Below the pieces are notes generated by a model that made no database searches, was not told the origin of the DNA, and worked only from the letters and a program-made list of their open reading frames with translations. Below are positions 1 to 64,000 of a stretch of 64,000 nt of DNA, one piece after another. The stretch lies in contig NZ_PTJS01000001.1 in the NCBI RefSeq assembly GCF_002941025.1, positions 5,647,472-5,711,471 of the forward strand. Direction: 5' to 3'. The DNA comes from Streptomyces sp. QL37 (GTDB lineage: Bacteria > Actinomycetota > Actinomycetes > Streptomycetales > Streptomycetaceae). Both the position numbers and the translations under genes were made by a program. How positions within the stretch are numbered: the first letter of the stretch is position 1; every line of letters starts with the position of its first letter.

Positions 1-95
1 TGAGGTCCGCCCCGTGTGATGAGCGCAAGCTGAAACTGAACGTTCAGCCTGAAGACGCGGTAACGGTGGAGGTTCGAGTCCTCCCCCCGGCACCA
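1..95 (+). pseudogene. tRNA-like remnant 1 (3' half intact, encoded CCA)
   Basis: A canonical T arm is visible: a 5-bp stem (68-72 with 80-84) closing a seven-base TTCGAGT loop. It is followed by a 7-nt acceptor strand CCCCGGC, discriminator A and an encoded CCA ending at 95. Upstream, an inverted repeat around 29-48 could be an anticodon arm, but its loop is 8 nt. No matching GCCGGGG 5' acceptor strand lies at the right distance. It is read as a decayed or highly divergent tRNA. The window begins at or inside it, so part could be missing. Confidence 0.4.
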
Positions 96-98
96 CTT

Positions 99-237
99 GC
101 CGGGGTGGCCCAACATGGCAGAGGCAGCCGCGATCAATCTCAGACTCTCGCTCCAGCTTCAGTATCGCCGCCGATTGCCAGATCGACCGAGTACGGACGA
201 ACACCGTTGAATGCTGGTTCGAATCCGGCCTGCGCCT
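99..237 (+). pseudogene. tRNA-like remnant 2
   Basis: GCCGGGG at 99-105 is a good 5' acceptor strand. It is followed by TG and a D-arm-like stretch containing GGC...GGC and the GGCAGA D-loop signature. It would pair exactly with the CCCCGGC that ends the preceding remnant. About 110 nt further on lies a T-arm-like element (TTCGAAT loop, about 213-229), but its following acceptor strand does not match. The total is too long for a normal tRNA, so insertion, fusion of two tRNA remnants or decay is likely. Function is unknown. Confidence 0.35.
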
Positions 238-243
238 CTACGC

Positions 244-372
244 GGCGCGGTAGTTCAAAGGCAGAACGCGACGGTATGACGACTGATCCGCACTCTTAAA
301 CGGCGCTGGCAAGCGCAATTGGGTGGCAACCCCAGGGGCCCGGGAGCTGGATACGACTCCCGGGCTCCGCCA
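244..372 (+). pseudogene. tRNA-like remnant 3 (clear D arm)
   Basis: GGCGCGG at 244-250 is followed by an almost textbook D arm at 251-268: TA, then GTTC paired with GAAC around an AAAGGCA loop. No seven-base anticodon loop with a five-bp stem follows cleanly. An inverted repeat at 342-361 is followed by CTCCGCCA, which resembles a tRNA 3' end, but the loop is 10 nt and the acceptor strand does not match. It is probably a degenerate member of the same tRNA-like cluster. Confidence 0.35.
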
Positions 373-583
373 CGCCCGGGCCGGTCCGGTTGCGGGGGTC
401 GGTAGGAAGCCACGGACAGGAAGCTGACTCATATGTCCGGTATGCGTGTCCGTATCTGCCCACCCACCGGGGCGCAGAGCTAGGGGGCGACCGCGACCGG
501 CGCACGGCGGCGGTGCACGCGCTGGTCCCCGGTCCCGTTTCCCCTGGCCCGGTTGTGGCACGCGCGCCGGTTCCTCGACGAGG

Positions 584-997
584 TCAGATCTTGATGGCCG
601 TGATTCGGTTTCCGCACAGTGCGGTGAGGTCTTCCGGGTCGGAGGTGAGCACGGTGACCTGCCCGGGTGAGGCGAGGGCGGTCGCGCCGAGTATGGCGTC
701 GATGGCGTACTTGTGGCCGGCGAGGCCCGCGTCGGCGAGCAGGGCGGAGGCGTGGCGTGCGATCTCCTCGGTCACCGGCTCGACGACGAGTCGGGAGAGG
801 GTCCACTCCAGGGCGGGACGGTTGACGCGAGGGTGGGTCACTTCCACGAGGATGGCCGCGGATGTGATCACGCGCAGATCGTCGGCCCGGGCGAGTGCGA
901 GCCAGGCGGTGACGCTGCGATCGCGGAGCACTGCCTTGGCCAGCCCTTCGCTGTCGAGAACGAGCGTGCCGCCCGGGGCGGCTGAGGGGCGCGTCAT
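584..997 (-). CDS. vapC: PIN-domain toxin, VapC-type ribonuclease
   Basis: A 137-residue PIN-fold protein, the usual length for VapC toxins. The expected acidic metal-binding positions are visible: D15 in VLDSEGL, E52 in ILVEVTH, D100 in AIDAIL and D120 in TSDPEDL. Family members are Mg-dependent RNases that cut tRNA or rRNA and are neutralised by a cognate antitoxin. Its ATG overlaps the stop codon of the upstream antitoxin gene (ATGA), the standard coupled layout, and supports this start. It lies on the minus strand next to the tRNA-like cluster. The RNA target cannot be read from sequence. Confidence 0.85.
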   Translation of the reverse strand: MTRPSAAPGGTLVLDSEGLAKAVLRDRSVTAWLALARADDLRVITSAAILVEVTHPRVNRPALEWTLSRLVVEPVTEEIARHASALLADAGLAGHKYAIDAILGATALASPGQVTVLTSDPEDLTALCGNRITAIKI

Positions 998-1260
998 GCC
1001 GCGTCGGACCCGTTCTGGGCCCGCTGCCGCCCGCGTGCCTCCTGGAGCTGCTCGCGGAGCGCCTGGATCTCGCCCTCGGAGATGGGGCCGTGCCCGGCCT
1101 CGCCGACCTTGATGAGCTCGTTGAGGTTGTCGCGCTCGATCTGCCGGGCGACGGCAGCCGCCACGTACGCGGACAGGCCGGAGGGGCCGCTCCGGGCCTT
1201 GGCGGCTTCGGCGATGTCGCGCGGCATGGTGATGGAGTACTTACCGGTAGGCTCGCTCAT
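994..1260 (-). CDS. vapB: VapB-type antitoxin, ribbon-helix-helix-like
   Basis: An 88-residue small protein immediately upstream of the PIN toxin, sharing a 4-nt ATGA overlap with it. The N-terminal part (KYSITMPRDIAEAAKAR, then GLSAYVAAAVARQIERD) has the strand-helix-helix pattern of CopG/RHH DNA-binding antitoxins. The C-terminal half is charged and helical, as expected for the segment that binds the toxin. It is predicted to bind its own promoter and repress the pair. The exact antitoxin family is not certain. Confidence 0.75.
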   Translation of the reverse strand: MSEPTGKYSITMPRDIAEAAKARSGPSGLSAYVAAAVARQIERDNLNELIKVGEAGHGPISEGEIQALREQLQEARGRQRAQNGSDAA

Positions 1261-1446
1261 GCTGTTTATCCTACCGTCGATCCTCCATGCGACGCCGGAG
1301 CAGGCAGCCTCTGGCAGCGGTCGCGGAGCTTGCGCCTCCGCCCCCCCCGCCTGCCCTGGCCGAACTCAATTACCGGGACCCCGACCCGCCTGGAGCTCAT
1401 CGCCGCCGACTGCACCACCCAGGAGCGTGTACGCCGTGAACCGGTG

Positions 1447-1752
1447 TCACAAATTGGCGGAACTGCGGTGTACTTGGCGGGCTGCCTCGCGGATGGCCTC
1501 GGCGTAGGGGGAGTCGAAGGCGCGTGTCTCCGGAGACAGGTCGCCGAACGGCACGAGCGCCGCGTGGGAGTCGTCGACCGACTGCATCCAGGCGGACCAG
1601 GCGTTGTGAACGTCCTCGTCGGTGACCTGCTCCCCCTTGGCTTCCAGAAGTACGGCGTAGATGCGGAACAAGGCAGCGGCGTCCGCAGGAGGTGCCGCGT
1701 CAGGAGGCAGGCAGGCGCGGATCAGGTCGGCGAGGGGATCGAGGTAGGTCAT
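1447..1752 (-). CDS. small conserved hypothetical protein coupled to RipA-like membrane gene
   Basis: I do not recognise a named family. The 101-residue acidic protein has no membrane segment and reads as mostly helical (MTYLDPLADLIRACLPPD at the start). The start is the ATG at 1752 because it overlaps the TGA of the upstream membrane gene (ATGA). Frame-compatible upstream starts would invade that gene. The overlap implies that the two proteins are made together, and it could be a soluble partner of the membrane protein. Confidence 0.6.
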   Translation of the reverse strand: MTYLDPLADLIRACLPPDAAPPADAAALFRIYAVLLEAKGEQVTDEDVHNAWSAWMQSVDDSHAALVPFGDLSPETRAFDSPYAEAIREAARQVHRSSANL

Positions 1753-2216
1753 ACGGTCAGTGTGCCCGCGAACAGCAGCAGGTGTGCCATGACGAACACC
1801 AGCGGTACGACGCGCTCGGAGGCCCCCAACTCCGCGTAACGCTTGCGCCATACGATGATCGGATCGCTTGTCAGGGCCTCCCATTCGTCGGAGAAGATCT
1901 TGACCTCAAGACGCTCCTCGATCTTGCTTATGCCCTTGAACTTCGCAGTGTTGAGGTCTCGGTAGCTGCGGAGCTGAAGCCACCAGGTGGCCGACAGGGT
2001 GGTGCCGGCCAGAGCCACGGCGAGCGCCGCCCACCACGGGGACTTGGCGAGTTCCTGGAACCCGAACCCGACCAGGGAGACGAAGGCGGTCTGCACGGAC
2101 AGGAAGTAGGCGTTGGCGGTCCCTCGCCGCGCCGAGATGCGGTCCGCCATCTCCACGGCGAGCTTGTAGAGCTCAAGGACCTCCGCGTGCCGACTCGGAT
2201 CAGGGGGTGTGGTCAC
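1749..2216 (-). CDS. small three-helix membrane protein, RipA/SLATT-like
   Basis: A 155-residue protein with three hydrophobic segments: about residues 33-52, about 62-82, and a C-terminal one. They flank a cytosolic helical part containing SYRDLNTAKFKGI and EERLEV..DEWEAL. This pattern matches what I remember of the RipA-family small membrane proteins and of SLATT-type two-helix effectors found beside nucleotide-signalling immune genes; the assignment is from memory, not a search. The GTG at 2216 is chosen because GGAGG sits about 6 nt upstream. An ATG 54 nt further up lacks a comparable site. It follows the TIR-like membrane gene by about 107 nt on the same strand. Confidence 0.6.
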   Translation of the reverse strand: MTTPPDPSRHAEVLELYKLAVEMADRISARRGTANAYFLSVQTAFVSLVGFGFQELAKSPWWAALAVALAGTTLSATWWLQLRSYRDLNTAKFKGISKIEERLEVKIFSDEWEALTSDPIIVWRKRYAELGASERVVPLVFVMAHLLLFAGTLTV

Positions 2217-2323
2217 TGGTCGCCTCCGGTGAGAAGTCCTGGCATCGGTGCTCCCGGCTGTAGACGTCATCGGGTATCGGATGGGCCAGTGCGGGTCTCT
2301 GGATCCCGTCCGGGCTCACTCCG

Positions 2324-3826
2324 TCAGCCGAAGCGGCGGCCGGTCCTGTCCTCGTGTGAGGCCAGCTGTCTGAAGGCCGGGCGCAGCCCGCGGGTGAGTT
2401 GGGTGAAGAGATTCTGCCAAGGGAGACTCTTCAAGGGTGTGCGGGTGAACGTGGGGTCCCAGTCCGCGGAGAAGTGAATGAGGCCGGTCACCGGATTGTT
2501 CTCGGGTTTCTCTTGCGGATAGTCAGGCAGGGACGGCGGAAAGCTGTTCCCCCAGGTCCGATTCCTTTCGGAGCCCGGCAGGTCGCGAAGGCTCTGCTCG
2601 ACGTCCTCGCGGATCTTGTCGTACTCCTCCTGGCCCATCGCTCCGGGCATCATCAGGAGGAGGCGCTGGGGCGGCAGAATGCGCATGGCTTCGGAGAGCT
2701 CCCAGACCGTGCCGGTGCTCGATCCCAAGCTGAGGGTGACCAGGCGGGACTTCTCCATGAGCTCCCTCACCGGCTGCTTCCAGGCTTCTTTCGGCAGATA
2801 CATGCGTACCGCTCCCGCGAAGGGAAGGATTTCTCCAGGGGCGCCGACGGCGATCAGTTGACCGACAGGGCTCAACGCATCCGCAATGTGTTCTTCCTCA
2901 TCGCGACTGGACATGACCAGGCCGATCGTGCCACCTGTGAGACGGTCTGGATGAGGCAATCCACCGCGCGGCCAAAGCTGATCCTGTAGTTCGGTGCGCT
3001 TTTTGTCGTCCTCGAATGACCTCAGGTAGAGCACGTAGGTGCCGGGTCGGAAGAATTTCTTCTCGGCGATGACCATTCCGAGGTGTCTGCGGCCGAGCAG
3101 GAACAGCTTTCTACTCCGATTGAAGATGGCCACCCCCATCGGCGCTAACAGTATGAACAGGCCGTCCGTCGACGATTTGACCGGTGTGGTCAGTACGTGA
3201 TGAATTCCCCAGAACGACACCCCGAGAGCCCCCAGGGTGCACGGCCAGCCGGCCAGCCAGAGTCCGAGCCCCAGCAGGGGGGACTGGCCGGGAAGCGTGG
3301 CCATGAAGGGCACACCTCGATTGCCGTCCCCTGAAAGGTCCAGGTACGGGATGCGGGGGCTGTGGAAAGCCCACAAGTCATGCCAGTACTGCTTCTTGCC
3401 GTACGGGATGGCCCAGAAAATGCCTGCGCTCGCGAGCGGTATCGCCAGGGTGACCGCCCATGGCCCCGCAGGGTCGTCGTTGTCGGGGAGGGTCAAGGCG
3501 CGATAGGCCAGGACGGCGAGCAGAACAGGAACCAGGGTTTGCAGCAGCACGCCGACTGCCTGGCGCCGGGTCTTCTCGTACGCCGAGAACGCGAAAAATA
3601 GAACAACCCCCAGCAGTGTTCCGGAAAGATAAGTGAGGGATGCTCCGGAGAGAGCGAGAACGGAGATTGCGGGGTATCGCAGAAATTGCACGCTTCGCGG
3701 GATGATGAATTCACTTGCGCAGCCCGTCAGGAATCCAAGAAAATACCATGGGATAGACGCGGGAATCGCTTCGGCGAGTTCGATTCCCCCCGCCCCGGCT
3801 ATGATCGCGCAATCACAGGTGATCAT
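2324..3826 (-). CDS. multi-pass membrane protein with C-terminal TIR-like domain (paralogue 1)
   Basis: A 500-residue protein. The first ~240 residues hold several hydrophobic segments, and the rest is cytosolic. The cytosolic part has YVLYLRSFEDD (about 264-274), VGAPGE..P..GAVRMYLP (about 327-345) and GTVWEL (372-377). It ends with a strand-rich tail containing ADWDPTFTR. The order SF..D, then an internal strand, then W-E followed by a hydrophobic strand recalls TIR domains, where the Glu is catalytic in NADases. This is inference by pattern, not a proven homology. GGGGG just upstream of the ATG supports the start. Codon 227 is TTA, so translation may need the bldA tRNA. It is a clear paralogue of the gene at 4013-5614. 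Confidence 0.65.
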   Translation of the reverse strand: MITCDCAIIAGAGGIELAEAIPASIPWYFLGFLTGCASEFIIPRSVQFLRYPAISVLALSGASLTYLSGTLLGVVLFFAFSAYEKTRRQAVGVLLQTLVPVLLAVLAYRALTLPDNDDPAGPWAVTLAIPLASAGIFWAIPYGKKQYWHDLWAFHSPRIPYLDLSGDGNRGVPFMATLPGQSPLLGLGLWLAGWPCTLGALGVSFWGIHHVLTTPVKSSTDGLFILLAPMGVAIFNRSRKLFLLGRRHLGMVIAEKKFFRPGTYVLYLRSFEDDKKRTELQDQLWPRGGLPHPDRLTGGTIGLVMSSRDEEEHIADALSPVGQLIAVGAPGEILPFAGAVRMYLPKEAWKQPVRELMEKSRLVTLSLGSSTGTVWELSEAMRILPPQRLLLMMPGAMGQEEYDKIREDVEQSLRDLPGSERNRTWGNSFPPSLPDYPQEKPENNPVTGLIHFSADWDPTFTRTPLKSLPWQNLFTQLTRGLRPAFRQLASHEDRTGRRFG

Positions 3827-4012
3827 TTTCCCCCGTCACGGATCCACTGCTGCGGCAGGAGTTCGGCCCCACTCGCACCCCGTACCCCAACTAGCCTGTT
3901 CAGTACCTCACTTGAGAGAGCATCCGTGGTGACGCATCCTCGGGGCCGTCCGGTTCCGGTCGTGACGCGGGAGCCGGCGGCCCTGGGATGGCGGTAGCGG
4001 TTCGTGGCAACG

Positions 4013-5614
4013 TCAGGCGCGGTCAGGGGGTCGTGGGGCCGGGGGCAGCTGGGAGATGGGGTCCATGGCCGGCCTGAGCTCGCGTCTAACCAGTCGGCGA
4101 ATCACCCAGACATGCCTGATCCGTGGCACGGTCGGGGGGAATCGCGTGAACCGTGGGCACCACCGTCCGTCGAAGGACAGGATCCCTTTGAGGGGGAAGT
4201 CCCATCGGATCCCCTTCGTGTGCGGGGCGGGAGGCGGGAGGTCCGGAAAGCGCGGCAGGGGTGGCCAGTCGACGCCTGTTCCGGCGGACGACCTCGTCGC
4301 GTATTCGTCTGCCGCAGCTTCCTGGAAGGCTTGGTACATCTCGTCTTCATAGATGAGCAGGAGTAAGCGGTCGGGTGTGGTGGTGCGTAGTACCTCGGTG
4401 AACTCCCACGCCGTTCCGGGACCTGGGGCAGCCGTCATGATCACTGCGTGTGCGCCCTGAATCAGCCCGCTCACCGTGTCCTTCCACTTGTCGACGGGTA
4501 GATAGCCGCGTTCCGCCCCGAGGGCCGGCAGGGGCTCGCCCGGCTGCCCGACCGCGACAACCCGGCCGAGGCCGCGGAACTGGCGTACCAGGAATTCCTC
4601 GTGCGTCCCCGTGAGCTCGAAGGGGGAGCGGGTGTACCAGCCCGGAACCTCGTCCGGTGGCAACGCCATCACGGGGTCGATGGCGAAGGGCCGCAGGTAG
4701 AGCAGATAGCGCTCCCCGGCGAGTTCGTCGAGCGAGGGGATGATCCGGTGGCGGTGCTGCCTTCCCCGTTTCAACACGGCGTCGCCGACGATGAAGAGCA
4801 GGAACGGAGGCACCACCACCCCGACCGCGATCAGCGGCTCCAGCCACGGGGAGAGGCCCGCCTCGGGCACCAGGTCGCCGTACAGAATGAAGCCGACGAG
4901 GCCCAGCGGCAGCGCCGGAGCGAGCATCGCCCACCCCAGTACGGTCAGCACGCGTCCTCGACCGGGACTCTGGTGCGCCTGTTCGCCGCTTTGCGGCACG
5001 GCGGATTCCGTGGCATCGGCGTCCAGGGCGCTGCCGTCCCTCGGCTGAGTGGCCAGAACCTCAAGCGCCACCATGGCGCCGGAGAGGGCGTACATGACGC
5101 ACCAGGGCCAGGGGATGTCGAAGTGCCCGTCGATGCGCGTTTTGGTGACGACGATCAACACGCTGGCTGTAGTGGCGGTGGCGAGCGTCGTGAGGTGTAC
5201 AAGAGCCTGCGCCCTGCCCAGGCGTCCACAGGCCAGGATGGTAATGACCACGCCGAGCAACTCCGCTACGGGGAGAAACAGGATCACATAAGTTGCTATG
5301 TCGAAAATGAAGAGCACCACCCGGAAGAATGTGGTGTCCAGCTCGTCGCGGATCACGGAATAGGAGAACGATCCGAGACGCCTGGTTTCTCGCGCATAGC
5401 TTTCGAGGGTCAGCCACAACGTGACGAACGCTGAGACGATCAGGCCTATCGTGGCCGATCGTTTCGACAACGCGTTGCCTGGTCCGGACTCGGTCGCGGA
5501 CCGGCGGGCGTGAAAGGCGGTCATGAGCGCCTGGGTCGATGTGGAAATCACGGCGATCCACACAACGACCCCGGGAACAGGGGACATTCGCATATAATCG
5601 CACAGAATGGCCAC
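4013..5614 (-). CDS. multi-pass membrane protein with C-terminal TIR-like domain (paralogue 2)
   Basis: A 533-residue paralogue of the neighbouring 2324-3826 product. Six or so hydrophobic segments occupy residues 1-280, with a polar linker around 190-220. The cytosolic domain has YLLYLRPF (303-310), VGQPGE (355-360), GAERGYLP..W (367-377), GTAWEF (400-405) and a tail with RWCPRFTR. Motif order and spacing match the paralogue. The start could be the GTG at 5614 or in-frame ATGs at 5593 or 5587. None has a convincing ribosome site, and a leaderless transcript is possible. Codon 417 is TTA. Substrate and ligand are unknown, and a TIR-like NAD-processing or nucleotide-sensing role is inference. 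Confidence 0.65.
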   Translation of the reverse strand: MAILCDYMRMSPVPGVVVWIAVISTSTQALMTAFHARRSATESGPGNALSKRSATIGLIVSAFVTLWLTLESYARETRRLGSFSYSVIRDELDTTFFRVVLFIFDIATYVILFLPVAELLGVVITILACGRLGRAQALVHLTTLATATTASVLIVVTKTRIDGHFDIPWPWCVMYALSGAMVALEVLATQPRDGSALDADATESAVPQSGEQAHQSPGRGRVLTVLGWAMLAPALPLGLVGFILYGDLVPEAGLSPWLEPLIAVGVVVPPFLLFIVGDAVLKRGRQHRHRIIPSLDELAGERYLLYLRPFAIDPVMALPPDEVPGWYTRSPFELTGTHEEFLVRQFRGLGRVVAVGQPGEPLPALGAERGYLPVDKWKDTVSGLIQGAHAVIMTAAPGPGTAWEFTEVLRTTTPDRLLLLIYEDEMYQAFQEAAADEYATRSSAGTGVDWPPLPRFPDLPPPAPHTKGIRWDFPLKGILSFDGRWCPRFTRFPPTVPRIRHVWVIRRLVRRELRPAMDPISQLPPAPRPPDRA

Positions 5615-6286
5615 TCGGCTGGGGCATTCAGGGAATTAGGAGTGGTCCGCGTAAGGGACTCCGTTCGAAGTGGCACAGGATGGGCCGCACGATGCGTCCC
5701 GCCGTGGAACGCGCCGACCTCGTGGAACCTTCGGGCTCGTGCGACTGGACGGCTGGTGAGCCCAGGGCAGGCGCCCGATGGGTCGACGTCGTGTTCGGCG
5801 AGGGGCGATGGCTGTCCTCGGCGGGCAGGCGGAAGCCGAGTCGGAACTCCCTGTGGAACAGCACCAGTTCGATTTCAACGTCGACGTGGGGTGCGCGGTC
5901 ATGCTGCTGAACGGGCCGGACATCCTGCCAAGTCGGGCACATGGCCCCACCTCCGTCCGCCGTGTCCCCGGCCGGGCTGCAAGGCCATCGCCAAGCTCCT
6001 CGGCGGGGATCCGGTACATCCAGGCCTCCGGAATCCGGGGCGAACTCCGGCCCGCGCCCCGAGCGTGCCACGCGCCCTGCACGGCCGCTGGCGGAGACCG
6101 GCCGAGAATGCTGTTGGTGGAGGCGCCGGTCGGCCGGCGGGACATAGTTGACCGCGTACGCGTCGGCAAGACGGATGTGGCCGATCTGGATCTGCTTGAT
6201 GGCTGTCCCGGTATCGCGCTCATCGCTCCGGGCGCCGCGTCGGCGGGCCGCGACACCATTCCACGGCCTCGGTGAACCAGAGACGC
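5615..6286. other. about 670 bp without a confident gene; possible decayed coding sequence
   Basis: Both strands have open frames here, but none shows a good ribosome site, consistent codon bias or a recognisable family. On the minus strand short protein-like segments appear in different frames (for example QIGHIRLADAYAVNYVPPA near 6180, and AWMYRIPAEELGDGLAARPG near 6020). This would fit a frameshifted gene remnant. I cannot name it. Confidence 0.3.
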
Positions 6287-6332
6287 GAAAAGACCCCCTG
6301 TGCAGTGTTGCCACTGGCGAGAGGGTCTTTTC
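6287..6332 (-). terminator. hairpin downstream of tRNA-Arg
   Basis: Inverted repeat with arms GAAAAGACCC and GGGTCTTTTC, the T-run lying within the arm. It sits 17-62 nt beyond the tRNA 3' end on the tRNA's strand and is the likely transcription terminator. Confidence 0.7.
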
Positions 6333-6348
6333 GGCACTTCCTGCGAAG

Positions 6349-6420
6349 TGCCCCCGGCAGGATTCGAACCTGCGCACCCGGCTCCGGAGGCCGATGCTCT
6401 ATCCCCTGAGCTACGGGGGC
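6349..6420 (-). tRNA. tRNA-Arg (anticodon CCG)
   Basis: A full cloverleaf on the minus strand. The acceptor GCCCCCG pairs with CGGGGGC. The D arm is GCTC..GGGATA..GAGC, the anticodon loop is CTCCGGA (anticodon CCG, decoding CGG), and the T arm has loop TTCGAAT. The discriminator is A, and CCA is not encoded. Loci such as this are common integration sites. The accessory block lies on its 3' side, as expected if an element once inserted here, but I found no second copy of the tRNA 3' end in the window. Confidence 0.95.
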
Positions 6421-6593
6421 GATGTCGCTGCGCTTGGCGGCGACGAGTGAAACCCTACCAGCTCCCACGGGGTGTCCGGGAACAGGTATTTGCGCGTCGG
6501 TGGTGCCCGTGCGAGGTGGGCGCATGCCATCCTCCGGGGGCGGAAGTGGGCAAAACCCGGACGCAGCTCCTCCGCCCGACCTACCCTCGAAGG

Positions 6594-7028
6594 GTGTCAG
6601 GGGCGTACGGCCGCGTGCTTGTTGTCGACGACAACAAGGTCATCCGGCAGCTGATCAGGGTCAACCTCGAGCTGGAGGGCTTCGAGGTCGTGACCGCGGC
6701 CGATGGCGTCGAGTGCCTGGACCTGGTCCACGAGGTCTGCCCGGATGTGATCACTCTCGACGTGGTGATGCCCAGGCTCGACGGAATCCAGACCGCCGCC
6801 CGGTTGCGCTCCGATCCGAGGACCGGGCACCTGCCCGTCGCCGTCATCAGCGCGTGCACGCCCCACGAGGTGGACTCCGGGTCGGCCGCCGGGGTCGACG
6901 CGTTCCTGGCGAAGCCCTTCGAGCCGAGCGAGCTGGTGCGCATGGTGCGACGGCTCGCGCACCGCGAGGATCCCGTGCCGGTCGACGACAGGCACGGCGC
7001 GGGGACGGCCGGGAGCGCGGCGGGCTGA
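6594..7028 (+). CDS. stand-alone response-regulator receiver protein
   Basis: A CheY-like receiver of 144 residues. The acidic pair and DD..V strand appear in VLVVDDNKVIR, the phospho-acceptor Asp is in VITLDVVMPRLDG, and the conserved Lys is in FLAKPFEPSELV. There is no output domain after about residue 125, only a short Gly/Ala-rich tail. The GTG at 6594 starts just before the first strand. With no DNA-binding or enzymatic domain it probably acts through protein contact. No histidine kinase is adjacent, so its partner is unknown. Confidence 0.85.
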   Translation: MSGAYGRVLVVDDNKVIRQLIRVNLELEGFEVVTAADGVECLDLVHEVCPDVITLDVVMPRLDGIQTAARLRSDPRTGHLPVAVISACTPHEVDSGSAAGVDAFLAKPFEPSELVRMVRRLAHREDPVPVDDRHGAGTAGSAAG

Positions 7029-7107
7029 CGGCGTGGTCGGCCGGCTCGCTGCCCGTATGGCGAAACCGGTTGGCGAAGCGCCCCCCTTCCTCCCCTACGC
7101 TTGTCCC

Positions 7108-8172
7108 GTGACCCCCGCAGATCTCTCCCGGACCGTGCTGCACGCTGTGCGCCGCGCGGTCGACGAGGACGCCCTGCGCGCGCCGGTGCCCGCGCGCGTG
7201 CGGGTGGAGCGGACACGGCCCGGCGGCAGCGGTGACTACGCCTGCGCCGTCGCCCTCCAGCTGGCCGGCCCCGCCGCGCTCCCGGCGCGGGAGGTCGCCG
7301 CGCTGCTGCGGGACCGGGTCGCCGGCGCCCCCGGGATCGGACGGGTCGAGATCACCGGGCCCGGATTCCTGAACTTCACGCTCGACGCGGTCTCCGACGG
7401 CGCCGCCCGGGCCGCACGCGTACGCCAGGTGCTGGAGCAGGGGCTCCGGTACGGATGGGGTGCCGAATGCGCCGGGCAGGTCCATCAGCTCCACCACCGG
7501 CGTGAGGTCCGGGCAGCGGTCGTGGCGGGCACGGCGATGCGGCTGCTGCGCGCCCAGGGCGCCCTGGGGCGTGTCAGCTGTGAGGAGGCGTCCGACCCCG
7601 ACTGGGCGCGTCTCGGCGTCACCGTCGACGCGCACGGCCGGCCTCCCGTCCCGCTCGCGCAGACCCGGCCCGTCCCCGCCGGGGCCACGGCGGGGGAGCT
7701 GCTGGAGCGGCTGGGGGCCGACGCGGCCCGCTGGGGCCTGCTGAGGCCCGCCGGGCACGACCGCGCCCACCTCGGGGACGACCTCCTCGTGCAGGGCGAG
7801 GCCAACCCGCTGTTCCTGGTCCGCTACGCCCACGCCCGCTCCCGTGCGCTCACCCGCGAGGCGGGGCGCCTCGGCTTCACCGCCGGTTACGACCAGGACG
7901 TCGACGCGCCGGCCCTCCACGCCGCGCTCGCCGATCACCCCGGCGCCCTCGCCTCCGCCGCCCGCCACCAGGCACCGGACCGGCTCGCCCGGCACCTCGA
8001 AACGGTGGCGCACGCCTTCTTCGACTTCCACGATGCCTGTCCGGCGCTCCCCGTCGGCGACGAGAAACCCTCGGCCGCCCACCGCTCCCGGCTGGCCCTT
8101 GCCGAAGCCGCCGCGACGGTGCTCGCAGGCGGCCTGTCCCTGCTCGGCATCAGCGCGCCCGAACACCTCTGA
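7108..8172 (+). CDS. ArgS-like protein lacking the catalytic core
   Basis: 354 residues against roughly 550-600 for arginyl-tRNA synthetase. The N-terminal ~110 residues match the Add1/tRNA-recognition domain (PGFLNF). A short vestige aligns with the start of the Rossmann core (VHQLHHRREVRAAVVAGTAM, where ArgS has its HxGH motif). It then jumps to the DALR anticodon-binding domain (GADAARWGLL, NPLFLVRYAHAR). The HIGH and KMSKS motifs are absent or ruined, so aminoacylation is not expected. The gene is 25 nt upstream of lysA and close to a tRNA-Arg gene. A regulatory or tRNA-binding role is inference. Confidence 0.8.
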   Translation: MTPADLSRTVLHAVRRAVDEDALRAPVPARVRVERTRPGGSGDYACAVALQLAGPAALPAREVAALLRDRVAGAPGIGRVEITGPGFLNFTLDAVSDGAARAARVRQVLEQGLRYGWGAECAGQVHQLHHRREVRAAVVAGTAMRLLRAQGALGRVSCEEASDPDWARLGVTVDAHGRPPVPLAQTRPVPAGATAGELLERLGADAARWGLLRPAGHDRAHLGDDLLVQGEANPLFLVRYAHARSRALTREAGRLGFTAGYDQDVDAPALHAALADHPGALASAARHQAPDRLARHLETVAHAFFDFHDACPALPVGDEKPSAAHRSRLALAEAAATVLAGGLSLLGISAPEHL

Positions 8173-8197
8173 GACCGCAAGAGAGCAGAGCAGAACG

Positions 8198-9589
8198 ATG
8201 AGCCGATCCGCACACCCCGCCGGGCCCCGTCACGCCGACGTCTACCCCGAGGGCCACTACACCGCCCCGGCCACCGACCTCAACGAGCTGGACCCGAAGG
8301 TCTGGTCCCGCACCGTCACGCGTGACGCGGACGGTGCGCTCACCGTCGGCGGGATCGAAGTCGCCAGGCTCGCCGAGGAGTTCGGCACGCCCGCGTACTT
8401 CCTGGACGAGTCCGACTTCCGGGCGCGCTGCCGTGCCTGGGCGGACGCCTTCGGGCCGGACGCCGATGTCTTCTACGCCGGCAAGGCCTTCCTGTCGCGC
8501 GCCGTGGTGCGCTGGCTCCAGGAGGAAGGGCTGAACCTGGACGTGTGCTCCGGTGGCGAGCTGGCGACCGCGCTGGACGCCGGGATGCCCGCCGAGCGCA
8601 TCGCCTTCCACGGCAACAACAAGACCGTCGCCGAGATCGAGCGGGCCGTCGAGGCGGGAGTCGGACGCATCGTGCTCGACTCCTTCCAGGAGATCGTCCG
8701 CGTCTCGCACATCGCCCAGCGGCTCGGCGTCCGCCAGCGCGTCCAGATCCGCGTCACGGTCGGTGTCGAGGCTCATACCCACGAGTTCATCGCCACCGCG
8801 CACGAGGACCAGAAGTTCGGCATCGCGCTGGCCGACGGGCAGGCGGCCGAGGCGGTCCGCAGGGCGCTCACCCTGGACGGCCTGGAGCTCATCGGAATCC
8901 ACTCGCACATCGGCTCGCAGATCTTCGACATGGCCGGCTTCGAGGTCTCCGCGCGGCGCGTCGTGCAGCTGCTCGCCGAGATCCGCGACGAGCACGGCGT
9001 CGAGCTCCCGGAGATCGACCTCGGCGGTGGCCTCGGGATCGCCTACACCTCCGAGGACGACCCCCGTGAGCCGCACGAGATCGCCAAGGCGCTCAGCGAC
9101 ATCGTGACCCGGGAGTGCGAGTCCGCCGGTCTCCGGACCCCGCGCATCTCCGTCGAGCCGGGCCGCGCCATCGTCGGCCCCACCGCCTTCACGCTGTATG
9201 AGGTCGGCACCATCAAGCCCCTCGAAGGCCTCCGGACGTACGTGAGCGTCGACGGCGGGATGTCGGACAACATCCGCACCGCGCTGTACGACGCCGAGTA
9301 CAGCGTCGCGCTGGTCTCCCGCACCTCCGACGCCGAACCCATGCTCGTACGCGTGGTCGGCAAGCACTGCGAGAGTGGTGACATCGTGGTCAAGGACGCG
9401 TTCCTGCCGTCCGACCTGGCCCCGGGTGACCTCATCGCGGTGCCGGCCACCGGTGCGTACTGCCGCTCGATGGCGAGCAACTACAACCACGCCCTGCGCC
9501 CGCCCGTCGTCGCCGTGCGCGACGGACAGGCGCGGGTCATCGTCCGGCGCGAGACGGAGGAAGATCTCCTGCGTCTCGATGTCGGCTGA
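8198..9589 (+). CDS. lysA: diaminopimelate decarboxylase
   Basis: A 463-residue PLP enzyme that makes L-lysine from meso-diaminopimelate in the cytosol, the last step of the lysine pathway. PLP-binding Lys96 sits in VFYAGKAFLS. GIHSHIGSQ, VEPGRAIVG and the catalytic HCESGD are all present, followed by the C-terminal beta-barrel. The N-terminal ~40-residue extension (YPEGHY..) is usual in Streptomyces. The ATG at 8198 follows the ArgS-like gene by 25 nt, and hom follows, placing lysine and threonine branches of aspartate metabolism side by side. Confidence 0.97.
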   Translation: MSRSAHPAGPRHADVYPEGHYTAPATDLNELDPKVWSRTVTRDADGALTVGGIEVARLAEEFGTPAYFLDESDFRARCRAWADAFGPDADVFYAGKAFLSRAVVRWLQEEGLNLDVCSGGELATALDAGMPAERIAFHGNNKTVAEIERAVEAGVGRIVLDSFQEIVRVSHIAQRLGVRQRVQIRVTVGVEAHTHEFIATAHEDQKFGIALADGQAAEAVRRALTLDGLELIGIHSHIGSQIFDMAGFEVSARRVVQLLAEIRDEHGVELPEIDLGGGLGIAYTSEDDPREPHEIAKALSDIVTRECESAGLRTPRISVEPGRAIVGPTAFTLYEVGTIKPLEGLRTYVSVDGGMSDNIRTALYDAEYSVALVSRTSDAEPMLVRVVGKHCESGDIVVKDAFLPSDLAPGDLIAVPATGAYCRSMASNYNHALRPPVVAVRDGQARVIVRRETEEDLLRLDVG

Positions 9590-9609
9590 TGAAATTCACA
9601 TCTCAAAAT

Positions 9610-9638
9610 CCGGACGGGTGGCAGAAACCCCCGTCCGG
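9610..9638. other. hairpin between lysA and hom
   Basis: Inverted repeat CCGGACGGG / CCCGTCCGG with an 11-nt loop and no T-run. It could weaken read-through from lysA into hom or stabilise the upstream message. No leader peptide or riboswitch is evident. Confidence 0.5.
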
Positions 9639-9684
9639 TGAGTGAGACTGGTCCACACATCAGAAGTATGAGAAACGAGGTCGG

Positions 9685-10995
9685 ATGATGCGTACGCGTC
9701 CGCTGAAGGTGGCGCTGCTGGGCTGTGGAGTGGTCGGCTCAGAGGTGGCGCGCATCATGACGACGCACGCCGACGACCTCGCCGCGCGCATCGGCGCGCC
9801 GGTCGAGCTCGCCGGCGTGGCCGTCCGCCGGCCCTCCAAGGTGCGGGAGGGCATCGACCCCGCGCTGATCACCACCGATGCGACCGCCCTGGTCAAACGG
9901 GGCGACATCGACGTCGTCATCGAGGTCATCGGGGGCATCGAGCCCGCCCGCACGCTCATCACCACCGCCTTCGAGCACGGCGCGGGCGTCGTCTCGGCCA
10001 ACAAGGCGCTCCTCGCCGAGGACGGCTCCGCGCTCCACGCGGCGGCGGAGAAGAACGGCCGGGACCTCTACTACGAGGCGGCCGTGGCCGGCGCCATCCC
10101 GCTCGTACGGCCGCTGCGCGAGTCCCTCGCGGGGGACAAGGTCAACCGGGTGCTGGGCATCGTCAACGGCACGACCAACTTCATCCTCGACAGGATGGAC
10201 ACGAGCGGCGCCGGCTACTCCGAGGCGCTCGACGAGGCCACCGCCCTCGGGTACGCCGAGGCCGACCCCACCGCCGACGTCGAGGGCTTCGACGCCGCCG
10301 CGAAGGCCGCCATCCTCGCCGGGATCGCCTTCCACACCCGGGTGAAGATCGGTGAGGTGCACCGCGAGGGCATCACCGAGGTCACCGCCGCCGACATCGC
10401 GTCCGCCCGGCGCATGGGCTGCACGGTGAAGCTCCTCGCCATCTGCGAGCGCGCCGCCGACGGCAATTCCGTCACCGCCCGCGTGCACCCCGCGATGATC
10501 CCGCTCAGCCACCCCCTGGCCTCCGTCCGTGAGGCGTACAACGCGGTCTTCGTGGAGGCCGAGGCGGCCGGCCAGCTGATGTTCTACGGTCCCGGCGCCG
10601 GCGGCGCCCCGACCGCGTCCGCGGTCCTGGGCGACCTGGTCGCGGTGTGCCGCCACATCATCGGAGAGACCACCGGTCCCGGTGAGTCCGCGTACACGCG
10701 TCTGCCGGTCAGCCCCATGGGCGACGTCGTCACGCGGTACCACATCAGTCTCGACGTGGCCGACAAGCCTGGCGTACTCGCCCAGGTCGCGACGGTCTTC
10801 GCCGAACAGGGCGTATCCATCGATACGGTCCGTCAGCAGAGTCGGCCGGACAGTCAGGAAACCGGCGGCGAGGCATCCCTCGTCGTCGTCACCCACCGCG
10901 CGCCCGACGCCGCCCTCTCCGGGACCGTCGAAGCGCTGCGCAAGCTGGACACCGTGCGCGGTGTCGCCAGCATCATGCGTGTTGAAGGGGAGTAA
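9685..10995 (+). CDS. hom: homoserine dehydrogenase
   Basis: A 436-residue NAD(P)-dependent enzyme reducing aspartate semialdehyde to homoserine, the branch point to threonine and methionine. The N-terminal Rossmann motif is LLGCGVVGSEV. The catalytic region has AAVAGAIPL and GIVNGTTNFIL, and a C-terminal ACT domain (about residues 355-430, LDVADKPGVLAQVA) suggests feedback control by threonine. Two ATGs lie in tandem (9685, 9688); GAGG at 9677-9680 is better spaced for the second. It is followed 6 nt later by thrC, so the pair is an operon. Confidence 0.97.
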   Translation: MMRTRPLKVALLGCGVVGSEVARIMTTHADDLAARIGAPVELAGVAVRRPSKVREGIDPALITTDATALVKRGDIDVVIEVIGGIEPARTLITTAFEHGAGVVSANKALLAEDGSALHAAAEKNGRDLYYEAAVAGAIPLVRPLRESLAGDKVNRVLGIVNGTTNFILDRMDTSGAGYSEALDEATALGYAEADPTADVEGFDAAAKAAILAGIAFHTRVKIGEVHREGITEVTAADIASARRMGCTVKLLAICERAADGNSVTARVHPAMIPLSHPLASVREAYNAVFVEAEAAGQLMFYGPGAGGAPTASAVLGDLVAVCRHIIGETTGPGESAYTRLPVSPMGDVVTRYHISLDVADKPGVLAQVATVFAEQGVSIDTVRQQSRPDSQETGGEASLVVVTHRAPDAALSGTVEALRKLDTVRGVASIMRVEGE

Positions 10996-11001
10996 GGACC
11001 C

Positions 11002-12072
11002 ATGACCAGCAAGGGCACCCACCAGTGGCGCGGCATCATCGAGGAGTACCGGGACCGGCTCCCGGTCACGAGCTCGACGCCGGTCGTCACACTCCGTGAG
11101 GGCGGTACGCCGCTCGTTCCGGCGCAGGTCCTCTCCGAGCGCACGGGCTGCGAGGTGCACCTCAAGGTCGAGGGCGCCAACCCCACCGGGTCGTTCAAGG
11201 ACCGCGGCATGACCATGGCGATCACCCGGGCCAAGGAGGAGGGCGCGCAGGCCGTCATCTGCGCCTCCACCGGCAACACCTCCGCCTCCGCCGCCGCCTA
11301 CGCCGTGCGCGCGGGCATGGTCTGCGCCGTCCTCGTGCCGCAGGGCAAGATCGCCCTCGGCAAGATGGGACAGGCGCTCGTCCACGGCGCGAAGATCCTC
11401 CAGGTCGACGGCAACTTCGACGACTGCCTGACCCTGGCCCGCAGCCTCTCGGACAACTACCCGGTCGCGCTGGTCAATTCGGTCAACCCGGTCCGGATCG
11501 AGGGCCAGAAGACCGCCGCGTTCGAGATCGTCGACGCGCTCGGTGACGCCCCCGACATCCACGTCCTGCCGGTGGGCAACGCGGGCAACATCACGGCCTA
11601 CTGGAAGGGCTACAAGGAGTACGCCGGGGACGCCGTCTCCACGCACGCTCCGCGCATGTGGGGCTTCCAGGCGTCCGGTTCCGCGCCGATCGTGCGCGGC
11701 GAGATCGTCAAGGACCCGGCGACCATCGCCACCGCGATCCGCATCGGCAACCCGGCGTCCTGGCAGTTCGCGCTGGACGCGCGCGACGAGTCGGGCGGCT
11801 TCATCGATGACGTGACGGACCGTCAGATCCTCTCGGCGTACCGCCTGCTGGCCTCCCAGGAGGGCGTCTTCGTCGAGCCCGCCTCGGCGGCGTCCGTGGC
11901 CGGTCTGCTCAAGGCCGCCGAAGAGGGCAAGGTCGACCCGGGTCAGAAGATCGTCTGCACCGTCACCGGCAACGGGCTCAAGGACCCCGACTGGGCCGTC
12001 GCCGGCGCTCCGCAGCCCGTCACCGTCCCGGTCGACGCGGTGGCCGCGGCCGAGAAGCTGGGCCTCGCGTAG
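11002..12072 (+). CDS. thrC: threonine synthase
   Basis: 356 residues, PLP-dependent, converting O-phosphohomoserine to threonine. PLP Lys66 is in [10 protein letters not shown], and the Ser/Gly phosphate-binding segment is [13 protein letters not shown]. The glycine loop PVGNAGNI and the C-terminal EPASAAS motif are also present. It is the short class typical of Gram-positive bacteria. AGGGGAGTAAGGA just upstream is a strong ribosome site, and coupling to hom is near-direct (6 nt). Confidence 0.97.
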
Positions 12073-12499
12073 GGTCTTTCGTTTGGATCAGACCGGATCA
12101 GGGAGCGGGGTCTGGTGCCGTGCATCGCAAGGCGGAGGAGGGAGTCATGGCGGAGCCATGCCGACTGACGACAACGCCGCGAGGTGCGGTGCCGGGGCAC
12201 GCGAGCCCGGCATGATTCAAACGAGAGGCCCTAGGGCCCTCGCCGCAGCTCAACCGCCCTTCCGGGGGCGGAGAGCGCATGGGAGGTGTGCGACACGCAT
12301 CGTGCGCCTCCTGTGCGCCCTATGTCGCCACAGAACCTTCCTTCGATAAGCTGTACCCGACCCGCTCCGCCGCATCCGCCGCGGTGCAGCAGCCGTCGTG
12401 ACTGCCGGGCCCCCCGTCCCCCCGCGCAACGGCACCCCACGCACGTCGAAGTACCCTGCACCACATCCCCGCCGCCGTACAGGAAGAGTCGTCCAACCG
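12073..12499. other. thrC-thrB intergenic region, about 430 bp
   Basis: No convincing gene. It contains a GC-rich palindrome near 12223-12238 (AGGCCCTAGGGCCCT) without a T-run. The remainder shows no recognised riboswitch. Its length suggests that thrB has its own promoter. Confidence 0.4.
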
Positions 12500-13417
12500 A
12501 TGGCCGGTCCCGCGTTCCGAGCCGCCGCCGTACGGGTGCGCGTCCCCGCAACCAGCGCCAATCTGGGCCCGGGTTTCGACGCCCTCGGCCTCTCGCTGGG
12601 GCTCTACGACGACGTCGTCGTCCGGGTCGCCGATTCCGGGCTGCACATCGACATCGCGGGTGAGGGCGCCGAGACGCTTCCCCGCGACGAGAACCACCTG
12701 CTCGTACGCTCGCTGCGCACGGCCTTCGACCTGCTCGGCGGACAGCCCCGCGGCCTGGAGATCGTCTGCGCGAACCGCATCCCGCACGGCCGCGGCCTCG
12801 GTTCTTCGTCCGCCGCCATCTGCGCCGGGATCGTCGCGGCCCGCGCCGTGACGACGGGCGGCGAGGCCCGTCTCGACGACGCCGCCCTGCTGGAGCTGGC
12901 CACCGAGATCGAGGGGCACCCCGACAACGTCGCGGCCTGTCTCCTCGGCGGATTCACGCTCGCCTGGATGGACGGCGGAGCCGCCAGGGCGATCCGGATG
13001 GACCCCGCCGCCTCCGTCGTGCCGGTGGTCTTCGTGCCCGCCACCCCGGTGCTCACCGAGACCGCCCGCGGCCTGCTGCCGCGCACCGTCCCCCATGTGG
13101 ACGCCGCGGCCAACGCCGGTCGCGCCGCCCTGCTCGTCGAGGCCCTGACCCGGCGCCCCGAGCTGCTCCTCGCGGCGACCGAGGACCGGATCCACCAGGA
13201 GTACCGGGGTCCCGCGATGCCGCAGACCGTCGACCTGGTGAACCGGCTGCGCGCCGACGGCGTCCCCGCCGTCATCTCCGGTGCGGGACCCACGGTGCTC
13301 GCGCTGGCGGACGAGGGTTCCGCCGACAAGGTCGCCCGGCTGGCGGGCGAGGGATGGGCCGCGAACCGGCTCGCTCTCGACGCCGCGGGTGCGAGCGTGT
13401 TGCCGCTCGCCGCGTAA
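12500..13417 (+). CDS. thrB: homoserine kinase
   Basis: A 305-residue GHMP-family kinase phosphorylating homoserine with ATP to feed threonine synthase. Motif 1 is PATSANLGPGFDALG (16-30). The ATP loop is PHGRGLGSSSAA (95-106), and the C-terminal SGAGPTVLAL motif is present. The ATG at 12500 is chosen because the conserved fold starts about 10 residues later. Upstream in-frame codons encode a low-complexity Pro/Arg stretch. It is separated from thrC by a long spacer rather than being in the same tight operon. Confidence 0.96.
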   Translation: MAGPAFRAAAVRVRVPATSANLGPGFDALGLSLGLYDDVVVRVADSGLHIDIAGEGAETLPRDENHLLVRSLRTAFDLLGGQPRGLEIVCANRIPHGRGLGSSSAAICAGIVAARAVTTGGEARLDDAALLELATEIEGHPDNVAACLLGGFTLAWMDGGAARAIRMDPAASVVPVVFVPATPVLTETARGLLPRTVPHVDAAANAGRAALLVEALTRRPELLLAATEDRIHQEYRGPAMPQTVDLVNRLRADGVPAVISGAGPTVLALADEGSADKVARLAGEGWAANRLALDAAGASVLPLAA

Positions 13418-13805
13418 TCGCACGTGATTGCCGGTGCATGAGAGGGGGAATGTTTGTTGGAGCCGGTAGTGTTAACCTCAAGTCAGCAATCGACGTCTTC
13501 GTGGCGCGTTGCTTCGTGTCCCCCTCCGGGACCACCACTCTTCCGGGAGCCTCCCCGACTGCCTGAGCAGCCCGCCTGAGCTTTCGAGCACGCTCCGGAA
13601 CCGGCACGACACCCTCTTGCTCGTCCAGGAGTGGGCCGAGCAGGGGGATCTCGCGCCGGAACCCCGCACATTCGTCTCTCCGCCGTACCCGGCGGACCAC
13701 CGCCCCGGCACGGTCCGCGATCGACACGATCAACAGACCGCAGTCGGACAGCACAACCGGTCGCCGAGCCAGAAGGCCGACGTCCGCTCCAGGGAAGGAC
13801 CCTTC
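13418..13805 (+). promoter_or_regulatory. long leader upstream of rho
   Basis: 388 bp without a supported gene, although the rho frame stays open through much of it. A long untranslated leader fits the known autogenous control of rho by Rho-dependent attenuation in other bacteria. This is inference: I see no decisive motif. The strong ribosome site at about 13790-13798 marks the end of the leader. Confidence 0.4.
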
Positions 13806-15878
13806 GTGAGCGACACCACCGATCTGATGGGCGTGACTGCCGACAAGAGCGTCGACAGCTCCGTGCCCGCCGAAGGTGCTGCCACTGGCACCACCGCACG
13901 GCGCCGCCGCTCCGGCACCGGCCTCGAGGGCATGGTCCTGGCCGAGCTGCAGCAGGTCGCGTCCGGCCTCGGCATCAGGGGGACTGCGCGGATGCGCAAG
14001 AGCCAGCTGATCGAGGTCATCAAGGAGGCGCAGGCCGGAGGATCCTCCGCGCCCGCCCCCAAGGCCGCCGCATCCGCCGGTACGGACACCGGGAGCAAGC
14101 CGAAGCGGCGTGCCACGTCCAAGACGCGCACCGGTGACGAGAGCGCTGCCGCCCCGGCCGCCGACAAGGCCGACGCCCAGCAGCAGATCGACATCCCCGG
14201 TCAGCCGGCCAGTGACGAACAGCCGACGGGCGAGCGCCGCCGTCGCCGGGCGACCGCGCAGGCGGGCAGCCCCGACACCAAGTCCGAGCCCAAGGCGGAG
14301 CCCAAGGCCGAGTCCAAGGCGCAGGCCGAGCCCAAGGCGGAGAGCCGTCAGGACCGCGGCGACGAGCGCGCCGAGGCGAAGGGCGAGGGCAAGGCCGAGT
14401 CCGCCGTCGACACGGCCGAGGGCCGGCGCGGCGACCGCCAGGACGGCCGCCGTGACCGCGGTGACCGCCAGGACCGCGGTGACCGCCGCGACCGCCAGCG
14501 CGACCGCCGGGGCAAGGGCGACGACCAGGGCCAGCAGGGCGGCGGACGCCGTCAGGGCCAGCAGGGCGGTGGCCAGAACCAGGGCCAGGGCCAGGGCCAG
14601 CAGGGCGGCGGTGGCCAGCAGGACGACGGTTACGACGACGAGGGCGGCCGGCGCGGACGCCGGGGCCGCTACCGCGACCGCCGTGGCCGTCGCGGCCGCG
14701 ACGACTTCGCGACCGACGTGCAGGTCGCCGACGACGACGTCCTGATCCCCGTCGCGGGCATCCTCGACATCCTCGACAACTACGCGTTCATCCGGACCTC
14801 CGGCTACCTGCCGGGACCGAACGACGTGTACGTCTCGCTCGCCCAGGTCCGCAAGAACGGCCTGCGCAAGGGTGACCACGTCACCGGTGCGGTGCGCCAG
14901 CCCAAGGACGGCGAGCGCCGCGAGAAGTTCAACGCGCTGGTCCGTCTCGACTCCGTCAACGGCATGGCGCCGGAGACCGGCCGAGGCCGTCCGGAGTTCC
15001 AGAAGCTGACCCCGCTGTACCCGCAGGACCGGCTCCGTCTGGAGACCGACTCCAACGTCCTGACCACCCGGATCATCGACCTGGTCGCACCGATCGGCAA
15101 GGGCCAGCGAGGCCTGATCGTGGCCCCGCCGAAGACCGGTAAGACCATGATCCTCCAGGCCATCGCCAACGCGATCACGGTCAACAGCCCCGAGTGCCAC
15201 CTGATGGTCGTCCTGGTCGACGAGCGTCCGGAAGAGGTCACCGACATGCAGCGGTCGGTGAAGGGCGAGGTCATCTCCTCGACCTTCGACCGTCCCGCCG
15301 AGGACCACACCACGGTCGCCGAGCTCGCCATCGAGCGCGCGAAGCGCCTCGTGGAGCTCGGCCACGACGTGGTGGTCCTGCTGGACTCGATCACCCGCCT
15401 GGGCCGTGCGTACAACCTGGCGGCTCCGGCCTCCGGCCGCATCCTGTCCGGTGGTGTCGACTCGACCGCGCTGTACCCGCCGAAGCGCTTCTTCGGCGCG
15501 GCGCGCAACATCGAGGACGGCGGCTCGCTGACCATCCTGGCCACCGCGCTCGTCGAGACCGGCTCGCGCATGGACGAGGTGATCTTCGAGGAGTTCAAGG
15601 GCACCGGCAACATGGAGCTCAAGCTCGACCGGAAGCTCTCGGACAAGCGCATCTTCCCGGCGGTGGACGTCGACGCGTCCAGCACCCGTAAGGAAGAGAT
15701 CCTGCTCGGCACCGACGAGCTGGCCGTCGTCTGGAAGCTGCGCCGGGTGCTCCACGCGCTCGACCAGCAGCAGGCGATCGAGCTTCTGCTGGACCGCATG
15801 AAGAAGACGCAGTCCAACGCGGAGTTCCTGCTCCAGATCCAGAAGACGACGCCGGGCAACGGAAACGGCAACGACTGA
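13806..15878 (+). CDS. rho: transcription termination factor Rho
   Basis: A 690-residue hexameric RNA helicase that ends transcription. The N-terminal Rho-N helix bundle (about residues 35-75) is followed by a large disordered insertion. That insertion is Ala/Lys/Glu-rich, then Arg/Asp-rich, then Gly/Gln-rich, to about residue 300. Next come the RNA-binding cold-shock fold (VAGILDILDNYAFIRT) and the RecA-type ATPase. The ATPase has Walker A APPKTGKT (about 438-445), Walker B VVVLLDSITR and the Q/R-loop region. GTG at 13806 is selected by the AGGGAAGGA site 7 nt upstream. Such insertions are typical of high-GC actinobacterial Rho. Confidence 0.97.
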   Translation: MSDTTDLMGVTADKSVDSSVPAEGAATGTTARRRRSGTGLEGMVLAELQQVASGLGIRGTARMRKSQLIEVIKEAQAGGSSAPAPKAAASAGTDTGSKPKRRATSKTRTGDESAAAPAADKADAQQQIDIPGQPASDEQPTGERRRRRATAQAGSPDTKSEPKAEPKAESKAQAEPKAESRQDRGDERAEAKGEGKAESAVDTAEGRRGDRQDGRRDRGDRQDRGDRRDRQRDRRGKGDDQGQQGGGRRQGQQGGGQNQGQGQGQQGGGGQQDDGYDDEGGRRGRRGRYRDRRGRRGRDDFATDVQVADDDVLIPVAGILDILDNYAFIRTSGYLPGPNDVYVSLAQVRKNGLRKGDHVTGAVRQPKDGERREKFNALVRLDSVNGMAPETGRGRPEFQKLTPLYPQDRLRLETDSNVLTTRIIDLVAPIGKGQRGLIVAPPKTGKTMILQAIANAITVNSPECHLMVVLVDERPEEVTDMQRSVKGEVISSTFDRPAEDHTTVAELAIERAKRLVELGHDVVVLLDSITRLGRAYNLAAPASGRILSGGVDSTALYPPKRFFGAARNIEDGGSLTILATALVETGSRMDEVIFEEFKGTGNMELKLDRKLSDKRIFPAVDVDASSTRKEEILLGTDELAVVWKLRRVLHALDQQQAIELLLDRMKKTQSNAEFLLQIQKTTPGNGNGND

Positions 15879-15902
15879 CGTCGCCGCGTCGCAGCTCCAC
15901 AA

Positions 15903-15935
15903 CAGATGCCCCGTCACCTCGTGACGGGGCATCTG
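15903..15935 (+). terminator. perfect hairpin after rho
   Basis: 15-bp perfect stem (CAGATGCCCCGTCAC and its complement) with a 3-nt CTC loop, 25 nt past the rho stop. There is no long U-tract, as is common for Streptomyces terminators. Confidence 0.85.
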
Positions 15936-16355
15936 TCATGTATCCACACCCGCCGGTTGACGGGGGCCGCCCCGGGCGCCGGGGGTGGGGGCGGTCCTCT
16001 CCGGCAGTCCCGGCACGCCGGCCGTCCCTGCGACGGGAGCGGCGACCGCCACTCGCCGGGACGCCCCGGGGAGCCCCGGCGCCGGCAGGCGGTGGGACCT
16101 GGGCGGGGTGCGATCTTTGCCACATGCACCGGGTTCCGCACCGGCTGGAGCAGCCATGAACCGTCGGGACGAAACCCCAGGTGAGCGCCTGATTTCCGGC
16201 CCTTGCGCCCGCTTTTTCCGATGCCCCTGTCGTCCGACGGGGGCATCGGCCGCCTGTGCGAGGCTTCTCGCTGCTCCGTCGTCCCACCGAGCGACGCCGG
16301 ACCGCGCCCGTGCACCACGGCAGGGGGTAACAGCGAGAAGCGAAAGAGGGACCGC
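15936..16355. other. rho-LCP intergenic region, about 420 bp
   Basis: No supported gene. It contains a second hairpin at 16218-16249 with arms CCGATGCCCC and GGGGCATCGG, resembling part of the rho terminator stem. The downstream part should hold the promoter of the LCP gene, but I cannot assign boxes with confidence. Confidence 0.4.
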
Positions 16356-17459
16356 ATGAGCGAGCAGAGCAGGAGCGCCGGCCGAATACGCGGCACCGGC
16401 AGCCGCCGGAGGAAGCCGTCCCCGGGCCGCCGGGCGAAGAGGATCGCGCTGTGGGGCGTCGCCGCCCTGGTGGTCGTCGGAGGATCCGGGCTCGGTTACG
16501 CCTACTACACGCTCAACGGCAACCTGAAGGGCGTCGACATCGACGCCGCCCTGGGAACCGAGCGCCCCGACGACGTGGACAACGGGTCGCAGGACATCCT
16601 GGTGCTGGGATCGGACTCCCGGTCCGGCGCCAACGCGGAGTACGGCGCCGACGAGGGCTCCGCGCGTGCGGACACCGCGATGATCGTCCACGTCAACGAG
16701 GGACACACCTCCGCGAGCGTGGTCTCCGTCCCGCGGGACACCCTGGTCGACCGCCCCGCCTGCACGAGCGACACGACCGGTCAGCAGGTCGCCGCCGAGC
16801 ACGAGACGATGTTCAACTCCGCCTACCAGGTCGGCGGACCCGCCTGCGCGGTGAAGACCGTCGAGTCGATGTCGGGCATCCGCATGGACCACTACGTCGA
16901 GGTCGACTTCACCGGGTTCAAGAAGCTCGTCGACGAGCTCGGCGGCGTCGACATCACCACCTCGCAGGCGATCGACGACCCCGACAGCCACCTCGCGCTG
17001 AAGCCCGGCCGTCACACCCTGAGCGGGGAGCAGTCGCTCGGCCTCGTCCGTACGCGCCACAGCGTCGGCGACGGCAGCGACCTCGGCCGCATCCAGCTCC
17101 AGCAGGCCTTCGTCAAGGCGCTGATGGACCAGGCGAAGAGCGTCGGGGTGTTCTCGGACCCCAAGACGCTCTTCGGACTCGCCGACACCGCCACCAAGGC
17201 CGTCACCACCGACTCCCAGCTGGCCTCCGTCAAGAAGCTCACCGGCTTCGCGAACGGGCTCAAGGGCCTCGGCTCGAAGAACATCGACATGGTCACGCTG
17301 CCCGTGGAGTACGACCCCGAGGACCCGAACCGGGTGCTGCCCCAGGAGAACGCCGACCGGAAGGTGTGGGCGGCCCTCAAGCAGGACAAGCCGATCCCCG
17401 CGTCCGCCACGGCGAAGTCGGCCGGAGACAAGGGCGGGGCCCGCACGGTCGTGCGGTGA
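16356..17459 (+). CDS. LytR-CpsA-Psr (LCP) family cell-wall polymer ligase
   Basis: A 367-residue membrane-anchored protein. There is a basic N-terminus, one transmembrane helix (about 29-48), then an extracytoplasmic LCP domain. Conserved elements are the Asp/Arg motif [50 protein letters not shown] and [21 protein letters not shown] enzymes transfer teichoic-type or other glycopolymers from a lipid carrier to peptidoglycan. The ATG at 16356 follows AAAGAGGG. The nearby wecA/tagO-type gene would supply such lipid-linked precursors, although it is not adjacent. Confidence 0.93.
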
Positions 17460-17637
17460 ACGGCACCTTCCGTCACCATTTGGTCGCGGAACGTTCCCCG
17501 TACGCGCGGGAATACACACGGCCGGGCCCTCGTTTTGGGAGATACGGCCGGTCCTGGCAGACTGGTACGTCGGCCCCGGTTCACGGACGCGCAATCCGCG
17601 CGAACGACCCGGAGCCCTCCCGAATCTAGGAGACACC

Positions 17638-17862
17638 TTGAAGCGCGACATTCACCCCGAGTACGTCGAGACGCAGGTCAGCTGCACCTGCGGTGCGTCG
17701 TTCACCACCCGGAGCACCCTTGAGGGCGGCGCGATCCGTGCCGACGTCTGCTCCGAGTGCCACCCGTTCTACACGGGCAAGCAGAAGATCCTCGACACCG
17801 GCGGCCGCGTGGCCCGCTTCGAGGCCCGCTTCGGCAAGGCTGCCGGCTCCGCCAGCAAGTAG
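17638..17862 (+). CDS. rpmE: 50S ribosomal protein L31, zinc-binding type
   Basis: 74 residues, starting at a TTG with AGGAG upstream. The CTCG and CSEC pairs give the zinc ribbon of the C+ form of L31. Streptomyces replaces this form with a cysteine-free paralogue under zinc limitation through Zur (family knowledge). The KRDIHPEY start and [18 protein letters not shown] are diagnostic. It stands alone before prfA, with its own terminator. Confidence 0.97.
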
Positions 17863-17872
17863 CGAGCCACTG

Positions 17873-17920
17873 CGCCGGTTCCCGACGCCCTCCAACGGGG
17901 CGCCGGGACCGGCGTTTTTT
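17873..17920 (+). terminator. rpmE terminator
   Basis: Long GC-rich stem (CGCCGGTTCCCG..CGCCC / GGGGCG..CGGGACCGGCG) followed by six T residues. A classic intrinsic terminator. Confidence 0.9.
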
Positions 17921-18021
17921 CCGGCTGTGCGGCCGGGTGCGCCCTCCGGGGCGCTCCTCCACCGGCAGCACACCGTCCAGCAGGCCCGCAGACGTATGAC
18001 GCAGAAACCAGGAGCCCGAAG

Positions 18022-19098
18022 ATGTTCGAGGCGGTCGAGGAACTGATCGGCGAGCACGCCGATCTCGAGAAGAAGCTCGCCGACCCGTCGGTCCACGCCG
18101 ACCAGGCCAACGCGCGCAAGCTCAACAAGCGCTACGCGGAGCTGACCCCGATCGTCTCCACCTACCGGTCCTGGAAGCAGACCGGCGACGACATCGAGAC
18201 CGCCCGCGAATTCGCCGCCGACGACCCCGACTTCGCCGCCGAGGTCAAGGTCCTGGAGAAGCAGCGCGAGGAGATCACCGAGAAGCTCCGCCTTCTCCTG
18301 GTCCCGCGCGACCCCAGCGACGACAAGGACGTGCTCCTGGAGATCAAGGCGGGCGCGGGCGGCGACGAGTCGGCCCTCTTCGCCGGCGATCTGCTGCGCA
18401 TGTATCTGCGCTACGCCGAGCGCATCGGCTGGAAGACCGAGATCATCGACTCCACCGAGTCCGAGCTCGGCGGCTACAAGGACGTCCAGGTCGCCGTGAA
18501 GACCAAGGGCGGCAACGGCGCCACCGAGCCCGGCCAGGGCGTCTGGGCCCGGATGAAGTACGAGGGCGGCGTGCACCGCGTGCAGCGCGTGCCCTCCACC
18601 GAGTCGCAGGGCCGCATCCACACCTCCGCCGCCGGCGTGCTCGTCACGCCCGAGGCGGAGGAGGTCGACGTCGAGATCCACGCCAACGACCTCCGCATCG
18701 ACGTCTACCGCTCCTCGGGCCCCGGCGGCCAGTCCGTCAACACGACGGACTCCGCCGTCCGCATCACGCACCTGCCCACCGGTGTCGTCGCCTCCTGCCA
18801 GAACGAGAAGAGCCAGCTCCAGAACAAGGAGCAGGCCATGCGCATCCTGCGGTCCCGGCTGCTGGCCGCCGCCCAGGAGGCCGCCGAGCAGGAAGCCTCC
18901 GACGTACGCCGCAGCCAGGTGCGCACCGTGGACCGCTCCGAGAAGATCCGGACGTACAACTTCCCGGAAAACCGGATCTCGGACCACCGCGTCGGCTTCA
19001 AGGCGTACAACTTGGACCAGGTGCTCGACGGCGACCTCGACGCCGTCATCCAGGCCTGCGTCGACGCCGACTCCGCCGCCAAGCTCGCCGCCGCGTAG
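18022..19098 (+). CDS. prfA: peptide chain release factor 1
   Basis: 358 residues, recognising UAA/UAG in the ribosomal A site. The catalytic GGQ lies in [10 protein letters not shown], and its Gln is the target of the methylase encoded next. The N-terminal coiled domain is followed by the class-1 release factor core ([16 protein letters not shown]). The C-terminal [13 protein letters not shown] is also diagnostic. Full family length. prmC follows after about 50 nt. Confidence 0.98.
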
Positions 19099-19150
19099 GC
19101 AGTGAGCGCCACCGCCCCGCCCCGCTCGTGAACCCGTACGGAGAACCGCG

Positions 19151-19996
19151 ATGAACCTGCTGCTCGCCGAGGTGGCCCAGGCCACCCAGCGGCTGGCCGA
19201 CGCCGGTGTCCCCTCACCGCGATTCGACGCCGAGGAACTCGCCGCGTTCGTGCACGGCGTCAAGCGGGGCGAGCTGCACCATGTGCCGGACGCCGACTTC
19301 GACGCCCGCTACTGGGAGACGATCGCCCGCCGCGAGGCCCGCGAGCCGCTCCAGCACATCACCGGCCGCGCCTTCTTCCGCTACCTGGAACTCCAGGTGG
19401 GCCCCGGAGTCTTCGTCCCGCGCCCGGAGACCGAGTCGGTCGTCGGCTGGGCGATAGACGCGGTCCGCGCGATGGACGTGGTCGAACCGCTGATCGTCGA
19501 CCTCTGCACCGGATCGGGCGCCATCGCGCTCGCCATGGCCCAGGAGGTGCCGCGCTCGCGCGTGCACGGCGTGGAGCTGTCCGAGGACGCCCTGAGGTGG
19601 ACCCGGAAGAACGCCGAGGGGTCCAGGGTCACCATCCACCGGGGAGACGCTCTGAGCGCCCTTCCCGAGCTCGACGGACAGGTCGACCTGGTCATCTCCA
19701 ACCCTCCGTACATCCCGCTCACCGAGTGGGAGTACGTGGCGCCCGAGGCCCGCGACCACGACCCGCAGATGGCGCTCTTCTCCGGCGAGGACGGCCTCGA
19801 CACCATCCGCGGTATCGAGCGCACCGCGCACCGCCTGCTCCGCCCCGGCGGGCTCGTCGTCATCGAGCACGCCGACACCCAGGGTGGCCAGGTGCCGTGG
19901 ATCTTCACCGAGGAGCGGGGCTGGGCCGACGCGGCCGACCACCCCGACCTGAACAACCGGCCCCGGTTCGCGACGGCCCGCAAGGCCATGCCGTGA
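19151..19996 (+). CDS. prmC: release factor glutamine methyltransferase PrmC/HemK
   Basis: 281 residues, SAM-dependent, methylating the Gln of the GGQ motif in release factors. The N-terminal helical substrate-binding domain is followed by a Rossmann methyltransferase with DLCTGSGAIALAMA (SAM loop) and the signature ISNPPYIP that holds the glutamine amide. RPETESVV precedes the fold. Co-location with prfA and tsaC is a common bacterial arrangement. Confidence 0.96.
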   Translation: MNLLLAEVAQATQRLADAGVPSPRFDAEELAAFVHGVKRGELHHVPDADFDARYWETIARREAREPLQHITGRAFFRYLELQVGPGVFVPRPETESVVGWAIDAVRAMDVVEPLIVDLCTGSGAIALAMAQEVPRSRVHGVELSEDALRWTRKNAEGSRVTIHRGDALSALPELDGQVDLVISNPPYIPLTEWEYVAPEARDHDPQMALFSGEDGLDTIRGIERTAHRLLRPGGLVVIEHADTQGGQVPWIFTEERGWADAADHPDLNNRPRFATARKAMP

Positions 19997-20063
19997 CCAC
20001 CGGGACACCGGCACCGCACGAACCCCACCCCACAGACCCGTACACGTCCGAGGAGGCCGGCTG

Positions 20064-20711
20064 ATGGCACGGCGATACGACTGCAACGACGCGACCGACC
20101 GTACGACCGGCCTGCGTGAGGCCGCGTCCGCCGTCCGCCGCGGCGAACTGGTCGTGCTGCCCACCGACACGGTGTACGGGATCGGTGCGGACGCCTTCAG
20201 CTCGGAGGGCGTCGCCGACCTGCTCGACGCCAAGGGCCGCGGCCGCAACATGCCGACCCCTGTCCTGATCGGCTCCCCGAACACCCTGCACGGCCTGGTC
20301 ACCGACTTCTCCGAGCAGGCCTGGGAGCTCGTCGACGCGTTCTGGCCCGGCGCCCTCACACTCGTCGCCAAGCACCAGCCGTCCCTCCAGTGGGACCTCG
20401 GCGACACCCGCGGCACCGTCGCCGTACGGATGCCCCTGCACCCGGTGGCCATCGAGCTCCTCACGGAGGTCGGCCCGATGGCCGTCTCCAGCGCCAACCT
20501 CACCGGACACCCCTCGCCCGAGGACTGCGACGCCGCCCAGGGGATGCTCGGCGACAGCGTCTCCGTGTACCTCGACGGCGGTCCCACCCCCGGGATCGTC
20601 CCGTCCTCCATCGTCGACGTCACCGGCAAGATCCCGGTGCTGCTGCGGGCGGGCGCGCTCTCGGTCGAGGAACTCCGCAAGGTGGTACCCGACCTCGAGG
20701 TGGCCAATTGA
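20064..20711 (+). CDS. tsaC: threonylcarbamoyl-AMP synthase, Sua5/YrdC family
   Basis: A 215-residue single-domain YrdC fold that makes threonylcarbamoyl-AMP from threonine, bicarbonate and ATP, the first step of t6A37 modification of ANN-decoding tRNAs. The KR/S pocket is visible as LPTDTVYGIGADAF, then KGRGRNMPTPVL and SSANLTGHPS. It has no C-terminal Sua5 domain, matching the short TsaC form. Its TGA overlaps the likely TTG start of the next gene. Confidence 0.94.
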   Translation: MARRYDCNDATDRTTGLREAASAVRRGELVVLPTDTVYGIGADAFSSEGVADLLDAKGRGRNMPTPVLIGSPNTLHGLVTDFSEQAWELVDAFWPGALTLVAKHQPSLQWDLGDTRGTVAVRMPLHPVAIELLTEVGPMAVSSANLTGHPSPEDCDAAQGMLGDSVSVYLDGGPTPGIVPSSIVDVTGKIPVLLRAGALSVEELRKVVPDLEVAN

Positions 20712-21349
20712 CCGCCCCTGAGGGGCGTGGCATAACGGGGCGGCACGACACCTTCCGCATCCTCCACGTCAGCACCGGCAACGTCTGCCGCTCGCCCATC
20801 ACCGAGCGGCTGACCCGCCATGCCCTCGTGGACCGCCTCGGTGACCCGCTCAGCGGCGGCCTCATCGTGGAGAGCGCGGGCACCTGGGGGCACGAAGGCG
20901 CGCCCATGGAGGCCAACGCCGAGGTCGTCCTCGCCGACTTCGGCGCCGACGCCACCGGTTTCGTCGGGCGTGAGCTCCTGGACGAGCACGTGATCCGCGC
21001 CGACCTGGTGCTGACCGCCACCCGGGACCACCGCGCCCAGGTGATCTCCATGGGGCACTCGGCGGGCCTGCGTACCTTCACGCTCAAGGAGTTCACCCGG
21101 CTGGTGCGGGCCATAGACCCCGCGACGCTGCCGGACGCCCGCGAGGAGGGCGTCGTCGAGCGCGCCCGCGCGCTGGTGCGCGCCGCGGCGGCCCTGCGCG
21201 GCTGGCTGCTGGCCCCCACCGCGGAGGCCGACGAGGTCTACGACCCGTACGGCGCCCCGATCACCTTCTTCCGTTCCATCGGTGACGAGATCAGCCAGGC
21301 CCTCGATCCCGTCATGACGGCCCTCACCGGGGTACGCGCCCCGCACTGA
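20708..21349 (+). CDS. low-molecular-weight protein-tyrosine-phosphatase-like protein, nucleophile Cys replaced by Ser
   Basis: A 213-residue homologue of LMW-PTP/arsenate reductase. The P-loop that should read C-x5-R is STGNVCR (Ser22 to Arg28). The nucleophilic Cys is Ser, while the second loop Cys (27), the Arg and the following SP are kept. The general-acid DP motif also survives (VYDPYG, near the C-terminus). A Cys-to-Ser change normally abolishes phosphatase activity, so it may bind a phosphorylated partner without turnover. The start is probably the TTG at 20708 overlapping the tsaC stop, though a later start cannot be excluded. Confidence 0.85.
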   Translation: MTAPEGRGITGRHDTFRILHVSTGNVCRSPITERLTRHALVDRLGDPLSGGLIVESAGTWGHEGAPMEANAEVVLADFGADATGFVGRELLDEHVIRADLVLTATRDHRAQVISMGHSAGLRTFTLKEFTRLVRAIDPATLPDAREEGVVERARALVRAAAALRGWLLAPTAEADEVYDPYGAPITFFRSIGDEISQALDPVMTALTGVRAPH

Positions 21350-21488
21350 GCCGCAGCCGGCCCACGCGCCCCCGCACGGGGTGCGCCGACCGGCGTAGAG
21401 GGGCGCCCGGCAGCGGGCAGGCGGCGCGGGGCGGGCCTACATTGGATCTGACGCCACGCACCCCCCTCCTCCAGGCCCGGAGCCCTCG

Positions 21489-22769
21489 ATGCCGGTCACC
21501 ACTCCAGCCGCACGCGCCGCCGCGCCCTCGCCGGACACCGCCCTGCCGCAGGACTTCGGCGCCCTGCTCCGCCAGGACCCGGAGATCGGCTCCATCCTGT
21601 TGGCCGAGACCGGGCGGCAGTCGAGCACCCTCCAGCTCATCGCCGCCGAGAACTTCACCTCGCCCGCGGTCCTCGCCGCCCTCGGCTCCCCGCTCGCCAA
21701 CAAGTACGCCGAGGGCTACCCCGGCGCCCGCCACCACGGCGGCTGCGAACAGGCCGACGCCGCGGAACGCATCGCGGTGCGGCGGGCCACGGAGCTCTTC
21801 GGCGCCGAGCACGCCAACGTCCAGCCGCACTCCGGATCGTCGGCCGTCCTCGCCGCCTACGCCGCGCTGCTGCGCCCCGGCGACACGGTGCTGGCCATGG
21901 GGCTCCCGTACGGCGGACATCTCACCCACGGCGCTCCGGGCAACTTCTCCGGACGCTGGTTCGAGTTCGTCGGTTACGGCGTCGACCCGGACAGCGGGCT
22001 CATCGACTACGCACAGGTGCGCGCCCTGGCCAGGGCGCGGCGCCCCAAGGCGATCGTCTGCGGGTCGATCTCGTACCCCCGGCATCCCGACTACGAGCGG
22101 TTCCGGGACATCGCCGACGAGGTGGGGTGCTATCTGATCGCGGACGCCGCCCATCCGATGGGGCTGATCGCCGGGGGAGCGGCGCCCAGCCCGGTGCCGT
22201 ACGCGGACGTGGTGTGCGCGACGACGCACAAGGTGCTGCGCGGCCCGCGCGGCGGCATGATCCTCTGCGGCGTCGAGCTCTCGGAGCGGATCGACCGGGC
22301 GGTGTTCCCCTTCACCCAGGGCGGCGCCCAGATGCACACGGTCGCGGCGAAGGCCGTCGCGTTCGGGGAGGCGGCCACCCCGGCGTACGCGGTGTACGCC
22401 CACCGGGTGGTCGCCCACGCCCGTGTCCTGGCGGCCGCCCTGGAGTCCGAGGGCTTCGAGATCACCACGGGCGGGACGGACACCCACATCGTCGTCGCGG
22501 ACCCCGGCCCGCTGGGCGTCGACGGCCGCACCGCCCGCGAGCGGCTCATGGCCGCCGGGATGGTCCTGGACACCTGCGCCCTGCCGTACGGGGACGCGCG
22601 CGGGATCCGGCTGGGCACCGCGGCCGTCACCACCCAGGGCATGGACGAGGACGACATGGCGCGGATCGCCGAGCTGTTCGGCGCGGCCGTGCGCCAGGAG
22701 GGCGATCCGGGTCCGCTGCGGGCCGAGGTCCGCGGACTCGCCGAGCGCAATCCGCCGTATCCGGGGTAG
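21489..22769 (+). CDS. glyA: serine hydroxymethyltransferase family protein
   Basis: A 426-residue PLP enzyme of the SHMT fold. Lys248 in TTHKVLRGPRGG binds PLP, and DAAHPMGL, IAAENFTS and KYAEGYPG match the family. The substrate-site pair normally YY (in RYYGGCE) is HH here (RHHGGCEQ, 82-83), and other positions diverge, so it looks like a second SHMT paralogue. It may act on a different amino acid or carry a reduced folate-dependent activity. The gene lies 140 nt after the phosphatase-like gene, and wecA follows. Confidence 0.85.
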   Translation: MPVTTPAARAAAPSPDTALPQDFGALLRQDPEIGSILLAETGRQSSTLQLIAAENFTSPAVLAALGSPLANKYAEGYPGARHHGGCEQADAAERIAVRRATELFGAEHANVQPHSGSSAVLAAYAALLRPGDTVLAMGLPYGGHLTHGAPGNFSGRWFEFVGYGVDPDSGLIDYAQVRALARARRPKAIVCGSISYPRHPDYERFRDIADEVGCYLIADAAHPMGLIAGGAAPSPVPYADVVCATTHKVLRGPRGGMILCGVELSERIDRAVFPFTQGGAQMHTVAAKAVAFGEAATPAYAVYAHRVVAHARVLAAALESEGFEITTGGTDTHIVVADPGPLGVDGRTARERLMAAGMVLDTCALPYGDARGIRLGTAAVTTQGMDEDDMARIAELFGAAVRQEGDPGPLRAEVRGLAERNPPYPG

Positions 22770-22875
22770 GCGGTGTGAACCACATATGCGCAACCGACAA
22801 CCCGTGGCTCGGCGTCCTTGCTCAGGAGACTAGGGTGTGGGGCTGAGATGGCCGGCGAATTCTGTGGGGCAGCCC

Positions 22876-24231
22876 GTGCGTGATTACCTGCTGACGCTCT
22901 GTGTCACGGCAGCGGTGACCTATCTGCTGACCGGGCCGGTGCGGAAGTTCGCCATCGCGATCGGGGCGATGCCCGCGATCCGGGCGCGTGACGTACACCG
23001 GGAACCGACACCTCGGCTCGGTGGCATCGCCATGTTCGGCGGACTGTGCGCGGGGCTGATCGTCGCCGACCACCTGTTCAACCTGAACGGTGTCTTCGAA
23101 CTCTCCAACGAGCCCAGGGCGCTGCTCTCCGGCGCCGCCCTGATCTGGCTGATCGGCGTCCTGGACGACAAGTTCGAGCTCGACGCCCTGATCAAGCTCG
23201 GCGGGCAGATGATCGCCGCCGCGGTCATGGTCATCCAGGGTCTGACGATCCTGTGGCTGCCCATCCCCGGCGTCGGCACCGTCGCGCTGACCCAGTGGCA
23301 GGGCACGCTGCTCACGGTCGCCCTGGTCGTGATCACCATCAACGCGGTCAACTTCGTCGACGGTCTGGACGGCCTCGCGGCCGGCATGGTCTGCATCGCG
23401 TCCGCGGCGTTCTTCCTCTACACCTACCGCCTCTGGTACGGGTACGGGATCGAGGCGGCCGCCCCCGCGACGCTCTTCGCCGCGATCCTGATGGGCATGT
23501 GCCTCGGCTTCCTGCCGCACAACATGCACCCCGCCCGGATCTTCATGGGTGACTCCGGCTCGATGCTGATCGGTCTCGTCCTGGCCTCCGGCGCGATCTC
23601 CGTCACCGGCCAGGTCGACCCCGACGCGATGAAGCTCTTCGAGGGCAGCGAGCGGCAGGCGACCCACGCGATGCTGCCGGTCTTCATCCCGCTGCTGCTG
23701 CCGCTCACGATCATCGCGATCCCGGCGGCCGACCTGATCCTCGCGATCGTGCGCCGCACCTGGAACGGCCAGTCGCCGTTCGCGGCCGACCGGGGCCACC
23801 TGCATCACCGGCTGCTGGAGATCGGCCACTCGCACAGCCGGTCCGTGCTGATCATGTACTTCTGGTCGGCGCTGATCGCCTTCGGCGCAGTCGGCTACTC
23901 CGTGCACTCCACGTCGCTCTGGATCGTCCTGGTCATCGTCGGGCTCAGCGCCGTCGGCCTGGTCCTGCTGCTCATGCCGCGCTTCACCCCGCGCGCCCCC
24001 CACTGGGCCGAGTCCTTCGTGCCGCCGCGCTACCGACGCCGCCGGCACGACGACGAGGGGGAGGCCGACCCCACCCCGGGCGCCCAACACGGGGCGGAGG
24101 GTTCGCAGATGGCCTCACCGGAGCCGGAACGGGCCTCGGTGGCCGTGGGTGTCTCCGGCGTCAACGGAGCGACCGCGATCGGCCCCCGTTCGCGCTTCAC
24201 GGATCGGGATCGTGCCGACTCACCGCGTTGA
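22876..24231 (+). CDS. wecA: undecaprenyl-phosphate N-acetylglucosaminyl-1-phosphate transferase family (WecA/TagO/MraY-like)
   Basis: A 451-residue integral membrane enzyme with about 10-11 transmembrane helices, transferring a sugar-1-phosphate from a UDP-sugar to undecaprenyl phosphate. Family motifs are PRLGGIAMF, VLDDKFEL (96-102), NFVDGLDG (159-166), FMGDSGSML (223-231) and HHRLLEIGHSH. A hydrophilic tail follows residue ~385. The GTG at 22876 is preferred because the first helix begins immediately. A further upstream GTG at 22837 adds a non-conserved stretch. It lies directly upstream of the ATP synthase operon. Confidence 0.9.
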   Translation: MRDYLLTLCVTAAVTYLLTGPVRKFAIAIGAMPAIRARDVHREPTPRLGGIAMFGGLCAGLIVADHLFNLNGVFELSNEPRALLSGAALIWLIGVLDDKFELDALIKLGGQMIAAAVMVIQGLTILWLPIPGVGTVALTQWQGTLLTVALVVITINAVNFVDGLDGLAAGMVCIASAAFFLYTYRLWYGYGIEAAAPATLFAAILMGMCLGFLPHNMHPARIFMGDSGSMLIGLVLASGAISVTGQVDPDAMKLFEGSERQATHAMLPVFIPLLLPLTIIAIPAADLILAIVRRTWNGQSPFAADRGHLHHRLLEIGHSHSRSVLIMYFWSALIAFGAVGYSVHSTSLWIVLVIVGLSAVGLVLLLMPRFTPRAPHWAESFVPPRYRRRRHDDEGEADPTPGAQHGAEGSQMASPEPERASVAVGVSGVNGATAIGPRSRFTDRDRADSPR

Positions 24232-24493
24232 CCGGCCGGCCCAGAAGTCCCCATACCAGACAGTGCGCCGTGATGTTCTGCACACACGCGCGACGTAACC
24301 CTCATGTGTGACAGCTGGCACACTTTCTGAGTAAAGACCTCATCAAATAGTTTGTGATACCGTTCACGAAGCCCGGCGAGGAGGCCGAAGGACCCGAGTA
24401 GCACGGTCCTTTGGCCCGAAGCATCGACTCGGACCGGGCCTACGCTCGTCCCTGACGACCACTGACCACCCCCTGCAACGCGGAGTAACCGCC

Positions 24494-24931
24494 ATGCCGT
24501 CCAACGACGCCCGGACTCTCCTCCACACCGCCGTGCCCACTGCCGCCGCCGGTGTCGTCACCGTTGCCGTCAGCGCTGCGCTCGCCGGCGGCAAGGGAGC
24601 GATCGGCGCAGCGGCCGGGACGCTGGTGGTGATCCTCTTCATGGGGATCGGACTCGGCGTTCTGCAGCGCACGGCCAAGTCCCTGCCGCACCTGTTCCAG
24701 TCCATGGGCCTGGTGCTGTACACGACCGAACTGCTGCTGCTCTTCGTCTTCGTCGCCGCGTTCAAGGACACGACGCTGTTCAACCCCCGTGCCTTCGCCG
24801 CCGCGGTGATGGTCGCCACGCTGGCCTGGGTCGCGGCGCAGATCCGTGTGCACATGAAGACAAAGATCCTTTACGTCGAGCCGGACTCGTCCGCGGGCAA
24901 GACGCCCGAGAACATGGGGTCTTCGACGTGA
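24494..24931 (+). CDS. atpI: ATP synthase protein I
   Basis: A 145-residue, four-helix membrane protein at the head of the ATP synthase operon. In other bacteria it assists c-ring assembly or Mg transport and is not an essential subunit. Position, size and hydrophobic pattern (TLLHTAVPTAAAGVV, then GAIGAAAGTLVVILF) support the call more than any single motif. About 260 bp upstream separates it from wecA and should contain the operon promoter. Confidence 0.85.
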   Translation: MPSNDARTLLHTAVPTAAAGVVTVAVSAALAGGKGAIGAAAGTLVVILFMGIGLGVLQRTAKSLPHLFQSMGLVLYTTELLLLFVFVAAFKDTTLFNPRAFAAAVMVATLAWVAAQIRVHMKTKILYVEPDSSAGKTPENMGSST

Positions 24932-25153
24932 GGGGTAGGGCCGGGATAAGCGAGCGTTCGAGACCCTGCTATCGTCCGGTGCCAACTGCGGCACTGCGGG
25001 CGCGGGCATCAAAATCGGCGCCTGCTTCATCGCGAGGCGTAATGCCTGAGCCGCCCCCCATCCGTAACACCAGTCCAGTGCCGACCAGCGGCTGCTTGCC
25101 GCGCCGACACAACGAGGTTGCCGTACCTATGCGCCACGCTGAAGGAGCCCGCG

Positions 25154-26289
<1,136 letters not shown>

Positions 26290-26331
26290 GTCGCGGCATT
26301 CCGACTGCCCGATGCGACGAAAGGCATTGAT

Positions 26332-26877
26332 GTGAACGCCCTACAGCTGGCGGCCGAGGAAGAGATCCAGAACCCGCTGCTCCCGGCGATCCCCGAGATC
26401 GTCATCGGCCTGATCGCCTTTGTCATCGTCTTCGGTTTCCTCGCCAAGAAGCTCCTCCCGAACATCGAGAAGGTTCTGGAAGAGCGCCGCGAGGCGATCG
26501 AAGGCGGGATCGAGAAGGCCGACGCGGCCCAGACCGAGGCCCAGAGCGTTCTTGAGCAGTACAAGGCTCAGCTCGCCGAGGCACGCCACGAGGCCGCCCG
26601 TCTGCGCCAGGAGGCGCAGGAGCAGGGTGCCGTCATCATCCAGGAGATGAGGGCGGAGGGTCAGCGGCAGCGCGAGGAGATCATCGCGGCCGGCCACGCC
26701 CAGATCGAGGCCGACCGCAAGGCCGCGGCGTCCGCGCTGCGTCAGGACGTGGGCACCCTTGCCACCACCCTGGCCGGCAAGCTCGTCGGCGAGTCCCTCG
26801 AGGACCACGCCCGGCAGAGCGGCACCGTCGACCGTTTCCTCGACGAGCTCGAGGCGAAGGCCGAGGCCGTCCGATGA
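26332..26877 (+). CDS. atpF: F0 subunit b
   Basis: 181 residues. One N-terminal transmembrane helix (about 22-42) is followed by a long charged helix that forms the peripheral stalk with subunit delta. It starts at a GTG and overlaps atpH by ATGA. Confidence 0.96.
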   Translation: MNALQLAAEEEIQNPLLPAIPEIVIGLIAFVIVFGFLAKKLLPNIEKVLEERREAIEGGIEKADAAQTEAQSVLEQYKAQLAEARHEAARLRQEAQEQGAVIIQEMRAEGQRQREEIIAAGHAQIEADRKAAASALRQDVGTLATTLAGKLVGESLEDHARQSGTVDRFLDELEAKAEAVR

Positions 26878-27689
26878 ACGGAGCGAGCCGCGAGGCGCTG
26901 GCCTCCGCACGCGAGCGTCTCGACGCACTGACCGACTCCACGTCGGTCGACGCGGCGAAGCTCGCCGAGGAGCTGGCAGCCGTCACCGCGCTGCTCCACC
27001 GCGAGGTATCGCTGCGCCGGGTCCTCACCGACCCGTCGCAGGGCGGCGAGGCCAAGGCCGAGCTGGCCGGACGACTGCTGCGCGGTCAGGTGGGCGGCGA
27101 AGCCGTGGACCTGGTCTCCGGCATGGTCCGCTCCCGCTGGTCGCAGTCGCGTGACCTGGTGGACTCGGTCGAGGAACTGGCGAACACCGCGGACCTCACC
27201 GCGGCTCAGCGCGCCGGTGCGCTCGACGACGTCGAGGACGAGATCTTCCGGTTCGGCCGGATCGTCGGCTCCGACGTCGCGCTGCGCTCCGCCCTGACCG
27301 ACCGGAAGGCCACGGCCTCGGCCAAGAGCGAGCTGCTCCGCAGCCTGCTCGGCGGCAAGGCCCAGCCCGTCACCGAGCGTGTGATCACGCGCCTCGTGAC
27401 GCAGCCCCGAGGACGTAGCCTGGAAGCGGGACTCGAGTCCCTGTCCAGGCTCGCCGCGGAGCGCCGGGACCGCATGGTCGCCGTCGTCACCTCGGCGGTG
27501 CCGCTGTCCGATCGCCAGAAGCAGCGCCTCGGCGCCGCCCTGGCGAAGATCTACGGCCGGCAGATGCACCTGAACCTGGACGTGGACCCCGAGGTCCTCG
27601 GCGGGATCTCGGTGCGCGTCGGTGACGAGGTCATCAACGGCACGATCGCGGAGCGCCTCGAAGAGGTCACCCGCAGGATGGCCGGCTGA
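26874..27689 (+). CDS. atpH: F1 subunit delta
   Basis: A 271-residue OSCP-type subunit linking the peripheral stalk to the F1 head. It is longer than the ~180 residues of E. coli delta, as is usual in actinobacteria, with an N-terminal extension. The C-terminal signature GGISVRVGDEVINGTI is diagnostic. It is coupled to atpF by a 4-nt overlap. A 147-nt spacer with hairpins separates it from atpA. Confidence 0.95.
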   Translation: MNGASREALASARERLDALTDSTSVDAAKLAEELAAVTALLHREVSLRRVLTDPSQGGEAKAELAGRLLRGQVGGEAVDLVSGMVRSRWSQSRDLVDSVEELANTADLTAAQRAGALDDVEDEIFRFGRIVGSDVALRSALTDRKATASAKSELLRSLLGGKAQPVTERVITRLVTQPRGRSLEAGLESLSRLAAERRDRMVAVVTSAVPLSDRQKQRLGAALAKIYGRQMHLNLDVDPEVLGGISVRVGDEVINGTIAERLEEVTRRMAG

Positions 27690-27771
27690 CAGCGCGCAGC
27701 GCCCACACCGCACCAACTGAACGAGCAAGAATTGCGGCCCGGTTGGGCCGTGCAGAAATTGCAGAAGATTC

Positions 27772-27788
27772 CTGGGGGTCGCCCCCAG
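27772..27788 (+). other. hairpin in the atpH-atpA spacer
   Basis: Perfect 7-bp stem CTGGGGG/CCCCCAG with a 3-nt loop, preceded by a second small stem GGCCC/GGGCC near 27737-27750. There is no U-tract, so an RNA-processing or stability element inside the operon is more likely than a terminator. Similar G-rich palindromes are common between Streptomyces genes. Confidence 0.55.
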
Positions 27789-27836
27789 ACCCCTTTGAGA
27801 AACTTCGGGCCCAACAAGGAGAGCAGGGAACCCCAG

Positions 27837-29408
27837 ATGGCGGAGCTTACGATCCGGCCGGAGGAGATCCGGGACGCACTGGATAACTTTGTCCAGTCGT
27901 ACCAGCCGGACGCGGCCTCGCGCGAGGAGGTCGGGACGGTCAGCGTTGCCGGCGACGGCATCGCGAAGGTGGAGGGTCTGCCCTCCGCCATGGCGAACGA
28001 GCTGCTGAAGTTCGAGGACGGCACCCTCGGTCTCGCCCTCAACCTCGAGGAGCGCGAGATCGGTGCGATCGTCCTCGGCGAGTTCAGCGGGATCGAGGAG
28101 GGCCAGCCGGTGCAGCGCACCGGTGAGGTGCTCTCCGTCGGCGTCGGCGAGGGCTACCTCGGCCGCGTCGTCGACCCGCTCGGCAACCCGATCGACGGTC
28201 TCGGCGAGATCGCGACCGAAGGCCGTCGCGCCCTCGAGCTGCAGGCCCCTGGCGTCATGGTCCGCAAGTCGGTGCACGAGCCGATGCAGACCGGCTACAA
28301 GGCCGTCGACGCCATGGTGCCGATCGGCCGCGGCCAGCGTCAGCTGATCATCGGCGACCGTCAGACGGGTAAGACCGCTCTGGCCGTCGACACGATCATC
28401 AACCAGCGCGACAACTGGCGCTCGGGCGACGTGAACAAGCAGGTGCGCTGCATCTACGTCGCCATCGGTCAGAAGGGCTCCACCATCGCCTCCGTGCGCG
28501 GTGCCCTCGAAGAGGCCGGCGCGCTGGAGTACACGACCATCGTCGCCGCCCCGGCGTCCGACCCGGCCGGCTTCAAGTACCTGGCGCCGTACACCGGCTC
28601 GGCCATCGGCCAGCACTGGATGTACGACGGCAAGCACGTCCTCATCATCTTCGACGACCTCTCGAAGCAGGCCGACGCCTACCGCGCCGTGTCGCTTCTG
28701 CTGCGCCGTCCGCCGGGCCGTGAGGCCTACCCGGGCGACGTCTTCTACCTGCACTCGCGTCTGCTGGAGCGCTGCGCCAAGCTCTCCGACGACATGGGCG
28801 CCGGTTCGATGACGGGCCTCCCGATCGTCGAGACCAAGGCGAACGACGTGTCGGCGTTCATCCCGACCAACGTCATCTCCATCACCGACGGCCAGTGCTT
28901 CCTGGAGTCCGACCTGTTCAACGCGGGTCAGCGTCCGGCGCTCAACGTCGGTATCTCGGTCTCCCGAGTCGGTGGTTCCGCCCAGCACAAGGCCATGAAG
29001 CAGGTCTCCGGCCGTCTCCGCGTGGACCTCGCCCAGTTCCGTGAGCTGGAGGCGTTCGCCGCCTTCGGTTCCGACCTGGACGCGGCCTCCAAGGCGTCGC
29101 TGGAGCGCGGTAAGCGCATGGTCGAGCTGCTGAAGCAGCCGCAGTACGCCCCGTTCCCGATGGAGGAGCAGGTCGTCTCCGTCTGGGCCGGCACCACGGG
29201 CAAGATGGACGACGTCCCGGTCGAGGACATCCGCCGCTTCGAGACCGAGCTGCTGGAGTTCCTGCGCCGCGAGCGCAAGGACCTCCTGACCAGCATCGCC
29301 GAGGGCGGCAAGATGTCCGACGACACGCTGCAGTCGATCGCCGACGCGATCGCCGCCTTCAAGCAGCAGTTCGAGACCTCGGACGGCAAGCTCCTGGGCG
29401 AGGGCTGA
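27837..29408 (+). CDS. atpA: F1 subunit alpha
   Basis: 523 residues, forming with beta the alpha3beta3 head and carrying non-catalytic nucleotide sites. The P-loop is GDRQTGKTA (about 170-178), and the family signature [17 protein letters not shown] is present. The ATG at 27837 precedes the conserved [13 protein letters not shown]. atpG follows 3 nt after the stop. Confidence 0.98.
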
Positions 29409-29411
29409 TCG

Positions 29412-31771
<2,360 letters not shown>

Positions 31772-31785
31772 GCCTCCGGCTCACC

Positions 31786-31814
31786 GAGGGGGGTGGGTGT
31801 GTCCCGCCCCCCTC
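31786..31814 (+). other. hairpin between atpD and atpC
   Basis: Stem GAGGGGGG / CCCCCCTC. It follows the atpD stop by about 15 nt and lacks a U-tract. It may reduce transcription or protect the upstream message, so that epsilon (one per complex) is made in smaller amounts than beta (three per complex). This is inference. Confidence 0.5.
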
Positions 31815-31880
31815 ACCACGCCCCGTAGAATTGACCCAACACCCGGCACGACCGCCGGGTGGTGACCCGAGGAGCCACCC

Positions 31881-32255
31881 TTGGCTGCTGAGCTGCATGT
31901 CGAGCTGGTCGCCGCGGACCGCAGTGTCTGGTCCGGCGAGGCCACCCTCGTTGTCGCACGTACCACGTCCGGCGACATCGGCGTCATGCCCGGTCACCAG
32001 CCGCTCCTGGGTGTGCTGGAATCGGGCCCCGTGACGATCCGTACGAGTGACGGCGCGACGGTTGTCGCCGCTGTGCACGGCGGTTTCATCTCGTTCGCGG
32101 ACAACAAGCTCTCGCTGCTGGCTGAGATCGCCGAGCTTGCTGACGAGATCGACGTCCAGCGCGCCGAGCGTGCGCTGGAGCGCGCGAAGTCGGAGACGGA
32201 CGCCGGTGCGGAGCGCCGCGCGGACGTGCGACTGCGTGCGGTGGCGGCGCACTGA
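31881..32255 (+). CDS. atpC: F1 subunit epsilon
   Basis: 124 residues: an N-terminal beta-sandwich (LHVELVAADRSVWSGEA, GDIGVMPGHQPLLG) and a short C-terminal helical hairpin. It binds gamma and the c-ring and can inhibit ATP hydrolysis. It starts at TTG with CGAGGAG upstream. The 109-nt gap and the weak start codon both fit a lower expression level than atpD. Confidence 0.96.
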   Translation: MAAELHVELVAADRSVWSGEATLVVARTTSGDIGVMPGHQPLLGVLESGPVTIRTSDGATVVAAVHGGFISFADNKLSLLAEIAELADEIDVQRAERALERAKSETDAGAERRADVRLRAVAAH

Positions 32256-32391
32256 GCGTCCCCACGAGGAGTTTTTGACTCAGCCGCGGCCCGAGCTGGA
32301 GAGATCCAGACCGTGTCGCGGCTGAGGCGATGCAGGTGCAGTCCGGTTCGGCCGGTTTCGGTATCCGTTACTCGACGTTGCGAGGAGGTCG

Positions 32392-32844
32392 GTGGAGATG
32401 GTCCTCGCTCTGTGGGTTGGCGGTCTGGTCGTCGTGCTGGTCGCGGTGGGTCTGTTCGTCTTCGGCCTCCGCAGGCGGCTGATCCAGCGCTCCGGCGGAA
32501 CCTTCGACTGCAGTCTGCGCTGGGACGTGTCCGAGGAGCCGGATCCGTCCGGCAAGGGCTGGGTGTACGGGGTCGCCCGCTACAGCGGTGACCGTGTCGA
32601 CTGGTTCCGGGTCTTCTCCTACTCGCCCCGCCCGCGCCGCGGTCTCGAGCGCTCCGCCATCGAGGTGGTCGCGCGCCGGCTGCCCGAGGGCGAGGAGGAG
32701 CTGGCGCTCCTGTCCGACTCCGTCGTGCTCGGCTGTCTCCACCGGGGGACGCGCCTGGAGCTGGCGATGAGTGAGGACGCCCTGACCGGCTTCCTCGCCT
32801 GGCTGGAGGCGGCACCGCCCGGCCAGCGAGTCAATGTGGCTTAG
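32392..32844 (+). CDS. DUF2550 membrane protein
   Basis: 150 residues: one N-terminal transmembrane helix (about 5-24) followed by a soluble domain (RRLIQRSGGTFDCSLRW, YGVARYSGDRVDWFRVFS). This family is found directly after atpC across actinobacteria, and its function is unknown. GAGGAGG precedes the GTG at 32392. The strong terminator just after it suggests that it is the last gene of the ATP synthase transcript. Confidence 0.88.
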   Translation: MEMVLALWVGGLVVVLVAVGLFVFGLRRRLIQRSGGTFDCSLRWDVSEEPDPSGKGWVYGVARYSGDRVDWFRVFSYSPRPRRGLERSAIEVVARRLPEGEEELALLSDSVVLGCLHRGTRLELAMSEDALTGFLAWLEAAPPGQRVNVA

Positions 32845-32857
32845 AGAAATGCGAAAA

Positions 32858-32897
32858 CCGGGGAGACAGGGGGCGGACCTGTCTCCCCGGCGCTTTT
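32858..32897 (+). terminator. terminator of the ATP synthase operon
   Basis: 13-bp stem CCGGGGAGACAGG / CCTGTCTCCCCGG with a 7-nt loop, then CGCTTTTT. It lies between the convergent DUF2550 and chitinase genes. Confidence 0.93.
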
Positions 32898-32922
32898 TCG
32901 GGGTGCGACTGCCTCGGCGGGG

Positions 32923-34803
<1,881 letters not shown>

Positions 34804-34907
34804 CGGTGCTCCTCGGGTGAGGTCCGGCAAACGGGATGGTCCGTCAAACCCTGCGTCGCCCTGAGCCCGCTTTGTCATGGCGTACTCACCGCAGCGTGTG
34901 TCCGGTG

Positions 34908-34949
34908 AGATTAGGAAGGTCTGGACCAATCGTCAAGAGGTCCAGACCA
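34908..34949 (-). promoter_or_regulatory. chitinase promoter with two DasR-type boxes
   Basis: On the minus strand, -35 TTGACG (34931-34936) and -10 TAATCT (34908-34913) are separated by exactly 17 nt. Two 12-bp elements, TGGTCTGGACCT (34938-34949) and TGGTCCAGACCT (34917-34928), sit just upstream of the -35 and within the spacer. They match the direct repeats of Streptomyces chitinase promoters and the DasR operator core TGGTC-nn-GACC. Repression by DasR, relieved by aminosugar phosphates, is predicted. Confidence 0.88.
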
Positions 34950-34966
34950 AAGTTCCTCGTCAGGGA

Positions 34967-35617
34967 TCAGATACCCAACTCCTGCGCCAGCACCGCCGCT
35001 TGCACCCTGCTCCGGAGCTCAAGCTTCCCCAGCAGCCTGCTGACGTGCGTCTTCACCGTCGCCTCCGCCATCTGGAGCCGCCCCGCGATCTCCGCGTTCG
35101 ACAGCCCCTCCCCGAGACAGCCCAGCACCTCCCGCTCCCGGCGCGTCAGCGGGGCGAGCACCTCGCTCCCCGGCCCGTCCGCCCTGCGCGGGGCGGTGGC
35201 CCCGGCGAACTCCGCGATCAGCCGCCGTGTGACCGCCGGGGCGATCAGGCCCTCCCCGCGCGCCACCGTGCGCACCGCGTCGAGCAGGTCCTTCGCGTCG
35301 GTGTTCTTGAGCAGGAAGCCCGACGCGCCCGCGCGCAGCGCGCCGAAGACGTATTCGTCCAGGTCGAAGGTGGTCAGAACCAACACGTCCGCCAGCCGCT
35401 CGCCCACCACCTGCCGCGTCGCGGACACACCGTCCAGGCGGGGCATCTGGAGATCCATCAGCACCAGATCCGGCCGGAGTCCACGGGCCAGGCGCACGGC
35501 CTCCTCCCCGTCGGCCGCCTCGCCCACCACCTCGATGTCCGGCGCGCTGCCCAGGATGAGCACCAGCCCCGCACGCACCGCCGACTGGTCCTCCGCGACC
35601 AGCACCCGGATCGTCAT
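34967..35617 (-). CDS. NarL/FixJ-family response regulator
   Basis: 216 residues. The receiver has LVAEDQSAVR, the phospho-acceptor Asp in LVLMDLQMPRLDG and Lys in FLLKNTDAKDLL. It is followed by a LuxR-type helix-turn-helix (LTRREREVLGCLGEGLSNAEIAGRL, ATVKTHVSRLLGKL). Its ATG at 35617 overlaps the stop of the kinase gene (ATGA), so the two form one system. The neighbouring chitinase is a possible target but has its own DasR-type boxes, and the stimulus is unknown. Confidence 0.94.
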   Translation of the reverse strand: MTIRVLVAEDQSAVRAGLVLILGSAPDIEVVGEAADGEEAVRLARGLRPDLVLMDLQMPRLDGVSATRQVVGERLADVLVLTTFDLDEYVFGALRAGASGFLLKNTDAKDLLDAVRTVARGEGLIAPAVTRRLIAEFAGATAPRRADGPGSEVLAPLTRREREVLGCLGEGLSNAEIAGRLQMAEATVKTHVSRLLGKLELRSRVQAAVLAQELGI

Positions 35618-36873
35618 GTGCGGTACGTCCTTTCCTCGACGGGCAGTTCGGCCCGCACCAGCCAGATCTTCGTGCCGTCGTCCAGGGCTTCCGGCCCCGC
35701 CCCGATACTCCCGCCCAACAGCGCCACCCGTTCCCGCATCCCCACCAGACCGGCCCCCGAACCGGGCGCGCGCGGTCCCGGCCGATCGCCCAGCACGCTG
35801 CTCACCTCGACCGTCAGCACCTCGCGCGACCGCTCCAGCCGGACCGCCACCGGCCCGGGCGCCGCATGCTTCAACGCGTTCGTCAGGGACTCCTGCACGA
35901 TGCGGTACGCCGCGAGCTCCACCGGTGCGGGCAGCGGCCCGGACTCCTCGCGGGCGTCGTCCAGGGTGACGGTGAGTCCGCTGGACGCGGAGTTCGCGCC
36001 CGCCTGCCCGACGAGGACGTCCAGGGAGGCGAGGGTGGGGGCCGCGCTCGGCGGCCCGGCGGCGCCGCTCTCCCTCAGCAGCCCGATCAGCCGCCGCATC
36101 TCGGCCAGCCCGTCGACACTGTTCTGCCGGATCACCCCCAGGGCCTCGCGGGAGGTGCCCGGGTCGTCGATGGAGAGCGCCGCGGTGGAGTGGATGGCGA
36201 TCGCGGAGAGATGGTTGGCGACCATGTCGTGCAGCTCGCGCGCCATCCGGGAACGCTCGGCGGTCACCGCCTGCACCCGGTCCATCTCCGCGAGCAGCGC
36301 GGTCTGGTCGGCGCGCAGCCGGGCAGCCTCCGCGGCGTCCCGGTGGTTGCGCACGGCGGCGCCGGTGAGGGCCGGGCCGAAGGAGACCATGCCGACGACG
36401 ATCCCGATGAGTACGGCGTCCGCCGAGGGGGCCCAGGCGATGAAGCCGACCGTCGTGGCGACCGTGACGAGCAGGGTGATCACCGGAATGCGGCGTGAGG
36501 CGGCGGGCCTGGAGTACAGCACCGCCGCGTACACGAGGTCCGTGAACAGCAGCAGGGTCGCGAGGCTCCCCACCGTGAACTGGTCGGCCACCAGGGCGAG
36601 GGTGCCGACCGCCAGAGCGGTGAGCGGGGCGCTGCGCCGTAGCAGTTCGAGGCCCGACATCACCACGAGCGGCAGCAGGGACACCCAGGGGGCGTCGAAG
36701 AGCCGGCCGTTCTGGATGTGGACACCGATCAGCCACAGGATCACACCGCCGGACAGCCCGGTGACCGCGAGCAGGACGTCGTCGCGATGCGGGCGCGCAA
36801 GGGAGAACACCCGCTCATCCAACACGGCTCGGGCCCGCACCACGTCCGTACGCGGGGTGAGGCGTGGGTACAT
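35614..36873 (-). CDS. sensor histidine kinase, HisKA_3 family
   Basis: 419 residues. Several N-terminal transmembrane helices lie within the first ~160 residues. The dimerisation/phosphoacceptor segment is RSRMARELHDMVANHLSAIA, and an HATPase_c domain follows with N-box and GxGLVGMRERV. It is typical of the NarL-partner kinases of Streptomyces with short loops between helices, consistent with sensing at or within the membrane. It is coupled to its regulator by a 4-nt overlap. ATG start at 36873. Confidence 0.92.
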   Translation of the reverse strand: MYPRLTPRTDVVRARAVLDERVFSLARPHRDDVLLAVTGLSGGVILWLIGVHIQNGRLFDAPWVSLLPLVVMSGLELLRRSAPLTALAVGTLALVADQFTVGSLATLLLFTDLVYAAVLYSRPAASRRIPVITLLVTVATTVGFIAWAPSADAVLIGIVVGMVSFGPALTGAAVRNHRDAAEAARLRADQTALLAEMDRVQAVTAERSRMARELHDMVANHLSAIAIHSTAALSIDDPGTSREALGVIRQNSVDGLAEMRRLIGLLRESGAAGPPSAAPTLASLDVLVGQAGANSASSGLTVTLDDAREESGPLPAPVELAAYRIVQESLTNALKHAAPGPVAVRLERSREVLTVEVSSVLGDRPGPRAPGSGAGLVGMRERVALLGGSIGAGPEALDDGTKIWLVRAELPVEERTYRT

Positions 36874-36960
36874 CGAAGGATGCAGTCACGTTTCGTCACT
36901 GCCGACGACGATCCGGCGCCGTACGGAAGGGAGCCTGGAGGGGACGGAAGGGGAAGTGCC

Positions 36961-37518
36961 GTGATCGTCACACTGATCGTGCTCTGCGAGGTCGGATTCT
37001 GGGTGCTGCTGGCCGCCGGACTCGCGCTGCGGTACGTCGCGCGGAAGCCGCGGCTGGGCGCCGCCGTCCTGCTGTGCGAGCCCCTGCTGGAGGTCGTCCT
37101 GCTGGTGGTGACGGCGATCGACCTGAAGAACGGGGCGGAGCCGGGCATGAGGCACGGCCTGGCCGCCGTCTACATCGGCTTCACCGTGGGGCTCGGCCAC
37201 TCGACCATCAAGTGGGTCGACGCCAGGGTCGCCCACCGCTTCGCGGGCGGCCCGCCGCCGGTGAAGCCCCCGAAGTACGGGATGGCGCGGGCCGCCCACG
37301 AGTGGCGCACCGCGGCCCGCTGGACCGTGGCCGCGGGAACGGCCATGGCCCTGCTCCAGGCGGCGATCTGGTACGTCGGCGGGGACGGCGACACCGGCTC
37401 GCTGGAGGCGTGGCAGCAGAAGATGCTCTGGGTGATCGGGATCAACCTGGTCATCGCCGTCGGCTACACGGTGTGGCCCAAGCAGGAGCCCAGGGACCGG
37501 GTGGGGGCGGGCCGCTGA
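36961..37518 (+). CDS. conserved integral membrane protein
   Basis: 185 residues. Four hydrophobic segments are visible: about 3-24, 37-55, 66-84 with GLGHSTIKWVDARV after it, and two near the C-terminus (TVAAGTAMALLQAAIWYVGG, MLWVIGINLVIAVGYTVW). It is annotated in Streptomyces as a hypothetical integral membrane protein, and I know no function. The GTG at 36961 follows GGAAGGGGAAG. It diverges from the histidine kinase gene, so the 88-nt gap must carry both promoters. Confidence 0.8.
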   Translation: MIVTLIVLCEVGFWVLLAAGLALRYVARKPRLGAAVLLCEPLLEVVLLVVTAIDLKNGAEPGMRHGLAAVYIGFTVGLGHSTIKWVDARVAHRFAGGPPPVKPPKYGMARAAHEWRTAARWTVAAGTAMALLQAAIWYVGGDGDTGSLEAWQQKMLWVIGINLVIAVGYTVWPKQEPRDRVGAGR

Positions 37519-38091
37519 TCAGCGCTCGCCGCCCGGCACCCAGAGCACGTCGCCGACCTCCTTGTTCGCCGTCCTGGCGAGGATGAACAGGAGGTCGGAG
37601 AGGCGGTTCAGATACGTCGCCGTCAGCGCGTTCATCACCTCGCCGTGCACCTCCAGCGCCGCCCAGGTGGACCGCTCCGCCCGCCGGACGACCGTGCAGG
37701 CTTGGTGCAGCAGGGCCGCCCCGGGGGTCCCGCCCGGGAGGATGAAGCTGCGGAGCTTCTCCAGTTCCTCCAGGAAGGTGTCGCAGTCCGCCTCCAGCTT
37801 GTCGATGTAGGACTGTTCCACCCGCAGCGGCGGGTACTCCGGGTTCTCCACCACCGGTGTGGACAGGTCCGCGCCCACGTCGAACAGGTCGTTCTGCACC
37901 CGGACGAGGACCTTCACGACGTCCTCGGAGAGGTTCCCGAGCGCGACCGCCGTACCGATGACAGCGTTGGCCTCGTTGGCGTCGGCGTAGGCCGAGATCC
38001 GCAGATCGGTCTTGGCGGTCCGGCTCATGTCGCCGAGGGCGGTGGTGCCCTTGTCGCCGGTACGGGTGTAGATGCGCGTCAGATTGACCAT
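37519..38091 (-). CDS. cob(I)yrinic acid a,c-diamide adenosyltransferase, PduO type
   Basis: A 190-residue trimeric enzyme moving adenosyl from ATP to cobalt to make coenzyme B12. PduO motifs are LTRIYTRTGDKGTTAL (N-terminal ATP loop), VVRRAERSTWAA and NRLSDLLFILAR. The ATG at 38091 is chosen as it precedes the conserved VNLTRIYT. The product would supply adenosylcobalamin for methylmalonyl-CoA mutase, whose accessory genes (epimerase, meaB) lie about 20 kb away in this window. Confidence 0.94.
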   Translation of the reverse strand: MVNLTRIYTRTGDKGTTALGDMSRTAKTDLRISAYADANEANAVIGTAVALGNLSEDVVKVLVRVQNDLFDVGADLSTPVVENPEYPPLRVEQSYIDKLEADCDTFLEELEKLRSFILPGGTPGAALLHQACTVVRRAERSTWAALEVHGEVMNALTATYLNRLSDLLFILARTANKEVGDVLWVPGGER

Positions 38092-38104
38092 GGGGCCAGA
38101 GTAG

Positions 38105-38854
38105 TTACGCTCCGGCTCCGCGGAAGACACGCGTGCCGACCGTCACAGCCAGAAGGGCGAACCCGAGCGCGACCAGCACCCCGTACAGCATGTGTGCCGT
38201 GGCGTACGAGCCGACGTACGCGTCCCGCACCGCGTCCACCAGGTAGCGGAACGGCGTGAAGTGCGAGAGGACGTCCAGCCAGGTGGGGCCGAGCGTCATC
38301 GGCAGCATCAGGCCGGAGAGCAGCATGGCCGGCATGGTCAGCGAGTTGATCACCGGCCCGAACTCCTGCGGCGTACGCACCTTCATGGCCAGGGCGTACG
38401 ACAGCGAGGCCAGCGAGACGGTCAGCAGGCCCACGAACGCGAAGCCGACGAGCACCCCGGCCAGCGGCGCGCGCAACCCCATGACCAGCGCGGCGAGCAC
38501 CAGCAGCACGGCCTGGAACATGAACAGCAGGGCGTCCCGAAGGACCCGCCCCAGCAGGAGGGCCAGCCGGCTGACGGGGGTCACCCGCATGCGCTCGACC
38601 ACCCCCGTCGACTTCTCGATGATGATCGAGAAACCCGCGAACGAGGCTCCGAAAAGCCCCAGTTGGAGCAGCAGCCCGGGCACCAGGACCTGCCAGGAGT
38701 CACCCGTGGAGCCGAGCGGGAGACCCGTGAGCAGCGGGCCGAAGAAGAGCAGGTAGAGCAGCGGCATCAGGATTCCGAAGAAGATCTGGAACCGGGAGCG
38801 CAGGGTCTGCCGGACGTACCGGCCGAAGATCAGTGACGTGTCGTGGAGAAGCAT
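38105..38854 (-). CDS. ABC-2 type exporter permease
   Basis: 249 residues, six transmembrane helices, of the DrrB/NodJ-like ABC-2 family. It begins LLHDTSLIFGRYVRQTLRSR and contains the EKSTGVVERMRVTPVSR loop typical of daunorubicin-type exporters. The ATG at 38854 lies inside the ATPase gene (25-nt overlap). It likely pairs with that ATPase to export a drug or lipid-like compound. The substrate is unknown. Confidence 0.92.
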   Translation of the reverse strand: MLLHDTSLIFGRYVRQTLRSRFQIFFGILMPLLYLLFFGPLLTGLPLGSTGDSWQVLVPGLLLQLGLFGASFAGFSIIIEKSTGVVERMRVTPVSRLALLLGRVLRDALLFMFQAVLLVLAALVMGLRAPLAGVLVGFAFVGLLTVSLASLSYALAMKVRTPQEFGPVINSLTMPAMLLSGLMLPMTLGPTWLDVLSHFTPFRYLVDAVRDAYVGSYATAHMLYGVLVALGFALLAVTVGTRVFRGAGA

Positions 38855-39645
38855 GGGGCGTCCTGTACGGCGATGGGGGCGGCCTCGGCGGCGGCCGGGG
38901 CCCGCCCGGTGATCGCGAGGAAGGTCTCGTGGAGCGAGGCGTCGGGCGAGCCGGCGTGCTCGGTCTTCAGCGCGGCCGGCGCGCCCTCGGCGACGACCAG
39001 GCCGCCGTCGATGACGACCAGCCGGTCGGCGAGGGCGTCGGCCTCGTCGAGGTAGTGGGTGGTGAGCACGACGGTCGTGCCGAAGTCGTCCCGCAGGCCC
39101 CGGACCAGGTCCCACAGGTCCTCCCGGCTGCCCGGATCGAGCCCGGTGGTCGGCTCGTCGAGGAAGAGCACCGCGGGGCGGTGGGTGAGGCCCATCGCGA
39201 TGTCGAGGCGGCGGCGCTGGCCGCCGGAGAGCGCGGCCGTCCTGCGGTCGAGCAGGCCGCCGAGGCCGAGGCGGGCCGCCAGCTCCGCCGTGCGCGCGAT
39301 CGCGTCGGCCTTGCCCAGCCGGTAGAGCCGCCCCTGGGTGACCAGCTCCTCCCGCACGGTGACGTGCGGGTCCACCCCTCCGGACTGGGCGACGTAACCG
39401 CACTTCTCCCGGACGCCCGCAGGATCCGCCGTCAGGTCGCGGCCGGCGACCGTGGCGGCGCCGCCGGTCGGGGTGAGCAGCGTGGTGAGCATCCGCAGGG
39501 TGGTGGTCTTGCCGGCGCCGTTGGGCCCGAGGAGGCCCACGATCTCGCCGGGCATGACGGCCAGGTCGACCGAGCGCACGGCGTGGACCGGCCCCGCCTT
39601 GGTCGTGAAGGTCCGGGCGAGCCCGGACGTGCTGATGATTGGCAT
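38830..39645 (-). CDS. ABC transporter ATP-binding protein, DrrA-like
   Basis: 271 residues. Walker A is LLGPNGAGKTTT, the signature is LSGGQRRRLDIA, Walker B is AVLFLDEPTTGLD, and the H-loop is VVLTTHYLDEAD. The C-terminal extension is typical of daunorubicin-resistance ATPases. The ATG at 39645 begins PIISTSGLARTF. It is divergently transcribed from a TetR gene 82 nt away, the usual regulator-exporter pair. Confidence 0.94.
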   Translation of the reverse strand: MPIISTSGLARTFTTKAGPVHAVRSVDLAVMPGEIVGLLGPNGAGKTTTLRMLTTLLTPTGGAATVAGRDLTADPAGVREKCGYVAQSGGVDPHVTVREELVTQGRLYRLGKADAIARTAELAARLGLGGLLDRRTAALSGGQRRRLDIAMGLTHRPAVLFLDEPTTGLDPGSREDLWDLVRGLRDDFGTTVVLTTHYLDEADALADRLVVIDGGLVVAEGAPAALKTEHAGSPDASLHETFLAITGRAPAAAEAAPIAVQDAPCFSTTRH

Positions 39646-39727
39646 AGCGACCACAAAAACAGAGTGACTTAAAAATTGCAATCCCTCCAAAGTTTCAGGG
39701 ACACCACGCGCTCCGTAGGATGGGGCC
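39646..39727. promoter_or_regulatory. divergent promoter region of exporter and TetR gene
   Basis: 82 bp, noticeably AT-richer than its surroundings (TTAAAAATTGCAA near 39670-39682). It should contain both promoters and the TetR operator. I could not find a clean palindrome. Confidence 0.4.
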
Positions 39728-40369
39728 ATGGCTGAGGGACTGAGGGAGCGGAAGAAGCGCCGGACGAGGCAGCACCTCTCCGACGTGGCCACCTGGCTCT
39801 TCGTGGAGCGGGGCTTCGACGCGGTCACGATCGCCGAGATCGCCCAGGCCGCCGAGGTCTCGGTGAACACGGTGTACAACTACTTCCCGGCCAAGGAGGA
39901 CCTCTTCCTGGACCGCGGCAGCGGCATGGTCGAGCGGCTCCCGCGCTTCGTCCGGGGCCGCGACACGGGGGAGTCGGCCGCCGAGGCCGTCCTGCGCGAA
40001 CTCCGGATCCTGGTCGAGGGCGTCTCGCCGACGGTCGGCCTGATGGACGGCTACGCGAGCTTCATGCGGGTCATCGAAGGCGCCGACACCCTCAAGGCCC
40101 GGCTCTGGCACATCGGCCAGGAGGCCCAGCTCCGCCTGGAGGCGACCATGCGGGAGGAGTCCGGGGCGGACGCCGGCGACCCGGTCCCCGAACTGGTGGC
40201 CGGTCAGCTCTCCTGGGTGCACAGCACGCTCATGGCGTACATCGGGCGTGAGATGGTCGCGGGCCGCAAGCCGGAGGAGGTCTCGCGCGACGCTCTCGCC
40301 CTGCTCGACGACATGGAGGAGCTCCTCGGCGAGAAGGTGCTCAACTACGCGCGGCGCGCCGCCGCGTGA
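39728..40369 (+). CDS. TetR-family transcriptional regulator
   Basis: 213 residues. The N-terminal TetR helix-turn-helix is RKKRRTRQHLSDVATWLF, then ITIAEIAQAAEVSVNTVYNYFPAKEDLF with minor variation. A C-terminal ligand-binding domain follows. It is transcribed divergently from the drrAB-like exporter and probably represses it until an exported compound binds. Confidence 0.93.
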   Translation: MAEGLRERKKRRTRQHLSDVATWLFVERGFDAVTIAEIAQAAEVSVNTVYNYFPAKEDLFLDRGSGMVERLPRFVRGRDTGESAAEAVLRELRILVEGVSPTVGLMDGYASFMRVIEGADTLKARLWHIGQEAQLRLEATMREESGADAGDPVPELVAGQLSWVHSTLMAYIGREMVAGRKPEEVSRDALALLDDMEELLGEKVLNYARRAAA

Positions 40370-40495
40370 CACCGGACGGTGTGATGTCCGTCATGTGAGA
40401 CGTGACGCGCATCTCTTCGGGGCCTCACGGCCCCTCACGGGTACTAATCTCCGCCGGAGAGCATGCGAAAACCGAGAAGCATTGGGGTGCGAAAC

Positions 40496-41344
40496 GTGGC
40501 CAGGAAGCTCGCCGTCATCGGCGCCGGACTCATGGGGTCCGGTATCGCGCAGGTCTCCGCCCAGGCGGGCTGGGACGTCGTGCTGCGTGATGTCACGGAC
40601 GAGGCCCTGGCCCGCGGGCGCGGTGGCATCGAGGCCAGCTACGGCAAGTTCGTCGCCAAGGGCAAGCTGGACGCGGCCGACGCCGAGGCCGCGCTCGCCC
40701 GGATCACCACGACCACCGACCTCGACGCCGTGGCCGACGCGGACGTCGTCGTCGAGGCCGTCTTCGAGAAGCTCGAGGTCAAGCACGAGATCTTCCGCAC
40801 GCTCGACAAGGTCGTGCGGGAGGACGCCGTCCTCGCCTCCAACACCTCCGCCATCCCGATCACCAAGATCGCGGCCGTGACCGAGCGCCCGGAGCGGGTC
40901 GTCGGCGTGCACTTCTTCTCGCCGGTCCCGATGATGCAGCTCTGCGAGCTGGTGCGCGGCTACAAGACCAGTGACGAAACGCTCGCCACCGCACGGGAGT
41001 TCGCCGAGTCCGTGGGCAAGACCTGCATCGTCGTCAACCGGGACGTCGCGGGCTTCGTCACCACCCGGCTGATCTCGGCGCTGGTCGTCGAGGCGGCCAA
41101 GCTGTACGAGTCGGGCGTCGCCTCGGCCGAGGACATCGACACCGCGTGCAAGCTCGGCTTCGGCCACGCCATGGGCCCGCTCGCCACGGCCGACATGACC
41201 GGCGTGGACATCCTCCTGCACGCGACGGGCAACATCTACACCGAGTCCCAGGACGAGAAGTTCGCCGCTCCGGAACTGATGCGCCGGATGGTCGACGCAG
41301 GTGACATCGGGCGCAAGAGCGGGCAGGGCTTCTACACCTACTGA
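40496..41344 (+). CDS. 3-hydroxybutyryl-CoA dehydrogenase
   Basis: 282 residues, NAD(P)-dependent. The Rossmann loop is VIGAGLMGSGIAQ (7-19), and the catalytic His/Glu region is SNTSAIPITKIAA..VVGVHFFSPVPMM. The helical C-terminal domain has GFVTTRLISAL and ends IGRKSGQGFYTY. It acts in butyrate/acetoacetyl-CoA metabolism, supplying ethylmalonyl-CoA or PHB-type pathways. The GTG at 40496 with GGGG about 8 nt upstream gives the usual 282-residue length. An ATG at 40463 would add 11 non-conserved residues. Confidence 0.94.
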   Translation: MARKLAVIGAGLMGSGIAQVSAQAGWDVVLRDVTDEALARGRGGIEASYGKFVAKGKLDAADAEAALARITTTTDLDAVADADVVVEAVFEKLEVKHEIFRTLDKVVREDAVLASNTSAIPITKIAAVTERPERVVGVHFFSPVPMMQLCELVRGYKTSDETLATAREFAESVGKTCIVVNRDVAGFVTTRLISALVVEAAKLYESGVASAEDIDTACKLGFGHAMGPLATADMTGVDILLHATGNIYTESQDEKFAAPELMRRMVDAGDIGRKSGQGFYTY

Positions 41345-41365
41345 TCACGACCGGGTCCCCGGCTG

Positions 41366-41416
41366 CCTGATGCGCCGTCAGTCAGCGCCGGGAATCCGGG
41401 ATCCGGCGCCGTCAGG
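41366..41416 (+). terminator. possible terminator after the dehydrogenase
   Basis: Imperfect inverted repeat CCTGATGCGCCG / CGGCGCCGTCAGG enclosing a smaller hairpin. No U-tract. Confidence 0.4.
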
Positions 41417-41587
41417 CGCGTGGATCCAGCGGGTACCGCCGGACCTGCTTCACCCCTCGGGGTGAATTCGGTATCGGTTCGCTTACAGACGGCAACTTCC
41501 CTGTCGCTGCGGCAGTCAGTTGTGGCAGAGGCAGAAAGAGAAAACCAGACAGACCGACCTTGCTGCGGAGAGTTCCGGGGAGCGCAT

Positions 41588-41911
41588 ATGCACATCAGGG
41601 GCGACCACGCCGAACTGGTCGTCGGGGGCCGCCTCGACGTCCGAAGCGCGGCGGACGCCCGTACGGTTCTGCACTCGGCCGTCGACGACGGAGCCGGCGA
41701 CCTCGTACTGAACCTGACCGAGCTGGACTCGTGGGACGCCACCGGACTCGGCGTCATCATGGGCGCGCACCGCAGGGCCGGCCGGGCCGGCCGGCGGCTC
41801 GTACTGCGCGGTGTGCCGCCGCAGATGCAGCGCCTGCTGGTGGCGACGAGGCTGCACAGGATCCTGGCCATCGAGGGCGGGCTCGCCGCGGACTCCCTGC
41901 CACGCGTCTGA
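41588..41911 (+). CDS. STAS-domain anti-sigma-factor antagonist-like protein
   Basis: A 107-residue single STAS domain. The fold's first strand pair is HAELVVGGRLDV. The phosphorylatable-loop region is LTELDSWDATGLGVIMGAHRRA, with Ser/Thr at the position where SpoIIAA-type proteins are phosphorylated. A basic C-terminal half follows. The ATG at 41588 has GGGGAGC upstream. The next gene encodes a P-loop membrane protein, and the two may act together. Whether it targets an anti-sigma factor is not shown. Confidence 0.88.
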   Translation: MHIRGDHAELVVGGRLDVRSAADARTVLHSAVDDGAGDLVLNLTELDSWDATGLGVIMGAHRRAGRAGRRLVLRGVPPQMQRLLVATRLHRILAIEGGLAADSLPRV

Positions 41912-42153
41912 GGGGCTCCGCGGTCCCGCCCCGCGCCGCCCGAGGGCGGCGATACGCGCACAATCCTCACGAGAACGTGATGTGGGGAGCCGCGCGGCCC
42001 CCCCGCTGAATCGTAGATACTGTGCGAAGGTTTAGGGTTCGGCCGTCTGCCGATCGACGAGGACCCACTGGCGGACACCGGACCGAAAGCGACAGCGGGG
42101 CGTGCGAGGCCGGAGGGCGCAACCGCGCGCAGCGCGTCTGGGGGACTTTGACG

Positions 42154-44622
42154 ATGGACCCGACCAACCGGGGACCGGAAGAGTACGGCCACGGCGCCGA
42201 CCGTTCCGGCGACGACGACGCCGCGCGGCGGCGGCAGTCCCGCGATCCGCTGACGCCCGACCTCGGGCACCAGGCACCTCAGCAGGCACGCACGGTGCAG
42301 CTGATATCGGGCGACTTCCTGCTCACCGTCAACCCGGTCGACGGCAGCGAGATCGAGCCCTGCCGGCCGGGGGAGCGCCCCGACGCGCCCGTACGACACA
42401 CCGCGGCCCAGCGTGTGGAGCGCGAACGCGCCGCCGCGCCGCCCGTGCCCCCGGGGCCGCCGGCCCCGCAGATGCCCCTCCTGGAACGCCAGGAGGAGCG
42501 CGAGCGACTGGTACGGCTCCTCGCCCGGGGGCGCTCGGTGTGCCTCACCGGGCCGGCCGGGTCCGGGCGCACGGCCCTCCTGGACGCCGTAGCGGCCGAC
42601 TGCGCGGACCTGGCACCGGACGGCGTCGTACGGCTCTCCGGATACAAGCGGACCGCCACCGAGCTGCTGTACGGGCTCTTCGAGGCCGTCTACCGGGCCC
42701 CGCTGCACCGCCCCGACCGTGGGAGGCTCCTCGCGCTCGTCCACGGCATCGGCGCCGTCGTCGTCGTCGACGACCTGGAGCTCGGCGGCGCCGCGCTCCA
42801 GGAGCTGCTCGACGCCACTCCGGAGTGCGCGTTCCTCTTCGCCACGACCCCCGATGTGCCCGCGCCCGGGCCCGAGGCGAACCTCGAAGAGGTCTTCCTC
42901 ACCGGTCTCGCCCGCAGCGCCTCGATCGAGCTGATGGAACACGTCGTGGAGCGCGCGCTCACCGACGACGAGGCGAACTGGGCGGGAGACCTCTGGTTCG
43001 AGTCCGAGGGGCTGCCGCTGCGCTTCGTCCAGGCAGGCGCCCTGCTGCGCCAGCGCGACGATCTGCGCCCCGGCCAGGACGCGTTCGACGACTACGACGA
43101 CGAGCCGGCCGACGCCCCCTTCGGCCGGGCCGAGCCCGTCGTCCTCCCGCTGCCCAGCCTCGGCGAGGGCGCGGCGCCCGCCGCCCTGCTCGCCTCCCGG
43201 CTGAGCGAGGCCGCCCGCGAGACCCTGCGCTTCGCCGTCGCGCTCGGCGGCGAGGTGCCGCACCAGGCGCACCTGCCGGCCCTCGTGGGGGACACCCACG
43301 CCGACGCCGCCCTGGGCGAGCTGGCCCGCAGCGGCCTGCTCTCCCCGGCCGGCCCCCGCTACCGGCTGGCCGCCGGGGTCCTGGCCCAACTGGAGGCGAG
43401 CGGATACGACGAGAGCGCGGACGCACACGCCCGCAGCGCCGCCCAGCACTACGCCTGGTGGGCGGGGCACCCCTCCGTCACCCCGGAGCGCGCGGTCGCC
43501 GAGGCGGACGCACTCCTGGCCTCGATGACCCGCCTCGTGCCCGGCGAGGCACCGGGACAGGCCAGCGTGGCCGTCCTGCTGGCCCGCAGCGCCGCTCCCG
43601 CCTTCGCGGCGGGGATGCAGTGGGGCGCCTGGGAGAAGGCCCTCAGAGCCGGCCAGGAGGCCGCACGCATCGCCGGTGAGGTGGCGGAAGAGGCGTACTT
43701 CCACCACGAGTTGGGTGTCCTCGCCCTCTGTGCCGGGAATCTGGACCGCGCCAGGGCCGAACTGGAGGCATCCATCGGCATGCGCGGGGCGCTCGCCGAC
43801 AAGCCCGGCGCGGTGGCCGGACGCCGGGCGCTCGCCCTCGTCGGTGACCGCTCGGGCGAACCGGTGCACAGCACCCCGGCGGGCGAGGAGGTGCCGGCCC
43901 CGCGTCACGACGAGTCGGCCTCACCGCCCGGCGGCATCCCCGCGGCCATGCCCCTCTTCCCCCGGCAGACCGAGACGTCCGCGACCCTGGTCACCCGGCA
44001 GCCCCCGCCGGCCGCGGGCCCGCCCCGCGGAGCGCGGGCGGGGGTGCTCCGGGGTGCCCGGCGCAATCTCGTCGCCGTGGGCGCGGGCGCGCTGCTGGCG
44101 GCCGTGCTCGGCACCGTGGTGACCCTCGGAGCCACCTCGGGAAGCGAGGAGCCGGACGGTCAGAACGTCACGACCGAACAGTCGGCGAACGAGGACGACA
44201 GCGAGAACGGCCTCCCCGCGGACGAGCCGGCCGACGACCCGGGCACCGCCGAGGGCACGGCCGGCAGCTCGGACTCCCCCAGCCCGTCAGGCACCGCCAC
44301 CCCGTCCGGGAGCGGCAGCCCGTCCCCGGGCACGTCGAGTCCGGGAACGAGTGCGTCGACCAGCGAGAGCCCCAGTGACTCGCCGACACAGGGCAGCCCC
44401 ACGCCGACGAAGAAGCCGACGGACAAGCCGACGAAGACGCCCACCACTCCGCCCGACGAGTCCGAGACCCCGACCGAGACCCCGACCGACCCGCCCACCA
44501 CGGAGCCGACCCCGACGGACACCCCGACGGAGCCGGAGAACTCCACCTCGGCGAGCGGCCCGGCGGAGTCCGTCCCGGCCTCGGCGACGGAGAGCGGTCC
44601 GGGCTCCCCGACGGTGGCCTGA
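42154..44622 (+). CDS. membrane-anchored P-loop ATPase with extracellular Ser/Thr/Pro tail
   Basis: 822 residues. After a polar N-terminus comes an AAA/STAND-like ATPase with Walker A LTGPAGSGRTALL (about 131-143) and Walker B VVVVDDLEL (about 202-210). A winged-helix and helical region follows (LSEAARETLRFAVALGG, then helical pairs to about 560). One transmembrane helix (about 638-659) leads to a 160-residue Asp/Glu, Ser, Thr and Pro-rich tail predicted outside the cell. The ATG at 42154 precedes DPTNRGPEEYG. Resemblance to LuxR/STAND regulators lacks a DNA-binding domain. The role is unknown, and pairing with the STAS gene suggests signalling. Confidence 0.75.
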   Translation: MDPTNRGPEEYGHGADRSGDDDAARRRQSRDPLTPDLGHQAPQQARTVQLISGDFLLTVNPVDGSEIEPCRPGERPDAPVRHTAAQRVERERAAAPPVPPGPPAPQMPLLERQEERERLVRLLARGRSVCLTGPAGSGRTALLDAVAADCADLAPDGVVRLSGYKRTATELLYGLFEAVYRAPLHRPDRGRLLALVHGIGAVVVVDDLELGGAALQELLDATPECAFLFATTPDVPAPGPEANLEEVFLTGLARSASIELMEHVVERALTDDEANWAGDLWFESEGLPLRFVQAGALLRQRDDLRPGQDAFDDYDDEPADAPFGRAEPVVLPLPSLGEGAAPAALLASRLSEAARETLRFAVALGGEVPHQAHLPALVGDTHADAALGELARSGLLSPAGPRYRLAAGVLAQLEASGYDESADAHARSAAQHYAWWAGHPSVTPERAVAEADALLASMTRLVPGEAPGQASVAVLLARSAAPAFAAGMQWGAWEKALRAGQEAARIAGEVAEEAYFHHELGVLALCAGNLDRARAELEASIGMRGALADKPGAVAGRRALALVGDRSGEPVHSTPAGEEVPAPRHDESASPPGGIPAAMPLFPRQTETSATLVTRQPPPAAGPPRGARAGVLRGARRNLVAVGAGALLAAVLGTVVTLGATSGSEEPDGQNVTTEQSANEDDSENGLPADEPADDPGTAEGTAGSSDSPSPSGTATPSGSGSPSPGTSSPGTSASTSESPSDSPTQGSPTPTKKPTDKPTKTPTTPPDESETPTETPTDPPTTEPTPTDTPTEPENSTSASGPAESVPASATESGPGSPTVA

Positions 44623-44631
44623 ACGCGAAAA

Positions 44632-44666
44632 CGCCGTACGGCTCCGGAGACCGGGGCCGTACGGCG
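44632..44666. terminator. bidirectional terminator between the ATPase and nucS
   Basis: 10-bp stem CGCCGTACGG / CCGTACGGCG between convergent genes, preceded by GCGAAAA. Confidence 0.75.
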
Positions 44667-44691
44667 AAGAGGGGCGGGCAGCCGCCCCAGG

Positions 44692-45363
44692 TCAGAAGAG
44701 ACGCAGCTTGTCGTCCTCGATGCCCCGCATCGCGTCGTAGTCGAGGACCAGGCACCCGATCCCACGGTCCGTCGCCAGCACCCGGGCCTGCGGCTTGATC
44801 TCCTGTGCCGCGAACACACCCCGCACCGGCGCCAGATGCGGATCACGGTTGAGCAGCTCCAGATAGCGGGTCAGCTGCTCCACACCGTCGATGTCGCCCC
44901 GCCGCTTCAGCTCCACGGCCACCGTCGCACCGTCCGCGTCCCGGCACAGGATGTCGACCGGACCGATCGCGGTCGGGTACTCACGGCGGATCAGGGTGTA
45001 GCCCTCGCCGATCGTCTCGATGCGGTCGGCGAGCAGCTCCTGGAGGTGCGCCTCCACGCCGTCCTTGATGAGCCCCGGGTCGACACCCAGCTCGTGGGAC
45101 GAGTCGTGGAGGATCTCCTCCATCGTGATGATCAGTTTCTCGCCCGCTTTGTTCACCACGGTCCAGACGCCCTCACTGTCGTCGGCGCCCTCCTTCAGGG
45201 TGCACGGCGGGGACATCCAGTTGAGAGGTTTGTACGCCCGGTCGTCGGCGTGGATCGAGACGCTGCCGTCCGCCTTCACCAGGATCAGACGGGGGGCGGA
45301 GGGCAGGTGGGCGGTGAGCCGGCCCGCGTAGTCGACGGAGCAACGGGCGATGACGAGACGCAT
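44692..45363 (-). CDS. nucS: mismatch-specific endonuclease NucS/EndoMS
   Basis: 223 residues. The N-terminal DNA-binding/dimerisation domain begins [15 protein letters not shown], and the C-terminal PD-(D/E)xK nuclease has GPVDILC (Asp137), AVELKRRG (Glu151, Lys153) and QLTRYLELL. NucS provides mismatch repair in actinobacteria, which lack MutS/MutL, and works with the beta clamp through a C-terminal motif (here DDKLRLF). The ATG at 45363 starts the conserved fold. Upstream in-frame sequence is not conserved in character. Confidence 0.96.
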
Positions 45364-45620
45364 GGTCGGCAACGCTACTCGACGACCCACCGTCCACGCG
45401 ATTCCCGTCCTCCCCAGGTGCACCTCCCGACCGAGGCCGATCGGTCTTGCCCCTCTTTGCGACCGTTCGTTATTGGCCGGTTGTGTTCCCAATCTCCTGG
45501 TGCGGCCCGGACTGCGCCCTTAACGTGTAAGCAGGAGGTCGCCGTCTGTGTACGCAGCGTCGCCGCCCTGCCCTGCCCGTAAGGCCCCGGCCGTCCGCCG
45601 GGGTCGCGAGAGGAGAACCC

Positions 45621-46013
45621 ATGTCGCTCGACGTCTCACCGGCGCTGTTGGAACAGGCCGAGCGAGGCGAGGTCGACGAAGCCGACTTCGTCGACTGCGT
45701 CCGGACCTCCCTGCCCTACGCATGGGAGATGATCAGCTCCCTGGTGGCCCAGCTGAAGGTGGACGGCGGAGAGTTCGCCGACAACCAGACGCCTCCGCCG
45801 GACGAGCAGGCACGTGGTCAGCTGCTGCGTGCGCTCGCGAGTGATGCGATACGCGGCGCGTTGCAGCGGCACTTCGGGGTGCGTCTGGCATTCCAGAACT
45901 GCCACCGCGTCGCGGTGTTCCCGCTGGACGACTCGGTTGACGAGCGGCTGGCCCGATTCACCTCGGTGAGGGGCCAGTTGCTCAACCAGTCGCCCGAACT
46001 TCGGGACTGCTGA
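45621..46013 (+). CDS. SCO5389-family conserved protein
   Basis: A 130-residue soluble acidic protein (SLDVSPALLEQAERGEVDE, then SLPYAWEMISSLVAQL). It is one of the small proteins conserved across Streptomyces under this family name. I know no function. The ATG at 45621 follows AGAGGAGA. It is monocistronic and convergent with the flavin-type oxidoreductase gene. Confidence 0.85.
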   Translation: MSLDVSPALLEQAERGEVDEADFVDCVRTSLPYAWEMISSLVAQLKVDGGEFADNQTPPPDEQARGQLLRALASDAIRGALQRHFGVRLAFQNCHRVAVFPLDDSVDERLARFTSVRGQLLNQSPELRDC

Positions 46014-46101
46014 GCACTTCTGCTGCCGCTTCGGGCCGCGGGAGGTGCAACTGGCTCCGGGGCGGCAGCTCCCGCACCACGGCACCACCAGCGTGAACGG
46101 C

Positions 46102-47133
46102 TCACTCCAGCAACGGCAGCACTTCCGTGCCCAGCCGTTCCACATTGGTCTCCGTCGCCGCGAGATCGCCCGACCCTTCGACCATCAGGGCGAAGCGGGT
46201 GATGCCCGTGCGCTCCGCCGTGGCCGCGAGCCGGTCGGCGGCGAAACGGGGCGGCCCCACCGGATGCAGGCCGCAGAGGAACTCTGTGTAGGCCACGGGA
46301 TCGCGCATCACCCGGTGCCGGCCGTCGACCGTCACATGGGCGTCGAGCCCCTGCCGCAGCCAGCCCGGCATCGCCTTCACGAGCGTCTCCACGGCGTCCG
46401 CCGGGCGGTCGGAGATCTGGGCCACCCCTGCGGACACATGTGCTACCCGTTCCGAGACCTCCGCCGGCTGACCGGCCTCCCGGGCCGCGGAACGCCAGAG
46501 AGCGACCATGCCGGCCTTCTCCTCGTCGCCGCAATGCATCCCGAGGAGCATCGGCAAACCCTTTTCAGCGGCGAGTTTCACGCTTTTCGGCGACGTGCAG
46601 GCGACGATCACCTCGGGCCCCGGCGGTCCGTCCCCGAGGAGCTCGTCGGCGCGGGGCACCACGGCCACCTCGCGGAAGCCGTAACGCTCCCCGCCCCCCG
46701 CCACGCGGGGCCTGCCCAGCCAGTCGAGCAGCAGCTCCAGCGCCTCGGGGAAGCCCTTCTCGTACGCATCGAGGCCGCCGCCGAACACCTCCAGGTCGAC
46801 CCACGGCCCGCCGCGTCCCACCCCGAGGGAGAAGCGCCCGCCACTGGTCAGATGCAGCAGTGCGGCCTGCTCGCCCAGCGCGACGGGGTGCTGGTTCGGC
46901 AGCACGCTCACCGCCGTGCCCACACGGATCCTGCGGGTGCGGCCGAGCAGCAGGGCGGCCAGGGTCGTGGCGGACGGGCACACCCCGTACGGCACGAAAT
47001 GATGTTCCGCCAGCCAGACGGAATCCAGCCCGGACTCCTCCGCGACCTCCGCGGAGCGCACCGCCCGGTGCAGGGCCTCACCCTGCCCCTGGCCCGGAAA
47101 CTGAGCTGCAAGTACGAACGTTCCTACGCGCAT
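46102..47133 (-). CDS. LLM-class flavin/F420-dependent oxidoreductase
   Basis: A 343-residue TIM-barrel of the luciferase-like monooxygenase superfamily. It starts RVGTFVLAAQFPGQ. LDSVWLAEHHF, RIRVGTAVSVLPNQHPV and GRFSLGVGRGG are typical cofactor-binding stretches. The cofactor (FMN or F420) and substrate cannot be decided from sequence. The ATG at 47133 is chosen because the barrel starts there and the upstream reading lacks family features. Confidence 0.88.
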   Translation of the reverse strand: MRVGTFVLAAQFPGQGQGEALHRAVRSAEVAEESGLDSVWLAEHHFVPYGVCPSATTLAALLLGRTRRIRVGTAVSVLPNQHPVALGEQAALLHLTSGGRFSLGVGRGGPWVDLEVFGGGLDAYEKGFPEALELLLDWLGRPRVAGGGERYGFREVAVVPRADELLGDGPPGPEVIVACTSPKSVKLAAEKGLPMLLGMHCGDEEKAGMVALWRSAAREAGQPAEVSERVAHVSAGVAQISDRPADAVETLVKAMPGWLRQGLDAHVTVDGRHRVMRDPVAYTEFLCGLHPVGPPRFAADRLAATAERTGITRFALMVEGSGDLAATETNVERLGTEVLPLLE

Positions 47134-47347
47134 CGCCTGTTGCCTCCTTGCGGCCGACGCGGCTGTCCCTCTACCGGCAACAACGTCTGACACGTGCCAA
47201 AGGCACGGTCCACGGCGAAGTTGTTGCGATTTTCCGGTAACCCACCCGCCCCTCGGGTGCTCATCCGGCACTCCCGACACTGGTCAGCCGCCGCTGGCTC
47301 TAGGCTGGACGGGACAATCCGCCCGTGCCCGCCCCGTGAGGTGTCCC

Positions 47348-47677
47348 GTGTCCCCGCGCCGCAACCGCCCCCGAGGCGGCGAGAGTCCTACCGGCAGCCC
47401 ACGAGAGGCGGGGGAGCGGTACGGAGGGGGCGGCGCGACGGAGAGCTGGCAGGGCGAGGAGTGGTCGGTGCGCCCGGTGAGCGGCGCGAGCGCGGCGGGC
47501 AAGCGCTACCGCTGCCCCGGCTGCGACCAGGAGATCCCGTCGGGCGTCCCGCACCTCGTCGCCTGGCCCGAATTCGGCGGGATCGACGACCGCAGGCACT
47601 GGCACAAGGCCTGCTGGAACGCGAAGGACCGCCGCACCACACGGGTGCAGCGGTCCAGGAACGCTCCGCGCTACTGA
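47348..47677 (+). CDS. small zinc-ribbon-like conserved protein
   Basis: 109 residues. The N-terminal half is polar and low-complexity. The C-terminal half has a metal-site pattern: YRCPGCDQEI, PHLVAWPE and RRHWHKACW, that is, two Cys, then His and another His-x3-Cys-like group. Homologues are often named ATP/GTP-binding protein, probably because of GASAAGKR, but that stretch lacks the Ser/Thr of a P-loop and I do not accept it. A nucleic-acid or protein-binding zinc domain is more likely. The GTG at 47348 has GAGG 6 nt upstream. Confidence 0.8.
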   Translation: MSPRRNRPRGGESPTGSPREAGERYGGGGATESWQGEEWSVRPVSGASAAGKRYRCPGCDQEIPSGVPHLVAWPEFGGIDDRRHWHKACWNAKDRRTTRVQRSRNAPRY

Positions 47678-47692
47678 GCGACGGCCTCCGGA

Positions 47693-48553
47693 TCAGACGT
47701 CCCGCCGGTCGAGCGAGGCGAGGGCGCCGGCCATGGCGACCGCGGTGACGCCGATGATGATCCAGAGCGGCTCCCAGCCGGTCGGTCCCGACGCGGTCAC
47801 CGACACCTCGTACATCGCGCCGAGCTGGTTGGGGATCGAGTACTCGAAGAGCGCCTGCTGCACGGAGGCCAGCGTCGGCGAGAACATGAAGATCGCCAGC
47901 ACCAGCGGGAGCAGCACCACCCCGATCATGATCGTGATGGCGCCCGCCGAGTGCCGGATGAGCGCGCCGAGCGCGAGCGAGAGCAGCCCGAGCGTCGCGA
48001 CGTAGAGGCCGACCCCCACCGTGGAACGCACCCAGTAGCCCGCGTCGGGTGTGGCGCCGTCCAGCATCGCCGTCTGAAGGACGCCGACGATCCCGGTGGT
48101 GACCGTGGTGATCGTGAAGGCCAGCAGGAAGAAGACGATCGACTTCGCGATCAGCATCCGCGCCCGGCTCGGGCACGCGGTCAGCGTCGTACGGATCATC
48201 CCGGTGCCGTACTCGGACGCGATGGTGAGCACGCCGAGCGTGATCACGCAGATCGATCCGAGCAGTACGCCGAAGAAGCCGAGGCTGAGCACGGGGGTGT
48301 CGTCCATGGGTGCGTCCGAGACGCTCACGGCGAACGCGGTGAGCAGCCCGATGCCGATCAGCAGCACGATCATCACGCCGAGCGTCCACATCGTGGAGCG
48401 CACCGAGCGGATCTTCGTCCACTCGGAGGCGATCGCGTCACCGAGGCCAGGGGTGCGCACGGGAATCGGTGAGGCGTACAGGCCGGGCAGGCCGGCCTGG
48501 CCCGGCTGCGGCCGCGGGGGAGCCTGGTGCGCCTGCGGGGGCGGCATCGTCAT
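47693..48553 (-). CDS. ABC-2 type permease (transporter 1)
   Basis: 286 residues. A Pro/Gln-rich cytosolic N-terminus (~40 residues) is followed by EWTKIRSVRSTMWTL, an ABC-2 entry motif, and six transmembrane helices containing ASEYGTGMIRTTLTA, the conserved cytosolic loop. It overlaps the ATPase gene by 4 nt. The substrate is unknown. It is paralogous to the permease at 49828-50616. Confidence 0.92.
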   Translation of the reverse strand: MTMPPPQAHQAPPRPQPGQAGLPGLYASPIPVRTPGLGDAIASEWTKIRSVRSTMWTLGVMIVLLIGIGLLTAFAVSVSDAPMDDTPVLSLGFFGVLLGSICVITLGVLTIASEYGTGMIRTTLTACPSRARMLIAKSIVFFLLAFTITTVTTGIVGVLQTAMLDGATPDAGYWVRSTVGVGLYVATLGLLSLALGALIRHSAGAITIMIGVVLLPLVLAIFMFSPTLASVQQALFEYSIPNQLGAMYEVSVTASGPTGWEPLWIIIGVTAVAMAGALASLDRRDV

Positions 48554-49704
48554 CGGGAGTCCTCGCTGGTCTTCGGCTCGGGCCGGTCCTCGGTCCGCGC
48601 GGGCGCGGGTCCGGCGGGCGATGCGGCGGCGTACGGGTTCTGTCCCGGCGGCGGCGGGGCGTACCAGCCCTGCTGCGGGGCCTCCGGCGGGGGCACGGGC
48701 GCGTAACCGGGCTGCCCGTGGCCCTGGGGCCCGGGACCGGCCTGCCCGTAGCCGGGCGGCGGCAGCTGGAGCCCCTCCTTGGCGTCGGCCGTCGAGCGGT
48801 AGTCCACGGCGCCCTGCGTCATCCGCATGTACGCCTCCTCCAGCGACGCCTGGTGCGGCGAGAGCTCCCACAGCCGGACGTCCGACGCATGGGCCAGATC
48901 GCTGATCCGGGGGAGCGGCAGCCCGGTGACGCGCAGGGCGCCGTCCGGCTCGTGCATGACCCCTGCGCCCGCCTCCGTCAGCGAGGCCGTCAGCTTCTCC
49001 CGCTCCTCCGGCCGGTCCGCCGGAATCCGCACCCGGGCGAAGTCCGCCGAGTTGGCGGAGATGAACTCCTTGATGCTCATGTCGGAGAGCAGCTGCCCGC
49101 GCCCGATCACGATCAGATGATCGGCGGTGAGCGCCATCTCGCTCATCAGGTGGCTGGAGACGAAGACCGTGCGGCCCTCGGAGGCGAGCTGCTTCATCAG
49201 GTTGCGGACCCAGAGGATGCCCTCGGGATCGAGACCGTTGACCGGCTCGTCGAAGAGCAGCACCTGCGGGTCGCCGAGCAGCGCCGCGGCGATCCCGAGC
49301 CGCTGGCCCATCCCCAGGGAGTAGCCCTTGGAGCGCTTCTTCGCGACGTCCTGGAGACCGACGACGCCGAGGACCTCGTCCACCCGGGCCGCCGGGATGC
49401 CCGCGAGCTGGGCCAGGCACAGCAGGTGGTTACGGGCGCTGCGACCGCCGTGCACGGCCTTGGCGTCGAGCAGCGCCCCGACCTGGCGCGGGGCGTTGGG
49501 AAGGCTGCGGAAGGCGTGGCCGCCGATCGTCACATGCCCGGACGTCGGCCGGTCCAGGCCGAGCATCATGCGCATGGTGGTGGACTTGCCCGACCCGTTG
49601 GGACCGAGAAACCCCGTGACGGCCCCCGGCCGCACCTGGAAGGAAAGGTTGTGCACGGCCGTCTTCGCGCCGTAGCGCTTCGTCAGGCCGACTGCCTCGA
49701 TCAT
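48550..49704 (-). CDS. ABC transporter ATP-binding protein (transporter 1)
   Basis: 384 residues. The ATPase core (1-~300) has Walker A GFLGPNGSGKSTT, signature YSLGMGQRLGIA and Walker B VLLFDEPVNGLDPEG. An unusual 80-residue Pro/Gly/Gln-rich tail follows, resembling the N-terminus of its permease partner. The core is very similar to the ATPase at 50613-51620, implying tandem duplication. Confidence 0.93.
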   Translation of the reverse strand: MIEAVGLTKRYGAKTAVHNLSFQVRPGAVTGFLGPNGSGKSTTMRMMLGLDRPTSGHVTIGGHAFRSLPNAPRQVGALLDAKAVHGGRSARNHLLCLAQLAGIPAARVDEVLGVVGLQDVAKKRSKGYSLGMGQRLGIAAALLGDPQVLLFDEPVNGLDPEGILWVRNLMKQLASEGRTVFVSSHLMSEMALTADHLIVIGRGQLLSDMSIKEFISANSADFARVRIPADRPEEREKLTASLTEAGAGVMHEPDGALRVTGLPLPRISDLAHASDVRLWELSPHQASLEEAYMRMTQGAVDYRSTADAKEGLQLPPPGYGQAGPGPQGHGQPGYAPVPPPEAPQQGWYAPPPPGQNPYAAASPAGPAPARTEDRPEPKTSEDSR

Positions 49705-49827
49705 TCTCCAGCCCCATCGACTTATCTGTCGTCGGGGCCCAGGCCCGCGGCCGCGCGCCCCCGTAAGAGTTAGGAGGATAACCAGCCGCCGGCGGTTCCG
49801 GCCAAGCCGTACGGGGAGCGACGGCTG

Positions 49828-50616
49828 CTACGCGTCCCGCTTCCTCAGCACCAGGTAGCCGCCGATCAGCGCCGCCACCACCCACAGCGCCATGATCCCC
49901 AGCCCGGCCCACGGCCCGTACGGCGCCGGGTCGCTGTTCATGGCGTCCGGGACCACCTGCATGATCTTGGAGCCGGCCTGGTCGGGGAAGTAGCGGGCCA
50001 CACTCTTGGCGCCGGGGACCGCGGACAGGATCTGCGAGACGAGGAAGAAGAACGGCATCAGGATGCCGAGCGACAGCATGGAACTGCGCAGCATCGTGGC
50101 CACGCCCATCGAGAAGATCGCGATGAGGCCCATGTAGATGCCGCCGCCGAAGACCGCGCGCAGGACGTTCTCCGCGCCGATGTCGGTGCCGCGGTCGCCG
50201 AGCATGGCCTGGCTGAGGAAGAAGGTCACGAAGCTCGTGGCGAGGCCGACCACCAGCGCCAGGGCGCCCGCCACCGCGATCTTGCAGAAGAGGAACGACC
50301 CGCGCTGCGGCACGGCCGAGAGCGAGGTCCGGATCATGCCGGAGCTGTACTCCGTACCCACCACCAGGACGCCGAAGACGACCATCGCCAGCTGCCCCAG
50401 GACCGTTCCGGAGAAACTCACGAACGTCGGGTCGAAGGTCGCCTGCTCGGCGGCGGAGAGATCGTCGAACTGGCTGTTCAGCAGGGCGCTCAGGGCCGCG
50501 CCCATGGCGACCGTGACCACGAACGCGGAGATCAGCGTCCAGGTGGTCGACGAGACCGTACGGATCTTGGTCCACTCGGAATTCAGGACCGCGGGTACCG
50601 ATGCCATCGCCGTCAC
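49828..50616 (-). CDS. ABC-2 type permease (transporter 2)
   Basis: 262 residues with six transmembrane helices. The entry motif is SEWTKIRTVSSTTWTL and the loop is GTEYSSGMIRTSLSAVP. GTG at 50616 forms a GTGA overlap with the ATPase stop and is chosen over the ATG three codons later. It lacks the Pro-rich N-terminus of its paralogue. Confidence 0.9.
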   Translation of the reverse strand: MTAMASVPAVLNSEWTKIRTVSSTTWTLISAFVVTVAMGAALSALLNSQFDDLSAAEQATFDPTFVSFSGTVLGQLAMVVFGVLVVGTEYSSGMIRTSLSAVPQRGSFLFCKIAVAGALALVVGLATSFVTFFLSQAMLGDRGTDIGAENVLRAVFGGGIYMGLIAIFSMGVATMLRSSMLSLGILMPFFFLVSQILSAVPGAKSVARYFPDQAGSKIMQVVPDAMNSDPAPYGPWAGLGIMALWVVAALIGGYLVLRKRDA

Positions 50617-51620
50617 ACCCCCTTCGTGGCGTCGCCGGTGACGCCGCCGGCCTGCTGCTGGTTCCACTGTTCGCCCCAGTGCGGGCCCACCGGCGGTGGC
50701 TGCGCACCGTCGCGTTCGGAGTGGGCGTGGTATTCCACGGAGCCCGCGGTCATCTGCATGAAGGCCTCCTCCAGGGAGGCCCGCTGGGCGCTGAGCTCGT
50801 GCAGCACGATCCCGTGCCGGCCGGCGAGCTCACCCAGCCGCTCCGGGGCCTCGCCGTCGATCTCCAGCGTGCCGTTGCCCGACTCGACCGCGACGACGCC
50901 CTCCGCGTGCAGCAGGTCGCGGAGGCGCTCCTGCTCCGGGGAGCGCATCCGCACGAAACTGCGGGAGTTCTCCTGGATGAAGTCCGCCATCGACGTGTCA
51001 GCGAGCAGCTTGCCCTGCCCGATGACGATCAGATGATCGGCCGTCAGTGCCATTTCACTCATCAGGTGCGAGGAGACGAAGATCGTCCGGCCTTCCGACG
51101 CGAGGGTCTTCATCAGATTCCTGATCCAGTGAATTCCCTCCGGGTCCAGACCGTTGACGGGTTCGTCGAACATCAGGATCTCGGGGTCGCCGAGCAGCGC
51201 CGCCGCGATTCCCAGCCGCTGGCCCATGCCGAGGGAGAACCCCTTGGACTTCTTCTTCGCGACCGCGGTCAGACCGACCGTGTCCAGCACGTGCGACACC
51301 CGGCTCGCCGGGATGCGGTTGCTCTGGGCCAGACACAGGAGGTTGTTGTACGCGCTGCGCCCGCCGTGCATCGACTTGGCGTCCAGCAGCGCCCCGATGT
51401 GCTTGAGCGGCTCCTGGAGCTCGCGGTAGTGCCGGCCGTCGATCCGCACCGTGCCGCTGGTCGGGTTGTCGAGGTCGAGCATCATCCGCATGGTCGTGGA
51501 CTTGCCCGCCCCGTTCGGGCCGAGGAAACCCGTCACCATGCCCGGCTTGACCCGGCATGACAGATGGTCGACGGCAACCTTGTTGCCGAAGCGTTTGGTG
51601 AGGCCGTCGAGCTCGATCAT
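50613..51620 (-). CDS. ABC transporter ATP-binding protein (transporter 2)
   Basis: 335 residues. Walker A is GFLGPNGAGKSTT, the signature is FSLGMGQRLGIA, and Walker B is ILMFDEPVNGLDPEG. The core is near-identical in layout to transporter 1, with a shorter tail ending GVTGDATKGV. It is coupled to its permease. Bacitracin- or lantibiotic-type ABC-2 systems share this arrangement, but the substrate is not known. Confidence 0.92.
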   Translation of the reverse strand: MIELDGLTKRFGNKVAVDHLSCRVKPGMVTGFLGPNGAGKSTTMRMMLDLDNPTSGTVRIDGRHYRELQEPLKHIGALLDAKSMHGGRSAYNNLLCLAQSNRIPASRVSHVLDTVGLTAVAKKKSKGFSLGMGQRLGIAAALLGDPEILMFDEPVNGLDPEGIHWIRNLMKTLASEGRTIFVSSHLMSEMALTADHLIVIGQGKLLADTSMADFIQENSRSFVRMRSPEQERLRDLLHAEGVVAVESGNGTLEIDGEAPERLGELAGRHGIVLHELSAQRASLEEAFMQMTAGSVEYHAHSERDGAQPPPVGPHWGEQWNQQQAGGVTGDATKGV

Positions 51621-51709
51621 GCGCTCACGCTAGAACGGCCGCGCGCCCGGCGCCACCACAAAGGCGGAACCGGGCGCGCATGGGGTACAGCTGATGTACG
51701 TGTCCCCGC

Positions 51710-52648
51710 TCAGCGGGTCTGCTGGGCCGGGACCCCACGGGTGGCGGAATCGTCCTCCGCCGGGGAGCCGGCGGCGGCCACCGCGGCACCCGTCAGCGTC
51801 GCCAGCATCTCGCGGACGTTGGTCAGCTGGGCGTTGATCGAGTCGCGGCGGTTGGTGAGCGCGGCCAGCTCGCGCTCCGATTCGCTGCGGATCCGGTCGG
51901 CCTTGGCGTTCGCGTCCGCCACGATGTCCTCGGCCTGACGCTGAGCCGTCTCCACCGTCTGACGGGCACGGCGCTCGGCGTCCGTACGGAGCTTCTCGGC
52001 CTCCAGGCGGAGCTGCTCCGCGCGGTGCTCGATCTCCGCGAGGCGCTTCTCGGCCTTCGCCTGACGGGACGCGAGGTCGCGCTCCGACTGCTCACGCCGC
52101 TTGGCGAGGTTCGTCTCGAAGTCCGCGGCGGCCTGGGCGGCCTTGGCGCGGGTCTCCTCGAAGAGGGCGTCCGCCTCCTCGCGCTTCTGCTGGGCGTCCT
52201 TCTGGGCGTCGGTGCGGAGCGTGCTCGCTTCGCCCTTGGCCTTCTCGACGATACGAACGCCCTCGTCCTCGGCCTTCGCCTTGCGCTCCGCGGCGAACGT
52301 CTCCGCGTCGTTGCGCACCTGCTGGGCGGCCGACTCGGCCAGCTCGCGGTGCTGCTCGGCCGCGCGGCGGGCCTCCTCACGCAGGTCCTTCGCCTCCTCC
52401 TCTGCGAGACGGAGGATCTTCTCCACGCGGGCACCGAGACCGGCGTACGACGGCTCGGCGTCGTTGACCTGGGCCTGGGCGTTCTGCGTTTCGAGGTGGA
52501 GTTCCTCGATGCGCTTTTCCAGAGAGGTGATCCGGGCGAGAGCGCTGTCACGGTCGGCGACGATTTTGGTAATGCGGTCGTCCACCTGACCGCGGTCGTA
52601 TCCACGTCGCACGAGCTCGAAGCCGAAGGGGGAGGAAGGGTCGCTCAT
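51710..52648 (-). CDS. filP: coiled-coil cytoskeletal protein FilP
   Basis: 312 residues, almost entirely a charged coiled coil rich in Ala, Glu, Arg and Gln. It has the DivIVA-like N-terminus (SDPSSPFGFELVRRGYDRGQ) and a ~40-residue non-coiled C-terminus. FilP forms intermediate-filament-like networks at growing hyphal tips and works with DivIVA and Scy (known from S. coelicolor). The adjacent scy gene on the same strand confirms the assignment. Confidence 0.93.
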   Translation of the reverse strand: MSDPSSPFGFELVRRGYDRGQVDDRITKIVADRDSALARITSLEKRIEELHLETQNAQAQVNDAEPSYAGLGARVEKILRLAEEEAKDLREEARRAAEQHRELAESAAQQVRNDAETFAAERKAKAEDEGVRIVEKAKGEASTLRTDAQKDAQQKREEADALFEETRAKAAQAAADFETNLAKRREQSERDLASRQAKAEKRLAEIEHRAEQLRLEAEKLRTDAERRARQTVETAQRQAEDIVADANAKADRIRSESERELAALTNRRDSINAQLTNVREMLATLTGAAVAAAGSPAEDDSATRGVPAQQTR

Positions 52649-52823
52649 GGGGTTCCTGTCGAATGAGACCGGTGAGGTGTTAGAGGGAATCCTAGGGGCC
52701 AGAACGGCGTGTCAACGTGAAGATGCCGCTTTGATATGGAGAATGACACCCCTTTTGAGTGGCTGACCCCCGGAGGGCTTGCGACCCGAAGGTTTGAATG
52801 TTCATGGCGAAGTGCGTGTACGG

Positions 52824-55800
52824 CTACCCGTCCGACGTCTTGCCGCCGGACCGGTTGCCCGCCGCCGCCCCGGCCTTGACGCCTCCGGCACCGCCACCCG
52901 AGGCCTTGCCCGTTCCGCCCGGAGCCTCGAAAGACTCCAACGCCTCGAGGACGTCCTGGACACGGGAGATCTCCGTATTGATGTCCTCGCGCCTGCGGAC
53001 CAGCAGGTCCAGCTCCCGGCGGCCCTCGTCGACCATCTGCTCCGCCTCCGCCTCGGCGTCGGCGCGCAGTTTCTCCGCCACCCGGGTCAGCTCGGCCTTC
53101 TTCGTCTCGGCCTCCTTGAGGAGCGACTCGGCGCGCTTCACGGCGGCGATACGGACCTTGCTCGCCTCCGAATTCGCGTCCGCCAGCAGCTCCTTGGCCG
53201 TGGCCTCGGCCTCGGCGCGCTGTTCCGTCGCGGCCTTCATCAGCTTGTCGACGCGCTCCCCCGCGGTCTTCATCTGCTCGGAGGTCTCACGCCGGGCGCG
53301 CTCGTGCAGCTCCTCGATCTCGCTCTCGATCCGGGCCCTGAGCTCCTCCGCCCGCTCCCGGGTGGCGGTGGCGTCCCGGCGGGCGCCGACGAGCAGCTCG
53401 TCCGCGTCGGTACGGGCCCTCTCCACCAGGGTGTTGCCCTCGACCGTCGCCTCCGAGGTGATCCGCACCGCCTCGTTGCGCGCGGCGCCCACCATGCTGT
53501 CGGCCTGCTGCTCGGCCTCGGTGGCGGCGCGCAGCGCCTCCTCCTGGGCCTTCGCCACGAGCTGGTCGGCCTGTTCGGCGGCGTCGGCACGGCGCTTCGC
53601 CGCGGCCTCGCGCGCCTCGTCCAGCAGCCGGTCCGCCTCCTGGCGGGCCTCCGCGCGCAGCTGCTCCGCCGCGGACTCGGCGTCGGCGCGAAGCCGCTCC
53701 GCCTCCTCGCGGGTGCGGGCCGCGTGCTCCTGGGCCGAACCGACGGTCTGCGCGGCCTCGGCACGCAGCCGCTCGGCCTCGTCGGTCGCCTCTCCGACGA
53801 AGCGCTCCGACTGCTCGGTCGCCTCGGCGCGGATCCGCTCGCTCTCGGTGGTCGCCTCGGCCATGAGCCGGTCGGCCTGAGCCGCCGCCTCGGAGCGGAT
53901 CCGGTTGGCGTCCTCACGGGCCTCGCCGCGGGCTCGCGAGGCGTCCTGCTCCGCCGACGCCAGGGCGTCGGACGCCTCCGTACGCATCCGCTGGCTGTAC
54001 TCCGAGGTGTCCGAGCGCAGCTTCTCCGACTCGGCGATGGCCTCCGAGACGGTCCGCTCGGCCAGGGCCTTGGCGGCGTCCGCCTCCTCGTGCGCGACCT
54101 GACGGACGCGGTTGGCGTCCTCGGCGGCCCGCTCGCGCTCGGCGTAGGCGTCGGACCTGACCCGGTCCGCCTCCTCCTGCGCCTCGGTCTTCGTCCGCTC
54201 CGCCGAGTGCTCCGCGGCGGAACGCAGCCCCGCGATCTCCTCCTCGGCCTGCTCCTGCAGCCCGGCGACGGAGTCCCGCACCTGCTGGGCGGTCTGCTCC
54301 GCGGCCGAGACCAGCTCGGAGGCCCGGCTCTCCGCCTCCTCGACCAGCCGCTGTGCTTCGGCCTGGGCCTCCTCGACCCGCTTGCGGGCGGAGGCGAGGA
54401 GCTCCTCGCTCTGCTCGCGGGCGCGCTCGCGCTCCTGCTCCGCCTCCGCACGCGCCGAGCCGAGTGCCTCCTCGGCGGCACGGCGGCGGCGGTTGGCCTC
54501 CTCCTGGGCGGCGGCCAGGGCCTCGGCCGCCTCCGCGCCGACCCGCTCGGCGGCGGCCGCCGCCTCGGAGCGGACCCGGTCGGCGCTCTCCTGAGCCTCG
54601 GTCTTCAGCCGCTCCGCCTCGGCCGCGGCCTCGCTGCGCAGCCGTACGGCCACGGACTCGCCCTCGGCGCGGGACTGCGCGGCGTCCGCGGCGGCCTCGG
54701 TGCGGAGGCTCTCGGCCTCCGTCGTGGCCTGCTCCTGGAGCGCACGGATCCGCTCGGCGGCCTCCGCGCGCAGCCGCTCGGACTCCTCGCTCGTCTCGCG
54801 GCGGATCCGCTCCGCCTCCGTACGCGCCTCTCCGAGCGCCTCCTCCGCGGCGGCGACCCGGGACTCGGCCTCGGTGTGCAGCCGGGTCAGCTCGTCGGCA
54901 GCCTCGGTCCTACGGGCCTCTATGGCCTGCTCGGTCTCCTCGCGCAGCGCCTCGGCCGCGGCCTCCGCCGCGGTGGTCAGGGCGGCGGCCTGTTCCTCCG
55001 CCTCGGCGCGCACCTTCTCCGCCTCGGCGCGGCTGCGTTCCAGCGCTTCCTCGGCCTGCTTGCGCAGGGTGGCGGCGCGCTCGGCGGCCTCGGTCCTGAC
55101 GCGCTCGCTCTCGGCGCCGGCGGAGGTCCGCAGCTCCTCGGCGTCGGCCTTCGCCTTGGTGAGCAGCTCCTCGGCGGTGCGGGCACCCTCCTCGAGCTGC
55201 TGGACCGCCTCCCGGCGGGCCTCGCCACGGATCCGCTCACCCTCGGCCACGGCCTCGGAGCGCAGCTGCTCGGCCTCGCCGCGGAGCCGGCGCGCCTCCT
55301 CCTGCAGCTCGACGGTCTTGGCGCGGTACTCCTTGGTGTCGTCCTTGGCCGCGCCCTTGAGCTGGTCGGCCTGCTCGGCGGCCTCGCCGCGCAGCCGGTC
55401 CGCCTCGGCCTCGGCCTCCCGGCGGATCCGGTCGGCCTCCTCACCGGCGGCCCTGGTGGTCGACCTGGCGTCGTCGGACGCCTTGGTCAGGACCTCCTCG
55501 GCGCTCCGGGCGGCCTTCGCGAGCTGGGCCGCGGCGTCCTCGGCGGCCAGGGTGCGGGCCTTCTCGGCCGCCTCCGCGACGACCCGCTCGGCCTCCGCCC
55601 GGGCGTCGACGAGCGCCTGCTCGGCCTCTTCCTTGAGCGTCTCGGCCTGCTTGGTGGCCTCGCCGACCAGACGGGCGATCTCGGACTTGGCCGTACGGGT
55701 GCGCTGCTCGTTCTGCGACTCGGCGCCGGCCAGCCGCTTGACCGCGGCCTCCTTGGCCTCGGCGAGGACCTTCTCCGCCTCCAGCCGGGCCTCGCGCAGC

Positions 55801-56618
55801 CGGGTCTCGGCCTCCTGCATGCGCTGCTCGGCGGCGCGGTTCAGCTCCGCGGTCTGCTGCCGGGTCTGCTCGGTCTCGGCGGTGGCCGTCGAGCGCAGCC
55901 GCTCGGCGTGACCGGTCGCCTCCTGGGCCTGCGTGGAGGCGGCGTCGAGCAGCCGCTCGGCGTCCCTGCGGGCCCGCAGCAGCGTGGCCTCGGCCTCGGC
56001 ACGGGCCGACTCCGCCTCGGAGTTGACGCGCCGACGGGTCTCGTCCGCGAGCCGGGCGGCCTCGGCGCGGGCAGCGGCCAGCGACTGCTCGGCCTCCGTG
56101 CGCGACTCGTCCAGGAGACGCCGGGCCTGGGACTCGGTCCTGGCCCGCAACTGCTCGGCCCAGGCGACGTTCTCGTTGACGTGGGACTCGACCGTCTGCC
56201 GGCGCTCCGCCAGCTCCTGGTCGAGCCTCTGACGCCGCTGCACGGCCTCGGCGTGCAACTCGGCCTGCAGCCGGGCCTGGTGCTCCGCGTGCTCCTGCAG
56301 GATCCGCTGCGTCTGCGCCCTGGCCTCGCGCAGCTCGCGCTCGGCGTCGGTCCGCAGCTGGTCGGCCTGGATCTGGGCGTTACGCAGCATCTGCTCGGCC
56401 TGGTAGCCGATGTCCGCGCTGTCGTGTGCGGGACGGGTCGCGAGATTGCGCCGCGCCTCGTGCAGCTTGGCGCGCAAGACCTCGACCTGGTAACCGAGGT
56501 CCTCGGCGTGCTGGACGGCCTTCTCCCGGTCGGTCTTCAGCCGGTCCATCTCGGCTTCGAACCGCGAGAGATGGTCGTCGTCAGCCCGGTGGCTCTGCTG
56601 GCCTTCGTAGCCCCGCAC
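52824..56618 (-). CDS. scy: polarity scaffold protein Scy
   Basis: A 1264-residue giant coiled coil. The N-terminal helical part (SRFEAEMDRLKTDREKAVQ) is followed by long Ala/Glu/Arg heptad-like repeats such as EAERLRAEA. The final ~40 residues are a Gly/Pro/Ala-rich, non-coiled tail. Scy organises the polarisome that sets tip number and apical growth, binding DivIVA and FilP (established in S. coelicolor, where it is slightly longer). GTG start at 56618. The skewed Glu/Ala/Arg codon content makes long open frames on the opposite strand that are not genes. Confidence 0.94.
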   Translation of the reverse strand: MRGYEGQQSHRADDDHLSRFEAEMDRLKTDREKAVQHAEDLGYQVEVLRAKLHEARRNLATRPAHDSADIGYQAEQMLRNAQIQADQLRTDAERELREARAQTQRILQEHAEHQARLQAELHAEAVQRRQRLDQELAERRQTVESHVNENVAWAEQLRARTESQARRLLDESRTEAEQSLAAARAEAARLADETRRRVNSEAESARAEAEATLLRARRDAERLLDAASTQAQEATGHAERLRSTATAETEQTRQQTAELNRAAEQRMQEAETRLREARLEAEKVLAEAKEAAVKRLAGAESQNEQRTRTAKSEIARLVGEATKQAETLKEEAEQALVDARAEAERVVAEAAEKARTLAAEDAAAQLAKAARSAEEVLTKASDDARSTTRAAGEEADRIRREAEAEADRLRGEAAEQADQLKGAAKDDTKEYRAKTVELQEEARRLRGEAEQLRSEAVAEGERIRGEARREAVQQLEEGARTAEELLTKAKADAEELRTSAGAESERVRTEAAERAATLRKQAEEALERSRAEAEKVRAEAEEQAAALTTAAEAAAEALREETEQAIEARRTEAADELTRLHTEAESRVAAAEEALGEARTEAERIRRETSEESERLRAEAAERIRALQEQATTEAESLRTEAAADAAQSRAEGESVAVRLRSEAAAEAERLKTEAQESADRVRSEAAAAAERVGAEAAEALAAAQEEANRRRRAAEEALGSARAEAEQERERAREQSEELLASARKRVEEAQAEAQRLVEEAESRASELVSAAEQTAQQVRDSVAGLQEQAEEEIAGLRSAAEHSAERTKTEAQEEADRVRSDAYAERERAAEDANRVRQVAHEEADAAKALAERTVSEAIAESEKLRSDTSEYSQRMRTEASDALASAEQDASRARGEAREDANRIRSEAAAQADRLMAEATTESERIRAEATEQSERFVGEATDEAERLRAEAAQTVGSAQEHAARTREEAERLRADAESAAEQLRAEARQEADRLLDEAREAAAKRRADAAEQADQLVAKAQEEALRAATEAEQQADSMVGAARNEAVRITSEATVEGNTLVERARTDADELLVGARRDATATRERAEELRARIESEIEELHERARRETSEQMKTAGERVDKLMKAATEQRAEAEATAKELLADANSEASKVRIAAVKRAESLLKEAETKKAELTRVAEKLRADAEAEAEQMVDEGRRELDLLVRRREDINTEISRVQDVLEALESFEAPGGTGKASGGGAGGVKAGAAAGNRSGGKTSDG

Positions 56619-56822
56619 TGCGCGGTCCCATCCTTCCCCGAGCTCTCAACTCTGTTCGAGCGGGGGAGACCCCAACCCTGGTCGCAATTCTCCGTGCGGG
56701 AACCGCTCGCCGGCGAGCGGTCCCCCGGGGAATGGTGACAGATCAACGGCGAGGACGCGGCACGGCCCCGACCCGGCCCCGGCCCGGAACCGCCCACTCT
56801 ACCGGGCCGGGTATCGGTCGGG

Positions 56823-57251
56823 TCAGTGCTCGGTCGCCGAGGTGACCAGTTCGGTCAGCACACCGTGGCAGTCCTTGGGGTGCAGGAAGGTGATCCGGGA
56901 GCCCATCGACCCGGTCCTGGGCTCGTCGTACAGCACCCGCACGCCCTTCCCGCGGATGTCGGCGGCGTCGCCGTCGACGTCGGCGGTCCCGAACGCGATG
57001 TGGTGCACGCCCTCACCGTTCTTTTCCAGCCACTTGCCGACGGCGGAGTCCTGACGGGTCGGTTCCAGGAGCTGGAGGTACGAAGCCCCGCCGTCCGAGG
57101 TGTCGTTGATCTTCAGCATGGCCTCCCGCACACCCTGCTCCTCGTTGATCTCCGAGTGGTACACCTCGAAGCCGTACGTCGCGCGGTAGAACTCCACCGT
57201 CTTGTCGAGGTCGAAACAAGCGATTCCGATGTGGTCGATTCGCGTCAGCAT
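56823..57251 (-). CDS. mce: methylmalonyl-CoA epimerase
   Basis: A 142-residue VOC/glyoxalase fold with paired beta-alpha-beta3 modules. The metal-binding His is in RIDHIGIACFDLD, a Glu/His is in EGVHHIAFG, and the C-terminal Glu is in DCHGVLTELV. It interconverts (R)- and (S)-methylmalonyl-CoA between propionyl-CoA carboxylation or ethylmalonyl-CoA metabolism and the B12-dependent mutase. It diverges from the thiolase gene, and meaB is two genes away. Confidence 0.95.
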   Translation of the reverse strand: MLTRIDHIGIACFDLDKTVEFYRATYGFEVYHSEINEEQGVREAMLKINDTSDGGASYLQLLEPTRQDSAVGKWLEKNGEGVHHIAFGTADVDGDAADIRGKGVRVLYDEPRTGSMGSRITFLHPKDCHGVLTELVTSATEH

Positions 57252-57386
57252 GGAACCAGTGCAGCGCTCCGGCGATGGTTACGCAACGTGCGCGCGATCA
57301 CACCGACAGCCGGATGACGGGCGCCGTACCGCTCAGTACATTCGGGTAAACCCTCGTTCACAACCGATCCCAAGGGGCTGCGCCTC

Positions 57387-58589
<1,203 letters not shown>

Positions 58590-58617
58590 TCCGGACGAGC
58601 GAGCGAGGAGGCCGAGT

Positions 58618-59580
58618 GTGAAGGTGGACATCCCCACCCTGGTCGAGCAGGCGCGTGAGGGCAGGCCGCGTGCGGTGGCCCGGCTCATCTCCCTGGTGGA
58701 GGGTGCCTCGCCGCAGCTGCGTGAGGTGATGGCCGCCCTGGCACCGCTGGCCGGCCACGCCTACGTCGTCGGCCTGACCGGATCGCCGGGTGTCGGCAAG
58801 TCCACCTCCACCTCGGCGCTGGTCTCCGCCTACCGGAAGGCCGGCAAGAGGGTCGGCGTCCTGGCCGTCGACCCGTCGTCGCCGTTCTCCGGCGGCGCGC
58901 TCCTCGGTGACCGGGTCCGGATGTCGGAGCACGCCTCCGACCCCGGCGTCTACATCCGCTCGATGGCCACCCGGGGGCACCTGGGCGGCCTCGCCTGGTC
59001 GGCGCCCCAGGCGATCCGGGTGCTGGACGCGGCGGGCTGCGACGTGATCCTCGTGGAGACGGTGGGGGTGGGCCAGTCGGAGGTGGAGATCGCCTCCCAG
59101 GCCGACACCTCCGTCGTCCTCCTCGCCCCGGGCATGGGCGACGGCATCCAGGCGGCCAAGGCCGGAATCCTGGAGATCGGCGACGTGTACGTGGTCAACA
59201 AGGCCGACCGGGACGGCGCGGACGCCACCGCCCGCGAGCTCAACCACATGCTGGGCCTGGGCGAGTCCCGGGGGCCCGGCGACTGGCGGCCCCCGATCGT
59301 GAAGACGGTCGCCGCCCGGGGCGAGGGACTCGACGAGGTGGTCGAGGCCCTCGAGAAGCACCGGGCGTGGATGGAGGAGCACGGCGTCCTGGCCGAGCGG
59401 CGCACGGCGCGTGCCGCCCGCGAGGTCGAGACGATCGCGGTCACCGCGCTCCGTGAGCGGATCGCGGATCTGCACGGCGACCGCCGGCTGGACGCCCTCG
59501 CGGAACGGATCGTGGCCGGAGGCCTCGACCCGTACGCGGCGGCGGACGAGCTGGTCGCGGGACTCACCGGCGGCAACTGA
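58618..59580 (+). CDS. meaB: MeaB, GTPase chaperone of methylmalonyl-CoA mutase
   Basis: 320 residues of the SIMIBI G3E-type ArgK/MeaB family. The P-loop is TGSPGVGKST (54-63), with Mg/Walker B elements at AVDPSSPFSGGALLGDR and VETVGVGQSE, and the base-recognition motif NKAD. It protects and reloads the B12 cofactor of methylmalonyl-CoA mutase. GTG start with GAGGAGG upstream. The mutase genes are not in this window. Confidence 0.95.
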   Translation: MKVDIPTLVEQAREGRPRAVARLISLVEGASPQLREVMAALAPLAGHAYVVGLTGSPGVGKSTSTSALVSAYRKAGKRVGVLAVDPSSPFSGGALLGDRVRMSEHASDPGVYIRSMATRGHLGGLAWSAPQAIRVLDAAGCDVILVETVGVGQSEVEIASQADTSVVLLAPGMGDGIQAAKAGILEIGDVYVVNKADRDGADATARELNHMLGLGESRGPGDWRPPIVKTVAARGEGLDEVVEALEKHRAWMEEHGVLAERRTARAAREVETIAVTALRERIADLHGDRRLDALAERIVAGGLDPYAAADELVAGLTGGN

Positions 59581-59843
59581 CGGCCCCGGGCGGCGTGCGT
59601 GCCGCCCGGGAGCCGGGCCCGCCGTTTCCGAGGGGCGGCGCCGGCCTGACGGGGCGTGAGGAGACGCCGTGCACGGGACGCGTGCGGTGCGCGTTCCGGT
59701 CACGCACGTCGGGGGGACGCACGCCGGGGCCGCTGCGCGAGGACTCACCGAGACGGATGGGGCCGTACGCCGTGCCGGGAGGCTCGGCGCGGGCGGCACC
59801 CCGGATCCGGGCAGCGCTTCCGCTTCCTGTCGCCGGACGACGG
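59581..59843. other. meaB downstream spacer
   Basis: GC-rich sequence with no supported gene. Open frames on both strands have no ribosome site or family resemblance. It ends in the terminator at 59844. Confidence 0.4.
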
Positions 59844-59893
59844 CACGGTCCTGTCCGGCTCCGCGCCGTGAGGCGGAGCCGGACAGGACCGTG
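59844..59893. terminator. strong bidirectional terminator
   Basis: 21-bp perfect stem CACGGTCCTGTCCGGCTCCGC and its complement with an 8-nt loop. It sits between convergent meaB and the PepSY gene. Confidence 0.92.
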
Positions 59894-59916
59894 GGGACCG
59901 TGACCCGGGGGACGGG

Positions 59917-60573
59917 TCAGTCGTCGTCGCCGTCGTTGTCGTCGCCGTCGTCACCGTCGTTGTCGTCGTCCTGGTCCACGGTGACCTTGCCGCTCTTGGC
60001 GTCGACGTGCAGCTCGTGCCGCTTGCCGTCCTTGCCGGTGACGTCGACGTCCCAGCGCGGCGCACCGCGCCTGCCGTCGTCATCGTCGTCGTTGTCGTCC
60101 AGGTCCACCGACGTCACCGTGCCGGGCTGCGCGCCGAGCGCCGCCTTCACCGCGGCGTCCAGGGACACGGCCGCCGAGCGGGGCGCGTGCCGGTCGCGGT
60201 CGTCGCCGTCGTCCTCGCGGTCGGACAGGACCTTGCTGTTCCGGTCGTCCACGGTCACGTCGTGCCAGACCTTGTCGGAGCCGTAGACGTCGAGCTCCCA
60301 GACCGTACGGTCGCTGTCGTCGTCATCGTCCAGCTCGGCCTCGGTGACCGTGCCGGGGACGGCCTTCAGCGCGGCGTCGGCGGCTTCCTGGACGGTGGTG
60401 CCTCCGGCGGCCGTGGTCCTCCGCTCCCCGGCGCCGCCCGCCGTCCGGTCCGCGGTGGCCGTCCGGTCGTCCTTGCCCCCGCTGTCGGAGTCCGCGAAGG
60501 CGGCGGTCGTGGCGAGCCCGCCGCCGACCAGTACGGCCGCGGTGAGCGTGGCGATGGCGATGTTGCGCTTCAT
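59917..60573 (-). CDS. secreted PepSY-domain protein with Asp-rich tracts
   Basis: 218 residues. A signal peptide (MKRNIAIATLTAAVLVGG.., cleavage near AFA-DS) is followed by two PepSY repeats (AADAALKAVPGTVTEAELD..VWELDVYG and AVKAALGAQPGTVTSVDL..RWDVDVTG). Runs of Asp lie between the repeats and at the C-terminus (DDDNDGDDGDDNDGDDD). PepSY domains often bind or regulate extracellular partners, and the acidic runs suggest divalent-metal binding. It is divergent from an OmpR-type system whose kinase also has a poly-Asp tract. GAGGAAC precedes the ATG. Confidence 0.9.
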   Translation of the reverse strand: MKRNIAIATLTAAVLVGGGLATTAAFADSDSGGKDDRTATADRTAGGAGERRTTAAGGTTVQEAADAALKAVPGTVTEAELDDDDDSDRTVWELDVYGSDKVWHDVTVDDRNSKVLSDREDDGDDRDRHAPRSAAVSLDAAVKAALGAQPGTVTSVDLDDNDDDDDGRRGAPRWDVDVTGKDGKRHELHVDAKSGKVTVDQDDDNDGDDGDDNDGDDD

Positions 60574-60697
60574 GGTGGGTTCCTCCCCGATGGGATGTGT
60601 GGTGCTGAGCGACGGGAACCACACTGGCCCGGCGATGCTGAACGCAGCCTGAAGCCACCTGAAGGCGCCTTCAGGTTCGGTTTGCGAAGCTGTCCTC

Positions 60698-61357
60698 ATG
60701 CGCCTGTTGATCGTGGAGGACGAGAAGCGTCTCGCGACGTCCCTCGCGAGGGGACTCACCGCCGAGGGCTTCGCCGTCGACGTCGTGCACGACGGCCTGG
60801 AGGGCCTGCACCTGGCCGGCCAGGGTGTCCACGACCTCGTGGTCCTCGACATCATGCTGCCCGGGATGAACGGCTACCGGATCTGTGCCGCCCTGCGTGC
60901 CGCGGGGCACGAGATGCCCATCCTGATGCTCACCGCGAAGGACGGGGAGTACGACGAGGCGGAGGGCCTCGACACCGGCGCCGACGACTATCTGACCAAG
61001 CCGTTCTCGTACGTCGTACTCGTCGCGCGGGTCCGGGCGCTGCTGCGCCGCCGCGGTGGCTCCGCCTCGCCGGTGCTGACCGCCGGGACGCTGCGGATGG
61101 ACACCGCCGCCCGCCGCGTCCACCGCGGCGAGGAGGAGGTCGCCCTCACCGCCAAGGAGTTCGCCGTCCTGGAACAGCTCGTGCTGCGGGCCGGGGAGGT
61201 GGTGAGCAAGGCGGACATCCTGGAGCACGTCTGGGACTTCGCCTACGACGGCGATCCGAACATCGTCGAGGTCTACATCAGCACCCTCCGCCGCAAGCTC
61301 GGCGCCGCGTCCATCCGCACCGTGCGGGGCGCGGGCTACCGGCTGGAGGCGCTGTGA
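60698..61357 (+). CDS. OmpR/PhoB-family response regulator
   Basis: 219 residues. The receiver has LIVEDEKRLA, Asp in LVVLDIMLPGMNGYR and Lys in YLTKPFSY. A winged-helix effector follows (LTAKEFAVLEQLVLRAGEVVSK, YDGDPNIVEVYISTLRRKL). Its stop overlaps the kinase start (GTGA). It diverges from the PepSY gene, a likely target, and the 124-bp gap should carry its binding repeats. Confidence 0.95.
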   Translation: MRLLIVEDEKRLATSLARGLTAEGFAVDVVHDGLEGLHLAGQGVHDLVVLDIMLPGMNGYRICAALRAAGHEMPILMLTAKDGEYDEAEGLDTGADDYLTKPFSYVVLVARVRALLRRRGGSASPVLTAGTLRMDTAARRVHRGEEEVALTAKEFAVLEQLVLRAGEVVSKADILEHVWDFAYDGDPNIVEVYISTLRRKLGAASIRTVRGAGYRLEAL

Positions 61358-62811
61358 GGTCCGTACGGGCGAGGGCCGCCCTGGGCGCCACCCTCGTCGT
61401 CGCCGTCGCCCTGACCGCCGCGGGGCTGGCCGTGCTGCTGGTGCTGCGCGGCAACCTGACGGACCGGGCCGGCCTGGAGGCGGAGGTGACCGCGCGCGAG
61501 GTGGCGGGGGAGCTGGCCGCGGGCAGGGCGTACGCGGACCTGGAGGCGGGCGACGAGGACAGCCACCCCGTCCAGGTGACCGACGAACAGGGGCGTGTGG
61601 TGGCCGTCTCCAAGGACCTGGAGGCGATCTCGGGGACGGGCACGGCACAGGTCGTCCCGGCCTCCCCGGCGCCGGTCCCCAGCCCGGGCGACGACGACGA
61701 TGACGACGATGACGACGACGGGAGCGACCCGCCCCGCAGCGAGGTCTCCTCCGACCCGCCGGACTTCACGAACGGCACGGCCACGGTCGACGGGGATACG
61801 GCGGACTACCGATTCGCCGCCGTCGAGGTGACCACGCGGGAGGACGTCACCCTGACCGTCCACGCGGGGGCCCCGCTCGCGGCCGAGCAGGAGGCGGTGA
61901 ACACCGTACGCAACTCCATGCTGACCGGACTGCCCGTCATGCTGCTCGTCGTCGCCGGGGTGACCTGGCTGGTCACCCGGCGGGCCCTGCGCCCGGTGGA
62001 GGGCATCAGGCGGGAACTGGCCGCGATCACCGCGTCCGAGGATCTCGGGCGCCGCGTGCCCGAGCCGGACTCCCGGGACGAGATCGCGCGGCTGGCCCGT
62101 ACGACCAACGAGACCCTCACCGTGCTGGAGGCGTCGGTCGACCGGCAGCGGCGCTTCGTCGCCGACGCCTCGCACGAGCTGCGCAGCCCGATCGCCTCGC
62201 TCCGCACCCAGCTGGAGGTGGGCGAAGCCCATCCGGAGCTGCTGGACGTGCCCGGGGCCGTCGCCGACACCGTACGGCTGCAGGTGCTCGCCGCCGACCT
62301 GCTGCTGCTCGCCCGGCTGGACGCGGGGGAGCGCCCGGGGCGCACGGCGGTCGACCTGGGTGCGCTGGTCCGCGAGGAGGTCTCCCAGCGCGCGTCGGAC
62401 CGGATCGCCCCGGAGGTCACCGTGGCGGACGACGACTCGCTCGAAGTCGGCGGGTCACGCGGTCAGTTGGCCCGGGTCGTCGGCAATCTGCTGGACAACG
62501 CCGAGCGCCACGCGGAGCGTTCGGTCGCCGTATCGGTGCGGGCGGACCGGGGTGACGTGCTGGTGGAGGTCATGGACGACGGAGCGGGCGTGCCCGAGGA
62601 CGAACGGGACCGGATCTTCGAGCGCTTCGTACGCCTGGACGACGCCCGCAGCCGCGACGACGGCGGGGCCGGACTCGGCCTGGCCATCGCCCGTGATGTG
62701 GCCTCCCGGCACGGAGGCACACTCACGGTCGGCGAAGGGGCGGGCGGCGGCGCGCGGTTCACCCTGCGGCTGCCGGGGCGCCCCGGGGCGGGAGCGGTGG
62801 GCGACGGCTGA
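61354..62811 (+). CDS. sensor histidine kinase with extracellular poly-Asp tract
   Basis: 485 residues. An N-terminal transmembrane helix is followed by an extracytoplasmic sensor (about 35-190) with ten consecutive Asp in PSPGDDDDDDDDDDGSDP. A second helix, a HAMP segment and HisKA (VADASHELRSPIASLRTQLE) come next, then HATPase_c (VVGNLLDNAERHAE, DDGAGVPEDERDRIFERF, GGAGLGLAIA). GTG start overlapping the regulator stop. The acidic sensor suggests a cation or cationic-peptide signal, as in PhoQ-type kinases. This is inference. Confidence 0.93.
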   Translation: MRSVRARAALGATLVVAVALTAAGLAVLLVLRGNLTDRAGLEAEVTAREVAGELAAGRAYADLEAGDEDSHPVQVTDEQGRVVAVSKDLEAISGTGTAQVVPASPAPVPSPGDDDDDDDDDDGSDPPRSEVSSDPPDFTNGTATVDGDTADYRFAAVEVTTREDVTLTVHAGAPLAAEQEAVNTVRNSMLTGLPVMLLVVAGVTWLVTRRALRPVEGIRRELAAITASEDLGRRVPEPDSRDEIARLARTTNETLTVLEASVDRQRRFVADASHELRSPIASLRTQLEVGEAHPELLDVPGAVADTVRLQVLAADLLLLARLDAGERPGRTAVDLGALVREEVSQRASDRIAPEVTVADDDSLEVGGSRGQLARVVGNLLDNAERHAERSVAVSVRADRGDVLVEVMDDGAGVPEDERDRIFERFVRLDDARSRDDGGAGLGLAIARDVASRHGGTLTVGEGAGGGARFTLRLPGRPGAGAVGDG

Positions 62812-62819
62812 GGGCCGCG

Positions 62820-63296
62820 CTACGGCTTGCCGCGTCGGCCGCGCAGGTGCTCCGCGATCGGTGTCAGCGCCGCGTGCAGCGCGGAGAGCTCCTCGGGGGA
62901 GAGCAGGTCCATGAAGTGCCTCCGCACCGACTCGACGTGGTGCGGCGCGACCTTCCGCATCGTCTCGCCGCCCAGGTCGGTGAGGACCGCGAACAGTCCG
63001 CGCCGGTCGGACTCGCAGTGTTCGCGCCGGACCAGGCCGGCGTTCTCCATGCGGGTGATCTGGTGCGAGAGCCTGCTCTTGGACTGCAGGGTGGCGGCGG
63101 CGAGATCGCTCATCCGCAGACGCTGGTCCTCGGACTCCGAGAGGTTGACCAGGATCTCGTAGTCGTTCATGGTCAGGCCGAAAGGCTGGAGGTCCTTCTC
63201 CAGCTGATGCGTCAGCAGCCTGCTGACGTCCAGGTGGGTGCGCCAGGCGCACTGCTCCGCATCGGTCAGCCAGCGGGTGGCCGTCTCGGTCTCCAT
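62820..63296 (-). CDS. absC: MarR-family regulator, AbsC-like
   Basis: A 158-residue winged-helix MarR protein (LTMNDYEILVNLSESED, then RMSDLAAATLQSKSRLSHQITRMENAGLV). It has the dimerisation helices at both ends. Sequence character and neighbourhood match AbsC of S. coelicolor, which controls antibiotic genes and links to zinc limitation; the gene symbol rests on that synteny. It lies tail to tail with the histidine kinase gene (8 nt). Confidence 0.85.
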   Translation of the reverse strand: METETATRWLTDAEQCAWRTHLDVSRLLTHQLEKDLQPFGLTMNDYEILVNLSESEDQRLRMSDLAAATLQSKSRLSHQITRMENAGLVRREHCESDRRGLFAVLTDLGGETMRKVAPHHVESVRRHFMDLLSPEELSALHAALTPIAEHLRGRRGKP

Positions 63297-63338
63297 GTAT
63301 GGATTCTACCTAAGATGTTGAAAGCCGGACGAAGTCTG

Positions 63339-63379
63339 GGAGTGTGACTCCTCGCACGCACTGCCGGGCGTCACACTCC
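63339..63379. other. inverted repeat between absC and the AIM24 gene
   Basis: Arms GGGAGTGTGAC and GTCACACTCCG around a 19-nt loop. It could be a weak terminator of the AIM24-family gene or a regulator site upstream of absC. Confidence 0.4.
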
Positions 63380-63391
63380 GCAGACTACCGT

Positions 63392-64000
63392 TCACAGCCC
63401 GAAGCGACGCTGGAGGTCCCCCAGCTGACCGGGCATGCGAGGTGCGGAGCCGTGTTGACCGCCGCCGCCGGGCACACCCGGCTCGTGCGGGACCACACCG
63501 GTCGCCTGCTCCGGCATCAGTGCCTCGGACGACTGGAGCAGCACCGTGCCCGCCCCGACGAACTCGAACTGGTGCTCCTCGCCCGAGGTGCCGCCGATCC
63601 CGGTCAGCGAGCGCAGCCCGCCCATCACGCCCGTCATGTAGCCGTGATCGTAGTGGTGGCACGGCGAGGGGCAGTCCGCCCACCCCACCAGCGCCTGCGG
63701 GTCCACCCGCAGCGGCGGCTCCATGAAGACCACCGGGCCGTTGGAAGCGGCGACGAACTTCCCCGTGCCGATCAGGGTCAGGAAGCCCGGCACGATCGAC
63801 TGCTTCAGCGCCAGCGTCGGCTGGTAGGCCAGCAGATTGCCGGACCGGATCGTCAGGTTGCCGTCCTCCAGGTCGAAGGAGTTCACATCGAAGGCCCGGT
63901 CGGCGAGCAGCATCTTGCCGCTGCCCTCGGCCACCACCCAGTCGCTCGCGTGCAGCGGGGAGTGGAAGCTCGTACGGATCAGCCGCTCGAAGCGCCCGTG
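63392..64000 (-). CDS. AIM24-family protein, truncated by window edge
   Basis: The C-terminal ~200 residues of an AIM24/TIGR00266-type protein. The reading frame runs open to the right edge, so the N-terminus lies outside. Repeated beta-rich motifs include WVVAEGSGKMLLADRAF, GNLTIRSGNLLAYQP, FLTLIGTGKFVAAS, GPVVFMEPP, and DCPSPCHHYDHGYMTG. The fold is a beta-sandwich, found in mitochondria and widely in bacteria, with no agreed biochemical role. The extreme C-terminus is Gly/Pro-rich. Confidence 0.88.
   Translation of the reverse strand, partial: HGRFERLIRTSFHSPLHASDWVVAEGSGKMLLADRAFDVNSFDLEDGNLTIRSGNLLAYQPTLALKQSIVPGFLTLIGTGKFVAASNGPVVFMEPPLRVDPQALVGWADCPSPCHHYDHGYMTGVMGGLRSLTGIGGTSGEEHQFEFVGAGTVLLQSSEALMPEQATGVVPHEPGVPGGGGQHGSAPRMPGQLGDLQRRFGL

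Follow-up and report, generated by a model that had tools for sequence, protein, structure and literature searches.

Two membrane proteins with a TIR-like domain form, with 8xMP and DUF7701 genes, a candidate conflict cassette in Streptomyces

What are two adjacent, mutually similar membrane proteins doing in a Streptomyces genome when neither matches any Pfam, NCBIfam or PADLOC family at E 1? We examined the pair, p1 and p2, in a window of 64,000 nucleotides from the 8.78 Mb genome of Streptomyces sp. QL37 (G000). The initial annotation had described them as multi-pass proteins sharing a soluble domain with ordered motifs. The open reading frame list and sequence comparison bear this out: BLASTP aligns the two at 92 bits (E 4e-24, 30% over p1 226-464 / p2 272-493), and the aligned stretch contains LYLR(S/P)F..D, VG(A/Q)PGE.LP..GA.R.YLP...W, GT(V/A)WE(L/F) and an FTR tail. 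Given this match and the motifs common to both, the likeness is not chance, and we call the shared domain TIRL. On the minus strand the genes run p2, 186 bp, p1, 53 bp, 8xMP and then DUF7701, whose start overlaps the stop of 8xMP. The four genes apparently form one operon, presumably transcribed as a unit:

4013..5614, minus strand: p2, 533 aa, GTG start; multi-pass membrane protein with a C-terminal TIRL domain (open reading frame list, relatives, hydropathy, model)
4055..4771, minus strand: TIRL domain of p2, residues 282-520, with W403-E404 (row 2 of alignment A4)
2324..3826, minus strand: p1, 500 aa; membrane protein with a C-terminal TIRL domain (open reading frame list, BLASTP against p2)
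2354..3100, minus strand: TIRL domain of p1, residues 243-491, with R269, W349, W375 and E376 (model and residue counts)
1749..2270, minus strand: 8xMP family membrane protein, putative membrane effector (PF24838, E 2e-40)
1447..1752, minus strand: DUF7701 protein, 101 aa (PF24792, E 8.7e-39)
584-1260, minus strand: PIN-domain gene (PF01850, barely over cut-off), overlapping an upstream gene of 88 aa
6348-6420: tRNA-Arg, right of p2

The block is accessory, as first proposed: p1 and p2 have no match in any of 36 same-genus relatives, and G+C per kb is 0.62-0.68 in window positions 1-6000 against 0.67-0.79 in L206, a 20 kb region that reaches left of the window and extends about 18 kb further left. 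Judged by eye, no obvious defence gene lies leftward of the block. Integration at the tRNA-Arg with a repeated attachment site was ruled out, the tRNA end having no second copy; a search of window 1-6300 and L206 returned one 16-base near-match only. A run of tRNA-like pieces (GGTTCGAATCC-type arms) is visible by eye at window 60-380, where ARAGORN calls no genes; these are possibly tRNA remnants at the block's left edge. Directly downstream of the operon, the PIN gene and the overlapping 88-aa gene look like a toxin-antitoxin pair.

TIRL sits behind a membrane part of variable size. The expected five to seven N-terminal helices are found in p2 (6-7 hydrophobic segments by hydropathy) and roughly in p1 (2 strong segments, or 6 ahead of the domain once the cut-off is relaxed). 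Among 45 full-length TIRL proteins, p1 and p2 counted, at least two hydrophobic segments precede the motif in 41, with L053, where the motif was not located, scored as a miss; the part before the motif spans about 90 to 680 residues. The full-length p2 model has a mean pLDDT of 75, with the domain mostly above 85 and most N-terminal helices at about 50-68, and the p1 domain model reaches pLDDT 87.4 and pTM 0.86. The domain probably lies on the cytosolic side of the membrane.

Across 56 aligned TIRL domains including p1 and p2 (p1 numbering), R269, W349 and W375 are fully conserved (56 each), and E376, E311 and G338 (55 each) and D274 (53) are near-invariant; at W+4 (E379), only 30 of 56 carry E. 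The initial annotation had counted a non-conserved glutamate in the WE motif as a sign against its reading; this residue is kept in 55 of 56, the sole exception being the second domain of L021, with Q. In p2, W403 and E404 are invariant across the 39 full-length rows of alignment A5. Judged from sequence, the pattern would be more in keeping with an active site than with a surface that only binds. In the tree, p2 falls within a well-supported clade of 11 rows (99/99) and p1 outside it, where its closest rows, joined by a less certain branching, come from other genera; recent tandem duplication as the origin of the pair is thereby ruled out. Streptomyces macrolidinus (L015) likewise encodes two TIRL proteins from different clades. 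A Frankia protein (L021 3528-6011, plus strand) carries two TIRL domains in one chain, and G636, which contains that sequence, has five TIRL matches within 24 kb.

Is TIRL a TIR domain? A profile match to ThsB-type TIRs exceeds those of 120 column-shuffled alignments and of the unrelated families tested, and it aligns p1 E376 with a glutamate invariant in the 12 TIRs used. TIRL thus shows one mark of the TIR superfamily, a conserved glutamate in the helix after a central strand, in line with the proposed likeness of W-E to the catalytic-Glu helix of TIR NADases. (The place of the catalytic glutamate in SARM1 was taken as known background.) The VIA comparison of the p2 model has a TIR-STING chain as its top match, and its best two rows are TIR-containing proteins. 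Against these points, Pfam TIR family profiles match neither p1, p2 nor 46 aligned domains at E 1, Foldseek returned no match at E 0.001, and for the p1 domain model other Rossmann-type folds ranked as high or higher. A viral Foldseek search returned nothing of use, and profile matches to designed TIM barrels were discounted, their common part being the short E..GA.R...W pattern alone. The TIR-like reading is thus moderately supported, more firmly in its conserved glutamate than in its fold, and is strengthened by gene context.

That context differs in part from the initial account, which took the small membrane protein beside p1 to be RipA/SLATT-like. It is instead an 8xMP protein, a full match to PF24838 (138.2 bits against a cut-off of 30), the only family above cut-off, with no SLATT model matching at E 1. 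Genes of this family also lie beside TIRL in loci unrelated to the window. An independent search of 293 genomes of the order placed PF24838 above cut-off 50 times in 41 genomes, within 2 kb of 17 of the 34 TIRL matches (14 genomes); random placement in the 15 genomes with both families gave a mean of 0.03 pairings and never more than 2. From the 50 PF24838 matches, 9 were left out (eight weak, and the mirror copy G171 C3:44668) and 41 fetched; three (L129-L131) went unrecognised by our own 8xMP profile, so that 38 of the 41 remain.

The window and 59 regions hold 38 8xMP loci by our own profiles. Within 3 kb, 16 of these loci have a SLOG-like gene, 15 TIRL, 10 DUF7701 and 7 a ThsB-type TIR, and 9 of the 38 have none of these; the counts are not independent because the regions were chosen for holding TIRL or 8xMP. 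Gene calls in the loci were made with our own G+C-based caller, and some of them are surely wrong. A doubtful ThsB-type match inside a long frame of L113 was excluded. All 10 8xMP-DUF7701 pairs have a TIR-type gene, TIRL in 4 and ThsB-type in 7, one having both; the two kinds of TIR-type gene fill one slot. The pairs comprise the window, L115 and L117 with TIRL, L132 with TIRL and a ThsB-type gene, and L124, L152 and L167-L170 with a ThsB-type gene (L167 in pieces only). Among named genomes, L018 and L019 have the DUF7701 type with TIRL and L024 has both TIRL and ThsB-type TIR. DUF7701 and 8xMP are fused as one protein in L124, L168, L169 and L170, regions in which TIRL was not found; each fusion lies directly downstream of a ThsB-type TIR gene. 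ThsB_TIR occurs in just 6 of 118 genomes of the class, and this rarity makes the recurrence of ThsB-type TIRs beside 8xMP telling.

A sister layout, TIRL-8xMP-SLOG, occurs in L120-L123 and, with an intervening DUF4328 gene, in L112-L114. DUF7701 and SLOG-like genes never share an 8xMP locus (P 0.001). We call these TGH-motif neighbours SLOG-like because the YpsA, YAcAr and DprA models match 5, 2 and 2 of 20 only weakly (best E 0.006) and a PDB search gave nothing clear; their presence is less telling, since SLOG-like genes are common in the order (168 of 293 genomes). Elsewhere TIRL stands without 8xMP beside caspase and SLOG-like genes (L135, L147, L148), and 14 of 36 TIRL copies lack all such partners within 5 kb. 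The suggestion of a membrane-tethered pair in an accessory block with an anti-phage-like partner is supported by the recurrence of 8xMP, DUF7701, ThsB-type TIR, SLOG-like and caspase genes. Most flanking genes outside the cassette appear by eye to be housekeeping, regulatory or transport genes. A family scan covered 100 genes, drawn from 150 of 234 flanking genes and from locus readings and including cassette members, and its counts show 25 of 58 families and the first 25 of 114 (Pfam); PADLOC matches among these genes to a kinase and an ABC ATPase are generic by appearance.

TIRL is sparsely distributed. Relatives were found by alignment queries on 21 contigs of named genomes, in a collection open to all bacteria. 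Genomes with a match numbered 23 among the 293 sampled from the order (the 34 matches above), 9 among 394 from the class and 3 among 396 from the phylum, samples that overlap and include G000. In plasmid records of all bacteria, p1 is matched by five and p2 by four. All named hosts are actinobacteria, in the two all-bacteria collections (contigs and plasmids) as in the other, phylum-confined searches. In viral contigs 32 stretches fit a pattern, none of which was confirmed as TIRL.

These observations invite comparison with known systems. Conflict systems combining SLOG, TIR and SLATT proteins around a nucleotide signal were reportedly set out by Burroughs in 2015. The TIR/SLOG/small-membrane-protein conflict systems described by Aravind and colleagues (PMC7159879) link TIR- and SLOG-type proteins to a small membrane protein with a predicted role as a signal-gated pore and count caspases among their other effectors, much as seen here. 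The present membrane partner is instead PF24838, no library searched contains a model of the TIRL family, whose proteins come with a membrane part of their own, and DUF7701 stands where SLOG stands elsewhere. As in Thoeris (ThsB TIR plus ThsA), a TIR-type gene adjoins an effector gene, and ThsB-type TIR and TIRL occur in one kind of 8xMP-DUF7701 cassette. More than one unlike TIR-type protein per locus also recalls the multiple ThsB copies proposed as several sensors for one effector (PMC7272460). The TIR-like proteins here are, however, membrane-anchored, and 8xMP stands beside them in place of a ThsA of the SIR2-SLOG or macro kind. ThsB and ThsA models (Pfam, PADLOC) match none of the six block genes scanned, and PF08937 was not found in G000. 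By analogy, the cassette would work like the TIR/SLOG/small-membrane-protein systems with a layout like that of Thoeris, but with no ThsB, ThsA or SLATT model match it is, by the tests made, a member of neither. Compared with TIR-STING (SfSTING), p1 and p2 have no noted STING-like match and are anchored by membrane helices. The DUF4062 (Swarozyc) domain, reported as an anti-phage NADase (PMC13174449), resembles TIRL in having a conserved glutamate and a sequence remote from those of known TIRs; it is another family, its activity measured there, while that of TIRL is a prediction. In titles and abstract openings of non-subscription literature, neither PF24838, DUF7701, 8xMP nor the gene set appears by name or neighbouring terms.

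With about even confidence, we propose that p2-p1-8xMP-DUF7701 is an undescribed conflict cassette, most likely anti-phage, that combines a TIR-type signal maker with a membrane effector; the cytosolic domain of p1 and p2 would then be best explained as a divergent member of the TIR/SLOG-like superfamily. Infection or membrane damage might be sensed through the membrane part, or by assembly of the pair, and so activate the TIR-like domain, whose conserved WE helix would cleave NAD+ or another nucleotide. In this way the TIR-type protein would produce a nucleotide signal, or pass one on. DUF7701 here, or the SLOG-like protein in sister cassettes, would read that signal and open or assemble 8xMP in the membrane, and the cell would stop growing or die before phage release. 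Both p1 and p2, filling the TIR slot in the window, have the conserved glutamate and membrane helices; the two unlike proteins may function together as a pair, or may be separate sensors that feed a single effector. Enzyme activity would follow on this proposal, and phage defence is plausible. A more specific version, possible if on the unlikely side, is a membrane-confined Thoeris-like immunity in which unlike anchored TIR-type pairs sense infection and the signal acts locally on an oligomeric 8xMP channel, DUF7701 and SLOG-like proteins being interchangeable readers.

TIRL might instead be a non-catalytic Rossmann-type nucleotide binder, a membrane receptor beside 8xMP for a signal made by another enzyme such as a ThsB-type TIR. 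We consider this unlikely: the glutamate aligned with the invariant one of the ThsB set is almost universally kept, and at 14 of 15 TIRL-8xMP loci the search within 3 kb of 8xMP found no ThsB-type TIR. Some other Rossmann-like enzyme acting on a membrane substrate, glycosyltransferase- or nucleoside-deoxyribosyltransferase-like, is less likely still, given the ThsB-type profile match above shuffled and unrelated controls and the TIR-containing proteins heading the p2 comparison, where glycosyltransferases reach 6.3 at most among the matches listed. The cassette could also serve mycelial actinobacteria as a signalling module for stress, the envelope or development, with no role against phage. 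Exclusively actinobacterial matches (21 contig loci; 5 and 4 plasmid records), flanks that by eye are mostly not defence genes and the lack of a confirmed copy in viral contigs favour such a role, which we nevertheless judge rather improbable given the patchy occurrence (none of the 36 same-genus relatives and 23 of the 293 genomes from the order) and the conflict-type partners (ThsB-type TIR, caspase, SLOG-like).

Should the conflict-cassette reading hold, bacterial immunity would gain a TIR-like family that has so far gone unrecognised, and PF24838 and DUF7701, two families still unexplained, would be linked to nucleotide signalling. The reading would also suggest membrane-confined TIR signalling in a bacterium, as in animal Toll receptors. 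It would further provide a compact four-gene operon for direct tests of nucleotide, reader and membrane opening.

Several individual loci show further combinations. On the Catenulispora contig that also holds L017, caspase, SLOG-like, DUF805 and TIRL genes are co-directional, with no 8xMP (L147 5931-10075, minus strand). Near 8xMP, L153 (6931-11317) and L154 (1008-5718) encode a TIR_2 protein together with a large P-loop protein bearing KGGTGR, and a P-loop gene of this kind is likewise nearby in L166. In L118 a protein-kinase-like gene (by eye; 3685-5508, plus strand) ends just upstream of a TIRL gene, and after the TIRL gene comes a shortened 8xMP. The TIRL-8xMP-SLOG set of G140 adjoins a ThsA-type macro protein (L123 7864-9318, minus strand; PDLC00415, E 1.9e-53), the one such case recognised near TIRL among 32 genomes or records; by eye, this protein has a SARP/AfsR-like start.
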